Assembly: GCF_030296775.1 (NCBI RefSeq)
Contig: NZ_AP027742.1
Span: forward strand, 682,001 to 746,000
DNA from: Claveliimonas bilis
GTDB lineage: Bacteria; Bacillota; Clostridia; Lachnospirales; Lachnospiraceae
Length of the DNA: 64,000 nt
Reading direction: 5' to 3'
Part shown: in pieces, positions 1 through 64,000 of the stretch
How positions within the stretch are numbered: the stretch's first letter is position 1
Layout of the letters: each line of letters starts with the position of its first letter
Made by a program: the position numbers and the translations under genes
The notes under the pieces: model-generated
Seen by the model: only the letters and a program-made list of their open reading frames with translations
The model's database searches: none
Told to the model about the DNA's origin: nothing

Positions 1-137
1 CGACACCGAAGACCGGGGATGACAGCAGGCCGGGCCTGTGGATAGCCTTATCCGCTCTGTCCGGTGCGGGAGCGGCAGCTTTTGGTATTCTGACAGCAAT
101 GAAAATGAGAAAAAAGAAAGGGGAAGATGAGGTATGA
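1..137 (+). CDS. C-terminal end of a sortase-anchored surface protein (partial)
   Basis: Only the last 44 codons are in the window, read from base 3. They encode a cell-wall sorting signal: TPKTGDD, then about 20 hydrophobic residues and a basic tail (KMRKKKG). TPKTG is an LPXTG-like motif, so the protein is probably linked to peptidoglycan by a sortase. In related ICEs a collagen-adhesin-like protein often occupies this place, but the body of the protein lies outside the window. Its stop overlaps the start of the next small gene. Confidence 0.75.
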   Translation, partial: TPKTGDDSRPGLWIALSALSGAGAAAFGILTAMKMRKKKGEDEV

Positions 138-223
138 GCGCAAAGATGTGGATCACAGTCCTCTTAGTGGCGTTTATCGCAGGAGCCCTGATCTGGCTGA
201 ACCTGCGGAACCGGAAGAAATAG
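134..223 (+). CDS. 29-residue single-pass membrane peptide
   Basis: This short frame starts with an ATG that overlaps the stop of the surface-protein gene (GTATGA). It encodes MSAKMWITVLLVAFIAGALI and then a basic tail. The product has one hydrophobic helix and no other recognisable feature. Translational coupling suggests it is co-expressed with the upstream surface protein. Function is unknown. Confidence 0.5.
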   Translation: MSAKMWITVLLVAFIAGALIWLNLRNRKK

Positions 224-237
224 ACAGAACATGACAG

Positions 238-258
238 GAGGCGGCGGTATGCCGCCTC
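238..258 (+). terminator. GC-rich hairpin after the surface-protein genes
   Basis: GAGGCGGC (238-245) and GCCGCCTC (251-258) form a perfect 8 bp stem with a 5-base loop, just after the small membrane peptide. Only a short T tract follows, so it is a weak or partial terminator, or a processing hairpin. Confidence 0.4.
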
Positions 259-285
259 TTACATAGATAGGAAAGGAGACAAAGT

Positions 286-429
286 ATGTACGAGCAGCAA
301 CAAACAACGAAAAAGGAAAACAAAGGAGAGGTGGATTTTTTTCAGTTAAAAGAGATGATGGAAACGATGGAGGAAGGAACCATGCTGGTCATTCGATTTG
401 ACAGAAAGGAGGGGACGGGAAATGAGTGA
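286..429 (+). CDS. Small acidic ICE protein (47 aa), unknown function
   Basis: A GAAAGGAGAC ribosome site lies just before this ATG. The product begins MYEQQQTTKK and contains a Met/Glu-rich helix followed by TMLVIRFDRK. The stop overlaps the radC start (AATGAGTGAG), so the two are translationally coupled. I do not recognise a family. Confidence 0.5.
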   Translation: MYEQQQTTKKENKGEVDFFQLKEMMETMEEGTMLVIRFDRKEGTGNE

Positions 430-895
430 GCTGCAGATCGTTAATATCAGGCTGGTAAGGGAACCGTCTATTTATAGTGAAAGACAGTTAGATTCCCCTC
501 AAGCGGTATTAGAGCTGATGTCGAAAGAACTGGCACAATACGACCGGGAGATATTCTGTATCCTGAATATGAAAAGCAATGGGCAGGTGATCAATATGAA
601 TATGGTAAGTATGGGAACACTGGATGCCGCATTAGTCAGTCCAAGAGAAGTTTTCAAAAGCAGTATCCTTTCAAATGCCAGCGGAATCATAGCTATTCAT
701 AATCATCCAAGCGGAAATATCATGCCCTCAAAGGAAGATGTTCTGCTTACAAAAAGGCTTAGAAAATGCGGCAGTCTGATGGGAATAGAACTGCTTGATC
801 ATGTGATTATCGGAGGGACAAGCGGGGAAATGTTTAGTTTTAAAGAGAAAAATATGCTGGATGAAATGATCCGGACATCCGAAAGGGAAAGGTAG
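422..895 (+). CDS. radC: RadC-like JAB/MPN domain protein
   Basis: The 157-residue product carries the RadC/JAMM metal-binding motif HNHPSGN, then PSKEDVLLTKRL with the conserved Asp. An upstream in-frame ATG exists at 398. I chose 422 because AGGAGGGG precedes it at good spacing and it overlaps the previous stop. RadC proteins are common in mobile elements. Despite the name, a DNA-repair role is not established, and a hydrolase or restriction-evasion role is possible. It sits in the ICE processing operon directly upstream of the large helicase gene. Confidence 0.85.
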   Translation: MSELQIVNIRLVREPSIYSERQLDSPQAVLELMSKELAQYDREIFCILNMKSNGQVINMNMVSMGTLDAALVSPREVFKSSILSNASGIIAIHNHPSGNIMPSKEDVLLTKRLRKCGSLMGIELLDHVIIGGTSGEMFSFKEKNMLDEMIRTSERER

Positions 896-904
896 GTGTG
901 AAAG

Positions 905-1129
905 TTGGCGCAGATCAACCACAAGGCTGTACGTACTCTCTCAAAGCTGGTGGAGGCGGGATTTGACAGTGAAAAAGCAGTTTTAAACATGACAATGGAT
1001 GATATTTTGTCTCTGCCGGGAATCACGGTGGCAGAAATCGGGATGATCAATGAGATCCAGAAAGCAGTAAAAGCCGGAAAGTTCATTACCTTTTTGGGAG
1101 GCGGGATGTATGGCAAAGAAGAAATATGA
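905..1129 (+). CDS. Small ICE protein upstream of the helicase (74 aa)
   Basis: The frame starts with TTG behind AGGTAGGTG and overlaps the start of the large helicase gene by 20 bases, indicating translational coupling. The product contains LSPGIT-like and AEIGMINEIQKAVK segments (read: SLPGITVAEIG). These loosely suggest a helix-hairpin-helix-like fold, but this is only an impression. Function is unknown. Confidence 0.6.
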   Translation: MAQINHKAVRTLSKLVEAGFDSEKAVLNMTMDDILSLPGITVAEIGMINEIQKAVKAGKFITFLGGGMYGKEEI

Positions 1130-4100
1130 TCTGATCACAGACCTCTATGTAGAGACTGTAAAAGAAGTAACTGCCAGTCCGGAAAACTGGCTTTCTTTTT
1201 TGCGTTCTGCCTGCCGGAACTTCCGTCTGCCCTTTGATGAACAGGTTTTGGTTTACGCACAGCGTCCGGAGGCGTCCGCAGTGCTGCCCATGAAAGTTTG
1301 GAATGAGAAATTTGGGCGGTGGGTAAAGCGGGATTCCAAAGGGATTGCAGTTTTTGATAAAGACAGCCCGAAACTGAGGTTGAAATATTACTATGATGTT
1401 TCAGATACACAGGAAGGGCGTTACCGCCGATTGCTCCGGCCAGTGCCATTGTGGGAAGTGCCGGAAGAATATCAGCCGGATGTGCGGGAAACCCTTGCAA
1501 ATGCCTTTGGTGTGGATGAGTCCGTTACAGGATTTGCGGAAACCATACTGGAGGCTGCAAAGATTGCGGCAGAAGATAATCTTGCGGACTATCTCCCGGA
1601 TCTGATCTCTGGACGAAAAAACAGTTATCTGGAAGAGGTGGATGAGTACAACGTGGAGGTAGAGGCCCGCCAGCTTTTATCGGCCAGTGTTGCTTACATG
1701 GTTATGATACGGTGCGGCGTGGATACCGGGCTGTATCTGGACAAAGAAGACTTCCGGAATATCACGGATTTTAATACACCGGAAATGGTCAACCTGTTTG
1801 GCGTTGCGGCCAGTGATGTGTCGGAAATGGCATTAGCCGAGATTTCCGATACGGTCAATAAGCTGAGAAGAGAAGAGAGAAAGAAAAATCGTATGTTTGC
1901 CGGGAGAGGGGCAGGCAGATATAATGAAGACGAAAACGGAGAACAGAGTGCAGAAAGGGGCGTTACACATGAGAGCGATCACATACAGCAGACAGGGCGA
2001 TTATTTACTTCCGGATCTGACCGTGCCGGACGAACCGGAAGTACACCGTGGGAAGTACGCTTCCCTCCGTCAGTCTTATCTGAAAAATTACCGGTACGGG
2101 ATGTATCTGAACCTGCTGACAAAAGGAGAACTGAACCGTCATCTGAACGAAGTGCAGAGAGAAGCACAGGAGAGGATGGAAGTTCTGACCGGGCAGATGA
2201 AAGCAGCCTGGGGCGTGACAGAGGAATTGAAAGCGAAAGACCAGATGGCGTGGGTACAGCAGATGAACAACATCCGGCAGGCAGCGGAAGAAATCGTAAT
2301 GAAGGAGCTGATCTACAGTTAACCGGACAGGAATCACAGCCGAAAGATGAAGCGCATGAACCGATTGCAGAGCCACAGCCAACGGTGGCAGAACAACAGT
2401 CATTATTAGAAGAACTGGCAGGAGAGGGATCTCCTGCTTTTTCTATGCCGCAGGGGATCATTGATCATGCTCTGCAGACCGGTTCTTCCTTTGAACATGG
2501 AAAATACAGAATTTACTCCTATTTCCTGCAAGGACACAGCAATAAGGAAAAAGCAGAATTTTTAAAGCAGGAATATGGCATGGGAGGATCTGTAACTGAT
2601 TATTTAGGAGAAAGATTTCACCAGGATACAAATGCGAAAGGTTATACCATCCAGTGGAAGAATTATGAGACTACTCTGAAATGGACGGCGGTTGCAAAGA
2701 GGATTGATGAGCTGATCGCTGTCGGACGGTATATGACAGAGAAGGAACTGGAGTATATTCCGGAGTATGAAAAAACTACTTTGACAGGTAACATTTACGA
2801 CTTTTTTTATAATCAGCCGGAAACGTTTTTACGTCCTTATCCGTATGGCTCAGATTATCATAGTGCGATAGACCAGATCCGTCCGCAGCTTGATGATCCA
2901 AAACAGGTAAAAGAAATCCTTTCCATGATGGAAGAGGTTCTTGCGGGAACCGCAGATTATGATCAGCGATACCCGTCCATGCAGCAGGCGTACCAAGACC
3001 TTACGGATTACCGGGACGGAGTATTCAGTTTGTTTACTTCTATACCAGCCGAAAGAGAAAACACGCAGGCTCCCCTGGAGCCTGTTCCGGCACAGAGCCG
3101 GGAGAAAATGCCACAGCAGGCAGAAACCTCACAGCCTTATGACCTGCAGGTGGATACGATTGTTACGATAGGGACAAAGGATTATTCCATTGATTTCATA
3201 TCCGATGAGATGGTGGTTCTACGTGATCAGATGTATCCGCTTTTTACTGAGAAAATGCAGCGGGAGGTGTTTGACCGCCGGATACGGGAAAATCCTGCTA
3301 ACGATCATTTGAAGGCAGATAAAAAAATTTCAGAGGAACCTGCCGAAAAGAACAAAGAGGAACTGGATCTACCAAAGGAAACCGTGCAGGAGGGCGAATT
3401 TACCAGAGTTATACCGGAAGAAAATCCCTTTGAAAAGAAGCCGGAAGAACTTCTGGAGGATCTGGCTCCGGCATGGACACAGAAGAAACCTGTCGGGAGG
3501 GTAAGAGGAATTGATCTGCACCCGGAGATCCCGCAGGAGAGCCGCAACCAGTATCAGATCAAGGATGAGCATTTAGGGGAGGGAACAGCAAAAGAAAAGT
3601 TCCGTGCAAACCTCATGGCAATCCAGTTATTAAAGAAGTGTGAGGAAGAGAATTGCTTTGCCACGCCGGAGGAACAGGAAATCCTTGCCGGATATGTGGG
3701 GTGGGGCGGACTCTCTGACGCTTTTGACGAGACGAAATCTTCCTGGTCAACGGAATATCTGGAATTAAAGACCGTTCTGACGGAAGAAGAATACACCGCT
3801 GCGAGACAGTCTACGCTGACCGCCTTTTATACGCCGCCGGTGGTCATCAGTTCCATGTATCAGGCTTTGGAGAACATGGGGCTGAAATCCGGGAACATTC
3901 TGGAGCCAAGCTGTGGAATAGGAAATTTTATCGGACGGAAGCCGGAGAGCCTGTCCGACTGCAGGGTTTATGGTGTGGAGATCGACAGCATTTCCGCCCG
4001 GATCGCACAGCAGCTTTACCAGAAATCCACCATCGCAGTCCAGGGATTTGAGGACGCAGATCTTCCGGACAGCTTTTTTGATGTAGTCATAGGAAATGTG

Positions 4101-6659
4101 CCTTTTGGAAGTTATAAGGTACTGGATAGGAAATACGATAAATACAACTTTCTGATCCACGATTATTTTATCGCCAAATCAATCGATAAGACGAGGCCGA
4201 AGGGCGTGCTTGCGCTGATCACGTCCAACAGGATCAGCGGCGGGACAATGGATAAGCGGGATGACCGGGTGCGTCGGCATATTGCTCAGCGGTGCGATCT
4301 GTTGGGAGCGATCCGACTGCCGAACAACGCTTTTCTGCAGAACGCCGGAACAGAAATCAATACGGACATTCTCTTTTTTCAGAAAAGGGAGACACCGAGA
4401 GATTTGAGCGTGGATCTGCCGGAATGGGTGGAAGTAGAGCGTCTTTACGAGAATGACCATGTGAATGAACAGGGCGAGAGCCGGCACCGGGTGGTCAGCA
4501 TAAATCCTTATTTTCAGCAGCACCCGGAGATGGTACTGGGAGAGCAGGAAATTGTATCCGGGCCTTATGGCCCGCAGCTTATATGCAAACCCTATCCGGA
4601 CAGGGAATTAAAGGAACTTCTTGAACAGGCAGTAGAAAACCTAGAGGCTGAGATCACGGATTATGAGGTGGAAGAACTGGTGGAGGAAGAGGATTATTCG
4701 ATCCCGGCTGATCCGTCTGTGGCGAACTTTTCCTATACGGTTTATGACGGTAAGATCTATTACCGGGAAAACAGTCGCATGAAACCGGTGGAACTGTCCG
4801 TGACAGCACAAAACCGTGTGAAGGGGATGATCGCCATCCGGGACTGCACCAGAGAACTGATCGCTTACCAGGCGGAAGGGTATCCCGATGAAGAGATTGA
4901 AGGACAGCAGAAAAAGCTGAATCATCTGTATGATCTGTTCCAGAGAAAATATGGCCTGCTGAACTCCAGGGCGAACAGTATAGCATTTTCTGACGACGGC
5001 AGTTATCCCCTTCTCTGTTCCCTTGAGATTGTGGCGGAGGATGGAACACTGGAGCGGAAAGCAGATATGTTTACCAAACGTACGATAAAGCCTCATGAGA
5101 CGGTAACGAAAGTGGATACCGCAAGTGAGGCTTTATCTCTGTCCCTTTCTGAGAAAGCCTGCGTGGACATGGACTATCTTTGTTCCTTGACTGGGAAAAG
5201 CGCAGAGGAAGTGGAGCAGGAACTAAAAGGTGTGATCTTCCGCCTTCCGGAATATGAGGGGATGGAACAGCCCCGGTTTGTGTCGGAGGATGAGTATCTG
5301 TCCGGCAACGTGCGTAAGAAACTGCGGGCGGCAAAACTTGCGGCTGAGATATCCGAGGTCTATCAAAGTAATGTAGAGGCATTGGAAAAAGTACAGCCGA
5401 AAGATCTGACTGCCTCAGAAATCAGTGTGCGTCTTGGTGCTACATGGATACCAGAGGAAGATATAGCAGAGTTCATGTTTGAACTCTTGCAGACGCCAAA
5501 CTATTCCCAGTGGAAGATTAAAGTTCATTTTTCCCGGCATACCGGAGATTGGAATGTCGAGGGAAAAAGTGTAGACAGGGGAAATCCACGTGCAAATAAT
5601 ACCTATGGTACGAACCGGGTAAACGCCTACAAAATCATCGAGGATAGTCTGAATTTGCGTGATACCCGTGTGTATGACTATGTGGAAGATGAAGAAGGCA
5701 GGCGCAAGCCGATCCTCAATCAAAAGGAAACCGCCATCGCACAGGGAAAACAGGACTTGATCAAACAGGCATTCCAGGAGTGGATCTGGAAAGATCCAGA
5801 GCGCAGACAGCGTCTTACCAGAGATTATAACGAGCGTTTCAATGCCATCCGGCCACGGGAATATGACGGGAGCCACCTGCATTTCTATGGCATGAATCCG
5901 GAGATTTCCCTGCGGAAACACCAGAAGGACGGAGTGGCACGGATCATCTATGGCGGGAATACCCTGTTGGCTTATGTTGTGGGCGCAGGAAAAACCTATA
6001 CGATGGTGGCGGCGGCTATGGAATGCAAGCGGCTTGGATTGTGTAATAAATCTATGGTAGTGGTGCCGAACCATATCATCGAGCAATTTGCCGCTGAGTG
6101 GCTCCAGCTTTATCCGGCAGCTAATATTCTGGTGGCAACAAAGAAGGATTTTGAGAAGAAAAACAGGAAAAAGTTCTGCGGCAGGATCGCTACCAGCGAT
6201 ATAGACGCTGTGATCATCGGGCATTCCCAGTTTGAGAAGATCCCCTTAAGTGTGGAGCGACAGGAGAGTATGCTGGAGGCGGAGATTGATGAGATTGTGG
6301 AAGGAATTGCCGAGGCGAAGCGGATCCAGGGAAGCCGCTTTACGGTCAAGCAGATGGAACGGACGAAGAAGTCACTGGAAACACGTCTGAAAAGGCTCCA
6401 TGACCAGAGCCGGAAAGATGATATGATTATCTTTGAAGAGCTGGGCGTTGACCGCCTGTTTGTGGATGAAGCGGACAACTATAAGAACCTCTACCTGACT
6501 ACCAAGATGAGAAATGTGGGAGGGATTGCGCAGACGGAGGCACAGAAATCGTCTGACATGTATATGAAGTGCCGCTATCTGGATGAGGTTACTGGGGGAA
6601 AAGGAGTGATCTTCTCCACGGGAACCCCAGTAAGCAATTCAATGGTGGTGCGCCCGTAA
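1110..6659 (+). CDS. ICE DNA methylase/SNF2-type helicase, 5' exon (interrupted by group II intron)
   Basis: This is the N-terminal 1,846 residues of the very large methylase/helicase typical of Clostridia ICEs. True coding ends at 6647. The remaining codons to the stop at 6659 lie in the group II intron. Visible parts are an N-terminal domain, a hydrophilic stretch (about 270-430) that overlaps another gene, an N6-methylase-like region (PSCGIGNFIG and GNVPFGSY, the latter in the place of an NPPF motif), and the start of the helicase core (VVGAGKTYTM Walker A; VDEAD Walker B; STGTPVSNSM). The ATG follows GGGAGGCGGG. After splicing, codon GTG joins GAA at 9154 and gives a protein of about 2,423 residues. 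The likely role is handling or protecting transferred DNA. If the intron does not splice, the helicase loses its C-terminal RecA lobe. Confidence 0.88.
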   Translation: MAKKKYDLITDLYVETVKEVTASPENWLSFLRSACRNFRLPFDEQVLVYAQRPEASAVLPMKVWNEKFGRWVKRDSKGIAVFDKDSPKLRLKYYYDVSDTQEGRYRRLLRPVPLWEVPEEYQPDVRETLANAFGVDESVTGFAETILEAAKIAAEDNLADYLPDLISGRKNSYLEEVDEYNVEVEARQLLSASVAYMVMIRCGVDTGLYLDKEDFRNITDFNTPEMVNLFGVAASDVSEMALAEISDTVNKLRREERKKNRMFAGRGAGRYNEDENGEQSAERGVTHESDHIQQTGRLFTSGSDRAGRTGSTPWEVRFPPSVLSEKLPVRDVSEPADKRRTEPSSERSAERSTGEDGSSDRADESSLGRDRGIESERPDGVGTADEQHPAGSGRNRNEGADLQLTGQESQPKDEAHEPIAEPQPTVAEQQSLLEELAGEGSPAFSMPQGIIDHALQTGSSFEHGKYRIYSYFLQGHSNKEKAEFLKQEYGMGGSVTDYLGERFHQDTNAKGYTIQWKNYETTLKWTAVAKRIDELIAVGRYMTEKELEYIPEYEKTTLTGNIYDFFYNQPETFLRPYPYGSDYHSAIDQIRPQLDDPKQVKEILSMMEEVLAGTADYDQRYPSMQQAYQDLTDYRDGVFSLFTSIPAERENTQAPLEPVPAQSREKMPQQAETSQPYDLQVDTIVTIGTKDYSIDFISDEMVVLRDQMYPLFTEKMQREVFDRRIRENPANDHLKADKKISEEPAEKNKEELDLPKETVQEGEFTRVIPEENPFEKKPEELLEDLAPAWTQKKPVGRVRGIDLHPEIPQESRNQYQIKDEHLGEGTAKEKFRANLMAIQLLKKCEEENCFATPEEQEILAGYVGWGGLSDAFDETKSSWSTEYLELKTVLTEEEYTAARQSTLTAFYTPPVVISSMYQALENMGLKSGNILEPSCGIGNFIGRKPESLSDCRVYGVEIDSISARIAQQLYQKSTIAVQGFEDADLPDSFFDVVIGNVPFGSYKVLDRKYDKYNFLIHDYFIAKSIDKTRPKGVLALITSNRISGGTMDKRDDRVRRHIAQRCDLLGAIRLPNNAFLQNAGTEINTDILFFQKRETPRDLSVDLPEWVEVERLYENDHVNEQGESRHRVVSINPYFQQHPEMVLGEQEIVSGPYGPQLICKPYPDRELKELLEQAVENLEAEITDYEVEELVEEEDYSIPADPSVANFSYTVYDGKIYYRENSRMKPVELSVTAQNRVKGMIAIRDCTRELIAYQAEGYPDEEIEGQQKKLNHLYDLFQRKYGLLNSRANSIAFSDDGSYPLLCSLEIVAEDGTLERKADMFTKRTIKPHETVTKVDTASEALSLSLSEKACVDMDYLCSLTGKSAEEVEQELKGVIFRLPEYEGMEQPRFVSEDEYLSGNVRKKLRAAKLAAEISEVYQSNVEALEKVQPKDLTASEISVRLGATWIPEEDIAEFMFELLQTPNYSQWKIKVHFSRHTGDWNVEGKSVDRGNPRANNTYGTNRVNAYKIIEDSLNLRDTRVYDYVEDEEGRRKPILNQKETAIAQGKQDLIKQAFQEWIWKDPERRQRLTRDYNERFNAIRPREYDGSHLHFYGMNPEISLRKHQKDGVARIIYGGNTLLAYVVGAGKTYTMVAAAMECKRLGLCNKSMVVVPNHIIEQFAAEWLQLYPAANILVATKKDFEKKNRKKFCGRIATSDIDAVIIGHSQFEKIPLSVERQESMLEAEIDEIVEGIAEAKRIQGSRFTVKQMERTKKSLETRLKRLHDQSRKDDMIIFEELGVDRLFVDEADNYKNLYLTTKMRNVGGIAQTEAQKSSDMYMKCRYLDEVTGGKGVIFSTGTPVSNSMVVRP
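1969..2322 (+). CDS. tnpV: TnpV-like protein encoded out of frame inside the helicase gene
   Basis: This is a 117-residue frame in the +1 phase relative to the surrounding helicase gene. The product has the hallmarks I recall for the TnpV family of Clostridium transposons: YLLPDLTVPDE near the start, then GKYASLRQSYLKNYR, a leucine-rich middle, QMAWVQQMNNIRQAAEE and the terminal KELIYS. Family members are about this length. An AAAGGGG ribosome site precedes the chosen ATG; an upstream ATG at 1897 lacks one. In this stretch the helicase frame encodes a low-complexity Arg/Ser/Glu/Asp-rich linker, as expected if the constrained frame is tnpV. The role of TnpV is unknown. Confidence 0.75.
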   Translation: MRAITYSRQGDYLLPDLTVPDEPEVHRGKYASLRQSYLKNYRYGMYLNLLTKGELNRHLNEVQREAQERMEVLTGQMKAAWGVTEELKAKDQMAWVQQMNNIRQAAEEIVMKELIYS

Positions 6660-7234
6660 GGGGCTGTAATAATCTTACCTTGAGCAAGTAATAGGGCAAG
6701 GTATCAAAGCGGAATAATCCGCACCCTATCGTCACCCGACTTATCCAAAAGGGGAAACCCGATGGGGAGTGTAGCATGTCGGAGGGCACGAAACACGGAA
6801 ACTTCCAAAGTGTTTGCGTGGTAGTGGCGAAAAGTTATGAATAAGGATGAAAGCTAAACTGCCTGAATGACAGTCGGAGATTGGGCAAAATGTTGCTCCA
6901 TGCGTAAGGAAGTTATACTCGCATGTACTCTGGTGGATATGAGTCGGCCATGCGTATCCACAAGATACCCAGAGTAAATCAGCCATAGGATAATGGAAAA
7001 CGACGAACGTCACATCCGAAATCATAACAGGCTTATGTTATTACAGTTCTAAACGGGGATTGCCTAAGGTAAAATGCCGAAAATCGGCTATGAGTGCTAT
7101 GAGAAAAGTGACTCTGAATATTTACTATGGCAACAGAGTCTCCGTAGTAGTCCGAGGACGGGAAAGCCGTCCACATGGCGAAGGGAGACAGTCTTTCTTC
7201 AATACAAATAATAAGGAAAGGTGCGTGAGGCATT

Positions 7235-9049
7235 ATGAGAAGTCCCGAAAATGTATTGAAAAGTTTAAGTGAAAAAGCAAAAAACAAAGAGTACAGGTAC
7301 GAGAGATTATACCGTAACCTGTACAACCCAGAGTTCTATCTGCTTGCATACCAGAATATTGCGACCTCTCAGGGGAGCATGACGGCAGGTGCAGACGGAT
7401 TCACTCTTGACGGTATGAGCATGGAGCGCATTGAAAAGCTCATTCAGAAGCTGAGAGACCACTCATACCAGCCGAACCCTGCAAGGCGTGTTTATATTGC
7501 GAAGAAAAACAGCAGTAAAAAGCGCCCATTGGGGATTCCGTCAACGGACGATAAACTGTTACAGGAAGTTGTCCGTATGATACTTGAAGCAATCTATGAG
7601 CCGACATTCTCTGATAATTCACATGGTTTCAGACCGAAAAGAAGTTGCCACACAGCGTTAAAAGAAATCGTAACGCTGTTCACTGGTGCAAAGTGGATAA
7701 TCGAAGGAGACATTAAGGCTTGTTTTGACAGCTTCGACCACCATATCACAATACAGCTTTTGAGAAAGCGCATAAAAGATGAAGCGTTCATATCGCTGAT
7801 GTGGAAGTTTCTAAGGGCAGGATATATGGAACAGTGGACATACCATGAAACGTACTCCGGCAGTCCACAAGGCTCCGGTGTCAGTCCGATACTTGCCAAC
7901 ATCTATCTGAATGAACTTGATGAGTTCATGGCAAGGATGAAAAAGAGTTTTGACAAAGGCGATACAAGAAGCCGTAAAGTCCACAAAGACCATGATAAGG
8001 TACGCTGGGCTTATCGGAAAGCGCAGAAAAATCTGGAAATAGAGCGCACAGAAGCAAACCTAGCAGCATTTAAAGAAGCAAGGAAAGTGATGTTGTCCAC
8101 ACCACATTTAGACGAGATGGATGAGAATTACAAAAGACTTCAATACAACCGTTACGCTGACGATTTCCTGATTTCAATAACAGGTTCAAAGCAGGATGCT
8201 GAAAATATCAAGGAACAGGTAAAGATATTTCTAAAAGACAAGCTAAATCTCACAATGTCGGAGGAGAAAACTCACGTTACCCATTCCTCTGAAAAGGTGC
8301 GGTATCTTGGATACGACATAAGAATATCAAGAAGTCAGGACACAAAGCGGACGAAAAAAGGTCTGCAACGGGTGTGGTATGGAAAAGTGCAGTTATATAT
8401 GCCGAAAGAAAAATGGATTGCGAAACTGCACGAATACGGTGCGTTTAAAATCAAAAAAGACGAAAACGGCAAAGAGATTTGGAAGCCACTCCACAGAGGG
8501 GCGCTTATGCCATTAGACGATGTGGCAATCATCAGTAAATATAATTCTGAAATCAGAGGATTGTACAATTATTACAGGTTAGCAATCAATGTATGCAATC
8601 TGGGGAAATTTCATTCTATCATGCGTGGAAGCTGTTTAAAGACGTTGGCGGCAAAATATAATTCTTCTGTTATGAAGATGTATAAGAAATACCGTAGCGT
8701 AAAGGGCGACTTTGGCGCAGATTACAAAACCAAGAGTGGAACAAAGCGGTGTGAGTTTTACAATGAAGGATTTAGGCGTAATAACAATATCGCACCTGAA
8801 TTTGTAGACATTATGCCGAAATACAGAGGGCAGATAAAACCGAATAGTCTTGCAGGACGTTTAAAAAGCGGACAATGCGAGATGTGCGGAGCAAACCCCG
8901 TGAAAGTGTATATGCACCATGTAAAGCGCTTAAAAGATTTGAACGCTGATAATGAATTTGATGAACTGATGTTACTGAAAAGGCGGAAGTCATTGGCTCT
9001 CTGCCCGAAATGCTACGAAGAAGCAAAGACAAAATCACTTAAACTATGA
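7235..9049 (+). CDS. ltrA: Group II intron-encoded reverse transcriptase/maturase with HNH endonuclease
   Basis: The 604-residue protein has an N-terminal RT-0 region, reverse-transcriptase blocks (KKRPLGIPS; HGFRPKRSCH; GDIKACFD; GSPQGSGVSP) and the catalytic RYADDF motif near residue 308. A maturase (X) domain follows. The C-terminal HNH-type zinc endonuclease shows CEMC near 547, HH near 561 and CPKC near 590. All motifs are intact. The protein should help the intron RNA fold and drive retrohoming by target-primed reverse transcription. It is translated from within the intron RNA (AAGGAAAGGTG precedes the ATG) and closely resembles LtrA in length and layout. Confidence 0.93.
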   Translation: MRSPENVLKSLSEKAKNKEYRYERLYRNLYNPEFYLLAYQNIATSQGSMTAGADGFTLDGMSMERIEKLIQKLRDHSYQPNPARRVYIAKKNSSKKRPLGIPSTDDKLLQEVVRMILEAIYEPTFSDNSHGFRPKRSCHTALKEIVTLFTGAKWIIEGDIKACFDSFDHHITIQLLRKRIKDEAFISLMWKFLRAGYMEQWTYHETYSGSPQGSGVSPILANIYLNELDEFMARMKKSFDKGDTRSRKVHKDHDKVRWAYRKAQKNLEIERTEANLAAFKEARKVMLSTPHLDEMDENYKRLQYNRYADDFLISITGSKQDAENIKEQVKIFLKDKLNLTMSEEKTHVTHSSEKVRYLGYDIRISRSQDTKRTKKGLQRVWYGKVQLYMPKEKWIAKLHEYGAFKIKKDENGKEIWKPLHRGALMPLDDVAIISKYNSEIRGLYNYYRLAINVCNLGKFHSIMRGSCLKTLAAKYNSSVMKMYKKYRSVKGDFGADYKTKSGTKRCEFYNEGFRRNNNIAPEFVDIMPKYRGQIKPNSLAGRLKSGQCEMCGANPVKVYMHHVKRLKDLNADNEFDELMLLKRRKSLALCPKCYEEAKTKSLKL

Positions 9050-9057
9050 AAGATGGC

Positions 9058-9091
9058 GAGCCGTGTACATCGAGAGGTGTAAGCACGGTTC
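9058..9091 (+). ncRNA. Group II intron domain V
   Basis: The 34-base segment runs from GAGCCGTG to CACGGTTC and folds as the characteristic hairpin with the catalytic AGC triad near its 5' side and a GAGA loop. It starts nine bases after the intron protein's stop. The sequence that follows can form domain VI up to the 3' splice site. Confidence 0.88.
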
Positions 9092-9153
9092 TGGAGGGGG
9101 TTACGCCAAGACCACGGACGAAAGGAAGTATGGCGTGGCGTTTCCTACCTTAT

Positions 9154-10887
9154 GAACTTTACACCATGCAGCGCTATCTACAGTATGGTACTCTGGTAGA
9201 GAAGAATTTACAGCACTTTGACGCATGGGCGTCCACCTTTGGAGAGACTGTGACCGCACTGGAGATTGCGCCGGAGGGGAATGGATACCGCCTAAAGACA
9301 CGGTTTGCCCGGTTCTATAACCTGCCGGAGCTTCTGCAGATGTTCCGGGAAGTAGCGGACATCCAGACAGCAGATATGTTGAATCTTCCCGTGCCAGAGG
9401 CGGAATATCGCGTAGTAAAGGTGGAGGCTACCGATTTACAGCGGGATATGGTGGAGGAACTGGGAAACCGGGCGGAAAAGGTACGGAACCATCAAGTGAA
9501 TCCTAGAGAAGATAATATGCTCAAGATTACCAATGACGGAAGGAAACTGGCTCTTGATCAGAGACTTGCGAATCCACTTCTGCCGGATGATCCGGGGAGT
9601 AAAACCAATGCCTGTGTGGAGGAGATTTATCGTCACTGGGAAGAGGGAACGGATAAAAAGCTGACGCAGTTGGTATTCTGTGATCAGTCCACACCGAAAA
9701 CAGACGGTACATTCAGTGTGTATAACGACATCCGGGATAAGCTGATTGCGAGGGGAATCCCACCGGAGGAGATTGCCTTTATCCATGACGCCAATACGGA
9801 TGTGCGAAAGAAAGAACTGTTCTCAAAAGTCCGGAGAGGAGCTGTCCGTATCCTTATGGGCAGTACCTTTAAGATGGGAGCCGGAACGAATGTGCAGGAT
9901 CGGATCATAGCCAGCCACGATCTGGACTGCCCCTGGCGGCCCCGTGACCTGGAGCAGAGGGCAGGAAGAACCATCCGGCAGGGCAACCAGAACCCGAAAG
10001 TGGAGATTATCCGGTATGTAACAGAGGGAACTTTTGATGCTTATCTCTATCAGAATATTGAGAATAAGCAGAAATATATCAGCCAGATCATGACATCCAA
10101 GAACCCGGCCCGAAGCGTGGAGGATATAGATGAAGTGGCTTTGTCTTATGCGGAGATCAAGGCTCTGGCCACAGGAAATCCTTATATTAAGGAAAAGATG
10201 GAACTGGACATACAGGTATCCAGGCTGCAGCTTTTAAAGCAGAGTTTTCTGAACCAGAAATATGAGATGGAGGATCAGGTGGCAAAACATCTTCCGGCAC
10301 GGATCAGAGAGCAGGAAACATGGATTGCCCAGTATGAGGCAGACATTGCCCAGGTTAAGGCGCACACACCGCCGGATCGGGAAACTTTTCCGGTCATGCA
10401 GATCGGGGCTCACTCTTATACGGAGAAAAAGGAGGCAGGACAGGCGATCATTGACGCCTGCAAAGCCATGAAATCTCCGGAACCCGTGCCACTGGGGGAT
10501 TATCGTGGACTTTCGATGGAGCTGTCCTATTCCTCTGCCAGCAAGGAATTTGTCATTGCTTTACATGGAAAAGGCACCTATAAAGTACCACTGGGAACGG
10601 ATATTCATGGAAATATCACAAGACTCGATAATAAGCTCAATGAGCTGCCGGACAATCTTTCCCGCTGCCGGGAAGTTCTTGAAACCGTAAAATCCCAGTT
10701 AGAAAATGCAAGGGTGGAGGCACGAAAAGAGTTCCCGCAGGAAAAGGAACTGGCAGAAAAGGTGGCAAGACTGGGGGAGCTGAACGCTCTTTTGGATATG
10801 GACAAGAAAGACCATATCGTTATGGAAGAGGAACCGGAAGAAGAGGAAATCGAACCGGAAAGGGAAAAAGCCGTCTGGGTGCGGTAA
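9154..10887 (+). CDS. ICE helicase, 3' exon (C-terminal RecA lobe)
   Basis: These 577 codons continue the helicase interrupted at 6647. The frame remains open upstream to 9046, but bases 9046-9153 are intron sequence. The segment carries the C-terminal SNF2/DEAD-like lobe: GSTFKMGAGTNVQD, then the arginine-finger region RDLEQRAGRTIRQGN, followed by a long helical tail rich in Glu and Lys. It can be expressed as part of the full protein only after intron splicing. It ends in the basic/acidic tail EPEEEEIEPEREK. The stop is followed by a small hairpin (GGTATC/GATACC, 10897-10916). Confidence 0.88.
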   Translation, partial: ELYTMQRYLQYGTLVEKNLQHFDAWASTFGETVTALEIAPEGNGYRLKTRFARFYNLPELLQMFREVADIQTADMLNLPVPEAEYRVVKVEATDLQRDMVEELGNRAEKVRNHQVNPREDNMLKITNDGRKLALDQRLANPLLPDDPGSKTNACVEEIYRHWEEGTDKKLTQLVFCDQSTPKTDGTFSVYNDIRDKLIARGIPPEEIAFIHDANTDVRKKELFSKVRRGAVRILMGSTFKMGAGTNVQDRIIASHDLDCPWRPRDLEQRAGRTIRQGNQNPKVEIIRYVTEGTFDAYLYQNIENKQKYISQIMTSKNPARSVEDIDEVALSYAEIKALATGNPYIKEKMELDIQVSRLQLLKQSFLNQKYEMEDQVAKHLPARIREQETWIAQYEADIAQVKAHTPPDRETFPVMQIGAHSYTEKKEAGQAIIDACKAMKSPEPVPLGDYRGLSMELSYSSASKEFVIALHGKGTYKVPLGTDIHGNITRLDNKLNELPDNLSRCREVLETVKSQLENARVEARKEFPQEKELAEKVARLGELNALLDMDKKDHIVMEEEPEEEEIEPEREKAVWVR

Positions 10888-11014
10888 GAAATGCGGTATC
10901 GGGGAACTGATACCGTGGTACATAGCCTTAAAAAGTGTGGAAACAGAGAAAACGCACAATCGTCTGCGCCTGGATCATCTGATATAGTGGGTGGAAGAGG
11001 AGGAAGAAAAGGCT

Positions 11015-11353
11015 ATGAAGATAGAAGATATTGATATTTATAATCTGCCGATCTGGGCCTGCGCTATAGTGGACGAGATCAGTGAAAAATGTAAAAAGGA
11101 ACTGAAAAACTCTCCGGAATACAGTCGGATTCTGAAGGAAAGCGATGAACTGCTGTTTAAATATCCGTTTATTTCAGCACTGATTGATCGGGATGAAATT
11201 GAAGAGCCTATGAAACTTTCCGTAAAAAAAGCAAGGGCGCTCTCTCGATTCCTTGCACTGGACGCTGACCGTGAAGATTATGAGCGGATACAGCTTTATC
11301 TTATGGGGTGTCGGCATACATTGGAAATGTTGCTGTTATTGGAGATCTTATAG
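11015..11353 (+). CDS. ICE accessory protein (112 aa), unknown function
   Basis: I chose ATG 11015 because AGAGGAGGAAG lies at correct spacing; the longer GTG start at 10991 overlaps that site. The product is a soluble, mainly helical protein (MKIEDIDIYNLPIWACA, then YPFISALIDRDE). It resembles the next protein in length and layout, including the YPFI segment, so the two are likely diverged paralogues. Such ~110-residue proteins recur in ICEs of gut Clostridia. No function can be assigned. Confidence 0.6.
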   Translation: MKIEDIDIYNLPIWACAIVDEISEKCKKELKNSPEYSRILKESDELLFKYPFISALIDRDEIEEPMKLSVKKARALSRFLALDADREDYERIQLYLMGCRHTLEMLLLLEIL

Positions 11354-11399
11354 AAAGCAGCGTTCTGAATTGTAGAAAATGCCAGGAGTGGATATAGTA

Positions 11400-11768
11400 A
11401 TGTATAAAGCAGGAAATGTATTATCAGAGAGGATGATTGATTTGAATAAGACAGACTTTTGTGATCTTGTGGAGCGGATCAAAGACAGCTTCATGGAGAT
11501 TGACAGCGATATTATGGTAGATCTGAAAAAACAGGATATAGAATATGCCGATATGTGCCAGAAACTGGGAGAGATGGAAAGCAGGTATCCGTTTATTCTA
11601 GAAGTGACAGAAGGGAGCGGAGCCATCAGTCTTACTGCCGAGGAACATGAGATTGTGAGAAAATATATGAGCAGGATGTTTGAAAAAGAGACGATAGAAC
11701 GCTGCCAGATCTATTTCCGGGGGCATACGGATGGGTATGTGTATTTGAAAAAGATTGGGGTAGTGTAA
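11400..11768 (+). CDS. ICE accessory protein (122 aa), paralogue-like, unknown function
   Basis: AGGAG lies ten bases before ATG 11400, so I prefer it to the in-frame ATG at 11379. The product contains ESRYPFILEVTEG, SLTAEEHEIVRKY and IYFRGHTDGYVYLKKIG. The layout matches the preceding gene product but the ending is better conserved. Function is unknown. The spacing suggests one operon with the helicase genes upstream. Confidence 0.6.
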   Translation: MYKAGNVLSERMIDLNKTDFCDLVERIKDSFMEIDSDIMVDLKKQDIEYADMCQKLGEMESRYPFILEVTEGSGAISLTAEEHEIVRKYMSRMFEKETIERCQIYFRGHTDGYVYLKKIGVV

Positions 11769-11862
11769 TATATACGATGAAAAAGGACATGACATTCTCA
11801 ATCTGACATGATAAAATGAAATCGAAAAGAACAGAGAGTGTGCCATTGAAAGGATGGATATT

Positions 11863-12153
11863 ATGTATAAAGTAGAAATTATTTTTAACTCGAAAGATTT
11901 GACACAGAGCGATATGGATCAGATTTGCGAAGAAACGGATCAGATTTTTGAAAGAGAAGAATTAAGTTGTGCAGACAGGCAACCGGGAAAAAGAGTATAT
12001 CTTGACCGTGGACGAAAACAGGATTATGGTAGATTTTGGGCGGCAATCTTTGCAATGAAAAACTCCAGAAAGATTACAGATCATTTACAGGAATGTTTCT
12101 GGTATAACGGAAATGAAAAAGAGAATCTTATTACCGAGTTCATAAGGAATTAG
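11863..12153 (+). CDS. Small protein immediately upstream of vapD (96 aa), possible partner
   Basis: The preferred ATG is 11863, eight bases after AAAGGA; the ATG at 11854 touches the ribosome site. The product begins MYKVEIIFNSKDLTQSDMDQ and is acidic in its first half. It has no motif I recognise. It lies four bases before the VapD-like gene in the same operon. By position it could be the antitoxin or regulatory partner of VapD; this is inference from arrangement only. Confidence 0.55.
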   Translation: MYKVEIIFNSKDLTQSDMDQICEETDQIFEREELSCADRQPGKRVYLDRGRKQDYGRFWAAIFAMKNSRKITDHLQECFWYNGNEKENLITEFIRN

Positions 12154-12157
12154 CCAA

Positions 12158-12490
12158 ATGGACAGTACACAGAGAAAAGGGATCAATTTTGATCTAGATA
12201 CAGAGGCACTGCAGCAGCATTATCCTAAAGGAGACTGGCATAATGCGTACTATGATGTACGGGCTTACTTTGAAAAGAATGGTTTTGAACATATTCAGGG
12301 TTCCGGGTATCATTCCATTGAGGCTATGTCAGAAGCAAAGGCAATGTCTGTTATTTATAAAATGACAAAGGAATTTCCGTGGCTGAATTATTGTGTGAGT
12401 ATTTGTACTATTTCTGATGTGCCGGAATTGTATGATATTTCTCATGTATTTGTGAGAGAAGCACAACGCTTGCATGAAGAAGAGCAATAA
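12158..12490 (+). CDS. vapD: VapD-like ribonuclease (Cas2-related fold)
   Basis: The 110-residue protein matches VapD features I recall: INFDLDTEALQQHYPKGDWH at the start, then AYFEKNGFEHIQGSGY and a KEFPWLN segment. VapD proteins are small endoribonucleases with the ferredoxin-like fold seen in Cas2, and several act as toxins or virulence factors. The N-terminal Asp of FDLD is in place. No CRISPR array or other cas gene is nearby, so this is a stand-alone VapD. It follows a small gene by four bases and is followed by a strong terminator. Confidence 0.82.
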   Translation: MDSTQRKGINFDLDTEALQQHYPKGDWHNAYYDVRAYFEKNGFEHIQGSGYHSIEAMSEAKAMSVIYKMTKEFPWLNYCVSICTISDVPELYDISHVFVREAQRLHEEEQ

Positions 12491-12509
12491 AATATTTTAC
12501 AAAGTACAT

Positions 12510-12551
12510 AGCCGGATGGTTTTCAAGAAAAGAAGATCATCCGGCTTTTTT
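12510..12551 (+). terminator. Rho-independent terminator after vapD
   Basis: AGCCGGATG (12510-12518) pairs with CATCCGGCT (12538-12546) and is followed by TTTTTT. It closes the operon ending with the VapD-like gene. Confidence 0.88.
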
Positions 12552-12616
12552 AATGCCCAGATATGAGAAATGAATTGTGTAATATCCAATCACGGGCAGG
12601 AAAGGAGATGATATTT

Positions 12617-13588
12617 ATGCCTTATGTTGCGCCGGAAGTGGTGCAGAGAGTCAAGCAGATCGACCTTCTGACCTATCTAAAGAACTATGAACCTTATGAG
12701 CTGGTGCATTTCTCCGGGAATGTTTATACCACCAGATCCCACGACAGTTTGAAGATCTCTAACGGAAAATGGATGTGGTGGAGCCGGGGGATTGGGGGCA
12801 GGAGCGCACTTGATTATCTGATCAAAGTGAGAGGATATGACTTTGTGCAGGCGGTACAGATGATAGCGGAACAGGCGGCAATACAGCCGCCTGTTTCCAT
12901 ACCAGCCGAAAAGAAAACAGAGAAAAAGCTGATCCTGCCAAAGCCTTATCGCTATCAGACGTATGCAGTTTCATATCTGCAGAACCGTGGGATTGATATG
13001 GAGATTATTCGATTCTGTTTGAAAACCCATCGACTTTATGAAAGTGAGAATTACCACAACGTGGTTTTTGTGGGAATGGATGAGAGCGGAACACCTCGTT
13101 ATGCGGCTCTGCGTGGAATCAGTTCAGATTTTCTTGGAGAGGCGTCCGGAAGTGACAAAAACTATTCTTTCTGTATTCCAGCAGAGGAAAAATGCCGGGC
13201 AGTCCATCTGTTTGAGTCAGCCATTGACCTGTTATCTTACGCCACAGAACGAAAGCTGGACGGAAAAAACTGGCGAGAGGAACATCTGTTATCCCTTGCA
13301 GGTGTGTATCAGCCGGCCAAAGAAATCGAGAAAAGCAAAGTTCCGGCAGCGCTGACTCGCTTTCTGAAAGAACATCCGGAGGTGGATAGGGTGGTGTTTC
13401 ATCTGGATAATGACCGGACGGGAAGGCTTGCGACACAGGCCATCCGGACGGTACTTCCGAAGAAATACCAGACAAGAGATGAGCCGCCAAAGCAGGGGAA
13501 TGACTGCAACGATAGCCTTTGTATCCGGCTGGGAATCCGGCAGACAAAGCGGGAAAAAAGACACAGAGGGAGAGACTTTGAACGGTAG
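12617..13588 (+). CDS. DUF3991/Toprim primase-like protein
   Basis: The 323-residue protein starts MPYVAPEVVQRVKQIDLLTY. Its N-terminal half resembles the zinc-finger/primase region of DUF3991 proteins, with WMWWSRGIGGRSALDYLI in the CHC2-like position. The C-terminal half is a Toprim domain, with the first acidic residue in HLFESAIDLLSY and a catalytic pair in FHLDNDRTG. Start 12617 has AAAGGAG nine bases upstream; the longer start at 12563 lacks a site. Such proteins occur in ICE and plasmid processing modules and may prime replication or modify transferred DNA. Confidence 0.8.
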   Translation: MPYVAPEVVQRVKQIDLLTYLKNYEPYELVHFSGNVYTTRSHDSLKISNGKWMWWSRGIGGRSALDYLIKVRGYDFVQAVQMIAEQAAIQPPVSIPAEKKTEKKLILPKPYRYQTYAVSYLQNRGIDMEIIRFCLKTHRLYESENYHNVVFVGMDESGTPRYAALRGISSDFLGEASGSDKNYSFCIPAEEKCRAVHLFESAIDLLSYATERKLDGKNWREEHLLSLAGVYQPAKEIEKSKVPAALTRFLKEHPEVDRVVFHLDNDRTGRLATQAIRTVLPKKYQTRDEPPKQGNDCNDSLCIRLGIRQTKREKRHRGRDFER

Positions 13589-13602
13589 AAAGAGAGGACT
13601 TT

Positions 13603-14007
13603 ATGAAGACAGTTCAGTATGATTTGAGGATCGTTCACAGGAAAAAGGTTGCGATAGGAGCCATTAACCGGAAAGAAATTGATCGGATTCTGCGGGATAT
13701 GATCACGTCCGGAGAGGCTCTGAACATGGAGGGAGGAGAAATAGTTGGCATTATGGTTGAAGAAAAAGGGGAGCGGGATTGTCCGGGAAACTGTGATCAC
13801 TGCTCATATCTTTGCCCGGAAAGTGGAGAATGCATGATGGACGATCTGGAAGACCGGTGCCGGTCCTGTGAGTATGGCTGTGAGAAATGCGGCCTTTGCA
13901 GTCTGATTGACTATGGTGTCTGCGGAGATGAGGAGTGTGAAAACTGTCATTGGCGCTGCCCGGAGTGTGGTGGATGTACCCATCCGGAGGGAGAAAAACA
14001 GCCATGA
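13603..14007 (+). CDS. Cysteine-rich zinc-binding-like ICE protein (134 aa)
   Basis: After an ordinary N-terminal half (MKTVQYDLRIVHRKK...), the second half is packed with CxxC-type pairs, about 20 cysteines in 70 residues (for example CPGNCDHCSYLCP and CEKCGLC). This suggests several small metal-binding modules. The gene starts 15 bases after the Toprim gene and is probably co-transcribed. Function is unknown; a nucleic-acid or protein-binding scaffold is plausible. Confidence 0.65.
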   Translation: MKTVQYDLRIVHRKKVAIGAINRKEIDRILRDMITSGEALNMEGGEIVGIMVEEKGERDCPGNCDHCSYLCPESGECMMDDLEDRCRSCEYGCEKCGLCSLIDYGVCGDEECENCHWRCPECGGCTHPEGEKQP

Positions 14008-14189
14008 CAGCTTTTGTTGTCGGCAGGTAATGAACCGCCGGAGGCGGGAACGGAGCGCAGGCGGAGTGGGATACACAATACCAGCAAGCAACGCCTTTGG
14101 ATTGCCAGAGCTTTTCTGGCAACCCTCCGGCAGCTTGTCAGGGAAAAATCCCTGAAACCCTTTTACAAGAAACGGAGGTAAGAGTGAAC

Positions 14190-14300
14190 ATGATCCAGTT
14201 TATTTGCGGAACAATGGTTGGCGGTATGATCGGTGTGGCTATGATGTGCCTTATGCAGATCAACCGTCTTTACAGACATGACCGGGAGGTGGACGAATGA
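14190..14300 (+). CDS. DUF3789-like small membrane protein (36 aa)
   Basis: The product starts MIQFICGTMVGGMIGVAMMC and ends in a charged tail. This single-helix layout matches the short DUF3789 proteins of Clostridia mobile elements. ACGGAGGTA lies upstream. A GTG at 14184 is an alternative start. The 182 bases before it hold only GC-rich inverted repeats and no gene I can support. Confidence 0.55.
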   Translation: MIQFICGTMVGGMIGVAMMCLMQINRLYRHDREVDE

Positions 14301-14446
14301 TACGGATGGAGATCCTTTTAAAAAAGGAGACAGAAAAAAAGCGTTTGGAGAAATATCAGCAGATATTAACAGGAAAGGGGGATGGACAGCATGAACAGCA
14401 CGGTAGCAGTGAGAGCCTTCGCCGAGGGTGTGACACAGCAGATTAA
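14297..14446 (+). CDS. Short coupled frame (49 aa), unknown
   Basis: The ATG overlaps the previous stop (GAATGA) and GGGAGGTGG precedes it. The frame encodes a basic helix (LLKKETEKKRLEKYQQIL), then runs 56 bases into the next gene in another phase, where its sequence looks unconstrained. It may be a real small protein or a coupling peptide that passes ribosomes to the DUF5688 gene. Confidence 0.35.
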   Translation: MIRMEILLKKETEKKRLEKYQQILTGKGDGQHEQHGSSESLRRGCDTAD

Positions 14447-15368
14447 AGATTATCTGCCGGAGGATTATCAAAACATGCAATGTGAAGTTTCAGAACAGCA
14501 GAAGAATAATGGCGTAGTGATGACGGGAATTGTTCTAAATATGCCAGGACAGAAGATTGCTCCGGTTGTCTATATGGAGCCATTCTATGATCAGATCCGA
14601 AAAGGGGAGCCAATGGATCAGATCATGAACCGTATTGCCGATGTGTGCAGACAGTCGCTATCTGTACGGGAACTGCCGGAAAGTCTGGATTTTGCGGATT
14701 ATGATTCTGTGAAAGATTATCTGACCGTACAGGTTATTAACACAAAAACCAACCAACGGATGTTGTCCGGGGTTCCCCATAAGGAAATGGAAGATCTGTC
14801 TGTGATCTGCCGGATTGAATTCCCTTCGCCGACCGGCGAAGGAACGGGCAGTATCAAAGTAACCCATGAACTGATGAGCCAGTGGGAAGTACGGCCACAG
14901 GAGGTCTATCAGCAGGCATTGGAAAATGCAGTGAAGAACTGCCCGCCTGTACTGATGAGCATGGATGATGTGCTGATGGAACTGTCAGGGCTTCCTTTTG
15001 AGACAAAAAATCTGCTGCAGATGGAAGAAGGAGAAGAAATTCCAAAAGAGGGCATGTATGTTCTGAGTAATCAGACAAAACTGAACGGTGCTTCTGTCCT
15101 TGCCTATCCTAATCTGCAGGAGCAGTTGGAATCGGTATTCCCGCAAGGGTGTTATCTTCTCCCATCGTCTCTGCATGAGATGATCGTTGTTCCGAAAGAA
15201 ATGACGGTATCGCCAAAGGAGCTGGGAGAAATGGTGCGGGAGGTCAACAAGACAGAAGTTGCAAGAGATGAAATCCTGTCGGACAGAGTATATGAGTTTG
15301 ATAAAGAAAAACGACGGCTTCGCCAGGTGCCGGAATCCATAGAAAAGGCAAAGGAGATGGAGCGATGA
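14391..15368 (+). CDS. DUF5688 family protein
   Basis: The 325-residue protein has VYMEPFYDQIRKGEPMD, followed by a long alpha/beta C-terminal region. This pattern matches DUF5688 proteins found in conjugative elements of Lachnospiraceae. The start at 14391 is nine bases from GAAAGGGGG; the ATG at 14382 abuts it. The stop overlaps the mobC start (GATGAG). Function is unknown. Confidence 0.72.
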   Translation: MNSTVAVRAFAEGVTQQIKDYLPEDYQNMQCEVSEQQKNNGVVMTGIVLNMPGQKIAPVVYMEPFYDQIRKGEPMDQIMNRIADVCRQSLSVRELPESLDFADYDSVKDYLTVQVINTKTNQRMLSGVPHKEMEDLSVICRIEFPSPTGEGTGSIKVTHELMSQWEVRPQEVYQQALENAVKNCPPVLMSMDDVLMELSGLPFETKNLLQMEEGEEIPKEGMYVLSNQTKLNGASVLAYPNLQEQLESVFPQGCYLLPSSLHEMIVVPKEMTVSPKELGEMVREVNKTEVARDEILSDRVYEFDKEKRRLRQVPESIEKAKEMER

Positions 15369-15715
15369 GAAAACGAAATGTGGCGATCCTGTTCCGTCTG
15401 AACCGGAAAGAGGCGGAGGCACTGGATAAAAAAGTAAAGAAGAGCGGCCTGAGCAGGGAGGCATATCTCCGCCATCTGATCAGCGGTGTGGTTCCAAGAG
15501 ACGCCCCGCCGCCGGACTACTATTCCATGATGCGAGAACTCCACCGGATTGGGAATAACCTAAACCAGATTGCACAGAAAGCCCACACATTAAATGTGAT
15601 TGATGTGCAGCGGTATGATCGGGATATGCGGTTATTTGAGAATACCGTAAAAAAGATCACAGAGGCAGTTATTCTGCCGGAACCGATGAAAGATGAAAAT
15701 CGGAGGGGAGTGTGA
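15365..15715 (+). CDS. mobC: MobC-like relaxosome accessory protein
   Basis: The 116-residue protein begins with a ribbon-helix-helix-like segment (AILFRLNRKEAEALDKKVKKSG), then LSREAYLRHLI. It ends with the MobC signature region (RELHRIGNNLNQIAQKAH). MobC proteins bind near the transfer origin and help the relaxase open DNA. It sits between DUF5688 and the relaxase gene with overlaps on both sides, the classic relaxosome order. Confidence 0.88.
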   Translation: MRKRNVAILFRLNRKEAEALDKKVKKSGLSREAYLRHLISGVVPRDAPPPDYYSMMRELHRIGNNLNQIAQKAHTLNVIDVQRYDRDMRLFENTVKKITEAVILPEPMKDENRRGV

Positions 15716-15716
15716 C

Positions 15717-17174
15717 GTGGCTACCACATCCATCTGGAGTGTGAAAGGGTGGCTGGGGAAAGTCGTGATCTATGTGGAGAATCCGGAAAAGACTACCGCT
15801 CCGGAGATCGCAAAACTTCCGGAATATAAAAAAGAAGAGGCGGTACAAACTGAAGAGAAAATGCAGAGTCTCTCCGATGTGATTGCCTATGCGGTCAATG
15901 AGGAAAAGACCAGATCAAAAGGAAGAAAAGGTGAGGAGGAGATTGTCAGTGAGACGGAGCAGATTATGCAGCAGTATGTTTCCGGTATTAACTGTACGCC
16001 CGCCACCGCCCGCAGTGAAATGATGGCGGTCAAAAAACGGTATGGAAAGGATGAGGGAATTGTGGCATTTCATGGGTATCAGTCCTTTGCACCGGGAGAG
16101 TGTACTCCGGCATTGGCCCATGAGGTCGGTATCCGACTGGCACAGGAATTGTGGGGAGATCGTTTTCAGGTACTGGTAGCAACCCATCTGGACAAAGCCC
16201 ATCATCTTCATAATCATTTTGTGGTCAACTCTGTTTCCTACACAGATGGAAAACGGTATCACAGAACCAATCAGGACTATCGGGATATGCGTGCCGTCTC
16301 TGACCGCCTTTGTCAGGAGTATGGTCTGTCCGTAATCGAACATCCGCAGCCGGGAAAGTCCAAATCTTATGGCGAGTGGCGGGCGGAGCAGGAAGGCAGG
16401 CCAACCTACCACAGTATTGTCCGGGAGGATGTGGATGAGGCAATCTTGCAGGCAAGGACAGAAAAACAGTTTTTCCATTTTCTAAAGGAGAAAGGCTATT
16501 CTATCAAGTTTGGGAAAGATCTTACGATACGCCCGGAAGGACGGGAACGTGGGCTGAAACTGAAACGGAACTTTGGAGAGGAGTATTCTCTGGAGTCGAT
16601 CCGAAGGAGGATACTGGAGGAAGATCCGCCTGCCATTTTGCAGGAAGAACGACAGCCGGAGAAAAAACGGTATGTGGCATATGTGCGGGGAAACCTGCCG
16701 AAGAAAAGGATCGGAGGACTGCGGGGATTGTATCTGCACTACTGTTTTCTCTTAGGTATCCTGCCAAAGAACCGCCCGCCCGTATCTTCAAAACAACTTC
16801 ATTTCCTTTTGCGGGAGGATCTGGCGAAACTGGAACAGATCTCAAGAGAGACAAGGCTGCTCTGCCGCTGTCACATTGACACGGACGAGCAGCTTTTTTC
16901 TTATAAGGAATCGCTGCAGGAACAGATGACACAGCTATCGAAAGAACGTCAGAAGCTGCGGTATCAGTGCCGCAGCATTCGGGAAGAAAATCGACTGGCG
17001 GAAGTAAAAACAGAAATTTCCAGATTGACTGCCCGGATCGGAGAAATGAGAGAGGAAGTGATGCTTTGTGATGGGATTGCTGCACGTTCTGGCCTGATCC
17101 GGCAAAAGATACAGATCGTGCGGCAGGAAAAGAAACAGGGAAAGGAGGAGATTAACCATGAACACATCAGGTGA
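15717..17174 (+). CDS. MobA/VirD2-type relaxase
   Basis: The relaxase has the three-histidine metal motif THLDKAHHLHNHF near residue 156, and a conserved N-terminal start ATTSIWSVKGWLGKVV. I prefer GTG 15717, eight bases behind CGGAGGGGA, to the ATG at 15693, because family members begin with this conserved sequence. The C-terminal half is basic and coiled-coil-like. The enzyme should nick the ICE transfer origin and pilot the strand during conjugation. The oriT is probably near this cluster but I could not place it. The gene overlaps the next by 17 bases. Confidence 0.9.
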   Translation: MATTSIWSVKGWLGKVVIYVENPEKTTAPEIAKLPEYKKEEAVQTEEKMQSLSDVIAYAVNEEKTRSKGRKGEEEIVSETEQIMQQYVSGINCTPATARSEMMAVKKRYGKDEGIVAFHGYQSFAPGECTPALAHEVGIRLAQELWGDRFQVLVATHLDKAHHLHNHFVVNSVSYTDGKRYHRTNQDYRDMRAVSDRLCQEYGLSVIEHPQPGKSKSYGEWRAEQEGRPTYHSIVREDVDEAILQARTEKQFFHFLKEKGYSIKFGKDLTIRPEGRERGLKLKRNFGEEYSLESIRRRILEEDPPAILQEERQPEKKRYVAYVRGNLPKKRIGGLRGLYLHYCFLLGILPKNRPPVSSKQLHFLLREDLAKLEQISRETRLLCRCHIDTDEQLFSYKESLQEQMTQLSKERQKLRYQCRSIREENRLAEVKTEISRLTARIGEMREEVMLCDGIAARSGLIRQKIQIVRQEKKQGKEEINHEHIR

Positions 17175-18072
17175 GGCCGCTGACCAGGTGGTGCGCATGT
17201 CGCTGGAAGTCGGTGAGGCAGCCCTAAAGATCACAGGAGCCGGGGCAAAACAGCTTGCGGTGCTTCTGTATGCAGTACTGAAAGAGCAGAAAAAGACCAA
17301 GGGACGGGCGAGACTGGAAACCCTTGTCCGCTCCGGAAAACCACTGACCGTCTATTCTGTGAAAGAGAGTGATTTGAAGCAATTTGTCACAGAGGCAAAG
17401 CGGTATGGGATCTTATACTGTGCAGTGCGGAACCCGAAAGGGAGCATAGACGGGATGGTCGATGTGGTGGTCAAGGAAGAAGACGCTCCCCGGATCAACC
17501 GGATCGTGGAGCGGTTCAAGTTTGCTTCTGTTACAGAAGCGGCGCAGATCAAGACAGAGATAGAAAAGAGCCGGGAGGAAAAATCCCACGGGAAGAGCCG
17601 GGAGACATCCTCTGGAAAGGCGGAGCCGGATACCGGAAAGGAAAAGCAGAGGGCGGAACAGCCATCGGATCGGAGAAAAACATCCGGAAAAGCACCGGCA
17701 GCCCCACAGCAGGTGCACCCGGAAAAATCACAGGAGGACCGGCTCATGGACGAACTGCTGGGAGAACCGGTAAAGAAAGAGGGAAAACAGCAAAACCCCT
17801 CATTGGCAAAGACAGAGAAATCCCGTCTGTCCGAGCCTATCTCCGTAAGGCCAGACAAAACCGCCGAGGGTACTTCTAAGCTGTATGCTCCGTCCGTACC
17901 GAAAAAGCCGTCCGTGCGGAAAGAGCTTAAGGAGATCCAGGCAGCGAGGAAGAAAGAGGCAGAAAGCAAGGGAAAGGAACCGATTTCAAAAGAAAAACCC
18001 GGCAGGACAAGGCAGACGCAGCATACGCAGCCGCAGAACCGGAAAAAACCAAGAAAATCGAAAGAGAGGTAG
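17158..18072 (+). CDS. PcfB/DUF3801 family conjugation protein
   Basis: The first ~130 residues form the DUF3801/PcfB globular domain (LKITGAGAKQLAVLLYAVL; GKPLTVYSVKESDLKQF). The remainder is a long Lys/Glu/Ser/Pro-rich tail. PcfB-like proteins link the relaxosome to the coupling protein in Firmicute conjugation systems. It overlaps the relaxase gene. In intact ICEs a VirD4-type coupling protein often follows; here the next gene is a truncated ArdC-like one. Confidence 0.8.
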   Translation: MNTSGEAADQVVRMSLEVGEAALKITGAGAKQLAVLLYAVLKEQKKTKGRARLETLVRSGKPLTVYSVKESDLKQFVTEAKRYGILYCAVRNPKGSIDGMVDVVVKEEDAPRINRIVERFKFASVTEAAQIKTEIEKSREEKSHGKSRETSSGKAEPDTGKEKQRAEQPSDRRKTSGKAPAAPQQVHPEKSQEDRLMDELLGEPVKKEGKQQNPSLAKTEKSRLSEPISVRPDKTAEGTSKLYAPSVPKKPSVRKELKEIQAARKKEAESKGKEPISKEKPGRTRQTQHTQPQNRKKPRKSKER

Positions 18073-18077
18073 AGAGT

Positions 18078-19316
18078 ATGGAGAATAACTTTGATTCCAT
18101 GTTGAATGTATCGGCAGTGCCGCAGGACGATAAAAAAGCCGCTTTTATTGCGAAGAGCAAAAACAATCGGAACCGCTGTTATGAGCTGTCCGAGCAGATC
18201 ACGAATGAAGTGGCTGCGGACAGTGGGAAATTTCAGCAGTATCTGGACGTACAGGCACGGTTTGACCGCTATACTGCCAATAATGCCCTGCTGATCCTGG
18301 CACAGAGACCGGACGCAGAGCGGCTGGGAGATAAAGGGTATTGGAGAGTTACTATGGAGTTCAAAGACGTTCTAAACCGATATATGGAGCGGACCGGATG
18401 CTCCGCCAGGGATCTGGCGGAACGCTCCGGCCTGTCCACAGCTACAATTAGCCGATATCGCTCTGGAGACCGTGTGCCGGAAGCAGATTCCAGGCAATTG
18501 GAGAATTTAGCCAAGGGGATTGCGGCGATAGCAGCCGAAAAGAAAATTCGGGAGATGGAAGAGGAAGCGGTTCGGCAGGCGCTCTCCGAGCAGGCACAGG
18601 GGCCTGGTATCGAGATAGAAAAACTCAGATTGAATTTTGATACCCTGCTGAAGACATTGTCCGTCAGCGTATCCGATCTTGCGCGTTTTTTGAGCTACGA
18701 TCCTTCGTACCTGTCCCGTATCCGAAAGGGGCAGCGCAAGCTGTCCGATCCTCAAAAATTTACGGCGGATGCCTTTTTAAAGCTTGATGCAAAAACAGAA
18801 GGTACAAGGCGGTCAATCCTGTCATCCCTGCCGCTCTACACGGCCGACGATGAGCTTGTCTTTCAGGTTTTGAGGGACAATCGTGTTTCGGAGAAAAACC
18901 AGATCAGGATCATGGAACATATTGCTTTTCAAAGGGAATTGACGGAAGAAATTCTATCCCACGACTCCATCTTTGAAGCGTATCCCAACTTTTTAAAAAA
19001 AGAGTTTGCCCAATACCCCATGACGCTATCCTTGGCTGGCGCTTTTTATGAAGAGGATATCGTCTACACCTATGAGCAATATCGGGAACATCTGGAGATG
19101 ATGAAGCGCTTTTCTCAGATGCATAAAAACTACCATATTGAGGAAAACAAATCTCCTGCGTTCCGCCATATCCAAATTCTTATCCATGAGGGAAGCTGGG
19201 CGATCGTGTCCAAGGAAAAAACGCCGGCGATTCATTTTGTTATCCGGCACCCCAAAATGCGAGAAGCCATGGAAAACATCACAATGCCCATTGTGGAAGG
19301 GGAAGAGTATAAATGA
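18078..19316 (+). CDS. Chimeric frame: truncated ArdC-like N-terminus fused to an HTH regulator
   Basis: Residues 1-90 match the N-terminal ArdC-like anti-restriction domain of ICE proteins (ARFDRYTANNALLILAQRP; LGDKGYW). After YWR the sequence switches to a complete transcription factor beginning MEFKDVLNRYMERTGCSARD. That part has an XRE-type helix-turn-helix (DLAERSGLSTATISRYRSG), a second HTH-like segment (VSDLARFLSYDPSYLSRI) and a ~200-residue C-terminal sensor-like domain. An internal ATG at 18354 behind GGAG could make the regulator alone. The join near 18345 marks the end of the ICE-derived block, with the rest of the ArdC gene lost. Confidence 0.75.
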   Translation: MENNFDSMLNVSAVPQDDKKAAFIAKSKNNRNRCYELSEQITNEVAADSGKFQQYLDVQARFDRYTANNALLILAQRPDAERLGDKGYWRVTMEFKDVLNRYMERTGCSARDLAERSGLSTATISRYRSGDRVPEADSRQLENLAKGIAAIAAEKKIREMEEEAVRQALSEQAQGPGIEIEKLRLNFDTLLKTLSVSVSDLARFLSYDPSYLSRIRKGQRKLSDPQKFTADAFLKLDAKTEGTRRSILSSLPLYTADDELVFQVLRDNRVSEKNQIRIMEHIAFQRELTEEILSHDSIFEAYPNFLKKEFAQYPMTLSLAGAFYEEDIVYTYEQYREHLEMMKRFSQMHKNYHIEENKSPAFRHIQILIHEGSWAIVSKEKTPAIHFVIRHPKMREAMENITMPIVEGEEYK

Positions 19317-19359
19317 GGCTAAATCCGAGTCCCTTGCGTTTGAAAAATGGGTATAAATA

Positions 19360-19421
19360 AACCAGGCATTCCCTGCTTGCACAGCCTTAGCTGGATACAA
19401 GTAAGGAATGCCTGGTTTTGC
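19360..19421. terminator. Bidirectional terminator between convergent genes
   Basis: AACCAGGCATTCC (19360-19372) pairs with GGAATGCCTGGTT (19405-19417), with inner pairings in the loop. T-rich sequence flanks it on the plus strand and A-rich sequence on the other side. It lies between the plus-strand HTH gene and the minus-strand lipoprotein gene and can serve both. Confidence 0.8.
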
Positions 19422-19433
19422 GATGTGCCTTTT

Positions 19434-19883
19434 TTACTCCATCGCTTCCCTGTACTCTGGATATGTTTCTTGGATTTTCCGCGCCAGATCCCAAATCTCC
19501 TCGTCGCCGGAAAGCACATAGGATGTTCCGCCGGCGCCATGGAACCGGTTTTCATCAAACCAGAAGAGGCAGGTATCCCCATCCGCTGTCTCAAACTCCA
19601 GGATCCGGCTGTCTGTAGAGCCGCTGAAAGCTTTGGATACAATGGTCGTTTCCCGTAATGCCTGCAGGATTTCGGAGATGATTTCTTCATCCGTCGTTTC
19701 GTAGCGTCCTAGGATGTTATCGTTGTGATGATAGGTAAGCGCGACCGGCAGCTCTTCCAGCGACTGATCCAGAAATTCCTGCTGGCTTTCGGTGCAATAG
19801 GCCCGAAGCGATGTGTCTTTTGGGGAACACCCCGCCAGTACGCACAATAAAATCAGCAAAACGGTAATTTTAATCCTCTTCAT
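19434..19883 (-). CDS. Lipoprotein, paralogue of the gene at 22671
   Basis: The 149-residue product has a short signal peptide and a lipobox ending LAGC, so it should be anchored to the outer face of the membrane. The mature part shows AYCTESQQEFLDQSLEELPV, a YHH segment and FWFDENRFHG. The same landmarks occur in the lipoprotein at 22671-23180 (AYCTEKQRELLE; FWFDKRRFEG), so they are paralogues. It lies 19 bases downstream of the MFS-LuxR gene on the same strand and is probably co-transcribed with it. Ligand unknown. Confidence 0.78.
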   Translation of the reverse strand: MKRIKITVLLILLCVLAGCSPKDTSLRAYCTESQQEFLDQSLEELPVALTYHHNDNILGRYETTDEEIISEILQALRETTIVSKAFSGSTDSRILEFETADGDTCLFWFDENRFHGAGGTSYVLSGDEEIWDLARKIQETYPEYREAME

Positions 19884-19902
19884 CCGAATCCCTTTCTGAC
19901 TG

Positions 19903-21345
19903 TCATAGCCTGCGCTGTTTTTCTATGTAGAGCTGGTACAATCCCATGCGTGATTTTACACCCGCTTTCTCATAGATCGCCGCGATATGCCGCTGACAGG
20001 TTCGCCGGGATAGATACAGTCCATCTGCGATCTCCTGAATACTTTCCTCTGAATTGACCAGCTTGTCAAATACTTCGGTTTCCTTGGGCGTAAGGATAAA
20101 CAGCTCCGACAAAAGACGGAACGCTTCCTGAGGGTCCAGGTCTGTCGGGATATCCTTGGGGGTGCCGGATGAAACCGGCATCCAGGCTGTATAAAGATAG
20201 ATGACTACGCTGACGGCCACAAACAGGACCAGTGCCAGAATGATGGATGCCATGCCATTGCTGTCAGAAACAAGCAACGCTACAGAGGCGTTGGTAAGCA
20301 AAGCGGCGCTCACGTTATTCATGGCGCGCCCCATACCGGCCCACAGCGCTGGCGTGGGCATATGGCGGGCAAAATCCAGAAAGCTGGTGGTGAAGAATAC
20401 CACAAAAAATCCAGCCGAAAGATAAAATACGATCAGGCCGATCAAAAACGGGCCGCCCAGCTTGAGTACTACCAAACAGATGACGGACATCAGCATGACG
20501 CAGTACATCATCATGGCCATAAATTTCCGCTTTCGGATATCAAAAAGAAAGCCGGCAGAAAGGCCGCTTACCGCCAGCAAAAGCCGCGGCCATTGCCCGA
20601 TGTCAGTGCCTGCTGCATGATGCATGGTGACCGCGTTGTCCAGCGTACTGAAGATACATGCCATCAGGATGACAAGCAGTGCAAGGAGTCCGCCGGCGGC
20701 GATCTTCTTTCGGGTTCCCTTCCCATCATCCTCTATGGCGGGGGACTGGAGTTCTTCCGCTTCTGCGTTTTCCTGGCGGCAAAGCCTTTCTGCCTTCAGC
20801 AACAGCGCTAACGCTACAAGGGCAAAGAGTGAAAGTATCAAGGCTTCCGCAGTTTCCAGATCCACAAGATTGTTATTTAGAAACTGCAGGAAGATCCCAA
20901 GGGCATAGGAGACACCAACCATACGCGCCAGATGGGTGCGATCCCTCGCCAGTTTGAAAAACAGGTAGTGGGCCGCGCTTCCCAATATCCCCAGAAACAG
21001 GAACAATGTCATTCCGGAGAGCAGAGTGGACGAATAAGAAACATGTTTTTGAACCAAAAAATTGCATACTGCCGCTGCTAGTGCAAGGATAAAAAGTCCA
21101 ACGATTTGTACCCGCCTTTTCAAAAAGCGATGAAACAGCGGATAGAGCAAAAAACCGACAGCGCTTATTCCTAACGCGTAGTTTTGCGCAATCACCGGTT
21201 TTTCATCCCCTGCCGTAAGCGAGATCATATTCACATATAGGTACTCGGCGCCAAGAAATAGAAAAGTAAAAATACCAAGCAGCAGAATCGCATAAATGGA
21301 TTTTGGATTTGTGAAGCTTTTCTTTATTATTATCATACGTCCCAT
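19903..21345 (-). CDS. MFS-LuxR membrane-bound transcription regulator
   Basis: About twelve hydrophobic segments fill residues 1-390, as in a major-facilitator transporter. A C-terminal LuxR-type HTH follows (LTPKETEVFDKLV; IADGLYLSRRTCQRHIAAIY). The frame extends to 21465, but I prefer ATG 21345 behind AAAGGGGGTGG; 21336 is an alternative. Such proteins are thought to sense a small molecule through the membrane part and act directly on DNA. AT-rich promoter-like sequence lies upstream (TATAAT on the minus strand near 21384). Candidate targets are the neighbouring units that carry the TGGCGCAGGTGCGCCA element. Confidence 0.8.
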   Translation of the reverse strand: MGRMIIIKKSFTNPKSIYAILLLGIFTFLFLGAEYLYVNMISLTAGDEKPVIAQNYALGISAVGFLLYPLFHRFLKRRVQIVGLFILALAAAVCNFLVQKHVSYSSTLLSGMTLFLFLGILGSAAHYLFFKLARDRTHLARMVGVSYALGIFLQFLNNNLVDLETAEALILSLFALVALALLLKAERLCRQENAEAEELQSPAIEDDGKGTRKKIAAGGLLALLVILMACIFSTLDNAVTMHHAAGTDIGQWPRLLLAVSGLSAGFLFDIRKRKFMAMMMYCVMLMSVICLVVLKLGGPFLIGLIVFYLSAGFFVVFFTTSFLDFARHMPTPALWAGMGRAMNNVSAALLTNASVALLVSDSNGMASIILALVLFVAVSVVIYLYTAWMPVSSGTPKDIPTDLDPQEAFRLLSELFILTPKETEVFDKLVNSEESIQEIADGLYLSRRTCQRHIAAIYEKAGVKSRMGLYQLYIEKQRRL

Positions 21346-21573
21346 TCCACCCCCTTTCTCCGCAATGGTACAATTATAGATTATTATACTATAAACGGCA
21401 TGGATTTTCAACGATTTCGGTCGGTTAGAGACTTTTTTTCGCTGACGTTTTTGCGGAATATACAATCCTTCCTGTTTGACCTAAACCAGGGATTCTCCTG
21501 GATAAAACCGTATATTTTTGGAGCTACGTTCCGCATCCGGGAACTACCGGTTTTTTGCGCCCGCACATGCCAT

Positions 21574-21606
21574 TTTACCGCAGCCACACGGTGCAGCCGC
21601 GGTAAA
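21574..21606. other. Inverted repeat in the 21346-21636 gap
   Basis: TTTACCGC (21574-21581) pairs with GCGGTAAA (21599-21606). It follows the minus-strand membrane gene but lacks a T run in that direction, so it is at best a weak terminator or an operator. The rest of this 290-base gap shows no gene. Confidence 0.4.
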
Positions 21607-21636
21607 CAAGGAAATATCCTGAATGAGAGAAGCTGT

Positions 21637-22212
21637 CTAGTAGGTGATATTGTGGACGTAAAAATAAATCAGCAGGGCACCCAGCCCAGCGCCGCTTATC
21701 AGGCTTGCCCACGTCCAGAATAAAGACAGCAGAAGCCCCAGGAAAATAAACACGCAGAACACCACGACAAAAGCGTCTCTCTGGAAGAGCATGATGAATT
21801 TGATACAGGCGATCACAACCCCTGCCATCATAACGAGAGCCCCAAGAAGAGCCAGAACAAAAACGTACACCCCCGCCATCTGGAGAATTGAGATCAAGAT
21901 ATTAAAGCCAAGACCTATCCCCGCGATCAGGCTGCCTACTTTGATGAGGCTGTCACGGGTAGCGCTGAACGCGCCAAAGAAATAGGTTGCGATTAACCCG
22001 TTGGAGCCAATGAGCAGCATGTTTACAATAATGACCCATTCTGCGCTTATGTAGTACGATGTGGAAACTGCCAAGCTAATAATGGCGGTGAGGGCAGTGA
22101 GGAACCCACCGATGGCGCCAATGAGATGGTACGGCCTGAACCTTGCATACATACGATATATCCTCTTTCTGATCCTGCGTTCCGAAAAGGCCAGCTGAAG
22201 CTTTTTAGACAT
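21637..22212 (-). CDS. Multi-pass membrane protein, unknown function
   Basis: After a basic N-terminal segment (SKKLQLAFSERRIRKRIYR) the protein has five or six hydrophobic helices, including an Ile/Val/Ala-rich central pair. The frame is open to 22239. ATG 22212 has AGGA six bases upstream, while 22239 has no site, so I prefer 22212. Upstream, on the minus strand, lies one copy of the compound palindromic element (22285-22334), which links it to the lipoprotein and surface-protein genes. Confidence 0.6.
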   Translation of the reverse strand: MSKKLQLAFSERRIRKRIYRMYARFRPYHLIGAIGGFLTALTAIISLAVSTSYYISAEWVIIVNMLLIGSNGLIATYFFGAFSATRDSLIKVGSLIAGIGLGFNILISILQMAGVYVFVLALLGALVMMAGVVIACIKFIMLFQRDAFVVVFCVFIFLGLLLSLFWTWASLISGAGLGALLIYFYVHNITY

Positions 22213-22284
22213 TCTGTGTCCTGGCCGGTCTTCCATCATGTGAACTTTTAGTTTTTTATCATAGCAGGAAGCTGGTGTTTCTAA

Positions 22285-22334
22285 CAGGCCGCTTTAGCGC
22301 CAAACTAAAAAAACACTGTGGCGCACCTGCGCCA
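22285..22334 (-). promoter_or_regulatory. Compound palindromic element, copy 1 (reverse)
   Basis: The 16 bp palindrome (22319-22334) reads TGGCGCAGGTGCGCCA on the minus strand. A 15-base T-rich spacer follows, then TTGGCGCTAAAGCGGCCTG (22303-22285). It lies 73 bases upstream of the preferred start of the membrane protein gene. The same arrangement recurs at 22493 and 23218. Confidence 0.72.
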
Positions 22335-22492
22335 TTTTGAGAAACGAAGCTTTGAGCGGAAAATTGAGGCCATCCACCCTGTACAGAGTGTAATACCTCT
22401 TAAGTTTACAGGACGTAGCAGGCCGCCTGTCATGATCGGCAATCCCTTTTGCACAATCAAGGTGTTTTGGAATTTTCACACAAAAAATAGAT

Positions 22493-22543
22493 TGGCGCAG
22501 GTGCGCCATGCGTTTTTTGATAAATTGGCGCGAAAGCAGCCTG
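22493..22543 (+). promoter_or_regulatory. Compound palindromic element, copy 2
   Basis: TGGCGCAGGTGCGCCA (22493-22508), a 16-base spacer with a T6 run, then TTGGCGCGAAAGCAGCCTG (22525-22543). It precedes the lipoprotein gene at 22671. The repeated TGGCGC block could also pair with the right arm of the palindrome, so an RNA switch is possible as well as a protein operator. The rest of the 22213-22670 gap shows no gene. Confidence 0.72.
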
Positions 22544-22670
22544 CACAGATCCTTAAAAAACGATACAGTAAAACCATAAAAGGACAAAAAAAGAGTTTGG
22601 ATCGCCTTTGGCGTTACAGGCCGAGCAGCAAAGCGATTCATGAGACCAGGACAGAAGAAAGGAGGCACGA

Positions 22671-23180
22671 ATGAAAAAAAGAGGGGCAGCGGCACTTCTG
22701 GCAGCCATCTGTTTGCTGGCGGGGTGTGCAGCATCAGATCCTGCGCTTCCGGCAGAGACTCCGACCCCGACAGAGACTTCGTCCCCGGCATACCAAGGGG
22801 ACTCCCTTTTTGCTTACTGCACCGAAAAGCAGCGGGAGCTTTTGGAGCTGCCCCATGAGGAACTGCCGGTGGAACTGATCTTTCACCATTGGACAGAGAC
22901 GGCGGCGGACTACGAGACAAGGGACGAAACGGTGATCGCCGGGGTCTTGCAGGCACTGCGGGATGTGTCGGTGGAATCCGAGTCACCCATCGTCTCTACA
23001 GATACCCGGGGGCTTACATTTGTGACGGCGCAAGGGGATACCTACAGTTTCTGGTTTGATAAACGCCGGTTCGAAGGGGTGGATGGCAGGTGCTATGTCC
23101 TTTCCGAAGATGAAAAGCTTTGGGAACTGGCGTGGGGGATTCGGACAACAGACCCAGAATATCAGGATCTAATGAGATAA
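22671..23180 (+). CDS. Lipoprotein, paralogue of the gene at 19434
   Basis: The product has a signal peptide with a lipobox ending LAGC near residue 19, then a Thr/Pro/Ser-rich linker (TPTPTETSSPAYQG) and a ~130-residue domain shared with the minus-strand lipoprotein (FAYCTEKQRELLELP; YSFWFDKRRFEGV; YVLSEDEKLWEL). AAAGGAGG precedes the ATG. One palindromic element lies upstream and another just downstream, before the first surface-protein gene. It probably sits on the outer membrane face; ligand unknown. Confidence 0.78.
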   Translation: MKKRGAAALLAAICLLAGCAASDPALPAETPTPTETSSPAYQGDSLFAYCTEKQRELLELPHEELPVELIFHHWTETAADYETRDETVIAGVLQALRDVSVESESPIVSTDTRGLTFVTAQGDTYSFWFDKRRFEGVDGRCYVLSEDEKLWELAWGIRTTDPEYQDLMR

Positions 23181-23217
23181 GCGGTATTTCCCCATGATTT
23201 CCGCGAAAGATGTGGAT

Positions 23218-23268
23218 TGGCGCAGGTGCGCCACATAATTTTTGGGAAATTGGCGCTAAAGCGACCTG
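23218..23268 (+). promoter_or_regulatory. Compound palindromic element, copy 3
   Basis: TGGCGCAGGTGCGCCA (23218-23233), a 16-base spacer, then TTGGCGCTAAAGCGACCTG (23250-23268). It lies 57 bases before the first large surface-protein gene. Spacing matches copy 2 exactly. Confidence 0.72.
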
Positions 23269-23325
23269 CACAAATCCCGAAAAAGGCGCTACAGTAAGTC
23301 TTGTTTGACAAGGAGGAGAAACCAA

Positions 23326-25701
23326 ATGCAAGCAAAAAGGAAACTGACGGCGCTGCTGCTTTCCCTGTGTATGCTGCTGGGGATGCTGCCAATGACCGCT
23401 TTTGCGGCGGGTGTACCGGCTGCGCCAACAAATCTGAAGCTGGAAGTGACAGCGGACGGCTTAAAGGTCAGCTGGGATAAGCCGGCATCCACCGGCGGGC
23501 TGGATATCTTTGAGTATGAAGTGACCCTTTACGGACACTTTGACGGCATTGCCGGAGGAAAGACAAAGGTAGAGACAAAGACGGTTCAGCGGGAGACCAC
23601 CTGCACCTTTACAAACACAGGAAATGCAGAAGGCGTTATCAATCCTAACTACGAGGTAGAGGTAAAAGCGAGAGAGGGCGTCTCCGGCACCGGCGATCCG
23701 GACAATCTGGGGAACTACCAGGTGACGGACTGGACCGATTGGAGCAACGCGAGTACAGTGTCGTTAGATTGGAATGAAGTTACCTTCAATACGACCATCA
23801 ATAATTATTATACGGGAGTGGTCGATGTGGGGCTGCCTGACAGCGAGAATAAGCTGTACAAGGAAGGCATAACGGCCACAGGGAATCCGGATGTCACATA
23901 TCCTGATGGTACCACGAGTGATTCTGAGGAACGGGCAGTAACGGAACTGCTCTATCAGTATTTCGAGGAGAATAAGCAAACAGTTCCTGATCTGGAGAAT
24001 GTCACCGTGAATGATTTGACGGTCGAAGCGGTGCTTGACGGATTTGAGTCATCGCAAGAAGGTGATGGTAATAGCTGGACGCCAACGATCAATGCGACGG
24101 TAAATAGGTATTACACGCTCAGACTGGTATACAATCCGGAAACGGAAATCGTACAGCCGGATACAAGGGAGATCGTGAATGCCGTCAATCTGGTGAACGT
24201 CAGCTGGAATGTGGGAATGGGATTGACGCCTGCATTCACAGCGACGGTGGACGAGGCGGATCAGGACAAATACGAGGTTTATCTGGAGCAGTGGATCGGC
24301 AGCGACGGCAAGAGTATCACCAGCGAGGAGTCTTTCAACAGCGAGATATCGGAAGATGAGAAAATCACGACTTTTGAAGAGGGCGTGACTTACTACTACT
24401 CCGTATGGGTGAAGGCGAAGGAGGGATACGCCATCTCTGAGGAGGCATCCGTCTATCTGGACGGTCGTCCCGCCGATAATGGTTATACCCTGGCGAATAA
24501 CGATGAGCCAAAGAGACCGGACGGCAGCTTTTTAAGCGGCACCTTCAATAGCCTTTTTGTGATGGAGTGTGTCTTTGACCCGCTTAAGGTCAATGGCATA
24601 GAAGTGACTTCGGCAAACAAGGACGATATTCTGGGCGATGCCGACGGTTTGGGCGCTACGGTGTCCTATGACCCGGATACCAACACCCTGACGTTGAATA
24701 ACGCAACGCTGACGGTGAGCGAAGACTTTGCCGCCATACATGCGCTTATTCCGGACCTTACCATTGTGCTGAAAGGCGAAAACCAGATTAACGGCAGCGG
24801 CAGCACCGAAAACGGGATTTATTCCAACGGGGACCTGACCATTACGGGGAGCGGAAGACTGCAGATAAGAGGCACCGGTTTCGGGCTTTACGGCAACAGT
24901 GCCATTACGCTTACCGGCGGCGCAGACGTGGATATTATCGTTGACTTTTCCAGCGACGGGGCGCCTCAGCCGTATTCGGCGGTACGTGCCCTCGGCGGAC
25001 TGACGGTGGACGGCGCGACGCTGAATGCGAAGAACAATGCAACTCAGGATGCCGGTTTCGGCACTCCGGGCATTAATACTGACCTTACGGCGATTAACGG
25101 AGCGAAGGTGAATATTTCTTCCGTAAACGATCACGGCATCTGCGGTGATGTCATCGTCAGCGGAGCCGGAACCGTAGTAAATGCCTCTTCTGCAAGTGGC
25201 GAGCACTATGGTATCTTTGCTGGCCAGGAAGATATCTTTGGTGAATTGGGCGGCGATCAGAAGGGGATCTTCACCATCTCCGACGGAGCGGTTGTCACTG
25301 CCAGCGGCGGAAAGGGCGCCATGCGCTGGAAACCTGACTTATCTGGCTACACCGATCCTGTTGTAGCGGCCGGTGATTCTGCTGCGGCTGAGGAAATTAT
25401 TGGCGATCCTGCCGGCACAGAGTATCAGAACGAAAAATATGTGCAGGTTCGTTCCTCTTTGGAGCCGGTTGAACCCACTGAGCCAACGGATCCTACTGAC
25501 CCGACCACTCCTACCGACCCGACTGAGCCAACCGATCCAGCCAAGCCCGAACAGCAGGGCAAGCCTTCTGGGCAAACAGAAAGCCCACAGACCGGGGACA
25601 GCAGCGATATGGCGCTGTGGCTCGGCCTGATGCTGGCTTCCTGCGGCGGCGTGCTGGGAATGCTGCTCTACAGGCGGAAAAAGGCGGCGGCCGAGAAATA
25701 A
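23326..25701 (+). CDS. Sortase-anchored surface protein with a fibronectin type III-like domain (791 aa)
   Basis: The start is ATG 23326, nine bases behind AAGGAGG; the upstream TTG frame is ignored. A signal peptide (LTALLLSLCMLLGMLPMTAF) is followed by a fibronectin type III-like domain (about 26-130; VSWDKPASTGG), two middle modules, and a repeat-rich beta-helix-like region (about 420-700; LTLNNATLTVS, LVLKGENQI-type strands). A Pro/Thr linker (EPTDPTDPTTPTDP) leads to the sorting signal SPQTGD near residue 752, a hydrophobic helix and a basic tail. It should be covalently attached to the wall. Residues from about 556 onward are nearly identical to the C-terminus of the next gene. Confidence 0.85.
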   Translation: MQAKRKLTALLLSLCMLLGMLPMTAFAAGVPAAPTNLKLEVTADGLKVSWDKPASTGGLDIFEYEVTLYGHFDGIAGGKTKVETKTVQRETTCTFTNTGNAEGVINPNYEVEVKAREGVSGTGDPDNLGNYQVTDWTDWSNASTVSLDWNEVTFNTTINNYYTGVVDVGLPDSENKLYKEGITATGNPDVTYPDGTTSDSEERAVTELLYQYFEENKQTVPDLENVTVNDLTVEAVLDGFESSQEGDGNSWTPTINATVNRYYTLRLVYNPETEIVQPDTREIVNAVNLVNVSWNVGMGLTPAFTATVDEADQDKYEVYLEQWIGSDGKSITSEESFNSEISEDEKITTFEEGVTYYYSVWVKAKEGYAISEEASVYLDGRPADNGYTLANNDEPKRPDGSFLSGTFNSLFVMECVFDPLKVNGIEVTSANKDDILGDADGLGATVSYDPDTNTLTLNNATLTVSEDFAAIHALIPDLTIVLKGENQINGSGSTENGIYSNGDLTITGSGRLQIRGTGFGLYGNSAITLTGGADVDIIVDFSSDGAPQPYSAVRALGGLTVDGATLNAKNNATQDAGFGTPGINTDLTAINGAKVNISSVNDHGICGDVIVSGAGTVVNASSASGEHYGIFAGQEDIFGELGGDQKGIFTISDGAVVTASGGKGAMRWKPDLSGYTDPVVAAGDSAAAEEIIGDPAGTEYQNEKYVQVRSSLEPVEPTEPTDPTDPTTPTDPTEPTDPAKPEQQGKPSGQTESPQTGDSSDMALWLGLMLASCGGVLGMLLYRRKKAAAEK

Positions 25702-25720
25702 GGCTGAGAGATAAAACAAA

Positions 25721-25793
25721 ACCGGCAAAAGCGCCTGCGGGCGGGCTTCGTGCAAAAACCACAGCCCGCCCCGGCGCAGCCGGTATCTTTTTC
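25721..25793 (+). terminator. Long GC-rich terminator after the first surface gene
   Basis: Nested stems ACCGGC/GCCGGT, GCGCC/GGCGC and GGGCGGGCT/AGCCCGCCC are followed by ATCTTTTTC. An identical copy follows the second surface gene. Confidence 0.78.
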
Positions 25794-25794
25794 A

Positions 25795-25839
25795 AGAAGG
25801 GATATCCCTTCTATCCTTTGATATCTACCAAAGGATAAG
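25795..25839 (+). repeat. Palindrome pair, copy 1 (AGAAGGGATATCCCTTCT plus hairpin)
   Basis: A perfect 18 bp palindrome (25795-25812) is followed by the hairpin ATCCTTTG...CAAAGGAT, ending 30 bases before the next gene's ATG. The unit recurs at 27904 and 28125, always in the spacer before a surface-protein frame or fragment. Confidence 0.72.
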
Positions 25840-25869
25840 CAATCTTATTTGACAAGGAGGAGAAACCAA

Positions 25870-27810
25870 ATGCAAGCAAAAAAGAAACTGACGGCGTTGC
25901 TGCTTTCCCTGTGCATGGTGTTGGGAATGCTGCCCATGACCGTGTTTGCGGCGGGAGGCACCACAACCAGTGGTCTGACCTATGAAGACAACGGCGACAG
26001 TGTGACCATAACGGGCTCCGCATGGGAGAGCGCAAATCTCACAATCGGGTTCAAAATAGACGGCAAGCCGGTCACTGCTATCGGTGAGAGGGCGTTCTCT
26101 CATAATAATACCTTGACGAGCGTAGCGATTCTAGACAGCGTAACCTCTATCGGAGAATTTGCCTTCTACAATTGCAAAAGCCTGAGCAGCGTGACCTTTG
26201 AGGAGGGAAGCCAGCTTTCTTCAATCGGGGAAAGCGCATTTCAGTGGTGTACGGGATTGACTGACATAACGATTCCGGATGGGGTAACCTCCATTAGAAG
26301 TAGAGCGTTTAATGGATGTGAAAAGTTAGGCAGCATAACCTTTACGGGTAATACGGCCCCCGAGCTGGAGGCAGATAACGTATTCGACGAGTGCGCCGCC
26401 CTCACCGCCATTCATGTGCCTTGCGGAGCTGACGGCTACACGGCGGCAAACGGCTGGCCTGAGGATAAGGTGCAACACGAGCATGTCTGGGCGGAAGACT
26501 GGACCAGCGACGGCACACATCACTGGAAAGCCTGCACGGCAGAGGGCTGCGCCGAAAAAGACCAGTACGGAGTGCATCAGATAGCAAACGGGGTTTGTAC
26601 GGTGTGCAAGGCTGAAGTAGAAACATCCGGGGTACAGACGTATGCGGTAAAGGTGAACGGCATCACCGTCACCAGCGCCAACGCCAGCGACATTCTGGGT
26701 GATGCCGACGGTGACGGCGCCACGGCGTACTATGATCCGGCGGCCAACACCTTGACACTGGATAACGCCCAGCTGACATCCAGCGGCTACGGCGCTGTAT
26801 GGGCGCAGGAAGAGAACTTTACCCTTGTGCTGAAAGGTGAGAATCAGATTACCGGAGAAGGGGACTTCCCTCACTCCGCGGTTTATTCCCACGGGGCTAT
26901 GACGGTCAAAGGAAACGGAAGCCTGACCACCAGCGGCACCTATTTCGGCCTGTTTGGCAACAATACCATTACCATTGAAGACGGGGCGTCTGTAGATCTT
27001 ACCGTTGACTTTTCCAGCGACGAGCAGGATCAGCCATATGCCGCAGTCAGAGCAATCGGCGGACTGACGGTGGACGGCGCGACGCTGAATGCGAAGAACA
27101 ATGCAACTCAGGATGCCAGTTTCGGCACTCCGGGCATTAATACTGACCTTACGGCGATTAACGGAGCGAAGGTGAATATTTCTTCCGTAAACGATCACGG
27201 CATCTGCGGTGATGTCATCGTCAGCGGAGCCGGAACCGTAGTAAATGCCTCTTCTGCAAGCGGCGAGCACTATGGTATCTTTGCTGGCCAGGAAGATATC
27301 TTTGGTGAATTGGGCGGCGATCAGAAGGGGATCTTCACCATCTCCGACGGAGCGGTTGTCACTGCCAGCGGCGGAAAGGGCGCCATGCGCTGGAAACCTG
27401 ACTTATCTGGCTACACCGATCCTGTTGTAGCGGCCGGTGATTCTGCTGCGGCTGAGGAAATTATTGGCGATCCTGCCGGCACAGAGTATCAGAACGAAAA
27501 ATATGTGCAGGTTCGTTCCTCTTTGGAGCCGGTTGAACCCACTGAGCCAACGGATCCTACTGACCCGACCACTCCTACCGACCCGACTGAGCCAACGGAT
27601 CCTACTGACCCGACCACTCCTACCGACCCGACTGAGCCAACCGATCCAGCCAAGCCCGAACAGCAGGGCAAGCCTTCTGGGCAAACAGAAAGCCCACAGA
27701 CCGGGGACAGCAGCGATATGGCGCTGTGGCTCGGCCTGATGCTGGCTTCCTGCGGCGGCGTGCTGGGAATGCTGTTCTACAGGCGGAAAAAGGCGGCGGC
27801 CGGGAAATAA
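25870..27810 (+). CDS. BspA-like leucine-rich-repeat surface protein, sortase-anchored (646 aa)
   Basis: The start is ATG 25870 behind AAGGAGG, with the same leader as the upstream gene. After the signal peptide (MVLGMLPMTVFAAG), residues about 35-200 are BspA/LRR_5-type repeats (LTSVAILDSVTSIGEFAFYN; LTDITIPDGVTSI). A Cys/His-rich module (HHWKACTAEGCAEKD; CTVCKAE) follows, then the same beta-helix-like domain and C-terminus as the first protein, with SPQTGD near residue 608. BspA repeats commonly mediate adhesion to host proteins. The gene looks like a new N-terminal module joined to a duplicated anchor cassette. A 45-base linker unit is present twice. Confidence 0.87.
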   Translation: MQAKKKLTALLLSLCMVLGMLPMTVFAAGGTTTSGLTYEDNGDSVTITGSAWESANLTIGFKIDGKPVTAIGERAFSHNNTLTSVAILDSVTSIGEFAFYNCKSLSSVTFEEGSQLSSIGESAFQWCTGLTDITIPDGVTSIRSRAFNGCEKLGSITFTGNTAPELEADNVFDECAALTAIHVPCGADGYTAANGWPEDKVQHEHVWAEDWTSDGTHHWKACTAEGCAEKDQYGVHQIANGVCTVCKAEVETSGVQTYAVKVNGITVTSANASDILGDADGDGATAYYDPAANTLTLDNAQLTSSGYGAVWAQEENFTLVLKGENQITGEGDFPHSAVYSHGAMTVKGNGSLTTSGTYFGLFGNNTITIEDGASVDLTVDFSSDEQDQPYAAVRAIGGLTVDGATLNAKNNATQDASFGTPGINTDLTAINGAKVNISSVNDHGICGDVIVSGAGTVVNASSASGEHYGIFAGQEDIFGELGGDQKGIFTISDGAVVTASGGKGAMRWKPDLSGYTDPVVAAGDSAAAEEIIGDPAGTEYQNEKYVQVRSSLEPVEPTEPTDPTDPTTPTDPTEPTDPTDPTTPTDPTEPTDPAKPEQQGKPSGQTESPQTGDSSDMALWLGLMLASCGGVLGMLFYRRKKAAAGK

Positions 27811-27829
27811 GACTGAGAGATAAAACAAA

Positions 27830-27902
27830 ACCGGCAAAAGCGCCTGCGGGCGGGCTTCGTGCAAAAACCACAGCCCGCCCCGGCGCAGCCGGTATCTTTT
27901 TC
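27830..27902 (+). terminator. Long GC-rich terminator after the second surface gene
   Basis: Same nested stems as at 25721 (ACCGGC/GCCGGT outermost), followed by ATCTTTTTC. Confidence 0.78.
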
Positions 27903-27903
27903 A

Positions 27904-27948
27904 AGAAGGGATATCCCTTCTATCCTTTGGTATGCACCAAAGGATAAG
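27904..27948 (+). repeat. Palindrome pair, copy 2
   Basis: AGAAGGGATATCCCTTCT (27904-27921), then the hairpin ATCCTTTGG/CCAAAGGAT around GTATGCAC. It precedes the InlB-like fragment. Confidence 0.72.
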
Positions 27949-27956
27949 TGACTCTG

Positions 27957-28118
27957 TTTGACAAGAAGGTATTCACCGGCTGGTACAGGGATAAAGCCTG
28001 CACCGCCGGCCCGGTAACAGGGCTTAAAATCCTTGAAGAGCTGAAAGAGCGCCCTGTCAGGGAAGCGCCCTATGCGCCGATGGATCTCTACGCCAAATGG
28101 GAGACGCAGGAAAGCTGA
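27957..28118 (+). pseudogene. Orphan C-terminal fragment of an InlB B-repeat surface protein
   Basis: An open frame without a start reads FDKKVFTGWYRDKACT, then MDLYAKWETQES and a stop. The GWYRD and LYAKW landmarks are those of Listeria-Bacteroides (InlB B) repeats. No signal peptide or wall anchor remains. It begins exactly where the leader of the other surface genes would start (GTTTGACAAG), so it looks like a relic left by recombination between cassettes. Confidence 0.68.
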
Positions 28119-28124
28119 AAACGC

Positions 28125-28173
28125 AGAAGGGATATCCCTTCTTTATGCTTTGGTATTCACCAAAGCATAAAGA
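28125..28173 (+). repeat. Palindrome pair, copy 3 (compensated stem)
   Basis: AGAAGGGATATCCCTTCT (28125-28142) is followed by TATGCTTTGGTATTCACC and AAAGCATA. Compared with copies 1 and 2, both arms change (TCC/GGA to TGC/GCA), so pairing is kept. The remaining bases to 28342 show only a GC-rich stretch and no gene. Confidence 0.7.
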
Positions 28174-28342
28174 ACTTTAACTGCGGCAAAGAAGGTTATT
28201 CGTTCCGCCCTGGCTGCCTGAACCGGCGCACCGGGGAACGGATGGCATAGAACACCGAGAAAAAGGGGGGGTGACACACCAAAAAGAATGATCAAACCCG
28301 TGTATTCACATAAATGTTATCTTGAAAGGAGAAAAATCAATC

Positions 28343-30193
28343 ATGAAACTAAAGCGCAAACTTCTTGCAGGACTGCTGACGCTTTGTATGGCTGTTGGAA
28401 TGGCTGTGCCGGCATTTGCGGAGAACGGCCCCTCGTTCGGGGACATGAGCTCCGCATGGGTGCAGCTGTATGATAGCAGGGGCAGCTATTTTGGTGATGT
28501 ACTTTATAGCAACGGCGGCGAGGCTGACACGGTGGAGGGCGCTGTCTATGACAAGGCTACCAACACCATCACCCTGACAAACTACAACCACCCGGAAATG
28601 ACCCTTGCCACCAACGAGATGGGCGACGATTTGAAGCTTCATCTGGTGGGTGACAATCATATCGCCGAACTGGTTGTATGGGGCTTCGGCTGGGGCGGCA
28701 ATCTGGAAATTACCGGAGACGGCTCCCTGACCATCAATGAAAACAAAACGTCTCAGACTGCGGCGATCCGCTTTATGGCCGAGGGAACACCGGGTCTGCT
28801 CAAGGTCGGCTCAAACGCTTCTGTGACAGCGTATAAGAGCGCAGGTGAAAACACTTATTCTGCGGCCTTTGTATCGACAACATCCTCAACCCTTCCCTTC
28901 ACAGGTAATCTGGAAACAGAGCTTGCCCTGACCGCCAATTCCGGCATCGAGGGGGAGACCACCGAAAGGGAAAATGTCATATATGAAAGTAACTATGTTG
29001 CTAAAGACTGGAAGGTTCTCACCAAGGGCGAGGACGGAAAGAAATACGGCGTTAGTTACGGAACAATCTTAACCGGCAGCGATTTAACAAACGGCAAGCC
29101 TGTGGGCTATATCCACGAGCTGGTGAAGGTGGAAGGACTTCCTAGCCAAAAAGAATATCTTGCCGTTCAAATTGCTACCGTTGACGGACTTGAAAAGGAC
29201 GCTCTGCCTGAGGGATATACCGACTCAGGGGAAACCATCAGCGCCAAAACAGGCGATATCAACTCTATGACAGTGCTGATCAAGGACGGGCAGAGGTTTT
29301 ATTGGGGAGTAGACCCGAATCAATCCCAGTGGTTGGTCTATCAGACCGCCGTTGATGACGTAACTGCGGAGGATTGGGGTCAGACAACCCTGACAAAAAT
29401 TGTAGTGCCTGTGGCTGGAGAAGGCGTCAGCGGTGCGACCGAAGAAGATATTCCGGCAGGCTATACCACCAACGTGGTAAAGACCGGCATGTATAGCTAC
29501 TACTGCACCAATGATGTGATCAAAGTATCCCCGTCCGGGACTTCTACCGATCCGGGCACTGATCCTGGAACAAAACCTGGTGAGGATACTGGCGCCAAAG
29601 ATCTGACTGCTTCCGAAACCGGTGTTTCCATCTCCCTGACCGATGGAGTGCCAGAGGGTGCAGAGCTTTATGCCGACACCATTGCACAGGAAAGCGTGCT
29701 GGGAAGCCGTCCGGAACTGAAAGAGGAGCTGCCGGGCCTGCTGTCCATTTACGAGATCAGCGTTAGAAAAGACGGTAAAGCTCTGGAAATCAAGGATAAC
29801 CCCATGACGGTCAAAATCCCGATGAACGACCACCTGAAGGGCTACAAATACTACCAGGCGGTATATCTGGGTGACCCGCTGGAACGCTTTGATGCAGTGG
29901 TGGAAGGTGACTTCCTGGTGTTTGAGACTACCCATCTGAGCCAGTATGCTATCCTTGGCTCCAACACACCGTTTGAAACCAGCGAAAAGCCCACCGACCC
30001 CACTACTCCTACAGACCCTACAGACCCAGCCAAGCCCGAACAGCCTGACAAGCCTTCTGAGAAAACAGAAAGCCCCCAGACCGGCGATAACAGCAATATG
30101 TTCCTGTTGGTCGCTCTGCTGTTTGCCAGCGGTGGTGTTCTGACCGTGTTGGGTGTTACAGACAAGAGAAAAAAGAAAGGGATCACTAAATAA
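28343..30193 (+). CDS. Sortase-anchored surface protein (616 aa)
   Basis: A GAAAGGAG site precedes ATG 28343. The signal peptide (LLAGLLTLCMAVGMAVPAFA) is followed by a beta-strand-rich region (about 30-210; LEITGDGSLTINENK), a middle part of unknown fold, a Thr/Asp/Pro/Gly linker near 410 and a further beta domain (LEIKDNPMTVKIPM). The C-terminal linker PTTPTDPTDPAKPEQ leads to SPQTGDN, a hydrophobic helix and a KRKKKG tail. It shares the architecture but not the near-identical 3' end of the two upstream genes. Probably an adhesin or glycan-binding wall protein. Confidence 0.82.
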   Translation: MKLKRKLLAGLLTLCMAVGMAVPAFAENGPSFGDMSSAWVQLYDSRGSYFGDVLYSNGGEADTVEGAVYDKATNTITLTNYNHPEMTLATNEMGDDLKLHLVGDNHIAELVVWGFGWGGNLEITGDGSLTINENKTSQTAAIRFMAEGTPGLLKVGSNASVTAYKSAGENTYSAAFVSTTSSTLPFTGNLETELALTANSGIEGETTERENVIYESNYVAKDWKVLTKGEDGKKYGVSYGTILTGSDLTNGKPVGYIHELVKVEGLPSQKEYLAVQIATVDGLEKDALPEGYTDSGETISAKTGDINSMTVLIKDGQRFYWGVDPNQSQWLVYQTAVDDVTAEDWGQTTLTKIVVPVAGEGVSGATEEDIPAGYTTNVVKTGMYSYYCTNDVIKVSPSGTSTDPGTDPGTKPGEDTGAKDLTASETGVSISLTDGVPEGAELYADTIAQESVLGSRPELKEELPGLLSIYEISVRKDGKALEIKDNPMTVKIPMNDHLKGYKYYQAVYLGDPLERFDAVVEGDFLVFETTHLSQYAILGSNTPFETSEKPTDPTTPTDPTDPAKPEQPDKPSEKTESPQTGDNSNMFLLVALLFASGGVLTVLGVTDKRKKKGITK

Positions 30194-30225
30194 CATTGAC
30201 AAACCCGAAATAGCATTATGATAAG

Positions 30226-30260
30226 CGGGCAGTGACCGAAAGACTGTCACTGCCCGTTTT
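30226..30260 (+). terminator. Terminator after the third surface gene
   Basis: CGGGCAGTGAC (30226-30236) pairs with GTCACTGCCCG (30246-30256), followed by TTTT. It closes the surface-protein island. Confidence 0.88.
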
Positions 30261-30431
30261 CAAAAAACTCGATGTGAATATATGCTGGAAGTGAACATTT
30301 CTCGCTTTCGCAAAAAGCAGTCACGCAAACTGATTGAAAATTGAAAGGTTAAAGATAAAGGTCGGTGACGGTAAATATGTCTCCTGAAAAAAGAATAGAC
30401 AACCGGAGTCACTCTCCAGCATGATTTTAAG

Positions 30432-30466
30432 ACGCTCAGCAAGAAATTACTTGCTGAGCGTTTTTC
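30432..30466 (+). terminator. Strong terminator in the 30261-30606 gap
   Basis: ACGCTCAGCAAG (30432-30443) pairs with CTTGCTGAGCGT (30450-30461), followed by a T run. No complete gene precedes it. A 20-codon frame at 30282-30344 (MLEVNISRFRKKQS...) may be a fragment of a lost mobile-element gene. The rest of this gap shows nothing I can name. Confidence 0.78.
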
Positions 30467-30606
30467 TTTACTCTCTCGACAAAATGCCGTTCCTTTCAGC
30501 GCGAAAACAGGCAGTTCGCCAAAAAATTTACTTAAAGGCATTAGAAATCCGAAAATGCCGTCGTTCTTATTTTATAGAAAACCATCTTGAACAGGAGGTG
30601 AACCCG

Positions 30607-30657
30607 ATGTACCTTGCGTCGTTGCTTGAAAACATAAAATATGGGATTTTGCCGTAA
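30607..30657 (+). CDS. Putative 16-residue leader peptide
   Basis: ACAGGAGGTGAACCCG gives a near-perfect ribosome site for MYLASLLENIKYGILP and a stop. Such a short frame with so strong a site, followed at once by hairpins and a terminator, is typical of a regulatory leader. It could equally be a remnant. Confidence 0.4.
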   Translation: MYLASLLENIKYGILP

Positions 30658-30660
30658 GAA

Positions 30661-30780
30661 ACGGCGTTTCCGCCGTCCTTCGGTGACAAGGTAGGAAATG
30701 AGAAATAACACAGGAAAGATACAGGTGTTGAAATAGCAAAGACTGTCTTTGCGCAGACACACAGACACCTATATTTTTTT
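30661..30780 (+). promoter_or_regulatory. Attenuator-like hairpins following the leader peptide
   Basis: ACGGCG/CGCCGT (30661-30676) starts three bases after the leader stop. Then AGGTGT (30723-30728) pairs with ACACCT (30765-30770) around an inner hairpin CAAAGA/TCTTTG, followed by ATATTTTTTT. Together they resemble a leader-controlled terminator upstream of the gene at 30986. A further 11 bp stem (CAATCGTTTTT/AAAAACGATTG, 30937-30968) lies just before that gene. Confidence 0.48.
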
Positions 30781-30985
30781 GACCTTCCCGGTCGACAGAA
30801 TTCAAAACAATATCCGAGAAGCGCCAATAAAAGCACCGAAAAAACGGGAATTTTACTTGGCTTGACTTTTTGCGGCCTTTACGCCTTAAAACAGCGGCAA
30901 TCCGGCAGCTCTGTCGGCTGCCGCAGCCCTCCGTATCAATCGTTTTTGAAACCAACCAAAAACGATTGAACGGAGGCACATAACC

Positions 30986-31279
30986 TTGAAAAAACAACCC
31001 AAAGCGGTTTATATCATAGAAAACGGCGGGTACACGGAATTGACCTATGAGGAATTCTGTCGCCGTGAGCAAATCTGCCCGTTATATGCGGACAAGCTGT
31101 TCCTGCCTCTCTACGGCAGGCTTATGGAGGTATCCAAAGAGGATTACGCAGAATTCTACCGAGCAAAGCGTCGACAGAAATATCTGGACGAACGCTCTGC
31201 GGACAACGGCGACTTCTCTTACGATATGCTGACCACCGATGAATTCAGCGGCGAGGACATCCTCATCGCCGAGCAGTAA
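30986..31279 (+). CDS. Small ICE-associated protein (97 aa), unknown function
   Basis: TTG start nine bases behind CGGAGG. The acidic product (AVYIIENGGYTELTYEEFCR; LPLYGRLMEVSKEDYAEFYR; YDMLTTDEF near the end) is of a kind I associate with Clostridia conjugative transposons, where a sigma-like gene often follows. Here the next gene is unrelated and truncated, so this is probably an ICE fragment cut at about 31280. Confidence 0.6.
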   Translation: MKKQPKAVYIIENGGYTELTYEEFCRREQICPLYADKLFLPLYGRLMEVSKEDYAEFYRAKRRQKYLDERSADNGDFSYDMLTTDEFSGEDILIAEQ

Positions 31280-31284
31280 AGGTC

Positions 31285-32394
31285 ATGGAAGGAGAAGAGA
31301 CGCCTTATTATTACAAGGGAGACGGAACTATGGAGGCTTTCGTCCGGATAGGGAATGAAACCGTTACTGCAAATGCGGCTGAATTAAAAAGACTTGTACT
31401 CAGGGGAAGAAATTCATCTTACGATTCACTTATTTCATCATATAATTTCAAGGACTATTCTTTCTCTAAATTACGGGAACGTTACTATGAATGGAATAGC
31501 AGTAGCATGGAGGAGAAAAATTTTGAATCGTTTGGTATTGTCGACGGTAATGGAAAATTGACAAATGCTGGAGCTCTTTTGGCTGATAACTGTCCAATTC
31601 GCCATTCAAGGCTATTTTGTACCAGATGGAATGGGCTGGATAAAAGTGGAGGGCGGATTGACGCTTTGGACAGTGCGGAGTTTACTGGAAGTCTGATTAT
31701 ACTTCTGAATGAAGGATTTAGCTTCGTAAAAAGGAATATGAAAACAGCGTGGAAAAAGACAGCTAACTCAAGGATTGAATTGCCGGACTATTGTGAGAGA
31801 AGTGTTTTTGAAAGTATTGTCAATGCCCTTATTCATCGAGATTACCTGATCAATGGAAGTGAAGTTCATATAGATATATTTGATGATCGGCTTGTAGTAT
31901 ATTCTCCGGGTGGAATGCCGGACGGTACGAAAATCCAGGAACGGAATATTGATACTGTTCCATCCACAAGGCGTAATCCGGTATTGGCAGATATATTTAG
32001 CCGACTGGGATATATGGAAAGACAGGGCAGTGGGTTGAATAAAATAAGAAATGCTTATCGGAGTGCAGAGAACTACACACCAGATAAGGAGCCGGTGTTC
32101 TATTCTGACCGGGTGGAGTTTACTGTTACATTGAAAAATCTGAATTTTTCAGCCTCAGAAAATGAAGCTAAAAGTGAGGCAAAAAATGAAGCTGAAAATT
32201 ACAGACTGACAGAATTAGAAGAAAGGCTGTGTAACCTGCTTTTAGAGTATCCTGAACTGACGCAGTCGGAGATTAGAGAAAGATTGGATTTATCAAGAAG
32301 TAAGGTCCAAAGAATGATGAGGAAATTAACAGAAGATGGTATAATTATACGAGAAGGATCACGGAGAAAAGGATATTGGACGATCCATCTTTAA
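31285..32394 (+). CDS. AlbA_2/RecG-like ATP-binding protein, 5'-truncated
   Basis: The protein starts within the linker that normally follows an AlbA_2 (Schlafen-like) domain (PYYYKGDGTMEAFVRIGNET). It continues through the ATPase-like region (ALIHRDYLINGSEVHIDIFDD; YSPGGMPDGT; RNPVLADIFSRLGYMERQGS) to a C-terminal winged helix (TQSEIRERLDLSRSKVQRMM). Full proteins of this type have about 130-150 more N-terminal residues, and that domain is missing. The first ATG lies five bases after the previous stop with a poor ribosome site. Composition becomes AT-rich from here. Probably a remnant of a regulator or phage-resistance gene. Confidence 0.72.
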   Translation: MEGEETPYYYKGDGTMEAFVRIGNETVTANAAELKRLVLRGRNSSYDSLISSYNFKDYSFSKLRERYYEWNSSSMEEKNFESFGIVDGNGKLTNAGALLADNCPIRHSRLFCTRWNGLDKSGGRIDALDSAEFTGSLIILLNEGFSFVKRNMKTAWKKTANSRIELPDYCERSVFESIVNALIHRDYLINGSEVHIDIFDDRLVVYSPGGMPDGTKIQERNIDTVPSTRRNPVLADIFSRLGYMERQGSGLNKIRNAYRSAENYTPDKEPVFYSDRVEFTVTLKNLNFSASENEAKSEAKNEAENYRLTELEERLCNLLLEYPELTQSEIRERLDLSRSKVQRMMRKLTEDGIIIREGSRRKGYWTIHL

Positions 32395-32444
32395 AGCTGA
32401 TTGCTTTATAATAACGAAAGTTAAAGTTGTAGGAGGAGATCAGT

Positions 32445-33476
32445 ATGGCCTATACTGTTAAATCTTCTGAACGTTTGCGACCATCGGCAGCGGACACGGA
32501 AACTAAAGCACTACTATATCTTATGAATTTCAGGGACGATAGCGATGAAATATTCTTCTTTGTTGTGGACTTTTTTAATGATCTGACTGGAATGAATAAG
32601 ATGGGTGATAAACTATGGGATTTGCAATCTAAGGGAGATAAACAGCCATCACCGTATATTATAGGAACGGAGTTAGTGACTTTATATAAAAATTTTGTAA
32701 GCGAATTTGAGTTTGCATATTACATAATTTTTTTGGGTGGCGTTAGTAGTTCGTTAAGAATAGATGATACACTTACACGCTTTGGAATTGATAATATAAA
32801 ATCAACAGCAAAACCAAAACTAATAAATGGACTCAGAGATGAATGTAAGAAAAAGACATATATAGACGATAATGATATAGATGATACGAAGATTGATCAA
32901 TTTCTCAAAAAGGTTTATTTTGTTATTGATGATCAGAGCAAAAGCGAATATGTAAAGAAGATTATAAAACTGAATCCAACCATTATTCCATCAGAAGATA
33001 CATTAGTCGCTATTTTTAATGAAATTCGAGATGCTCAGTCGGGAAAGAAAAATGCAAGTGTTGTTGAGGGAGTGACATTAGTTGCACCTGATGAGGCATT
33101 AAATTATGGTAGGCACCTAACTACTACAGAAATCCGGTTATTGGTTTTGAATCGAATTTTAAACCAGGACGTTATAGGCGCTAAAGTGCCTCATTCTTTT
33201 ATAGATATTTATGTTCAATTTCCAGAGGAAAAAAGAAAAAACTTATTGGAAGACTGCCAGCTAGATTTATCAAGGGCGCTTTTTAATACAAACTGCCAAG
33301 AAGATTTTTGGAAATTATTTGAAAATATATATCAAACGATTTTAGAAAATCCTACGGATAAAGTTGAAGAACTGTATAGGAAATTAGATAAGCTAATCAT
33401 TGGGCGTTGCTTAGATTTTGATGTACTATCACTTAAATATTTTGTTTCAGTTATAAAGGATGGTATTAGTCTATGA
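32445..33476 (+). CDS. Nuclease-like protein of a two-gene ATPase system
   Basis: The 343-residue protein has an N-terminal region suggestive of a restriction-endonuclease-like fold of the DUF4297/Cap4 kind: FFVVDFFNDLTG, then KLWDLQSKGDK as the possible catalytic Q-x-K strand, followed by a long helix and a hydrophobic strand. The remaining 250 residues are helical and unrecognised. AGGAGGAGA precedes the ATG. Its last four bases overlap the start of the ATPase gene (CTATGA), so the two are translated together. Nuclease plus SMC-like ATPase is the core layout of Lamassu and ABC-three-component defence systems. The match is by pattern, not search. Confidence 0.58.
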   Translation: MAYTVKSSERLRPSAADTETKALLYLMNFRDDSDEIFFFVVDFFNDLTGMNKMGDKLWDLQSKGDKQPSPYIIGTELVTLYKNFVSEFEFAYYIIFLGGVSSSLRIDDTLTRFGIDNIKSTAKPKLINGLRDECKKKTYIDDNDIDDTKIDQFLKKVYFVIDDQSKSEYVKKIIKLNPTIIPSEDTLVAIFNEIRDAQSGKKNASVVEGVTLVAPDEALNYGRHLTTTEIRLLVLNRILNQDVIGAKVPHSFIDIYVQFPEEKRKNLLEDCQLDLSRALFNTNCQEDFWKLFENIYQTILENPTDKVEELYRKLDKLIIGRCLDFDVLSLKYFVSVIKDGISL

Positions 33477-35080
33477 TTATAAGAGCTGTATACATTGGGA
33501 ATTCTGAAGAAGCATATATAAATAAGGAATTTAAAGAAGGCTTGAACATTATTTCTAGTGATGACAATAATAAAGGAAAAACTATAGTTATTCAGGCAAT
33601 TATGTATTGCTTGGGAAACATTCCAGCTTTCCCGTCAGCTTTTGATTATGAAAATTATTATTTCATTCTCTACATAGAACAAGATGATAAGCTAATTAAA
33701 ATCTGTAGAAAGAATAAGAATTTTGTCATAAGAAAAGATGAAGAGTATACTGTCTTCGATAATACTGCTGAGTTTAAACGGTATTGGAATAAAAACATAC
33801 AGAAATTACCTATTATAAAAAAAGAAAATATTTATAAAATTGTTGATCCTGAGCTGTTAGTACAAATATTTTTTGTGGGACAAGATAAAAAAGTAACATA
33901 TGATATCGTAAATAAAGGATTTTATAAAAAAGAAGATTTTTATAAATTAATTTATTCGATGGCAGGTATTAATGGGGATGCAGCACCTATAGAAGATATA
34001 GAAAAGGCAAAGAAAAAAATAAAAGAACTTAAAAATGAAAGAGATATTTTATTGAAGGAAAATAAAATTTTAAAAAAGAATTTAGCACTTGAGTTTTTAA
34101 GCTCTACAAATGATAGGGCTGCATTGGAGGGAATGCTAAAGGAAGTTGAAAGAATTAAGAATAAGCTGGTCAATTTGAAAAAAGAAAGAAGTAATGCAGT
34201 TTCACGAAGAACAAAAAATGAAATAGCATTGAAAGAGTTACGCTCTTTAAACAGAACAATGAAGACGGGACAAATTTCATGTATGGATTGTGGATCGACA
34301 CATATAGCATATGAGAGTGCTGACTCAGAATTTTCATTTGATATTTCAACTTCAAAAATGCGTACTCAAATATTGAATTCCGTACAAGAAAAAATAGATA
34401 TTTATAATGAAGAAATTACACGATTAACTAATGAAATTTCATTATGCCAAAAAGAATTGGACGCTTGTATGGAAACCGAAGATATTCCAATCGAGGCTTT
34501 ATTAGTAATTAGACAGGAAATGGAAGGCGCAAGAAATGCAGATGATCGCATAAAAGAGATTGACACGGAAGTACAAGAACTTTCAGGACAGTTAGAAATG
34601 AAAAGTGCTATATCAGAAGATATAGAGAAAAAGATAAAAAATCTTTTAAATGGTATAATAAATACTATGAATGGATTTTATTCCAAAGTTGATTCGGCAG
34701 GTACAGAACCATATGCTGATATTTTTACAACGAGAGATAAAATTTATTCTGGAAGTGAAGCAACAGAATTTCATTTGGCGAGAATGTATGCATTTGGAAA
34801 AATTTTAAAACATGATTATCCCATAATTGTGGATTCTTTTAGAGCAGAAGATTTATCAACGGAACGAGAAAACAAGGTACTTAATGAATTTAAAGAATTA
34901 GATAATCAGATTATTTTTACTACAACACTAAAGGCTGAAGAAGGAGAAAAATATGCTTTTGATAGTTCTTTGAACAACATTAGCTTTAGCGGTCATGTGA
35001 CTAATAAAATGCTGTCAAATGCTTATGTTGATGAATTTAGGAAAGTGGCTGAGGAGATGTTAATAACAATCAATAGTTAA
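33473..35080 (+). CDS. SMC/Rad50-like ATPase of a predicted defence system
   Basis: The 535-residue protein begins with an N-terminal ATPase half: an unusual Walker A NIISSDDNNKGKT near residue 30. A predicted coiled coil follows (about 175-260 and 300-385) with a zinc-hook-like CMDCGSTH between its arms. The C-terminal half has a Walker B-like strand YPIIVDSFRAEDLS near residue 452. This NNKGKT...VDS-x-R layout is that of the ABC ATPases used in conflict systems (Lamassu LmuB, ABC-3C), rather than housekeeping SMC. It forms an operon with the nuclease-like gene. A separate middle component, as in three-gene systems, is absent. Confidence 0.68.
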   Translation: MIIRAVYIGNSEEAYINKEFKEGLNIISSDDNNKGKTIVIQAIMYCLGNIPAFPSAFDYENYYFILYIEQDDKLIKICRKNKNFVIRKDEEYTVFDNTAEFKRYWNKNIQKLPIIKKENIYKIVDPELLVQIFFVGQDKKVTYDIVNKGFYKKEDFYKLIYSMAGINGDAAPIEDIEKAKKKIKELKNERDILLKENKILKKNLALEFLSSTNDRAALEGMLKEVERIKNKLVNLKKERSNAVSRRTKNEIALKELRSLNRTMKTGQISCMDCGSTHIAYESADSEFSFDISTSKMRTQILNSVQEKIDIYNEEITRLTNEISLCQKELDACMETEDIPIEALLVIRQEMEGARNADDRIKEIDTEVQELSGQLEMKSAISEDIEKKIKNLLNGIINTMNGFYSKVDSAGTEPYADIFTTRDKIYSGSEATEFHLARMYAFGKILKHDYPIIVDSFRAEDLSTERENKVLNEFKELDNQIIFTTTLKAEEGEKYAFDSSLNNISFSGHVTNKMLSNAYVDEFRKVAEEMLITINS

Positions 35081-35297
35081 TATTAAAAGGAATTGTGGAA
35101 CTATTATGGTACTAAAACCTGTGGGTACTCAAAATACCCCTAAAAAACAGTATAATATGGATACGAGAATTGCAAAAAATCCGTCAGAAATACCACAATC
35201 GCACAATGACTTTGGGGAGTTCGAATAACTTAGGAGTTTAATTAATCTACGTCAAACTGCCATAACAAAAATATTCATAATGAAAAATTCTTTTGCG

Positions 35298-35344
35298 AAA
35301 GCTGTAAAAATCTACGTTGAATTTTACAGCTTTTTGCGTATAAT
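35298..35344 (+). promoter_or_regulatory. Hairpin and promoter upstream of the Phd/RelE pair
   Basis: AAAGCTGTAAAA (35298-35309) pairs with TTTTACAGCTTT (35322-35333). Overlapping it is a promoter: TTGAAT (35317-35322), 16 bases, TATAAT (35339-35344). The inverted repeat spans the -35 box, fitting autorepression by the antitoxin. The rest of the 35081-35390 gap holds no gene. It contains GAGTTCGAATAA (35217-35228), also found at the end of the 145 bp repeat at 40707. Confidence 0.62.
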
Positions 35345-35390
35345 ATAAGTAGCAGAGATAATATGAGATTAAGGAAGGGGCTGAAAGAAT

Positions 35391-35639
35391 ATGGCAAATA
35401 TTTTACCAGTATCTGATTTGAGAAATTATAATGAAGTCCTGAAGAACTGCCGCAAAGGGGAACCGGTGTATTTGACCAAGAATGGCAGAGGGCGTTTTGT
35501 AGTTATGGATATTGAAGATTATGAACGTGATCGTGCAGAGAAAAAACTTCTGATAAAACTGCAAGAAGCTGAAGAAGCGGTGAAAGATGGCGAAGGTTGG
35601 CTGGAGCTGGATGAATTGAAAGCACTTGTGGGGGAATAA
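35391..35639 (+). CDS. Phd/YefM family antitoxin
   Basis: The 82-residue protein starts ANILPVSDLRNYNEVLKNC, the conserved opening of YefM/Phd antitoxins, then EPVYLTKNGRGRFVVMDIEDY and an acidic C-terminal tail that would bind the toxin. It is directly upstream of a RelE/ParE-type gene. It should repress its own promoter and neutralise the toxin. Confidence 0.85.
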   Translation: MANILPVSDLRNYNEVLKNCRKGEPVYLTKNGRGRFVVMDIEDYERDRAEKKLLIKLQEAEEAVKDGEGWLELDELKALVGE

Positions 35640-35640
35640 G

Positions 35641-35940
35641 ATGTTAAAACTGCGGATCAATCCGATTGTTGCAAAGGATCTAAAAAATATCCGGGATTAC
35701 ATTGCTGAAGATAATGAGGAATATGCTGCAAAGACCATAAAGGAAATTTACGGTAAATTTGAAAATCTCCAGATGTTCCCGGGCATGGGGTCAGACCTTT
35801 CTAAGAGAGTCAGCTTTCGGACAGATTATAAATATGCGATATGGGAAGATTATGTGATTATTTACAAGGTAAGCAATGATTATTTAGAGATTTATCGTGT
35901 GGTCAACCGATATCAAGATATTACAAGAATTTTTGAGTGA
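35641..35940 (+). CDS. RelE/ParE family toxin
   Basis: The 99-residue toxin contains INPIVAKDLKNIRDYIAEDN, FPGMGSDLSKRV and the RelE/ParE-type strand YAIWEDYVIIYKV. ATG 35641 follows the antitoxin stop by one base behind GTGGGGG. This is the classic antitoxin-toxin pair. The target (mRNA at the ribosome, or gyrase) cannot be told from sequence alone. Confidence 0.85.
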   Translation: MLKLRINPIVAKDLKNIRDYIAEDNEEYAAKTIKEIYGKFENLQMFPGMGSDLSKRVSFRTDYKYAIWEDYVIIYKVSNDYLEIYRVVNRYQDITRIFE

Positions 35941-35951
35941 TAACACAAACA

Positions 35952-36077
35952 TGATAACAAATTGATAACATCGTTCAGTACAGTCTATGTACTAGGGACA
36001 GTGGAACACATATAAAACCAGATAGAACTACAATTCCCATACAAAAAAGTATAGTAATAGGATTTTGTTTGCGAGCA
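35952..36077 (+). repeat. Cassette-flanking repeat, diverged copy R1
   Basis: Begins TGATAACAAATTGATAACA and ends ATTTTGTTTGCGAG, like R2 and R3 but more diverged inside. It retains GATAGAACTA and an ATAC/GTAT inverted repeat in the same relative place. It starts 11 bases after the RelE-like toxin's stop. Confidence 0.6.
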
Positions 36078-36259
36078 AGATTAAACCATACACCTTTACC
36101 TTATTTGCTAAAAAGTATGGAGAAGAGAAGCTCTTGGACTGTTTGGAGAGAAATGAGAAAAATGGAGTTGTATATCATCGAGAAGGTATAAATGGAGATT
36201 ATGATGATTTTGATGATGTCGACCAGTTAATGAATTTTATTTTGACAGGAGTACGATAA
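36065..36259 (+). CDS. Short frame (64 aa), possible gene fragment
   Basis: The frame begins at TTG inside repeat R1 and encodes FASKIKPYTFTLFAKKYGEE and a Asp-rich tail (GDYDDFDDVD). There is no convincing ribosome site and I recognise no family. It may be the 3' end of a gene cut by recombination at the repeat. Confidence 0.3.
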   Translation: MFASKIKPYTFTLFAKKYGEEKLLDCLERNEKNGVVYHREGINGDYDDFDDVDQLMNFILTGVR

Positions 36260-36280
36260 ATCCTAATTTACTTAATAGTG

Positions 36281-36424
36281 TGATAACAAATTCTTGACAA
36301 CAGATTGATAACACTAGCAGAAACAGGTCAGAGAGATATGACAGTTGGAAATAAATAAAATTAAATAGAACCAAATCTCCTATACAAAACTGTATAGAAC
36401 TAAATTTGATTTTGCGAGTTCGAA
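36281..36424 (+). repeat. Cassette-flanking repeat, copy R2 (144 bp)
   Basis: Nearly identical to R3 (40707-40851), including GATTGATAACACTAGCAG and the inverted repeat CTATACA-AAAC-TGTATAG (36380-36397), ending GCGAGTTCGAA. The 117 bases between R2 and the next gene show no further gene. Confidence 0.8.
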
Positions 36425-36541
36425 ACGTGACGTATATTTGTATAGTGTTTATACAATATTGATGACAACTGAAGCATAAAGAAAGTCAAAAAGATTTTCG
36501 TAAGAATATGACGCCAATGCGAATAAATAAGGAATATATTA

Positions 36542-37282
36542 ATGGAAGAAGAGCAAACAAAAGCTAGTACAAATAAAACTACGCAAAAAGAACAGAAAAA
36601 ATCAGAAAAAGATAAAAATGGGATAATAGGTGGACTTGTATTTGGGGCAATGGCAGTCTTTGCTACTTACCAAATATATGATAAATTTTTTGAGTTTGCG
36701 ATTGGAAAAATACTAGTATATATTTTTGGGGTTTTAGCATTTATTTGCTTTGCAGTATCTATAAGTAGTTTTTTTGATTTCAAAGAATCAAAAAAACTGG
36801 AAAAACTAGATGAAGATGTTCGCAGAGAAGAAAAAGAATTTTCAGAAATAAATCCTGAAAAGAGAGCTTTAAGAGCAGAAAAAATGTTTAGAATGAACCA
36901 AAAGGAGTTAATGAGATATTATGATATGAATTTGGCCCAGACAAAATTTTTATCTGGTCTTGGTATTATGATGATTTTATTTGGTATATTGATAGTAGTA
37001 GCAAGTTTATATATGTATATGTCTTTGGATACAGATAAAATTTTGCTATTTGTAGGTAGTTTTAGTGGAATAATTGTAGATTTTATAGGAGCTATTTTTA
37101 TTAAGATGTATACCAAAAATATTGAAGCAGCAGTTAAGTTTCATGCAAAATTTGCGGAGAGTAATAATCTTTTACTTGCCAATTCAATTGCTAATAAGAT
37201 AGAGGATGAGAGACTTAGGGAAGACACCTTATCAGAAATATCTAAAAGGATTATTTCGGTTGAAAAAGATATGAAGGATTAG
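36542..37282 (+). CDS. Four-helix membrane protein, conflict-island associated
   Basis: After a Lys/Thr-rich start the protein has a pair of hydrophobic helices (GLVFGAMAVFATYQI; IFGVLAFICFAVSIS), a charged cytoplasmic linker, a second helix pair (IMMILFGILIVVASLYMYM; LLFVGSFSGIIVDFIGAIFI) and a helical tail. The second half resembles what I recall of the two-helix membrane domain found beside TRADD-N-like modules in bacterial conflict systems. That match is uncertain. The gene stands alone, AT-rich, between repeat R2 and the IS481 element. Confidence 0.5.
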   Translation: MEEEQTKASTNKTTQKEQKKSEKDKNGIIGGLVFGAMAVFATYQIYDKFFEFAIGKILVYIFGVLAFICFAVSISSFFDFKESKKLEKLDEDVRREEKEFSEINPEKRALRAEKMFRMNQKELMRYYDMNLAQTKFLSGLGIMMILFGILIVVASLYMYMSLDTDKILLFVGSFSGIIVDFIGAIFIKMYTKNIEAAVKFHAKFAESNNLLLANSIANKIEDERLREDTLSEISKRIISVEKDMKD

Positions 37283-37880
37283 TGGTAATCTAATATAGGA
37301 GAATCTAAATCACTTTATGTGGGAACATCTGCTAGGAATGCTCCGTTACCTTGCAATGGCTAATTAGAAAAATAGCAGAGTTATAGTTTGGAGTTGGTTG
37401 GAGAGGTAGAATTATTCCAATTGATGATATTAGATGGCTTGGGTTTATATCACATAAGCACTGTACCTATCATCTTGGTTAATGAATAAAAGAACGTTAA
37501 AAAATGTAATCAATGTCCAAGATTTCCGCGTTAAAAATAAAGGATATGTTTAAGCTACCTAATGAATATGATAAAAACATAGAGAAGTCTACATAATAGA
37601 TGAAGAATACCAGAAGTGCTAAAATAACACAAGAATACCTTGTATTGACCATTATAGTGGGAGTGGAGTTATCCTAAATAAATTGTAGAAATTTTACATG
37701 GGAAAAGTTAAATGTTCAGTTTTGGATTGAAGTTATGATTCTTGCATTAGCACTTACTTAAATAACAAATGAAATTTGTTTATTGATAAAAGGCAAAGTT
37801 TTTCCTATTTGATATACCTTATTTCTTGTTAATGATTAAAAATTATATTTTATATCAATACTAAAGGTGATAACAAGCGA
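37283..37880. other. Gene-free AT-rich gap
   Basis: About 600 bases with no frame I can support and no clear RNA gene. Near the right edge GTGATAACAAGCG (37868-37880) resembles the start of the 145 bp repeats. It may be decayed repeat or gene sequence. Confidence 0.5.
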
Positions 37881-37906
37881 AAAATATTTGACAAAGCAAT
37901 TTGTTT
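37881..37906. repeat. 26 bp target-site duplication, left copy
   Basis: AAAATATTTGACAAAG... reads identically at 38977-39002 on the other side of the IS481-family element. Confidence 0.78.
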
Positions 37907-38976
37907 TGTAGGTTTGTCAAACATATGTTACACCGTACTGAATAAATTCGTCCAAAACAGTCTGAGGAGATTTCCAGCCTAAGGGTCGCATTGGGAATTG
38001 GTTATAATCCCTGCGATTATAAACCTTCAGCTGCTTGGAGAAGTCCTCAAAGGGATAAAACGTATGGGATGCATAAAACCGTTCATTATCCTTACGGTGA
38101 CTTCGCTCCACCTTCCCGTTGTGCCTGGGTGTAAAAGGCCGGATCAGTTTATGACGAATTCCATGACTCTCCAAAACCCGCTGGAACCGCGTTGGCGTGG
38201 TGTCTTTCGGGGAAGTAAAGCGTTTGGTGAATTCCGTTCCGTTATCTGTCTGCACACACTCTATGGGCATAGGAAAACGCTGCAGGAGATGGCCTAAAAA
38301 GACTGCGGAAGAATAAGTGCTCTGTTCCTGGAAAGTCTCCACGTAACGCCAGCGAGAGTATTCGTCAATGGCGGTATACTGATAGAATTTCTGACCTTTG
38401 TCCTCGTTTACCAGGCAGGAAGAAGGAACAACCTTCACATCAATCTGTACCCGCTGTCCAGGATAGGACATCTGTTCATAAGGCTTAGGGATATACTTGG
38501 GATGGGGGAGTTTTTCGGGAGTCATCCCCTGCCTTTTGAGGAGGCGGTATAATCCAGTAATGGAACGGGTATAACCGCGCTGCCGGAGTTTAACCCAAAA
38601 GACCACCAGTCCGGTGTGAGGATTTCTGCGGCGCATGTTGCGAATGAGTTTGATTTCTGCATCCGTATGCTGATTGGGATGGGAATGGGGGCGCCTGGAG
38701 CGATCTCTCAGAGAGTCCCAGGATCCATCATACCGGTTTTTCCAGCGGTAGATATACTGGCGGTTGGTTTTGTATTTACGTGCAGCTTTGGAAACGCCGT
38801 ATTTGTCAGCATATTGAATCAGTGATAGACGGAATCTCATATCTTGTGATATACTAGCCATGCGGAAATACATCCTTTCTTGTTTGTTTTTTGTGTGGTA
38901 GCTAAAAATATAACACAGAAAAGGTATTTCCGCTTTTTCATTATTCAGTTGTAACACATGTATTGTAATCCTACAA
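37907..38976 (-). mobile_element. IS481-family insertion sequence (1,070 bp)
   Basis: Both ends start TGTAGG read inward. The left end continues TTTGTCAAACATATGTTACA and the right end ATTACAATACATGTGTTACA, giving imperfect inverted repeats of about 26 bp. The element carries one intact transposase gene on the minus strand. A 26 bp direct repeat flanks it, long for this family. Confidence 0.85.
37917..38861 (-). CDS. IS481-family DDE transposase
   Basis: The 314-residue protein starts MASISQDMRFRLSLIQYADK with an N-terminal HTH (YGVSKAARKYKTNRQYIYRW). The rve/DDE catalytic core follows: Asp in VQIDVKVV, Asp in VQTDNGTEF and Glu in HNGKVERSHR. All three are present, so the element may be active. 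The frame is open to 39056, but codons before 38861 cross the inverted repeat. AAAGGA lies upstream of the chosen ATG. Confidence 0.9.
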   Translation of the reverse strand: MASISQDMRFRLSLIQYADKYGVSKAARKYKTNRQYIYRWKNRYDGSWDSLRDRSRRPHSHPNQHTDAEIKLIRNMRRRNPHTGLVVFWVKLRQRGYTRSITGLYRLLKRQGMTPEKLPHPKYIPKPYEQMSYPGQRVQIDVKVVPSSCLVNEDKGQKFYQYTAIDEYSRWRYVETFQEQSTYSSAVFLGHLLQRFPMPIECVQTDNGTEFTKRFTSPKDTTPTRFQRVLESHGIRHKLIRPFTPRHNGKVERSHRKDNERFYASHTFYPFEDFSKQLKVYNRRDYNQFPMRPLGWKSPQTVLDEFIQYGVTYV

Positions 38977-39002
38977 AAATATTTGACAAAGCAATTTGTT
39001 TT
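38977..39002. repeat. 26 bp target-site duplication, right copy
   Basis: Identical to 37881-37906. The contained TTGACA-like box could supply a -35 for the downstream operon. Confidence 0.78.
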
Positions 39003-39079
39003 ATGGAAGGATGGACAGATAAACAATTTTATGAGACAATAACAAATAAGAAACATGTATAAATAATAGAGGGATAAAG

Positions 39080-39568
39080 TTGGACGAAAAACAAACTAAA
39101 CGGATAGAAAAAATATTTCCAGATTACTTCGATAGATTTGAAATGCCTGCTGGTGCAAGGGAGGAAAATATAAAAGTGTACAGAGCTTGTAGAAGTGGTA
39201 AGTGTGATAGAGATTCATTTTTACCATCTTTTGAAGAGAATGGATTTACATTGAATCCACTTGCTGATCCAACAGATCCGGGGCAGTATTCTCTATCAAC
39301 ATTTGAGAAACCTACACATGTTAAAAGATTTGCGGGCGCTATTTCTGATATGGAAGTTCCTTATCAGATAGCAATTGGAATGACAAACCCAAAGCATGGA
39401 GTGGTACAAAGGACAAGGGAGAGAAAGAAAAAAAGTGGTTCACATGTAGATTGGTGGCTTTATGAAAATGCAACACCGTACGATGAATTTGAAATAATTG
39501 TAGATTTTGAAAAACATCTTCAAAATTATATTCGAGAAAGAGATGAGAAAAATGCAGGAATTTGTTAA
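39080..39568 (+). CDS. ADP-ribosyltransferase-like toxin candidate (162 aa)
   Basis: TTG start behind AGAGGGA. The protein has three landmarks spaced like an R-S-E ADP-ribosyltransferase: Arg35 in KVYRACRSG, Ser-Thr near 73-74 in YSLSTF, and acidic residues near 137 in YDEFEII. This is a pattern-based guess and overall similarity was not tested. Its 3' end overlaps the next gene by 17 bases. Encoded with a SecB-like chaperone two genes on, it is a good toxin candidate of a chaperone-assisted toxin-antitoxin operon. Confidence 0.5.
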   Translation: MDEKQTKRIEKIFPDYFDRFEMPAGAREENIKVYRACRSGKCDRDSFLPSFEENGFTLNPLADPTDPGQYSLSTFEKPTHVKRFAGAISDMEVPYQIAIGMTNPKHGVVQRTRERKKKSGSHVDWWLYENATPYDEFEIIVDFEKHLQNYIRERDEKNAGIC

Positions 39569-40256
39569 TACAGAAAAATATGGAAAACTTTATATTGATA
39601 GAATACTTTTCGAATCAAACTTTCCAATTATTTTTACTTGTAAAAATGATGCAGATGAGATATTTATATGTGTGTGTTGTCAAAATAATATCAAAGGATG
39701 TAAGTGGTTAGTTGGAAAAACAGATGCTATAAATATTATACGAATGCTTAAAGATGAGTTAACACTTCGTGAATTAGTTCGAGGATATTCTTCCGGTAGA
39801 ATATCAGTCGATTATATTGATGGAGAATATAGAGTGGAATATAATAATTCTGATTGGAATGAAGACAGCATATATTTACCTAAAGAAGATTCTTATATGT
39901 TTGCCGATGAAGGTGAATTTGCCGATGATATTTCTTATTATTCTACGTTAATTAAAGTTTGTTATGATGAAAATTATTATAAAAATATTTCCAAGAAATT
40001 GGAAACAATAAATCAAGGATTTGAATCTATAACGGATAAATTTAATGAGTTCGTGTCTTTGTTTGGAAATATATCTATTTCAAGTAAAGTAGTGAGTACG
40101 TTAAATGTGGCTGGCACACTGTCAGTAAACACGGAAGAGTATAAAAATCAAAGAGATTATAAGGTTACATCAGATAGTTGTTTTGATACATTGTTGAATG
40201 ATAATATTAGTATTGAAGTTGATTTCAATGATTGTAGTTTTATAGATGCAGCGTAA
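39552..40256 (+). CDS. Unknown protein between ART-like and SecB-like genes (234 aa)
   Basis: I prefer ATG 39552 (MQEFVNTEKYGKLYIDRI); ATG 39543 and the upstream 39507 start are alternatives. The N-terminal 90 residues (LFESNFPIIFTCKND; KGCKWLVGKTD) look like a small beta-rich domain. The C-terminus is acidic, with a segment that may be partly helical. Its place between toxin-like and chaperone-like genes suggests an antitoxin or adaptor. I recognise no family with certainty. Confidence 0.55.
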   Translation: MQEFVNTEKYGKLYIDRILFESNFPIIFTCKNDADEIFICVCCQNNIKGCKWLVGKTDAINIIRMLKDELTLRELVRGYSSGRISVDYIDGEYRVEYNNSDWNEDSIYLPKEDSYMFADEGEFADDISYYSTLIKVCYDENYYKNISKKLETINQGFESITDKFNEFVSLFGNISISSKVVSTLNVAGTLSVNTEEYKNQRDYKVTSDSCFDTLLNDNISIEVDFNDCSFIDAA

Positions 40257-40266
40257 AGGAGAGACG

Positions 40267-40656
40267 ATGAAAAATTATAATAGTTTATTGACTTTACAGA
40301 AACTGGTGTTTGATAAAATTGAATTTGATAGAAAGGGATTTAAAAACAAAAATGAATTAACCTTTGAATTACAAGTTCAAATTGGAATTGGTGAGGACAG
40401 TGTGCACAGAGTAACGCTTGTATTGAAAGGAGAAAAAAAAGAAGAATATAATCTGATCATTAGTTTATCAGGTTTCTTTAAAGTTGAAAAGGAAGATTCA
40501 GTGAACGATGAAATGGTTCACAATTTAATAAATAAAAATGCAGTTGCAATTATGATGCCGTATCTGAGAAGTGAATTGACATTACTAACAGCACAGCCAG
40601 ATACAGATAGTGTTGTTCTTCCGCCTTTTAATATAAATGCAATGTTGGAAAAGTAA
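40267..40656 (+). CDS. SecB-like chaperone
   Basis: The 129-residue protein has the SecB fold landmarks: VFDKIEFDRKGF as the first strand, a central YNLIISLSGFFKVE, then the C-terminal signature AVAIMMPYLRSELTLLT followed by VLPPFNINAML, close to the PYLR...LPPxNF pattern of SecB. AAAGGAG lies before ATG 40267. Most Firmicutes lack secB. Solitary SecB-like proteins outside Proteobacteria are known as chaperones of tripartite toxin-antitoxin-chaperone operons, where they stabilise the antitoxin. That fits the two preceding genes. Confidence 0.7.
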   Translation: MKNYNSLLTLQKLVFDKIEFDRKGFKNKNELTFELQVQIGIGEDSVHRVTLVLKGEKKEEYNLIISLSGFFKVEKEDSVNDEMVHNLINKNAVAIMMPYLRSELTLLTAQPDTDSVVLPPFNINAMLEK

Positions 40657-40706
40657 GTTTAATAGTTGGGTAATAGTCTGCTTATCAAAATGGTAGTATA
40701 TTATAC

Positions 40707-40851
40707 TGATAACAATTTTTTGATAACAGATTGATAACACTAGCAGAAAAAGACCGTAGAGACATGAAAGTTGGAAACAAATAAAATCAAATAGAACCAA
40801 ATCTCCTATACAAAACTGTATAGAACTAGATTTTGTTTTGCGAGTTCGAAT
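40707..40851 (+). repeat. Cassette-flanking repeat, copy R3 (145 bp)
   Basis: Same start (TGATAACAA), core (GATTGATAACACTAGCAG), inverted repeat CTATACA-AAAC-TGTATAG (40807-40824) and end (GCGAGTTCGAA) as R2. It separates the SecB-like operon from the type III toxin-antitoxin remnant. Confidence 0.8.
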
Positions 40852-40934
40852 AATTTTGTATAAACAGTATATAATTTTAATGGATAGTTCTATTGACTTT
40901 CCGCTTTGTGCTTAGCAGTATATTAGTACAAATA

Positions 40935-41016
40935 AAGTTTACCACTGACCGATATGTGGTATATAAATGGTTGAGTTGTAAGTTTAGTCCTTCGCCGAAA
41001 GGCGAGGGACTTTTTT
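40935..41016 (+). ncRNA. Putative type III antitoxin RNA and its terminator
   Basis: AAGTTTA occurs at 40935 and 40980, 45 bases apart. The unit can form an H-type pseudoknot: ACCAC (40941-40945) with GTGGT (40956-40960), and loop GACC (40947-40950) with GGTT (40969-40972). A hairpin AGTCCTTCGCC/GGCGAGGGACT with T6 (40986-41016) follows, directly before the toxin start. Type III systems have exactly this RNA repeat-terminator-toxin order. Only one full unit is evident. A possible promoter is TTGACT (40893) with CAGTAT (40916). Confidence 0.5.
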
Positions 41017-41043
41017 CATGTTTCGGTAGAGAGGATGGAACGA

Positions 41044-41229
41044 ATGAGGAAAACAGGATTCTATACCATAAAGGACAGATTTTTTGAAGATATGCCTGAT
41101 CCGTATATCAAGGGAAATAAGGCAGGCAATAGACCACATTATTATTGTTTTGAGGATACTACTACGGGAATTTATTGGATGATAGATAGTGTCAATAGTT
41201 TTTCGCAAAATCAAAACCTAGCCGTTTAG
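41044..41229 (+). pseudogene. Truncated CptN-like type III toxin
   Basis: The N-terminal 47 residues (MRKTGFYTIKDRFFEDMPDP; YIKGNK; RPHYYCFED; GIYWMI) resemble CptN-type endoribonuclease toxins of Clostridia, normally about 150 residues. At 41185 the IS256 inverted repeat interrupts the gene, and the frame ends in IS sequence. The toxin is therefore inactive while its antitoxin RNA locus upstream remains. The toxin 3' end was not found elsewhere in the window. Confidence 0.6.
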
Positions 41230-41436
41230 CAGCCGGTAGTCAGCCGGCTATGATATCAGACAGCAGATTCTCTTCTGGTTTGAAAAGATGATCCATATTC
41301 ATATAGCGTCTAGCTCCCCAGCTGGTTGCTGCTACATGACGCAGTCTGGCACATACGAGCATCAAGGCACTCTGTCCATCGGGAAAAGCACCGATGGCTT
41401 TTGTACGGCGTTTAATTTCACGATTGAGATGTGCGT

Positions 41437-41550
41437 GGTAAGGTGATTTTACAGCCACAGGGTAAGGAGTTTTTTACATGACGCGGTAAGGAGTTTTTTA
41501 CATGAGTTGGTAAGAAGTTCTTTACACCGTCCGGTAAGAACTTTTTTACA
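41437..41550 (-). repeat. IS21 left-end array: five sites at 24 bp spacing
   Basis: GGTAAGGAGTTTTTTACA-like units start at 41437, 41461, 41485, 41509 and 41533. The two at 41461 and 41485 are identical; the others vary at two or more positions. They are inverted relative to the right-end array. Confidence 0.82.
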
Positions 41551-41637
41551 TCCTCTGCGGCGAGTTTTATCACAGGAGGAGTCAGCAGTTCATCCGATTT
41601 TGTATACTGTAAGCAGTACACAAGAGAGGAGACCTTT

Positions 41638-43212
41638 ATGCTGACAAAAACAAAAATGCAGGAAATACAGGATTTAAAACTGCAAGGTTACACAAAAGCT
41701 GATATTATCAGATACTATGAAGCGCAGGGACGCAAGCCTCCCAGCCGGCCCACAATCAGCAAGTATTATGACATGGATGTGCTCCCGGATGATCCCGGCG
41801 CTAAGCTCGCAAAACCGAAAACCTTTGATGCGGAACCTTTCCGCAGTACGATTATCAGGATCCTTGAAACAAACAGCGGAAAAACGTTCTGTATGTCATC
41901 AGTTTACGATGTTCTGGAAGAAAAATTCATCGAAAACGGAGACTATGAGAAACTTCCCGGGAACCAACAGACGCTCCGGAACTACATCCATTATCTTGAG
42001 GATTCCGGACAGATCAACAGGGAGCCTGAGCACCGCCGTATCTATGATTATGTTTTTGACACCCCGCCCGGAGAACAGATGCTGATTGACTTCGGTGAGG
42101 AGACTCTCTCAAAAACAACGCATATCCATTTCATGTGCCTTTTGCTGCGTTATAGCCGTTTTTTATGCGTCTATGCACAGGATCACAAGTATAACTCGGA
42201 AGAGGCCTGTAAGGCGATCTACCGTAGTTTCTGCAGGCTTGGAGGGCGTCCTAAAGAACTGGTCATTGACCAGGACGCCGTGTTTGTCGCCAGTGAAACC
42301 TATGGTGAAGTCATCAAGACCAGGACCTTTGAAGATTTCTGTACTGAACAGGATATCCGGCTCTGGGTGTGTAATAAAGCGGATCCGGAAAGCAAGGGAC
42401 CTATCGAAAACTCTGTCGGGTTCGTGAAGAAAAACTTCTTCAGTGCGCGGAAGGTCACCTGTATCGATGATGTATGGCGTTCCCTGCCCGGATGGCTGGA
42501 ACGCAAGAACCAGCGGATCCACCGTTCTACCTTACGGGTCCCAAAAGCAGTCTACGACAGCATTGAAAGGTCAGCCATGCGGCCTCTTCTTCCATCCGTG
42601 TATGAAACATCTCCGAATACATTCCGCACTTATGAAATCGCGGCAATACCTTACGTCCTGTATAAATCATGCAGGTATTCGGTTCCACGTGATTATGCTT
42701 TCAAAACGGTACAGTTCAAAGTTGTCAGTGGGAAGATCCACATTTATGATGACCAGCTGAACTATATCTGTTCCCATAATCTCAGCGAGAGGAAGGGAAG
42801 TGTTAATCAGCTCCCGGAACACCGGAAACAGGACTCCGGAGACTGGATCGAGATCATGGAGCGTCTCCGTGGGAAATGGAACTGCTATGACTTCCAGCAC
42901 TTCATCAATGGTGTGAAAAAGGAAAATCCACGGCATATCTCCAAACAGCTTCGGGCAATTGAACAGTTCCTTGATTCTGAGAATCCGGATAAATCCCTGG
43001 TAGCGCAGGTGATGAAGGAATGCTGCCAGAAATACCGGTATCAGTTCTCACAGTTTAAAGTTGTTTACAGTCTTGCAAAAGCCGGCCGGGAACTGACCAC
43101 AGACGACTGCCGTGCCCAGGTTCCATCCGGCAGTGTCAGCTACACGGATCTTTCTGTTTATGCAAAAGCCTTTCAGGAACGCACAGAAAGGAAGGAGGCT
43201 GCTGCTCGATGA
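41638..43212 (+). CDS. istA: IS21-family transposase IstA
   Basis: The 524-residue protein has an N-terminal HTH (GYTKADIIRYYEAQGRKPPS), a second DNA-binding region and a DDE core: Asp in MLIDFGEE, Asp in ELVIDQDAVF and Glu in GPIENSVGFVKK. A C-terminal beta domain follows. All catalytic residues are present. An AGGAGA site precedes the ATG. Its stop overlaps the istB start (GATGAA), as usual for IS21. Confidence 0.93.
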   Translation: MLTKTKMQEIQDLKLQGYTKADIIRYYEAQGRKPPSRPTISKYYDMDVLPDDPGAKLAKPKTFDAEPFRSTIIRILETNSGKTFCMSSVYDVLEEKFIENGDYEKLPGNQQTLRNYIHYLEDSGQINREPEHRRIYDYVFDTPPGEQMLIDFGEETLSKTTHIHFMCLLLRYSRFLCVYAQDHKYNSEEACKAIYRSFCRLGGRPKELVIDQDAVFVASETYGEVIKTRTFEDFCTEQDIRLWVCNKADPESKGPIENSVGFVKKNFFSARKVTCIDDVWRSLPGWLERKNQRIHRSTLRVPKAVYDSIERSAMRPLLPSVYETSPNTFRTYEIAAIPYVLYKSCRYSVPRDYAFKTVQFKVVSGKIHIYDDQLNYICSHNLSERKGSVNQLPEHRKQDSGDWIEIMERLRGKWNCYDFQHFINGVKKENPRHISKQLRAIEQFLDSENPDKSLVAQVMKECCQKYRYQFSQFKVVYSLAKAGRELTTDDCRAQVPSGSVSYTDLSVYAKAFQERTERKEAAAR

Positions 43213-44012
43213 ACCGTGAAATCTTAAAAAGTATGGATACCGGCCATATCCCTGTACAGCGGCTCACAGCGTTGCTCGAAACATTTACCTTAAAGCACGC
43301 GGCGCGCATGCTTCCGGATCTTCTGGAAACTGCGGATCTGCAGGACTCCTCCTGCAGGGAATTTCTTCTGGCCGTTCTTGAGACCGAAGTCAAAGGGCGG
43401 AATGAACGGCGTCGGAAGCGTAACTATTCCGCGGCGCATTTTCCACCAAATATCCGGCCGCTGGAAGAGTTTGATCCGGAAGAGCTGGAGTCAGGTATCA
43501 CCCACGCACAGCTCTCCGTTTTGAAAGAACTGTCCTGGCTGGACAACTGCGGAAACCTTGTCTTTGCGGGGCCTCCGGGCCTCGGCAAGACCATGGTTGC
43601 CTGTGGCCTTGGTCTGCAGGCTGTCAACAGCGGCTATACTGTATGTTTTGAGAAGATGACCAGTCTGATCAAGATCCTTGATACCGCAGAGACAGAGCGT
43701 GCAGCCGGATTCCGGCTCAAAAATATCAAGAAAGCACAGCTTGTCATAATTGATGAGATCGGCTACACACCGATCAGCCGCGGACAGGCAAACAGATTTT
43801 TCACATTTATCAGTGATACCTATGAAACCAGTTCTATCATCTTTACCACCAACAAAGAGATCGTTGACTGGGCTGAGATGATGGGGGATCCGGTACTTAC
43901 CACTGCAATGCTGGATCGGATCCTGCACCATGCCAAGTGTTACTCTTTCCGCGGGGAATCGTACCGGCTGAAGCACCCTGACCTTTACCCACAGGGAGAA
44001 ACAGGGATGTAA
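43209..44012 (+). CDS. istB: IS21-family helper ATPase IstB
   Basis: The 267-residue AAA+ ATPase has Walker A GPPGLGKT, Walker B LVIIDEIG and sensor-like IIFTTNKE. IstB recruits IstA and selects the target. The frame is intact and overlaps istA by four bases. Confidence 0.93.
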   Translation: MNREILKSMDTGHIPVQRLTALLETFTLKHAARMLPDLLETADLQDSSCREFLLAVLETEVKGRNERRRKRNYSAAHFPPNIRPLEEFDPEELESGITHAQLSVLKELSWLDNCGNLVFAGPPGLGKTMVACGLGLQAVNSGYTVCFEKMTSLIKILDTAETERAAGFRLKNIKKAQLVIIDEIGYTPISRGQANRFFTFISDTYETSSIIFTTNKEIVDWAEMMGDPVLTTAMLDRILHHAKCYSFRGESYRLKHPDLYPQGETGM

Positions 44013-44146
44013 AAAACTGCTTACCGGGTAAAGTAAAAAAGTGCTTACCTTACGATGTAAAAATCTGCTTACTAAGGGATGTAAAAAACTCCTTACCATA
44101 CGGTGTAAAAAACATCTTACCTAACAATGTAAAAAAGTGGTTGACA
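44008..44146 (+). repeat. IS21 right-end array: six sites at 24 bp spacing
   Basis: TGTAAAAAACTGCTTACC-like units start at 44008, 44032, 44056, 44080, 44104 and 44128. The first overlaps the istB stop. The array could be mistaken for a CRISPR but the units diverge and the spacing is six bases. Confidence 0.82.
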
Positions 44147-45282
44147 TTTGCAGATTGAGACGCTCAATCGTGTTATTGGTCCGAATCCGGCTCCAATGCT
44201 GTGTGGGAAAATCCATATAGGTCAAGGTTTCCTCAATTCCATCCTCCACCTTTTTGGCGGCTTTGGCAAGCTTCATAGACTGGAGTTTTTCCGATATCTG
44301 GAGCGCTTTTTCACGAGCAGCTTCTTTACTCTCCTGTGCATGGATTGCCTTGAGCATAAGAGCTACCGCTTTCATCTTGTTACGAGGTGTGACAGAAAAT
44401 ATATTTCTGTAAAAATGAACCGTACAACGTTGATATCTGGCATCTGGAAAGACTTCCGGAATGGTTTCAAGCATGCCAAGATTTTTATCGCCAATGATCA
44501 AACGTACACCAGTAAGCCCGCGTTCTTTCAGCCACACGAAGAAAGAACGCCAGCTTTCACGATCCTCTTTCATACCTTCCGCAGCGCCAAGGATTTCACG
44601 GCAGCCATCCTGACTGACTCCAATAGCAACGAGGATGGAAACATTCTGGATTTCACCGCCCCAGCTGCGTTTCAAGTAGACACCATCTACGTAAACATAG
44701 GGGTAGTCCCCGGAAAGCGGACGGGTACGCCAGGTTTCGATATGCTCATAAGCCTTTTTATTCAGGTTACTGATGGTGCCAGGAGAGACTTTCGTTCCCC
44801 ATAAGGCTTCGGTGATATCCTCCACACGGCGGACGGAAACACCTGCCAGATACATTTCGATCAGAGCTTCTTCCACGGAGGATTCTCTGCGGCGATATCT
44901 TTCAATGATTGCAGTTTCAAAAGGAATGCCTTTGAGTTTTGGAACTTTCAGCTCCACTTCCCCAGCGGTAGTATGGAGATTCCGCTTATAATGACCGGAA
45001 CGATATCCCTGACGATTAGAGGAACGCTCATACTTTTCAGCGTTGACTAATTCGTCAGCTTCCTTATCGAGCAGGGCGTTTAAAGTTTCTTCGACACTGT
45101 TACGGACAAGATCCTTTAAATCGTGCTTTATTAAGTCCTCATTTAGTTGTATAATCTTATCAGACATGGTTCGATAGCCTCCTTTGATAGATTTGGTTGT
45201 GGTGACTTAATTTTACCAAACGGCTATAGACCATGTCTATTTTTATGAAATTGATTTTGCGAAATTAATTATACGTTATCCT

Positions 45283-45903
45283 TTGTATATCCGTGCATTA
45301 AATAGTTCAGATGAAACAATCCGAATTAGGGCTGCCGATCTGTTAGTTGGATTTTATATGAGAAAAAGACAGTATGATAAAGCAGAGAAATATTTGGAAT
45401 ATTTTTCTGTTCAGAATCCAGAAAGAAAAAGAAAACAGGCACAGATTTATGCTGAAACAGGTCGAATCAGGGAAGCGTATAAAGCGTATGAGGAACTTCT
45501 GTTTTCTGATTTTCAGAGATCAAGCATGGAATTGCATGGAATGTATATGCTTGCGCTACAGGATAATAACAGAAAAAAAGCGCGTTGGTTAGCAGATAAG
45601 CAAAAGGAGCTGGCCAGATGCTTTGAAATGGGAAAATACTATGAAATATCGAGTGAACTTGAAATTGCAACGATTGAAAAAGATGCTGATTCTGTTATCT
45701 ATGTGATGGAAGAAATGCTTTCAAGTGTAGAACAAATAGGAGATTTCAGAAAATCGATTTTATATGAACATCTGGACTTTAAAGAGGTAAAAGAAGATTT
45801 CATTTCAAATTTGAAAGAAAATCTCAAGAAATGTTTTCAGGATGAAGAAAACTACGGATTTTTAAAAGATAATAAGAGGTGGCAGAAGTTAGTCAATCAG
45901 TAA
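45283..45903 (+). pseudogene. 5'-truncated HTH/TPR regulator, paralogue of the gene at 62092
   Basis: The 206 residues match the C-terminal 60 percent of the regulator at 62092-63126 almost position by position (AEKYLEYFSVQNPERKRKQA; AYEELLFSDFQRSSMELHGM; YGFLKDNKRWQKLV). The DNA-binding N-terminus is missing. The coding sequence begins right at the IS256 end (45280), so the promoter and HTH were removed by the insertion or a linked deletion. Confidence 0.78.
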
Positions 45904-45930
45904 TAACATAAATTTATTTGTGAATATTTC

Positions 45931-45960
45931 GTCCTTCATCAAGCGGTGAAGGACTTTTTT
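45931..45960 (+). terminator. Terminator after the truncated regulator
   Basis: GTCCTTCA (45931-45938) pairs with TGAAGGAC (45947-45954), followed by TTTTTT. Confidence 0.85.
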
Positions 45961-45977
45961 ATATTCAAAATAAGGCT

Positions 45978-46016
45978 TTTAGAATTGTTTAGAATTCATT
46001 TAGGAACCATTAAGAT
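45978..46016 (+). promoter_or_regulatory. OmpR-type tandem repeat operator candidate
   Basis: TTTAGAATT at 45978 and 45988 and TTTAGGAA at 45999, then a weaker TTAAGAT at 46010. These are direct repeats at 10-11 base spacing, one helical turn, typical of OmpR/PhoB-class response-regulator sites. It lies 66 bases before the Lys-rich lipoprotein gene. The candidate binder is the response regulator at 54172. Confidence 0.55.
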
Positions 46017-46081
46017 ATGACTGCCATAATGAACCTATCAAAAGAAAACAGCTTTTGAAATTTGCAAAAAGGAGCAGACAA

Positions 46082-46507
46082 ATGATGAATGATTTACAGA
46101 AAAAAACATGGAAGGGAATTATTAAGAAAGGAGTTGTGTTTTGTACAATTGGTGTAATGGCCATGGGTATGGTAGCATGCCAGGGAAAAGATAAGAAAGC
46201 GGATTCTCCCGCTTCAAAAACAGAGCAGTCAACGGATAAGAAGACGGATACAAAGGACAATAAAAGTACTAACAAGAGTTCTTCTTCCAAATCCAAAAAG
46301 AAAGAGAAGACAGATGCAGCTAAGAAACAGAATTCCGCCGAAAAGGATCAGAAAAAGACAACGGATTCTGATAAAAAAGACAGCACAGATAAAAAAGATA
46401 CTACAGAAAAGAAGGCCGAGAAGAAGAATACTACCAAAAAGGATACTACGAAGAAGAGCACAAAGAATAATAACAGTACACAAAATTCCAAAAAAACAGT
46501 TCAGTAA
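46082..46507 (+). CDS. Lys/Thr/Ser-rich lipoprotein, low complexity (141 aa)
   Basis: AAGGAG precedes ATG 46082. A signal peptide with lipobox GMVAC gives a lipid-anchored Cys near residue 32. The rest is almost only Lys, Thr, Ser, Asp, Glu and Asn in short repeats (TTEKKAEKKNTTKKDTTKKS). Such a highly basic, disordered exterior tether could bind anionic wall polymer. It lies directly upstream of the Dlt-like operon, behind a candidate response-regulator site. Confidence 0.65.
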   Translation: MMNDLQKKTWKGIIKKGVVFCTIGVMAMGMVACQGKDKKADSPASKTEQSTDKKTDTKDNKSTNKSSSSKSKKKEKTDAAKKQNSAEKDQKKTTDSDKKDSTDKKDTTEKKAEKKNTTKKDTTKKSTKNNNSTQNSKKTVQ

Positions 46508-46536
46508 CAAAAGACAAAAAGAATAATTACTTATAA

Positions 46537-46569
46537 ATGGGCTGTATGAAGACGTGCAGTCCATTTTTC
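46537..46569 (+). terminator. Hairpin between lipoprotein and Dlt-like operon
   Basis: AATGGGCTG (46537-46545) pairs with CAGTCCATT (46558-46566, one G-T pair) and is followed by TTT. It may terminate or attenuate read-through into the operon starting 16 bases later. Confidence 0.58.
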
Positions 46570-46584
46570 TGAAAGGATTATAAT

Positions 46585-48093
46585 ATGTGGAATATTCTGG
46601 AATATTTAGAAAAAACGGAAATGATGTATCCCCATCATACGGCAGTCGATGATGGAAAGTTTGTATTTACGTGGAGGGAACTGGGGGAAATATCCCGAAA
46701 AATGGGTACAGCATTTGCAAAAAGGATCTCCCCAGGGAAACCGGTGGCTATTCTGGCGGAGAAAAGAGCCATTACACTGGCGGCTATGTTTGGAAGTATA
46801 TATGCAGGAGGGTTTTATGTAGTGATCGATCCTTCGCAGCCGGCAAAGAGAATACAAGAAATTTTAAACGTACTGGAACCGGAGCTTATTGTAATCAATG
46901 AAACAACCGAAGAAATATTAAAGCAGACAGATTATAAGGGAGATACTTATCGGATAGAAATTGGTATGTTGGAGAGGGAAGACTGGGAATTACTGCGGGG
47001 AATACGGGAACGTAGTAAAGATACGGATATATTGTATGGAATCTTTACTTCTGGTTCTACCGGAACTCCGAAAGGGATTGTGGTAAGCCACCGGGCGGCT
47101 ATAGATTTTATTTCCCATTTTGTACGGATATTTGATTTTACAGTATATGACAAAATTGGCAATCAGGCGCCATTTGACTTTGATGTTTCGGTAAAAGACA
47201 TTTATACGAGTATGTTTACTGGAGCAACATTAGTTCTCCTTCCAAAGGAAATATTTTCTACCCCTCCGGTTTTACTGGATTATCTGTGTGAAAAAGAAGT
47301 GACTGTCCTTATATGGGCGGTATCGGCGCTTAGCCTTGTAGCGGTATTAAAAGGACTTTCTTATAAAATTCCCCATACAGTAAAGAAGATACTTTTCAGT
47401 GGCGAGGTTATGCCGGTGAAGCAGCTTCGAATGTGGCAGTCGGCCCTGCCTTGGGCAGAATTTGTTAATCTGTATGGTCCTACAGAAGTTACCTGTAATT
47501 GCACATACTATCGAGTGGAAGAAATGATTCCGGATGGAGAGAAAATTCCTATCGGCAGAGCATTTCCAGGCAGAAAAGTATTTCTTTTGGATGGAAATGA
47601 AAAAGAAATCACGGCTTTTGGGGAAACCGGGGAAATTTGTGTTTCCGGTGAATCCTTGTCAGAAGGATATTACCATAATGCAGAGGAAACAAAGAAAAAG
47701 TTTATACTCTATCCAAAGAATGAAGAAGGGCAGAGCCGATGCTATAAAACCGGCGATTTGGGTTATTACGGGAAAGATGGGGAACTTTATTTTTCCGGAC
47801 GAAAAGACTTCCAGATCAAACATATGGGACATAGGATCGAGTTGGAAGAGATTGAATGTGTAATGGAACAAATCAGCGGACTGGACAGAGCAGTATGCTT
47901 AATGGATGAAAAAAGAAACCGGCTGGTAGCATTTTATCTGGGGAACATCAATACGGATGAGATCAAAGAGAAGATGAAGCACAAACTTCCGGTCTATATG
48001 ATTCCCCATAAAATTGTAAAAACGGATTCAATGCCGCTAAACAAAAACGGGAAAACGGATCGGAGCTTTTTCCGGCAGAAATTGGGGGAATGA
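46585..48093 (+). CDS. DltA-like amino acid:carrier-protein ligase
   Basis: This 502-residue adenylate-forming enzyme has the A3 loop TSGSTGTPKG, YGPTEVTC, the YKTGDLG motif and the terminal catalytic lysine in PLNKNGKTDR. Length and motifs fit DltA-type ligases, which load an amino acid onto a DltC-type carrier. The amino acid cannot be named from sequence; the PLP decarboxylase next door argues against plain D-alanine. GAAAGGA precedes the ATG. It is the first gene of a tightly packed ten-gene operon. Confidence 0.83.
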   Translation: MWNILEYLEKTEMMYPHHTAVDDGKFVFTWRELGEISRKMGTAFAKRISPGKPVAILAEKRAITLAAMFGSIYAGGFYVVIDPSQPAKRIQEILNVLEPELIVINETTEEILKQTDYKGDTYRIEIGMLEREDWELLRGIRERSKDTDILYGIFTSGSTGTPKGIVVSHRAAIDFISHFVRIFDFTVYDKIGNQAPFDFDVSVKDIYTSMFTGATLVLLPKEIFSTPPVLLDYLCEKEVTVLIWAVSALSLVAVLKGLSYKIPHTVKKILFSGEVMPVKQLRMWQSALPWAEFVNLYGPTEVTCNCTYYRVEEMIPDGEKIPIGRAFPGRKVFLLDGNEKEITAFGETGEICVSGESLSEGYYHNAEETKKKFILYPKNEEGQSRCYKTGDLGYYGKDGELYFSGRKDFQIKHMGHRIELEEIECVMEQISGLDRAVCLMDEKRNRLVAFYLGNINTDEIKEKMKHKLPVYMIPHKIVKTDSMPLNKNGKTDRSFFRQKLGE

Positions 48094-48094
48094 A

Positions 48095-49309
48095 ATGGAC
48101 AAAAAAATATTAGAACAAGGAATTGCCAAATATGGTACGCCGCTTTATGTATTTAATATAGATGAAATGCAAGAATCGGCAGAGCTTTTTCGACAAAAAC
48201 TGCAGGGGAGTGCCGATATCTGTTTTGCTATGAAAGCGAATCCGTTTCTGACAAAGCAAATGGCAGAAGTAGTTGACAGGATTGAAGTTTGTTCTATGGG
48301 AGAATTTGAAATTTGCCGGAAACTAGGAATCGATGCTAAGAAAATACTGATATCAGGTGTACTGAAGAAAAAAGAAGATATTCTTGAAATTCTTACTTAT
48401 TATCGGGGCGGTTGTTTTTATACCGTTGAATCACCGGATCAATTTCAGATATTTAAGGAATGGTGCAAGGAAAACAAAGAAGAAATCCAAGTATATCTTA
48501 GACTGACAAGTGGGAATCAGTTTGGAATGGATGAAAAGGGGATATGGAAGATGATTTCTATAAGGCACCAATGTCCATTCCTTAGAATCAGGGGAATTCA
48601 TTATTTTTCAGGGACGCAGAAAAAGACCATGGAGAAGGTGAAGAAGGAATTGGAATATCTGGACAGCTTCTTAAGAGAGGTGGAAGCATCCGGATTGCCG
48701 ATAGAAGAGTTGGAATATGGTCCCGGAATTTCTGTCTCATACTTTCAGGGTCATAAGGACATGTTAGGAGAAGATATCAGCATAATGGCAGACGCCATCC
48801 GGAATATGAAATGGCGTGGAAATATTGTGTTGGAAATGGGACGTGCCCTTGCAGCAAAATGCGGGTATTATCTGACCAGCGTAAAAGATATAAAGCAAAA
48901 TAATGGGAAGAATTATTGCATCGTGGACGGCGGAATCCATCAGATTAATTATGACGGACAGATCAAAGGAATGTATTGCCCCAATTTTCAGGTAAGTCCA
49001 GGGGACGAAGGCGGCTCTAAGCAGGAATACATTGTATGCGGGTCTTTATGTACGATAAATGACATATTGATGCAAAAAGCAGAAATTGCAGGGCTGCAAG
49101 TGGGAAGTGTATTGATTTTTGAGCGGGCTGGTGCCTATGCAATGACGGAGGGCATGGCCCTTTTCTTAAGTCATGAATTGCCGCAGATTGCACTTTATAG
49201 CAGGGAAACGGGATGGAAATTGGTAAGGACCAAATATGAAACATACGAGTGGAATATGGAAAAGGAGAGTTATAATGGAAACTTTAATGAATATTTTAAT
49301 GGAAATTGA
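48095..49309 (+). CDS. BtrK-like fold-III PLP decarboxylase
   Basis: The 404-residue enzyme resembles diaminopimelate decarboxylase: YGTPLYVFNIDEM, the Schiff-base lysine in CFAMKANP, HYFSGTQ, YGPGISVSY and EMGRALAAKCGYYL. In the second-subunit motif it has GSLCTINDIL instead of the CES-D pattern of LysA, and GAYAMTEGMALFLSHELPQ near the end. This is the pattern I recall for BtrK-type enzymes, which decarboxylate an amino acid while it is bound to an acyl carrier. Placement between ligase and carrier genes supports that role. The likely reaction is aminoacyl-carrier to amine-bearing acyl-carrier plus CO2. Confidence 0.75.
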   Translation: MDKKILEQGIAKYGTPLYVFNIDEMQESAELFRQKLQGSADICFAMKANPFLTKQMAEVVDRIEVCSMGEFEICRKLGIDAKKILISGVLKKKEDILEILTYYRGGCFYTVESPDQFQIFKEWCKENKEEIQVYLRLTSGNQFGMDEKGIWKMISIRHQCPFLRIRGIHYFSGTQKKTMEKVKKELEYLDSFLREVEASGLPIEELEYGPGISVSYFQGHKDMLGEDISIMADAIRNMKWRGNIVLEMGRALAAKCGYYLTSVKDIKQNNGKNYCIVDGGIHQINYDGQIKGMYCPNFQVSPGDEGGSKQEYIVCGSLCTINDILMQKAEIAGLQVGSVLIFERAGAYAMTEGMALFLSHELPQIALYSRETGWKLVRTKYETYEWNMEKESYNGNFNEYFNGN

Positions 49310-49502
49310 TGACAGTATTGATTGGAAAAATGAAAGCGCATTGATTGATAGCAAGATTCTGGATTCATTTGGTGTTATTTCTCTTATATCAGAACTGGAA
49401 GATGCATTTGATATTGAAATAGAAGCTTCAGAGATGCGTCCTGAAAATCTTAATTCGGTAAATGCTATATGGGATATGGTGCAGAGATTGAAGGAGAATT
49501 GA
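49275..49502 (+). CDS. DltC-like carrier protein
   Basis: The 75-residue acidic protein has the phosphopantetheine attachment serine in KILDSFGVISL, matching the DSFG motif of DltC. AAAGGAG precedes ATG 49275. It overlaps the decarboxylase gene by 35 bases and ends one base before the MBOAT gene. It should carry the activated amino-acyl or amine-acyl group. Confidence 0.85.
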   Translation: METLMNILMEIDDSIDWKNESALIDSKILDSFGVISLISELEDAFDIEIEASEMRPENLNSVNAIWDMVQRLKEN

Positions 49503-49503
49503 T

Positions 49504-51093
49504 ATGGCATATCATACGTCAATATATTTATTCCTCTTTCTTCCAGCGGTACTTCTTGCTTATCAACTGACGCCGGAAAAGGTACGGTGGGTAACTTTGG
49601 TACTTTCCGGTTATATATTTTTCTGGAGCATCAGTGGAAAATTGGTTCTCTATCTAATAGGAACAACATTAGTTACCCACTATATAGGCGTATGGATATC
49701 TTCAGTAAAACTTGAATGTAAAATAGCTGTATCAGAAGCGCCGGGAGAAGAGCGTAATCAGATAAAGAAACAGTATAAAAGGCGGGAGAAAATGATACTG
49801 GCAGGAGGTATTATCCTGCTGTTATCGGCGTTGCTTTATCTCAAATATTATAATTTCTTTGCACAAAATGTGAATCGTGTGCTTGAGACAGCAGGAAGTG
49901 AGTTCGCACTGCAGGCAAAAGTGCTCATTCTTCCAATAGGGATTTCCTTTTATACATTACAGGCCATTGGATATATGGTAGATGTTTATTGGGGGAAAAT
50001 CAATGGCTTGGAGCAGCCTCCGGGGAAAATTGCTTTGTTTCTGGGGTTCTTTCCGCAGATTATGGAAGGTCCGATCAGTATGTATTCCCAGACGGCAGAT
50101 AGGCTATGGGAAGGAAATCCTCTTAAAGGAGAGAACCTGTCCAAAGGAAGTGTCAGGATTTTGTGGGGACTGTTTAAGAAGATGATCATTGCTGACCGGC
50201 TCTTTATATTGGTACAGGCGGTTTTTGAGCATTATGAAAACTATCATGGCGTTATGATTGCAGTTGCGGCAGTAGCTTATACAGTGCAGCTCTATATGGA
50301 ATTTTCGGGCTGTATGGATATCATCATTGGGAGCGGCAGGATGTTTGGAGTGGTTCTTCCGGAAAATTTTTGTCAGCCTTTTGCTTCCAGAAATGCGGCG
50401 GAGTTTTGGCGGAGATGGCACATTACACTGGGAGTGTGGTTCAAAACTTACATTTTTTATCCAGTGTCCGTATCGGTGCTTGTAAAGAAATGGAATAAAT
50501 TTGGAAAAGCCCATTTAGGTAAATACATAACAAAACTGGGTGTTTCAGCCTTTTGTCTGTTTCCGGTTTGGCTGTGTAACGGCCTATGGCATGGTGCTAA
50601 ATGGAGTTACATTTTTTATGGAATGTACTATTTTACTATTCTTCTTGCAGGAATTGCATTGGAACCGGTACGAATGAAAACAGTGAGGCTATTGCATCTT
50701 AATGAACAGGCTTTTTATTATCGAACGATGCAGATCATGAAAACATGGGTCATCATTTTTACCGGGGAATTATTTTTCAGGGCAAATGGTCTGCGTGCAG
50801 GAGTTCGGATGTTTCGAAGCATGTTCCAGAATTTTGAGGTACAGAGATTATGGGATGGGACATTGTTGAATTTAGGGCTGGATAAGGCAGATTATATGGC
50901 CATCCTGATAGGTTGCATAGTTGTAGCTGTAGTTGGAATCATAAAAGAAAAGAATTTGCTGGAGGAAGGAATGGGGAAATTACATCTTCCAGTCAGATGG
51001 GCGATTTATTACGCGCTTATTTTGGCTATTATAATTTTTGGAGCTTATGGAATTGGATATCAGCAGGTGGATATGATTTATGCAGGATTTTAA
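49504..51093 (+). CDS. MBOAT family acyltransferase (DltB/AlgI-like)
   Basis: The 529-residue polytopic protein has the MBOAT landmarks EFWRRWHITLGVWFKTYIF, the FFPQIMEGPI segment and the catalytic histidine in CNGLWHGAKWSY. DltB-type MBOATs pass a group from the carrier protein across the membrane to a surface polymer. Here the donor would be the DltC-like protein from the gene just upstream. Its 3' end overlaps the SGNH gene by 14 bases. Confidence 0.88.
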   Translation: MAYHTSIYLFLFLPAVLLAYQLTPEKVRWVTLVLSGYIFFWSISGKLVLYLIGTTLVTHYIGVWISSVKLECKIAVSEAPGEERNQIKKQYKRREKMILAGGIILLLSALLYLKYYNFFAQNVNRVLETAGSEFALQAKVLILPIGISFYTLQAIGYMVDVYWGKINGLEQPPGKIALFLGFFPQIMEGPISMYSQTADRLWEGNPLKGENLSKGSVRILWGLFKKMIIADRLFILVQAVFEHYENYHGVMIAVAAVAYTVQLYMEFSGCMDIIIGSGRMFGVVLPENFCQPFASRNAAEFWRRWHITLGVWFKTYIFYPVSVSVLVKKWNKFGKAHLGKYITKLGVSAFCLFPVWLCNGLWHGAKWSYIFYGMYYFTILLAGIALEPVRMKTVRLLHLNEQAFYYRTMQIMKTWVIIFTGELFFRANGLRAGVRMFRSMFQNFEVQRLWDGTLLNLGLDKADYMAILIGCIVVAVVGIIKEKNLLEEGMGKLHLPVRWAIYYALILAIIIFGAYGIGYQQVDMIYAGF

Positions 51094-52087
51094 AAGCATT
51101 GGAAAAAGAGTGGCAAAAACCATTGTGTTTTTTGCAATTTTAATTGGGATTTTAATGGGCGTATCAGAAAAAATAGAACAGGCATTTATTGAAAATGATA
51201 ATCTCGTACATAGCAGAAATAAAAGTATTTTTCGGATTTTGAGGGAACCAAGAGACAGTATTGATGTGATTGTAGTGGGGGACAGCCTAAGTTATTCAGC
51301 CATATCTCCACTGGAACTATGGAAGGATCAAGGGATTACAGCTTATGTATGTGGGCAGCCAGGGCAGAGGATACAGGAAACGTACCATGTTCTTGAAACT
51401 GCTTTTGCATCACAGTCCCCTAAACTGGTTATTCTGGAAACTAATACCATGTTTCGGGGAGCCATGGAAAATGGCCTGACGAACCTGAAAGAAAACCTGG
51501 AAGAGTGGGGGACTCATTATATTTCGGTTTTTAGAGGACATGATATCTGGAAATCTTTCGTAATAGATAAAGAGTATCCGGAAGAAAATTATAAAGGATT
51601 TGCTTTCCGATGTGCTGTACAGCCATATGAAAAAGGTGCATATATGTTTGAAACAGAACAGAAAGTGCAGATGCCGGATGCAGTAATAGAATATATGGAA
51701 AGTATTATAAAATTGTGCGAGAAAAACAGGACAAAATTGCTCCTTGTCAGTACACCATCACCATTGAACTACAATTATTCAAGACATAACAGTATTGCGG
51801 CTTATGCGAAAGAACATGATTTGGAATATCTGGATATGAATTTAAAACTTGAAGAAGTAGGAACAGATTGGGCAACCGACAGTTTAGATAAGGGGGATCA
51901 CTTGAATTTGTCAGGTGCAAAGAAAGTGTCACAATATCTTGGAGAATATTTAAGTACACGGTATGATCTTCCTGATCGGAGGAATGAAAAAAGATATGTG
52001 GGATGGCAGAAGGCAGAAAAAGATTATATAGAAAAATCAGAAGCGCATTTGAAAGAGATGAATATAAATGAGAAGAAAGCGAATTGA
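51080..52087 (+). CDS. Membrane-anchored SGNH-type protein (DltD-like role)
   Basis: The 335-residue protein has one N-terminal hydrophobic helix (TIVFFAILIGILMGV) and an extracellular SGNH-like domain: Ser in VVGDSLSYS, Asn in ETNTMF, and Asp/His in KGDHLNLSG. It is not close to classical DltD but occupies the dltD place in the operon. The expected role is the outer-face transfer or proofreading step of the polymer modification. Confidence 0.75.
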   Translation: MQDFKSIGKRVAKTIVFFAILIGILMGVSEKIEQAFIENDNLVHSRNKSIFRILREPRDSIDVIVVGDSLSYSAISPLELWKDQGITAYVCGQPGQRIQETYHVLETAFASQSPKLVILETNTMFRGAMENGLTNLKENLEEWGTHYISVFRGHDIWKSFVIDKEYPEENYKGFAFRCAVQPYEKGAYMFETEQKVQMPDAVIEYMESIIKLCEKNRTKLLLVSTPSPLNYNYSRHNSIAAYAKEHDLEYLDMNLKLEEVGTDWATDSLDKGDHLNLSGAKKVSQYLGEYLSTRYDLPDRRNEKRYVGWQKAEKDYIEKSEAHLKEMNINEKKAN

Positions 52088-52655
52088 AGAATGGGGAAAA
52101 GGCATGACAGGAATGCTTCTTCTCATATGTTTAGTGCTTTGTGCATTGCTGTTTAAAGCATATCTGGACGGAAAGTTCCATTCAGTAGAAACTCTACGTG
52201 AGTATGTAGCCGGGTTTGGCATAATGGCGCCGCTGGTACTGACAGCCATTCAGGCAGCACAGGTAGTACTGCCTGTACTTCCGGGATTTTTCGGATGCAT
52301 TGTGGGAGCAGTTATGTTTGGATGGATGGGAGGATTTTGGTGCAACTACATTGGAATCAGTTTAGGCTCTCTTGCTGCATTTTTATTGGCGCGGAGATAT
52401 GGACAAGGGCTGGTTACTCATTTGTTTCCAGGAGAACGCTATCAGAAGTGGGCAAACTGGGCGGCTAAAAGTAAATCCTATACCACCATTCTGTTGCTTG
52501 GTATGATATTACCCTTGTTTCCGGATGATTATTTTTGCTATTTTACTGGAGTTACAAATATGAGCACCAGAAAATTTACAACAATTATTATTTTGGGAAA
52601 ACCCTGGTGCATATTAGCTTATAGCCTTATATTTTCTGGCGTCATTACTATTTAA
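52068..52655 (+). CDS. TVP38/TMEM64 (VTT/DedA) family membrane protein
   Basis: The 195-residue protein has about five hydrophobic segments and the VTT signature region: LPVLPGFFGCIVGAVMFG, then LGSLAAFLLARRYG and a LPLFPDDYFCYFTGV re-entrant loop. VTT/DedA proteins are linked to lipid scrambling and undecaprenyl-phosphate recycling. Next to phospholipid synthesis genes, a lipid-distribution role is likely. It overlaps the SGNH gene by 20 bases. Confidence 0.82.
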   Translation: MRRKRIEEWGKGMTGMLLLICLVLCALLFKAYLDGKFHSVETLREYVAGFGIMAPLVLTAIQAAQVVLPVLPGFFGCIVGAVMFGWMGGFWCNYIGISLGSLAAFLLARRYGQGLVTHLFPGERYQKWANWAAKSKSYTTILLLGMILPLFPDDYFCYFTGVTNMSTRKFTTIIILGKPWCILAYSLIFSGVITI

Positions 52656-52698
52656 AAGAAAAGAGGTATTGAAAGCTGACGGGAAAGGATAAAAAGAG

Positions 52699-53337
52699 AT
52701 GGAAGAAAGAAAAAAGATATGCGGGTACTATGATTATACGGTTATCCTCACCTATATAGGCATATTTATAGGCTTTACAGGAATTGTGTTCATTATGGAA
52801 GGAAAATACAGAGAGGCATCCATCTGTCTGATGATTTCAGGAATGTGTGATATGTTTGATGGGACCGTTGCATCAACAAAGCAAAGAAATAGACGAGAAA
52901 AACGATTTGGGATCCAGATCGATTCCCTTAGTGATCTGATCTGTTTTGGGGTACTTCCTGCATTGTTCGTGTATAGCATCAGCGGCAAGAATTACATGGC
53001 TTTTTTTGTATCCGGTTTTTATGTATTATCTGCACTGATTCGGTTGGCATATTTTAATGTAATGGAAGAGGAAAGGCAGGAAATAGAAGGAGGAAAGCGG
53101 ACATGGTATCTGGGACTTCCAGTGACTGCCGCTGCAATTTTTATTCCAGCTTGTTATGTGATACAAAGTGAACTGGACTGCACGGCAGTGATGCAGATAG
53201 CGCTTATTATGATGGCTGTGGCATTTGTACTGCCTTTTAAAATAAAAAAGCCATATATGGCGGGGAAAATAGGGATTTTATTTACGGGAATCATAGAATT
53301 TGCTATTTTATTATTAGGATTGGGATTAGACGTATGA
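52699..53337 (+). CDS. pssA: CDP-diacylglycerol-serine O-phosphatidyltransferase
   Basis: The 212-residue multi-helix enzyme has the CDP-alcohol phosphotransferase motif DGTVAS...FGIQIDSLSD. The spacing before FG is slightly longer than usual and the common Arg after Ala is Ser. It should make phosphatidylserine from CDP-diacylglycerol and serine. The four-base overlap with the psd gene supports the pathway PS to PE. Confidence 0.83.
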   Translation: MEERKKICGYYDYTVILTYIGIFIGFTGIVFIMEGKYREASICLMISGMCDMFDGTVASTKQRNRREKRFGIQIDSLSDLICFGVLPALFVYSISGKNYMAFFVSGFYVLSALIRLAYFNVMEEERQEIEGGKRTWYLGLPVTAAAIFIPACYVIQSELDCTAVMQIALIMMAVAFVLPFKIKKPYMAGKIGILFTGIIEFAILLLGLGLDV

Positions 53338-54179
53338 ATAGAGATACCTTACTGATCCGATTTTTATACCACACAGTTCCGGGAAGAAGTATTTTAAAAA
53401 TAGTGGTACAGCCACGGGTGTCGAAGAAAGTAGGAGTATTTCTCAATTCCCGGATTTCCAGGTGGCTTATCCCTTTGTTTGTAAGGAGAAACCGGATTAA
53501 TTTACAGGAATATGAAAAAAAGAGATACGAGTCTTTCAATGATTTTTTTATACGTAAGCGATGCGTAGAGCAAATCGATATTACACCAGGACATTTGATT
53601 AGTCCATGTGATGGATTTTTAAGTATATATCCTGTTGACAAGGATAGTATTTATCGAATAAAGCATATAGAATATAATTTGATACAATTGCTTAAAGACA
53701 AGGAATTAGCAGAACATTTCAAAGGAGGCAAGTGCTTGATATTTCGGCTGACCCCTAAACATTATCATAGATACTGCTATATTTGTAATGGTTCAAGAAA
53801 AAGAGTTAGGAAGATAGAAGGGAAGCTCCATTGCGTGCGTCCAGTTGCTTATACATCCGTTCCAGTTTTTTTGGAAAATAGCCGGGAGCATACAGAAATA
53901 CAAGCAGACTATTTTGGACGTGTGGTACAAATGGAGATTGGAGCGCTTCTCGTTGGGAAAATTCATAACTATCCAGGAGAAACTAAAATAGTACAAGGAC
54001 AAGAAAAAGGTTATTTTGAGTTTGGGGGATCTACGATTGTGGTATTGTTAGAGAAAAACCGAATAGAAATTGAAAAAATAATACAGGATCAGTTCCGTCG
54101 AAAACAAGAAATAGAAGTTCATATGGGAGAAAAGATAGGAAGTTTTCTAGAAGAAGGGGGGAAGCCAGGAAATGAATAA
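53334..54179 (+). CDS. psd: Phosphatidylserine decarboxylase proenzyme
   Basis: The 281-residue proenzyme contains SFNDFFIRK, the Asp in SPCDGFLS, the His in TPKHYHRY and the self-cleavage motif FGGST near residue 233. Cleavage there creates the pyruvoyl cofactor. It converts phosphatidylserine into phosphatidylethanolamine at the membrane. Length fits the shorter Firmicute type. It overlaps the response regulator by eight bases, tying lipid synthesis to the two-component system. Confidence 0.88.
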   Translation: MNRDTLLIRFLYHTVPGRSILKIVVQPRVSKKVGVFLNSRISRWLIPLFVRRNRINLQEYEKKRYESFNDFFIRKRCVEQIDITPGHLISPCDGFLSIYPVDKDSIYRIKHIEYNLIQLLKDKELAEHFKGGKCLIFRLTPKHYHRYCYICNGSRKRVRKIEGKLHCVRPVAYTSVPVFLENSREHTEIQADYFGRVVQMEIGALLVGKIHNYPGETKIVQGQEKGYFEFGGSTIVVLLEKNRIEIEKIIQDQFRRKQEIEVHMGEKIGSFLEEGGKPGNE

Positions 54180-54888
54180 AGAGCGAGTATTGATAGTGGA
54201 AGATGATGCGGATATTCGAGAAGGGATTCGTATTTTATTAGAGAGTGAAAATTATAAAGTCATAGAGGCAGAAAATGGAAGAAAAGGACTGGAACTCCTG
54301 GATGAGAATATAGATCTGGTGATATTAGATATTATGATGCCAGGTATGTCCGGATTAAGGACTTGTGAAGAAATTCGTAAGATTTCCAATGTTCCTGTAT
54401 TGTTTCTTACAGCAAAAGCACAGGAATCAGACAAATTGATTGGTTTAATAGCAGGTGGAGATGACTATTTGCCAAAACCATTTTCCTATGCCGAGCTTCT
54501 AGGAAGGGTAAAGGCACTGATGAGACGTTACAACATTTATATGGGAAGGAATGGGGGAAAGACAGAAAAAGAGGAGCCTTATCTGGAAATCCAAGGTATT
54601 CGGATACATGAATCATTTAATGAGGTGTATGTGAATGGTGTGGAAAAAGAGATGTCAGATATTGAATATAATATGCTTCTTCTTATGATGCGTCATCCAA
54701 AAAAAATATTTTCTGCACAGAATATTTATGAAAATGTGTGGAATGAGCCATATTTTTATTCCTGTAACAGTACTGTTATGGTACATATTCGAAAACTTAG
54801 GGTAAAGGTAGAAGAGGATCCAAAGTTTCCAAAGTACATTAAAACCGTATGGGGAAAGGGGTATAAGTTTGACGTGGGAAACGAATAG
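54172..54888 (+). CDS. OmpR-family response regulator
   Basis: The 238-residue protein has an N-terminal receiver (EDDADI; phospho-acceptor Asp in LVILDIMMPG; Thr/Lys in LFLTAKA and PKPFSY) and a C-terminal winged helix (VWNEPYFYSCNSTVMVHIRK; GKGYKF). It is the last-but-one gene of the Dlt-like operon and pairs with the kinase that follows. A likely target is the tandem TTTAGAATT site at 45978. Confidence 0.92.
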   Translation: MNKERVLIVEDDADIREGIRILLESENYKVIEAENGRKGLELLDENIDLVILDIMMPGMSGLRTCEEIRKISNVPVLFLTAKAQESDKLIGLIAGGDDYLPKPFSYAELLGRVKALMRRYNIYMGRNGGKTEKEEPYLEIQGIRIHESFNEVYVNGVEKEMSDIEYNMLLLMMRHPKKIFSAQNIYENVWNEPYFYSCNSTVMVHIRKLRVKVEEDPKFPKYIKTVWGKGYKFDVGNE

Positions 54889-56185
54889 GAGAAATTCAAT
54901 TTATACACAGCTTTTACGTTTATTGCTTATTGCAACATTTGGGGCAGTAGTTATATTTTTTGTTTTTGATTTTACCGGAGAGTATGTGATTGAACGTTAT
55001 TTACAAGAGACAGATTATATTGAAAAGAAAAATCAAGAATATGTAGACGATCTTCAGGAATATGTAAATCAAGAGCAGATTGCTACCAGAGACACACACA
55101 AATTAAATGAATGGGTAAAAAAACAGCAGTTATTGTTTATTCAGGTATATAAAGACGATATACAGGTATATAACTCTGAATATCCGGGCGAGGAAATATG
55201 GGAAGAAGAGATTACAGTAGAAGGCTATGCATGGGAAAGCTACTATCAGGTTAATTTTGCAGATGGAACAGCAGAAGTTACGATTACGGGAGCTTACACC
55301 TATCAGCTTTATAATTATGTTATAATAGGAGAGCTGGGTATCTCATTTATATTTTTTCTTGTATTTGTTCTTCTGGGAATTCGAAAAAAAATAGATTATA
55401 TACGAAAACTTAGTGAAGAGATTGAGCTTTTAGAGGGAGGAAGTCTGGAATATAAGATTACGATAAAGGGAAAAGATGAGCTGACCGCATTAGCGGAGGG
55501 ATTGGACAGTATGAGGATTTCTTTTCGAAATCTTATTCGGCAAGAAGCCGAAATGACACAAGAAAATCAGAGAATCGTAACGGAAATGTCTCATGATTTA
55601 AGAACTCCTGTAACATCCATAATGTTGTATACAGAAATTTTAAAACAAGGGAAATACAAAAGTAAAGAGCAGCTTTTTGCATATCTAAATAAGATAGAAC
55701 AAAAAGCCAAACGAATGAAGCAGTTGACAGATCACCTTTTTGAGTATTCCATAATTGCCGGGGAGAGAGAAATTGAACTGGAGGAGTTGGAGCAGTATGA
55801 AGTTTTATTTTATGATCTGTTTTCTGATACTTGTAGTTATTTGGAACAGCAAGGGTTTCGGGTCATATTTCAGGTTAAATGGATAGATGGTCTGCTGCGG
55901 ATTTCAACAGATTATATTATGCGAATTTTGGATAATGTGACATCGAATATTGAAAAATATGCGGATCGTTCTGAACCAGTGAAAATTTGTTCAGTGGAAG
56001 AAGGAAGTATGGCTGGATTTTTCTTTGAAAACAAGATTCGGAATTTGGAAGAAAAACCAGAGAGCACTGGCATTGGAATACAGAATATAAAAAACATGAT
56101 GCAAAAAATGGGGGGTAAATGTATTGTAGAAGAAAAGGAAGGATACTTTCGATTAATTTTATTGTTCCCTTGTGTAGAAAAGTAA
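54869..56185 (+). CDS. Sensor histidine kinase
   Basis: TTG start behind GGGGAAAGGGG, overlapping the response-regulator gene by 20 bases. The protein has two transmembrane helices (about 15-37 and 150-172) enclosing a ~110-residue outside domain rich in Glu, Asp and Tyr. A HAMP-like linker, the phospho-acceptor His in EMSHDLRTPVTS and a HATPase domain (LDNVTSNIEKYA; STGIGIQNIKNMM) follow. An acidic outer domain suits sensing of cationic peptides or metal ions; this is inference. Confidence 0.88.
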   Translation: MTWETNRRNSIYTQLLRLLLIATFGAVVIFFVFDFTGEYVIERYLQETDYIEKKNQEYVDDLQEYVNQEQIATRDTHKLNEWVKKQQLLFIQVYKDDIQVYNSEYPGEEIWEEEITVEGYAWESYYQVNFADGTAEVTITGAYTYQLYNYVIIGELGISFIFFLVFVLLGIRKKIDYIRKLSEEIELLEGGSLEYKITIKGKDELTALAEGLDSMRISFRNLIRQEAEMTQENQRIVTEMSHDLRTPVTSIMLYTEILKQGKYKSKEQLFAYLNKIEQKAKRMKQLTDHLFEYSIIAGEREIELEELEQYEVLFYDLFSDTCSYLEQQGFRVIFQVKWIDGLLRISTDYIMRILDNVTSNIEKYADRSEPVKICSVEEGSMAGFFFENKIRNLEEKPESTGIGIQNIKNMMQKMGGKCIVEEKEGYFRLILLFPCVEK

Positions 56186-56202
56186 ATCGGAATATTTTTT
56201 GC

Positions 56203-56279
56203 TTGACAATTTTTTTCAAAATAATATATGATAGATATTGAAAATAATTTGAATTCTAATAATTTGAATTCAAATTATT
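56203..56279 (+). promoter_or_regulatory. Promoter and palindromic operator of the MarR gene
   Basis: TTGACA (56203-56208), 18 bases, TATGAT (56227-56232). Just downstream is the perfect 22 bp palindrome at 56258-56279 (arms AATAATTTGAA/TTCAAATTATT), preceded by the half copy AATAATTTGAATTC (56243-56256). Position and symmetry fit autorepression by the MarR protein. Confidence 0.7.
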
Positions 56280-56318
56280 TTTTACGTTTTTTAAATAGTA
56301 GAAAGGAGAGAATCGTAT

Positions 56319-56747
56319 ATGGATTTTTCATTCCATTATCTTGTTATGGCACAACATTCTATGTTCCAAAAAGAACTTTTAATAAAACTAAAAGGATTGG
56401 GACTGACCATCGGGCAGCCTAAAATTCTGGACTATCTGCAGACTCATGATGGGGCAGGGCAGAAAGATATTGCATGTGGATGCCATATTGAACCTGGGAC
56501 ACTGACTACTTTGTTAAACCGTATGGAAGAAAATGGTTTGGTGGAACGGCGCATGATGAATGGAAACCGGAGGAGTTATTATGTTTTTATGACTGATAAA
56601 GGGAAAAAGCAGGCCCACGCTGTTGCGGAAGCTTTTATGGAACTGGAGGAACAGGCTTTCTGTGGACTTTCAGATGAAGAACGTACAATCCTTATGGAAC
56701 TTTTCATAAAAATTTATCATAATACAATGGTTGGAAAGGAAGCATAA
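56319..56747 (+). CDS. MarR-family transcription regulator
   Basis: The 142-residue protein has a winged helix (GQKDIACGCHIEPGTLTTLL; NRMEENGLVERRMM) and the wing NGNRRSYYVFMTDKG. AGAAAGGAGAG precedes the ATG. It lies two bases before the YczE-like gene and probably controls that operon through the upstream palindrome. Confidence 0.88.
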   Translation: MDFSFHYLVMAQHSMFQKELLIKLKGLGLTIGQPKILDYLQTHDGAGQKDIACGCHIEPGTLTTLLNRMEENGLVERRMMNGNRRSYYVFMTDKGKKQAHAVAEAFMELEEQAFCGLSDEERTILMELFIKIYHNTMVGKEA

Positions 56748-56749
56748 TC

Positions 56750-57604
56750 ATGGAAAAACTCAAGCGTTATACTGTATTTTTGATCGGACTGTTTATTAAT
56801 TCATTGGGTGTCAGCCTGATTACGAAAGCGAATCTGGGTACATCCCCCATTTCGTCAATCCCATATGTGCTTAGCTTAAATTTCCCGTTTACTTTGGGAC
56901 AGTTTACAATTGCTTTTAGTTTATTACTGATCTTGCTGCAGTTTTTAATATTGCGCTGCAATTTTAAGGCAGAGCACCTGCTCCAAATTCCGATTTCCAT
57001 TTTGTTTGGATATTTTATTGACTTGACAATGGTGATGCTCTTCTTTGTGGAACCAAGTAACTATATCTCCTGTATTCTGTATCTTCTTATTGGCTGTCTG
57101 ATTTTAGGATTTGGTGTATATACAGAAGTGCTGGCTAATGTAGCTATGCTTCCAGGAGAATCCTTTGTTCGGGCTGTCTCTTCCACATGGAAAACAGAAT
57201 TTGGGACTACGAAAGTTGCATTTGATGTATCCCTTACCGTTATAGCGGCAGGACTTTCTTTTTTATTTGCCCATCGTCTAGACGGAGTCAGAGAAGGTAC
57301 GATCATAGCTGCTCTTCTTGTAGGTTTTATTGCCCGTTTGTTTGGGAGAAAGTTATCGTTCCTTGAAGAGATGTTATTTGGAAAATCTCAAAAACAAGTC
57401 GAAAGTAGTGATGGGGAAAAGGCGATGCAGCAGAGCTTCCGGTTATTGTTATTGGCCGCCAATTTGGAAGTGGGGGACATGATATCGGAAAAGCACTTGC
57501 AGAGAAATTGGGATATCACTTTTATGACAATGAAATTATCCAGATGGCAGCCGGTTCTACCGGATATGATCCGGAATTTATTCGGAATAAAGAGGAAAAT
57601 ATGA
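56750..57604 (+). CDS. YczE/YitT-like membrane protein (ends out of frame into a kinase-like region)
   Basis: The first ~215 residues form a five- to six-helix membrane protein of the YczE/YyaS type (INSLGVSLITKANLGTSPIS; LGFGVYTEVLANVAMLPGE). After FLEEMLFGKSQ the frame continues for about 65 residues with no sense. In the same DNA the -1 phase encodes the start of a cytidylate-kinase-like domain. The natural product may be a fusion of both parts, and this copy appears frameshifted around 57405-57440. Confidence 0.75.
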   Translation: MEKLKRYTVFLIGLFINSLGVSLITKANLGTSPISSIPYVLSLNFPFTLGQFTIAFSLLLILLQFLILRCNFKAEHLLQIPISILFGYFIDLTMVMLFFVEPSNYISCILYLLIGCLILGFGVYTEVLANVAMLPGESFVRAVSSTWKTEFGTTKVAFDVSLTVIAAGLSFLFAHRLDGVREGTIIAALLVGFIARLFGRKLSFLEEMLFGKSQKQVESSDGEKAMQQSFRLLLLAANLEVGDMISEKHLQRNWDITFMTMKLSRWQPVLPDMIRNLFGIKRKI

Positions 57605-58038
57605 GCAATAGCTTTTTGTATGATCTGATGAATCAGATGTACATTTATTCGGATACGAAAGAATCCCCGCGAGATGAAATTTTTGAATCTGAGGGAAAGG
57701 TAATCCGTGATCTTGCAGCAAAAGGGCGTTGTGTTATTATTGGCCGCTGTGCAGACTATGTACTTCGTAACCGCCCCAATACATTGAAAGTTTTTTTGCA
57801 TGCCCCTGAAGAAGTGCGTAAAAAGCGCATCATGAAATTAGAGAACCTTACAGAAGAGGAGGCACTTCGAAAGATACATAAAATGGACAGGCGCCGTTCT
57901 GATAATTATGCTTATTATACACATCGCATATGGGGGCACGCACAAAATTATGATCTTACCCTGGATTCTTCAATTGGGGAAGCATACGCTATTACAGTTA
58001 TAACAGAGATGATGAATATAAAGCATATGAATTCGTAA
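57508..58038 (+). CDS. Cytidylate kinase-like domain, start lost in a frameshift
   Basis: The ATG-initiated frame (MGYHFYDNEIIQMAAGS) lacks the nucleotide-binding loop. The same phase is open upstream to 57412 and there reads VIVIGRQFGSGGHDIG (from 57442), the P-loop of cytidylate-kinase-like proteins. No usable start codon occurs between the stop at 57409 and this P-loop. The domain was therefore probably translated as the C-terminal part of the upstream YczE-like protein. C-terminal landmarks GRCVIIGRCADYVLR and DRRRSDNYAYYT are intact. As it stands, the short form would be inactive. Confidence 0.65.
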   Translation: MGYHFYDNEIIQMAAGSTGYDPEFIRNKEENMSNSFLYDLMNQMYIYSDTKESPRDEIFESEGKVIRDLAAKGRCVIIGRCADYVLRNRPNTLKVFLHAPEEVRKKRIMKLENLTEEEALRKIHKMDRRRSDNYAYYTHRIWGHAQNYDLTLDSSIGEAYAITVITEMMNIKHMNS

Positions 58039-58207
58039 ATGTAGAAGGCACATAAAAAAGCTAAAAAATTTTTGGGAAAATGAAAGGATTAGTTTTTTAG
58101 GATCGTATTATTAGTGAACGCGTAATTGTATACCGATGCTAGGCGGAGGTTTGTATGAAATCAAAAATTTGGTTGGATGTTTTACAAAGACCAGTTAGGA
58201 GAGAAAT

Positions 58208-58691
58208 ATGCGGAGCGAACAGGAAGTAAATCAAGCCATTGATCTGTATGCGGATACCGTAAAGAGAATTTGTGTATTGCATTTAAAGAATAGCTCTGAT
58301 ACTGAGGATAATCTTTCAGGAGGTCTTTTTGAAATATGCCCTTAGTTCCATTTTATTTGAAAGTAAGGAACATGAAAAGGCGTGGATGATCCGGGTAACG
58401 ATAAATCAATGTAAAGATTTTATGAAAAGCATTTTTCGAAGGAAAACGATATCACTTGAAGAAGTTGTTTCACTTTCGGATGAACAGAAAGAGGATTATA
58501 GAGAGGTACTGGAAGCAGTTCTGACTTTGCCGCAGAAATATAAAGATGTAGTATATTTGTACTATTACGAAGGGTATTCAGCGGTAGAGATTGGTGAAAT
58601 GCTTGGGAAGAATGTTAACACCATATATACGTTGCTGGCACGTAGCAGAGAAAAACTGAAAGAAAAGTTGGGAGGCTATGAAATTGGATAA
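58208..58691 (+). pseudogene. ECF-type sigma-70 factor with a +1 frameshift
   Basis: From ATG 58208 the frame encodes a sigma region 2 start (EQEVNQAIDLYADTVKRICV), then shifts at GAGGATAATC near 58310. An extra A breaks the expected DIFQEVFLKYAL. The other phase then gives AWMIRVTINQCKDFMKSIFR and region 4 (LPQKYKDVVYLYYYEGYSAV; YTLLARSREKLK). A single-base error, a decayed gene or a programmed shift are all possible. It overlaps the RsgI-like gene by 14 bases. Confidence 0.75.
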
Positions 58692-59502
58692 CAAAGTTAA
58701 AGCGGCGTTTGAACAGATTCATGCCGACGATTCTCTAAAAGAAAATACTAGAACTGCAATTTATCATCATATGGAAAGTTTTGGGAAAACAAGACAAAGA
58801 AGTGTGCGCAGGTTTGCTACAGCGGCAGCTTGTATATTAACCTTAGTGTTGGCGGCTGGAGGATATTTTTCTTATACAATACCGGCAGCGGCAATTAGCA
58901 TTGATGTCAATCCATCTGTTGAACTGCAGGTTAATATATATGGAAAAGTGATTGATGTGAAAGGCTATAATGCTGACGGTGTCGCACTTGCAGATGAATT
59001 GTCTGTCAATCATTCGAATTATGCAGATGCAGTGAATAGTATATTGGATAATGAGCAAATAAAATCCTGTATTGCTTCAGATGAACTTCTGGAGATTACA
59101 GTGACAAGTGGTTGGGAAAAGAATGCAGAGAAAATGAGAGAATGTATCTCTGATGAAACGGGTATAGATATAGAAAATATTTATTGCATGGTGGATCAAG
59201 CAGAGGTTGAAGAGGCACATTTAGCCGGAATTTCTTTTGGAAAATATCGTGCATACCTTGAATTGCATGAAATGAATCCAGAAATTACAGTAGATGATAT
59301 ACGTGATCTTACTATGAGAGAAATCAGAGATATGATTGAGGAGCAGTCTGGCGCGAATTCTAGTTCTGCTGACTATGGAAAAGGGCAAGGAAATGGGAAA
59401 GGAAGCGGACGAGAAAACGGGCAAGGAAACGGACAGAAAAATGGACAGGGAAACGCCAATGAGAATGGAACCGCTAAAGGGCAGAAGAATAGGAAGCAGT
59501 AG
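58678..59502 (+). CDS. RsgI-like anti-sigma factor
   Basis: The 274-residue protein has a cytoplasmic N-terminal part, one transmembrane helix (about 45-67) and an outer domain starting AISIDVNPSVELQVN. The NPS segment matches the conserved region of RsgI proteins, where self-cleavage between Asn and Pro primes the signal. The C-terminus is a Gly/Asn/Lys/Gln-rich tail (GKGQGNGKGSGREN), likely wall-contacting. It should hold the adjacent sigma factor until an extracellular cue releases it. The partner sigma gene is frameshifted. Confidence 0.75.
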   Translation: MKLDNKVKAAFEQIHADDSLKENTRTAIYHHMESFGKTRQRSVRRFATAAACILTLVLAAGGYFSYTIPAAAISIDVNPSVELQVNIYGKVIDVKGYNADGVALADELSVNHSNYADAVNSILDNEQIKSCIASDELLEITVTSGWEKNAEKMRECISDETGIDIENIYCMVDQAEVEEAHLAGISFGKYRAYLELHEMNPEITVDDIRDLTMREIRDMIEEQSGANSSSADYGKGQGNGKGSGRENGQGNGQKNGQGNANENGTAKGQKNRKQ

Positions 59503-59508
59503 TTGCAG

Positions 59509-59536
59509 GGCAGGTATTTGAGGTACCTGCCTTTTT
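59509..59536 (+). terminator. Terminator after the RsgI-like gene
   Basis: GGCAGGTA (59509-59516) pairs with TACCTGCC (59524-59531), followed by TTTTT. Confidence 0.85.
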
Positions 59537-59619
59537 ATGTGAAGATTTTTATAAGCAATGATAGATAAAAACAAGAGGGATTCTTTATGGTTCCAGGACA
59601 ATTCAGCAGCAGTAAATAT

Positions 59620-60983
59620 GATAGTGTCAATAGTTTTTCGCAAAATCAAAACCTAGCCGTTTAGCAGCCGGTAGTCAGCCGGCTATGATATCAGACAGCA
59701 GATTCTCTTCTGGTTTGAAAAGATGATCCATATTCATATAGCGTCTAGCTCCCCAGCTGGTTGCTGCTACATGACGCAGTCTGGCACATACGAGCATCAA
59801 GGCACTCTGTCCATCGGGAAAAGCACCGATGGCTTTTGTACGGCGTTTAATTTCACGATTGAGACGCTCAATCGTGTTATTGGTCCGAATCCGGCTCCAA
59901 TGCTGTGTGGGAAAATCCATATAGGTCAAGGTTTCCTCGATTCCATCCTCCACCTTTTTGGCGGCTTTGGCAAGCTTCATAGACTGGAGTTTTTCCGATA
60001 TCTGGAGCGCTTTTTCACGAGCAGCTTCTTTACTCTCCTGTGCATGGATTGCCTTGAGCATAAGAGCTACCGCTTTCATCTTGTTACGAGGTGTGACAGA
60101 AAATATATTTCTGTAAAAATGAACCGTACAACGTTGATATCTGGCATCTGGAAAGACTTCCGGAATGGTTTCAAGCATGCCAAGATTTTTATCGCCAATG
60201 ATCAAACGTACACCAGTAAGCCCGCGTTCTTTCAGCCACACGAAGAAAGAACGCCAGCTTTCACGATCCTCTTTCATACCTTCCGCAGCGCCAAGGATTT
60301 CACGGCAGCCATCCTGACTGACTCCAATAGCAACGAGGATGGAAACATTCTGGATTTCACCGCCCCAGCTGCGTTTCAAGTAGACACCATCTACGTAAAC
60401 ATAGGGGTAGTCCCCGGAAAGCGGACGGGTACGCCAGGTTTCGATATGCTCATAAGCCTTTTTATTCAGGTTACTGATGGTGCCAGGAGAGATTTTCGTT
60501 CCCCATAAGGCTTCGGTGATATCCTCCACACGGCGGACGGAAACACCTGCCAGATACATTTCGATCAGAGCTTCTTCCACGGAGGATTCTCTGCGGCGAT
60601 ATCTTTCAATGATTGCAGTTTCAAAAGGAATGCCTTTGAGTTTTGGAACTTTCAGCTCCACTTCCCCAGCGGTAGTATGGAGATTCCGCTTATAATGACC
60701 GGAACGATATCCCTGACGATTAGAGGAACGCTCATACTTTTAGCGTTGACTAATTCGTCAGCTTCCTTATCGAGCAGGGCGTTTAAAGTTTCTTCGACAC
60801 TGTTACGGACAAGATCCTTTAAATCGTGCTTTATTAAGTCCTCATTTAGTTGTATAATCTTATCAGACATGGTTCGATAGCCTCCTTTGATAGATTTGGT
60901 TGTGGTGACTTAATTTTACCAAACGGCTATAGACCATGTCTATTTTTATGAAATTGATTTTGCGAAATTAATTATACGTTATC
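59620..60983 (-). mobile_element. IS256-family element, copy 2 (1,364 bp)
   Basis: Nearly identical to copy 1, with the same ends (GATAGTGTCAATAG left; inverted GATAACGTATAATT right) and the same orientation. Differences noticed are a single-base deletion and a few substitutions. Left flank (AGTAAATAT) and right flank (AAGGCTGTT) do not match, so no target duplication is left. Confidence 0.9.
59675..60870 (-). pseudogene. IS256-family transposase with a 1-base deletion
   Basis: The N-terminal 43 residues match copy 1, but one base is missing near 60740 (CTTTTAGCG instead of CTTTTCAGCG). This shifts the frame after VNA. The remaining ~328 residues (60661 down to 59675), including the catalytic region, are intact in the other phase. 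The gene is inactive unless frameshifting occurs. Confidence 0.88.
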
Positions 60984-61253
60984 AAGGCTGTTCCATTCAA
61001 TTATGGTAAATATATATCAAATTATAAAGGAAATGATTTTGATGAAAAATTAGAGAAAATGATTGTAGATATTATTAAGGTTGTTGCGGATTCATATCAG
61101 ATGGCATATAAGAATAAACTGACTACAAGTGTAAGTAATTATTTAAAGACAGACACAAAATACTATGATGAAATAGTACCTAAATTTGTTGATGCATTAT
61201 CAATGCTTATAGGGCAAGATTTGAAATACACAATGGATATTTTTAAGTGGTAA
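60984..61253 (+). pseudogene. C-terminal fragment of an unknown gene cut by IS256
   Basis: From the IS end the frame reads KAVPFNYGKYISNYKGND and continues for 89 codons to a stop, with no start at its beginning. It is AT-rich and hydrophilic, with no family I recognise. The 5' part is missing and does not appear beside copy 1. Confidence 0.5.
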
Positions 61254-61332
61254 TAGAAATGTGTAAATGAGTAAAAAACAAATAGTGAGAATCGCATCTT
61301 TGGGCTGCATGTATTTTGAGTATAATCTTTCG

Positions 61333-61373
61333 GGTAATCCAAGCTGCTTAACGAAATGGTAACCTGGATTACC
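61333..61373. other. Inverted repeat between gene fragment and XRE gene
   Basis: GGTAATCCA (61333-61341) pairs with TGGATTACC (61365-61373). No T run follows on either strand, so it may be an operator or weak terminator. Confidence 0.38.
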
Positions 61374-61398
61374 TAAGAAAAGGTATAATGCTATAGCA

Positions 61399-61842
61399 TC
61401 ATTTCCAATGTGCTAACTGTGAAAGAAAAGAATCAAATTGGCTCCGTCTGGTTTCGCTATCCAAATGATCAGGATTTGGCATATGGCTGACTAAATAATC
61501 CAGTAAAGATTCTTTTGATTCATATGCAAATTTGCCGTCTGCATAACACCATTTGCAATAATCTTCATTATAGCTTCCATCAGATTCACGGCTGATCAAA
61601 TCATCTTCATTTAACGGCATTCCGCAGCATTGACAGATAAGCTGTCTTGGCGAGCCAAGAAGCGTATTGATTGAGACATTAAACTCTCGTGATAACAATT
61701 TTAAGGTTTCTGTATTCGGCAGTGTATCGCCTGTTTCCCAACGACTGACAGCTTGTCTGGTGACATGTATGCGTGTTGCCATTTCTTCTTGTGTAAGATG
61801 ATTTTTCTCGCGCAGATTTTTAAGAATATCCTGTGTTTCCAT
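61399..61842 (-). CDS. XRE-family regulator with zinc-ribbon domain
   Basis: The 147-residue protein has an N-terminal HTH (LTQEEMATRIHVTRQAVSRWE) and a C-terminal putative zinc-ribbon domain (CQCCGMPL, then YCKWCYADGKF) with two CxxC pairs. Such proteins are common stand-alone regulators in Clostridia. It is divergent from the HTH/TPR regulator at 62092, with a 249-base shared upstream region. Confidence 0.85.
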   Translation of the reverse strand: METQDILKNLREKNHLTQEEMATRIHVTRQAVSRWETGDTLPNTETLKLLSREFNVSINTLLGSPRQLICQCCGMPLNEDDLISRESDGSYNEDYCKWCYADGKFAYESKESLLDYLVSHMPNPDHLDSETRRSQFDSFLSQLAHWK

Positions 61843-62091
61843 GTAACTTCCTCCTGAAATTGTACTGTTTACAGTATAGACTTATGTTGTAGTTCCTGCA
61901 AGCAACTCGCAGTTGCTGCAAAATGGCAAAGAAATCCATTGCATATGTACAGGTATCTATCAACCAAAACATGAGCAACCGTTAATTTTTTTGAATATTA
62001 CTTAACAGAGGTTCAGTTGTGGACGTTACCCATGTTTGATATGATGGAATCAGCAAAGGCCGATGCAAATCAAAACAAGGGAGATGTTCAT

Positions 62092-63126
62092 ATGTCATTA
62101 GGAAAAGTGATCAGGAAATACAGAAAGATCAGAAATCTGACACAGGAAGAAATGGCAGGGCGGTTGGGAGTGACAGCACCGGCAGTCAATAAGTGGGAGA
62201 ATGAAAATTCTTATCCGGATATTACCCTCCTGGCGCCCATCGCCAGACTGCTGGGAATCTCGCTGGATACATTGCTGTCCTTCCGTGAAGAATTGACCGC
62301 AGAGGAGATAACAGGAATGATTCGTGAAGCAGATCAAAAATTAAAAAATGAACCATATGAGGAAGTACTTCAGTGGGCAAAGAAAAAACTGGAAGAATAT
62401 CCAAATTGTGAGGAGTTAATTCTGAATTTTGCAGTGATCTTTGATGCACAGCGCCTTGTACGGGAAATTCCGAAAGAAGCGGAATATGATGACTATTTCT
62501 GCTCTTTGTATACTCGTGTGTTAAACAGCGCTGATGAAACAATCCGGATCAGGGCGGCGGATGCGCTGGTAGGATTTTACATGCGGAAAAAGCAGTATGA
62601 TATGGCGGAAAAATATCTGGAGTATTTTTCGATTCAAAATCCGGAACGGAAAAGGAAACAGGCACAGATTTATGCTGAAACGGATCGGATAGAAGAAGCT
62701 TATAAAGCATATGAGGAACTTTTATTTTCAGATTTTCAAAGAGCCAGTATGGAGCTGCATGGAATGTATATGCTTGCAATACAGGACGATGACAAAAAAA
62801 GAGCGCATATGCTGGTAGAGAAGCAAAGGGAATTGGCAAAATGTTTTGAAATGGGGAAATATTATGAGGTTTCAAGCGGCCTTGATCTTGCGGTATTGGA
62901 AAAAGATGCAGACACGGTGATAGATATAATGGAACAAATCCTTTCCTGTGTGGAACAAATAGGAAGTTTCAGAAAAGCCCCTCTTTATGAGCATATGAAA
63001 TTTAAGGAAGTAGAAGAAGATTTTATTGTAGAAATGAAGAAAAATCTATTGAAATCTTTCCGGGATGAGGAAAGTTATGGATTTTTAAAAGATGATGAAA
63101 GATGGCAGAGACTGGTAAAACAGTAA
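62092..63126 (+). CDS. XRE HTH regulator with TPR-like C-terminal domain
   Basis: AAGGGAG lies nine bases before ATG 62092; the longer start at 62017 lacks a site. The 344-residue protein has an HTH (LTQEEMAGRLGVTAPAVNKW) and ~270 residues of helical repeats resembling TPRs (AEKYLEYFSIQNPERKRKQA; YKAYEELLFSDFQ). This layout is typical of regulators that bind a peptide or protein partner. A truncated paralogue lies at 45283. Confidence 0.85.
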   Translation: MSLGKVIRKYRKIRNLTQEEMAGRLGVTAPAVNKWENENSYPDITLLAPIARLLGISLDTLLSFREELTAEEITGMIREADQKLKNEPYEEVLQWAKKKLEEYPNCEELILNFAVIFDAQRLVREIPKEAEYDDYFCSLYTRVLNSADETIRIRAADALVGFYMRKKQYDMAEKYLEYFSIQNPERKRKQAQIYAETDRIEEAYKAYEELLFSDFQRASMELHGMYMLAIQDDDKKRAHMLVEKQRELAKCFEMGKYYEVSSGLDLAVLEKDADTVIDIMEQILSCVEQIGSFRKAPLYEHMKFKEVEEDFIVEMKKNLLKSFRDEESYGFLKDDERWQRLVKQ

Positions 63127-63164
63127 CCGGATATTTACAGTATTTTGTACAGAGAGGATAATGT

Positions 63165-63207
63165 AAAAACAGACCTTAAAAGATTCGTCCTTTGAGGTCT
63201 GTTTTTT
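63165..63207. terminator. Bidirectional terminator between convergent genes
   Basis: AAACAGACCT (63167-63176) pairs with AGGTCTGTTT (63195-63204), with A and T runs outside. It serves the HTH/TPR gene and the minus-strand phosphorylase gene. Confidence 0.85.
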
Positions 63208-63222
63208 ATCCAATAGGAAAAT

Positions 63223-64000
63223 CTACAAAGCCAGTCCGCATTCAAAAGCCAGGACCATGTATTTTTCCGCATTGGTAAGGCCATACAGATTAAGATCCCG
63301 GATTTCCCATTTATCAGAACTAAGATTGTCCGCTCCATATAAAAACTGGATAAATGGGATCTGCCGGTATTTTGAGACTGCCAGCATGGAAGCGCATTCC
63401 ATTTCCGCTGCAAGACAGCCTTCCCTACGGCGCTCCTGAATGGTGGGAATCGTTTCTCTGTAAATGGCATCTGAAGTCCATGTTTTGCCTTTTACATAGG
63501 GGTAACCGCAGTTTTTCAGGACGTTTTCTAATATCTGAATGGAATGGGAATCAGCTTCAATTTCCGGAGAAGGAGCCACATAGTGATAGCTTGTTCCTTC
63601 ATCACGAACGGCGGAAACGGGAACGATGATCCGATCCTTCACTTTGTCGTCATCCAATACGCCGCAGGAGCCAAACAGAACAAATTTTTTTGCGCCCATG
63701 GCAACAACTTCTTCAAAACCAACGACGCATGCAGGCGCGCCGACTCTGGACAGATAAAAAGCAATCTCTGTATCCTTATAGCGGATTTTGTAGACCGGGA
63801 TCATGCCGTTTGCGGTATAAAGTTCAGCTATTTTTACAGCAGTATTTAAGGAAGAAAATTTTTGAATGATTGCTTCAGAAAATGTGGAGACACATATTTC
63901 GGGAAAATTTTCTATCCTTTTTGTGGTATCGGACGGGCTGAATAAAGCTGGTTCAGAAATTTCGGTTTTTTCAAATACAGTGACAGTTTTTTTCGTGTGT
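63223..64000 (-). CDS. Nucleoside phosphorylase (partial, runs off the right edge)
   Basis: The frame is open to the window edge, so at least 258 residues are present and the start lies outside. Landmarks of the PNP/UDP phosphorylase family are SRVGAPACVVGFEEVV, FVLFGSCGVLDDD, then EMECASMLAVSKYR with the Glu-Met-Glu nucleoside-binding motif. It should split purine nucleosides or uridine with phosphate in salvage. Specificity is not certain. The ATG at 63804 is internal. Confidence 0.85.
   Translation of the reverse strand, partial: HTKKTVTVFEKTEISEPALFSPSDTTKRIENFPEICVSTFSEAIIQKFSSLNTAVKIAELYTANGMIPVYKIRYKDTEIAFYLSRVGAPACVVGFEEVVAMGAKKFVLFGSCGVLDDDKVKDRIIVPVSAVRDEGTSYHYVAPSPEIEADSHSIQILENVLKNCGYPYVKGKTWTSDAIYRETIPTIQERRREGCLAAEMECASMLAVSKYRQIPFIQFLYGADNLSSDKWEIRDLNLYGLTNAEKYMVLAFECGLAL

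Follow-up and report, generated by a model that had tools for sequence, protein, structure and literature searches.

A Dlt-like operon with a BtrK-like decarboxylase in Claveliimonas bilis: proposed surface aminoacylation with decarboxylation on the carrier protein

What would an amino acid decarboxylase do in an operon built like the one for D-alanylation, the process by which, according to the textbooks, Gram-positive bacteria make their surface less negative and resist cationic peptides? This question is raised by a locus of the gut bacterium Claveliimonas bilis (Lachnospiraceae), analysed here within a window, i.e., the whole stretch of 64,000 nt in which all coordinates are counted. The initial annotation had described five genes separated by single bases or overlapping, and all five were found where it had placed them, on the plus strand between 46585 and 52087:

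46585..48093, plus strand: adenylating amino acid-carrier ligase, DltA-like with an altered pocket (AMP-binding PF00501, 3.6e-62)
48095..49309, plus strand: PLP decarboxylase of the alanine racemase fold, BtrK-like (solved-structure match, LysA model score and motifs)
49275 (ATG)..49502, plus strand: carrier protein of 75 aa (PF00550 just below cut-off)
49504..51093, plus strand: MBOAT O-acyltransferase, DltB-like (PF03062 above cut-off)
51073..51090, plus strand: acyl-shuttle motif MIYAGF at the C-terminus of the MBOAT protein, with Tyr526 (motif comparison among relatives)
51080..52087, plus strand: SGNH-like membrane-anchored protein (alignment of 20 relatives)

The gaps between ligase and decarboxylase and between carrier and MBOAT are 1 bp each, while decarboxylase and carrier overlap by 35 bp and MBOAT and SGNH-like genes by 14 bp.

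The decarboxylase was present in 88 of 397 sampled Lachnospiraceae genomes (about a fifth). As proposed in the initial annotation, the gene set was surveyed across genomes, using 41 loci chosen solely by decarboxylase similarity and counting same-strand neighbors at a distance of up to 6 kb. The set was found to recur: the decarboxylase gene adjoined a ligase gene and a stand-alone carrier gene in 40 loci each, an MBOAT gene was found nearby in 34 and an SGNH gene in 24, and the commonest order was ligase-decarboxylase-carrier-MBOAT (25 of the 41 loci). Since the loci had been selected on the decarboxylase alone, the association with ligase and carrier is not a matter of chance. Linkage to the ligase was seen across the Lachnospiraceae and also outside this family. 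At one locus (L061), the ligase-decarboxylase-carrier triad adjoins polysaccharide genes, and an MBOAT gene was not found there. What had looked like ligase-decarboxylase fusions proved to consist of a decarboxylase and an extracellular transglutaminase-like region.

The best solved-structure match of the decarboxylase was BtrK (2j66/7ru7), and the profile of its family matched BtrK at 7.7e-60 compared to 1.7e-48 at best for DAP decarboxylases; the LysA model gave 168 bits (cut-off 298). The enzyme has Lys47 for PLP, Cys319-Thr320, Asp323 and GAY at 346–348. GSLCTINDIL was found at the place of the LysA motif GxxCExxD, as the initial annotation had noted (LCTINDIL in place of a CES-D pattern). 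In the operon enzymes, the CE of LysA is changed to CT (CS in one), the same as in BtrK, and the CT-x-x-D, DGG and GTQ motifs are shared with BtrK, the closest relative. A separate LysA was present in all 34 genomes tested; the better LysA candidate of Claveliimonas (277 bits) also fell just below the 298-bit cut-off, yet it has CE. Thus, lacking the CE motif, being nearest to BtrK and occurring in genomes that have a separate LysA, the decarboxylase is not LysA, and a role as LysA in lysine synthesis was ruled out. BtrK decarboxylates Glu bound to the carrier BtrI, and VinO decarboxylates 3-MeAsp on the carrier VinL. The operon enzyme, too, probably acts while the amino acid is still on the carrier protein, as had been suggested from the outset; its best match and motifs now place it with BtrK.

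The pocket code of the ligase was DVKILSLCNK (D200, V201, K204, I243, L270, S272, L296, C304, N305, and K490), compared to DLMVLCTVAK for a true DltA from an operon without the decarboxylase (G152). The residues Leu236, Met239, and Cys301 that form the D-Ala pocket of DltA (PMC11253843) are V, K, and S in the ligase. This pocket argues against plain D-alanine, the substrate that the initial annotation had set against its own reading. Position 239 (Lys204 here) is Lys in 39 of 40 ligases, and an invariant basic residue at this place points to an acidic amino acid as substrate. Asp is the slightly favored candidate, if a tentative one, because the pocket looks small; Glu is less likely and so, to the same degree, is some other amino acid. 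The top solved match of the ligase was linear gramicidin synthetase LgrA. A VinN-type loop (one residue shorter, basic at 330/331) was sought; no gap compared to LgrA was found and 330/331 are Cys and Asn. The loop has the length of that in ordinary alpha-amino acid domains, unlike VinN, and side-chain activation is therefore unsupported by this feature.

All curated DltA, DltB, and DltC cut-offs, which the true Dlt operon in G152 passes, were missed here: the ligase scored 303 of 559.85 and 312 of 476 bits with the DltA models, the MBOAT protein 135.5 bits (cut-off 375) with DltB, and the carrier 38.9 bits (cut-off 68) with DltC. The carrier has its phosphopantetheine site at Ser31 in LDSFG, a motif kept across relatives. 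The MBOAT protein was shown to be the sole one in the Claveliimonas genome, with a candidate catalytic residue, His363 (WHG), that is conserved among relatives. In 37 of 38 relatives the extreme C-terminus is xxYxx(F/Y), the exception being cut by a contig end, and the first Phe of the FxYxxF shuttle motif is often substituted. As the protein ends in an acyl-shuttle motif, it appears to have an equivalent of DltX built in. The acyl-shuttle Tyr mechanism and the MBOAT and SGNH pair have been described for envelope polymer acylation (PMC12148441). Alignment of 20 SGNH-like relatives showed a GDS motif with Ser69 and a DxGDHxN motif with D270 and H274. A weak GDSL match was found in 10 of the 20, no match to the DltD family (PF04914 or TIGR04092) was detected in the set, and its profile gave chance-level matches to solved structures. 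Single-sequence AlphaFold models had mean pLDDT values of 40 for the SGNH-like protein and 43 for MBOAT, too low to be of use. Hallmarks of MBOAT-SGNH acyltransferases (MBOAT His, C-terminal Tyr motif, and SGNH Ser/Asp/His) are thus present at the motif level, and we propose that the SGNH-like protein is the final transferase, in the role of DltD from outside the DltD family.

We read the locus, with a probability of about 0.6, as a Dlt-like operon for surface aminoacylation in which the amino acid is decarboxylated on the carrier. The ligase would adenylate an acidic amino acid and load the carrier via the carboxyl of the side chain, beta in Asp or gamma in Glu, so that alpha-amino and alpha-carboxyl groups stay free and Lys204 holds the free carboxylate. 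The decarboxylase would strip the alpha-carboxyl on the carrier to give beta-alanyl- or GABA-carrier, and MBOAT would shift the acyl group onto Tyr526 in the shuttle motif at its C-terminus. The SGNH-like protein would take it on Ser69 and transfer it in ester linkage to an outer polymer (poly-glycerolphosphate, perhaps), which would gain a free amine. The gene set, its conservation, its motifs and the loss of LysA determinants are read directly from the sequence, whereas the substrate, the on-carrier timing, the acceptor polymer and the charge are inferred. The initial annotation had likewise proposed loading, decarboxylation on the carrier and export of an amine-bearing group; the Dlt-like chassis it described is supported (DltA, DltB, and DltC matches below cut-off, shuttle Tyr, and SGNH-like partner), and no canonical DltA was found in the Claveliimonas genome.

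With the ligase pocket alone as query, 12 sister operons were found that have the same pocket and no BtrK-like decarboxylase, which shows that the decarboxylase is not obligatory for the ligase. Six of these contain a formyltransferase, in five cases in the slot of the decarboxylase; formylation on the carrier is known from LgrA, a model for the six. The tailoring step, and the predicted charge along with it, looks swappable. It is conceivable, though we put it somewhat below an even chance, that these operons represent a Clostridia surface-aminoacylation chassis (ligase with acidic-amino-acid pocket, carrier, MBOAT, and SGNH-like protein) with differing on-carrier tailoring enzymes. The decarboxylase would yield a cationic amine, the formyltransferase would cap the amine to give an anionic group and the absence of both would leave a zwitterionic one, i.e., one loaded amino acid in three charge states set by the gene beside the ligase. 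The positively charged envelope modification of the initial annotation would thus hold for decarboxylase-type operons only.

The same surface product would result if decarboxylation preceded loading, with free beta-alanine or GABA being made, loaded by the ligase via its sole carboxyl and exported by MBOAT and SGNH. Some enzymes of this fold do use free amino acids (IdnL3 decarboxylates free beta-glutamate in incednine synthesis), but the invariant basic residue 239 would then have no second carboxylate to bind, BtrK as the nearest solved enzyme takes a carrier-bound substrate, and the pocket is unaltered in operons without the decarboxylase. We consider this order of events improbable. A little less probable still is that the decarboxylated group ends in a secreted small molecule, or is carried to a lipid or glycan in some other way, rather than decorating a polymer: BtrK and VinO work for natural products and the L061 triad lies beside polysaccharide genes with MBOAT not found, whereas MBOAT and SGNH genes accompany most loci (34/41 and 24/41) and are a pair known from envelope polymer acylation. 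Small odds are given to a route in which meso-DAP is attached to the carrier through the carboxyl of its L-centre and loses that of its D-centre there, so that lysyl-carrier is formed and the polymer becomes lysylated. The kinship of the decarboxylase with LysA, the normal alpha-type ligase loop and the lost residues for the distal DAP end, which would suit a thioester there, fit this route; the pocket, however, looks small and has no acidic residue for the distal amine, and synthesis of lysine itself is the task of the separate LysA. A divergent ordinary D-alanine Dlt system with an unrelated, merely co-operonic decarboxylase for lysine or polyamine synthesis, as the resemblance to DltA, DltB, and DltC and the 12 sister operons might suggest, is very unlikely given the replaced D-Ala pocket residues, the wide linkage of the decarboxylase and the separate LysA, and canonical Dlt identity is excluded by the missed cut-offs, the altered pocket and the contrast with G152.

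The proposed system shares with Dlt (DltA-B-C-D and DltX) a single operon for ligase, carrier, MBOAT, and SGNH-type membrane protein as well as the shuttle Tyr motif; it differs by the extra decarboxylase, the changed ligase pocket, the DltX motif fused to MBOAT and an SGNH protein outside the DltD family. The butirosin system shows a similar small stand-alone carrier and, in BtrK, the closest solved relative of the decarboxylase with the same CT-x-x-D, but it serves an antibiotic, its ligase is of another fold and we know of no MBOAT/SGNH export in it. VinN-VinO-VinL of vicenistatin synthesis similarly combines a stand-alone adenylating enzyme and a carrier with a PLP decarboxylase whose substrate is an Asp derivative bound to the carrier, except that the product enters a polyketide and the VinN loop (K330/R331) is absent here. 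Pairing of ligase and decarboxylase is also common to the exosortase-A-associated TIGR03098/TIGR03099, which both scored below cut-off (190 of 592 and 152 of 478 bits); no exosortase was found among the annotated neighbors of the operon. PatA/PatB peptidoglycan O-acetylation has an MBOAT with its own C-terminal shuttle motif and an SGNH partner, with acetyl-CoA as donor and without ligase or carrier. LgrA is a multidomain NRPS, whereas the formyltransferase-type sister operons encode separate proteins and MBOAT.

If our reading is correct, part of the dominant gut family Lachnospiraceae puts beta-alanine or GABA esters on its surface, and in the decarboxylase type the cell surface would receive a positively charged group other than D-alanine. 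A search of open papers gave nothing relevant on beta-alanine or GABA on teichoic acid or on a decarboxylase in a Dlt system, and to our knowledge such ester decoration has not been reported. Complete dltABCD was found in none of the eight strains listed in a survey of gut commensals, mostly Lachnospiraceae (PMC10877564). Since its members fall below every Dlt cut-off, a system of this kind could escape a dlt survey.

The same-strand gene run extends beyond 52087, where the initial annotation had ended, with the following genes identified by Pfam and NCBIfam:

52068–52655, plus strand: VTT
52699–53337, plus strand: PssA
53334–54179, plus strand: Psd
54172–54888, plus strand: response regulator
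54869–56185, plus strand: histidine kinase

Given the overlaps or short gaps, these genes are probably co-transcribed with the operon. The stretch lies outside the conserved core: among the 41 loci, VTT and PssA were found near the core in two each, Psd in three and the response regulator in 12.

The five-gene arrangement described in the initial annotation was borne out: the genes lie on one strand and touch or overlap each other. The host genome, from the family Lachnospiraceae, is a single contig of 3.11 Mb, and the operon decarboxylase showed 98% identity to the enzyme of Claveliimonas bilis c-25. The gene run comprises:

window 46585-52087, + strand, core operon of five abutting or overlapping genes:
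+ strand, adenylating ligase, first gene
+ strand, PLP decarboxylase of alanine-racemase fold
+ strand, carrier, 75 aa
+ strand, MBOAT protein, 529 aa
+ strand, SGNH-like protein, 335 aa
continuing downstream to 56185, + strand, VTT, PssA, Psd and a two-component system

No strong terminator was found on the + strand between the core operon and this tail (to 56185). Among 41 loci selected by decarboxylase similarity alone, the core is kept and the VTT/PssA/Psd tail is not: ligase and carrier were each present on the same strand within 6 kb in 40 loci, the single locus without a ligase lying at a contig end, while VTT and PssA were each found within 6 kb in two loci and Psd in three. The decarboxylase was detected in 88 of 397 Lachnospiraceae genomes (protein search, E<=1e-40) and is rarer outside the family, with matches in 4 of 398 genomes of the phylum (E<=1e-60); two of these four lie outside Lachnospiraceae, and both also contain ligase, carrier and MBOAT. 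Two transposase-type gene sets lie upstream of the operon: by inspection, the one at window 41638-44012 looks IS21-like, with proteins of 524 and 267 aa, and the one at 44121-45167, on the - strand, looks Mutator/IS256-like (348 aa). Directly upstream of the ligase, window 46055-46507 encodes a small protein rich in Lys, Ser and Thr whose start resembles that of a lipoprotein; it has no Pfam match.

Ligase pocket residues were placed on GrsA positions via the core motifs. The operon ligase has the pocket DVKILSLCNK, and 37 of 40 operon ligases follow the pattern D, V/I, K, variable, variable, S, L/V, C, N, K. The true DltA of G152, a genome with both systems, has DLMVLCTVAK, unlike the operon ligase, which is not a DltA; the dltA-B-C-D operon of G152 scored above cut-offs and contains no decarboxylase. 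DltA was found in 17 of the 397 genomes (E<=1e-130; eight above cut-off), and five of the 17 (G082, G090, G152, G366, and G388) also contain the new ligase motif, and the two systems are thus not mutually exclusive. Position 239 is basic throughout (Lys in 39 of 40, Arg in the other), from which we infer an acidic substrate. Lys239 occurs in surfactin-type Glu domains, and Arg239 in microcystin domains for side-chain-linked Glu and methyl-Asp. The pocket, which we take to resemble a serine code, would therefore be small, which tips the prediction towards Asp. In L076:10455-12047, the ligase code is IARGCSQASK, with Asp235 lost, beside a normal decarboxylase.

The decarboxylase is not a LysA. 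BtrK, which converts Glu on the carrier BtrI to GABA-BtrI (PMC7857480), was its best solved match, above the DAP decarboxylases, in a single-sequence search; the family profile gave 7.7e-60 for BtrK vs 1.7e-48 for the best solved DAP decarboxylase, with SbnH (structure 6knk, identified as SbnH in PMC7857480), an enzyme whose substrate is a citryl-linked amino acid, ranking in between. The residue after the catalytic Cys is Glu in LysA, and Thr in BtrK and the operon enzymes, except for Ser in one; a DAP decarboxylase study located this Glu at the carboxyl of DAP and reported near-complete loss of activity in every conserved-residue mutant tested except one (PMC12599289). The operon decarboxylases formed a single group (support 100/100) on BtrK's side of the branch separating three LysAs (100/98), although branches were long. 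Finally, all 34 operon genomes tested contain another protein with a far higher LysA-model score, mostly just below cut-off. In L069:5741-8560 and L070:6713-10057 (939 and 1114 aa), the decarboxylase forms a fusion with a membrane segment and an extracellular region that looks transglutaminase-like by eye; the ligase code there is DAKCAVLG(I/V)K. Inserted between decarboxylase and carrier, L046:8365-9348 and L052:8004-9026 are genes of 327 aa and 340 aa, respectively, neither of which matches Pfam.

The proposal that an amino acid is loaded, decarboxylated on the carrier and exported was found to be the best explanation in outline, with the operon as a variation on the Dlt system. A PLP decarboxylase of the BtrK kind requires a free alpha-amino acid; if the ligase recognizes a second carboxylate, the loaded substrate would keep one carboxyl to lose. 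By analogy, decarboxylation would take place on the carrier-loaded amino acid, for which BtrK (PMC7857480) and VinO are precedents. However, a short loop characterizes VinN and is absent from the operon ligase, which counts against on-carrier decarboxylation.

In PatA, and in DltX of the Dlt pathway, the acyl group is carried on the Tyr of a C-terminal FxYxxF motif (PMC12148441). The only MBOAT of the host genome, that of the operon, ends in MIYAGF, and xxYxx(F/Y) is the C-terminal sequence in 37 of 38 relatives, most commonly as LIYAGF or FIYAQF; judged from this shuttle-type Tyr motif, the MBOAT probably includes the DltX function as a fusion. The SGNH-like protein, identified by motif only, retains GDS and DxGDHxN; L067:11954-13012 and L069:11935-12972 have GDC for GDS, with Cys at the nucleophile position. 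Poly-glycerolphosphate is a possible acceptor, via two sulfatase-domain membrane proteins in the host genome, one a weak LTA synthase match; NMR has suggested chains of this type in R. gnavus, another member of Lachnospiraceae (PMC12413058). Some operon neighbours, including two-component systems, PssA/Psd in the window, and both an LPG-synthase-type membrane protein and PAP2 in L064, are consistent with envelope charge control. L061:6620-14257 contains the ligase-decarboxylase-carrier triad adjoining polysaccharide genes, and no MBOAT was found there (aminotransferase, epimerase, EpsG).

A search with the ligase pocket motif, blind to the decarboxylase, gave matches in 81 of the 397 Lachnospiraceae genomes. 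About 70 of about 83 motif places adjoined a decarboxylase match when the two lists were compared by reading, and a contig end interrupted one more. This left 12 sister operons with the pocket DVK(I/V)(M/L)SLCNK, all of which contained carrier and MBOAT, and none the operon-type decarboxylase. Six of them (L087, L090, L091, L092, L093, and L095) encode a formyltransferase (PF00551) with visible Asn-x-His and Asp motifs, exactly between ligase and carrier except in L087, where it follows the carrier. The other six (L086, L088, L089, L094, L096, and L097) share this pocket and likewise have carrier and MBOAT, with neither enzyme beside the ligase. The top solved match of the operon ligase was linear gramicidin synthetase, which formylates a carrier-bound amino acid. 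If, by analogy, the formyltransferase acts on the loaded amino acid rather than on a sugar, the same group would receive opposite charges from it and from the decarboxylase. A tailoring step that can be swapped in this way is the more novel possibility. A quick ligase tree placed the 12 sisters mostly in one part, with several changes of type, as expected of a swappable step.
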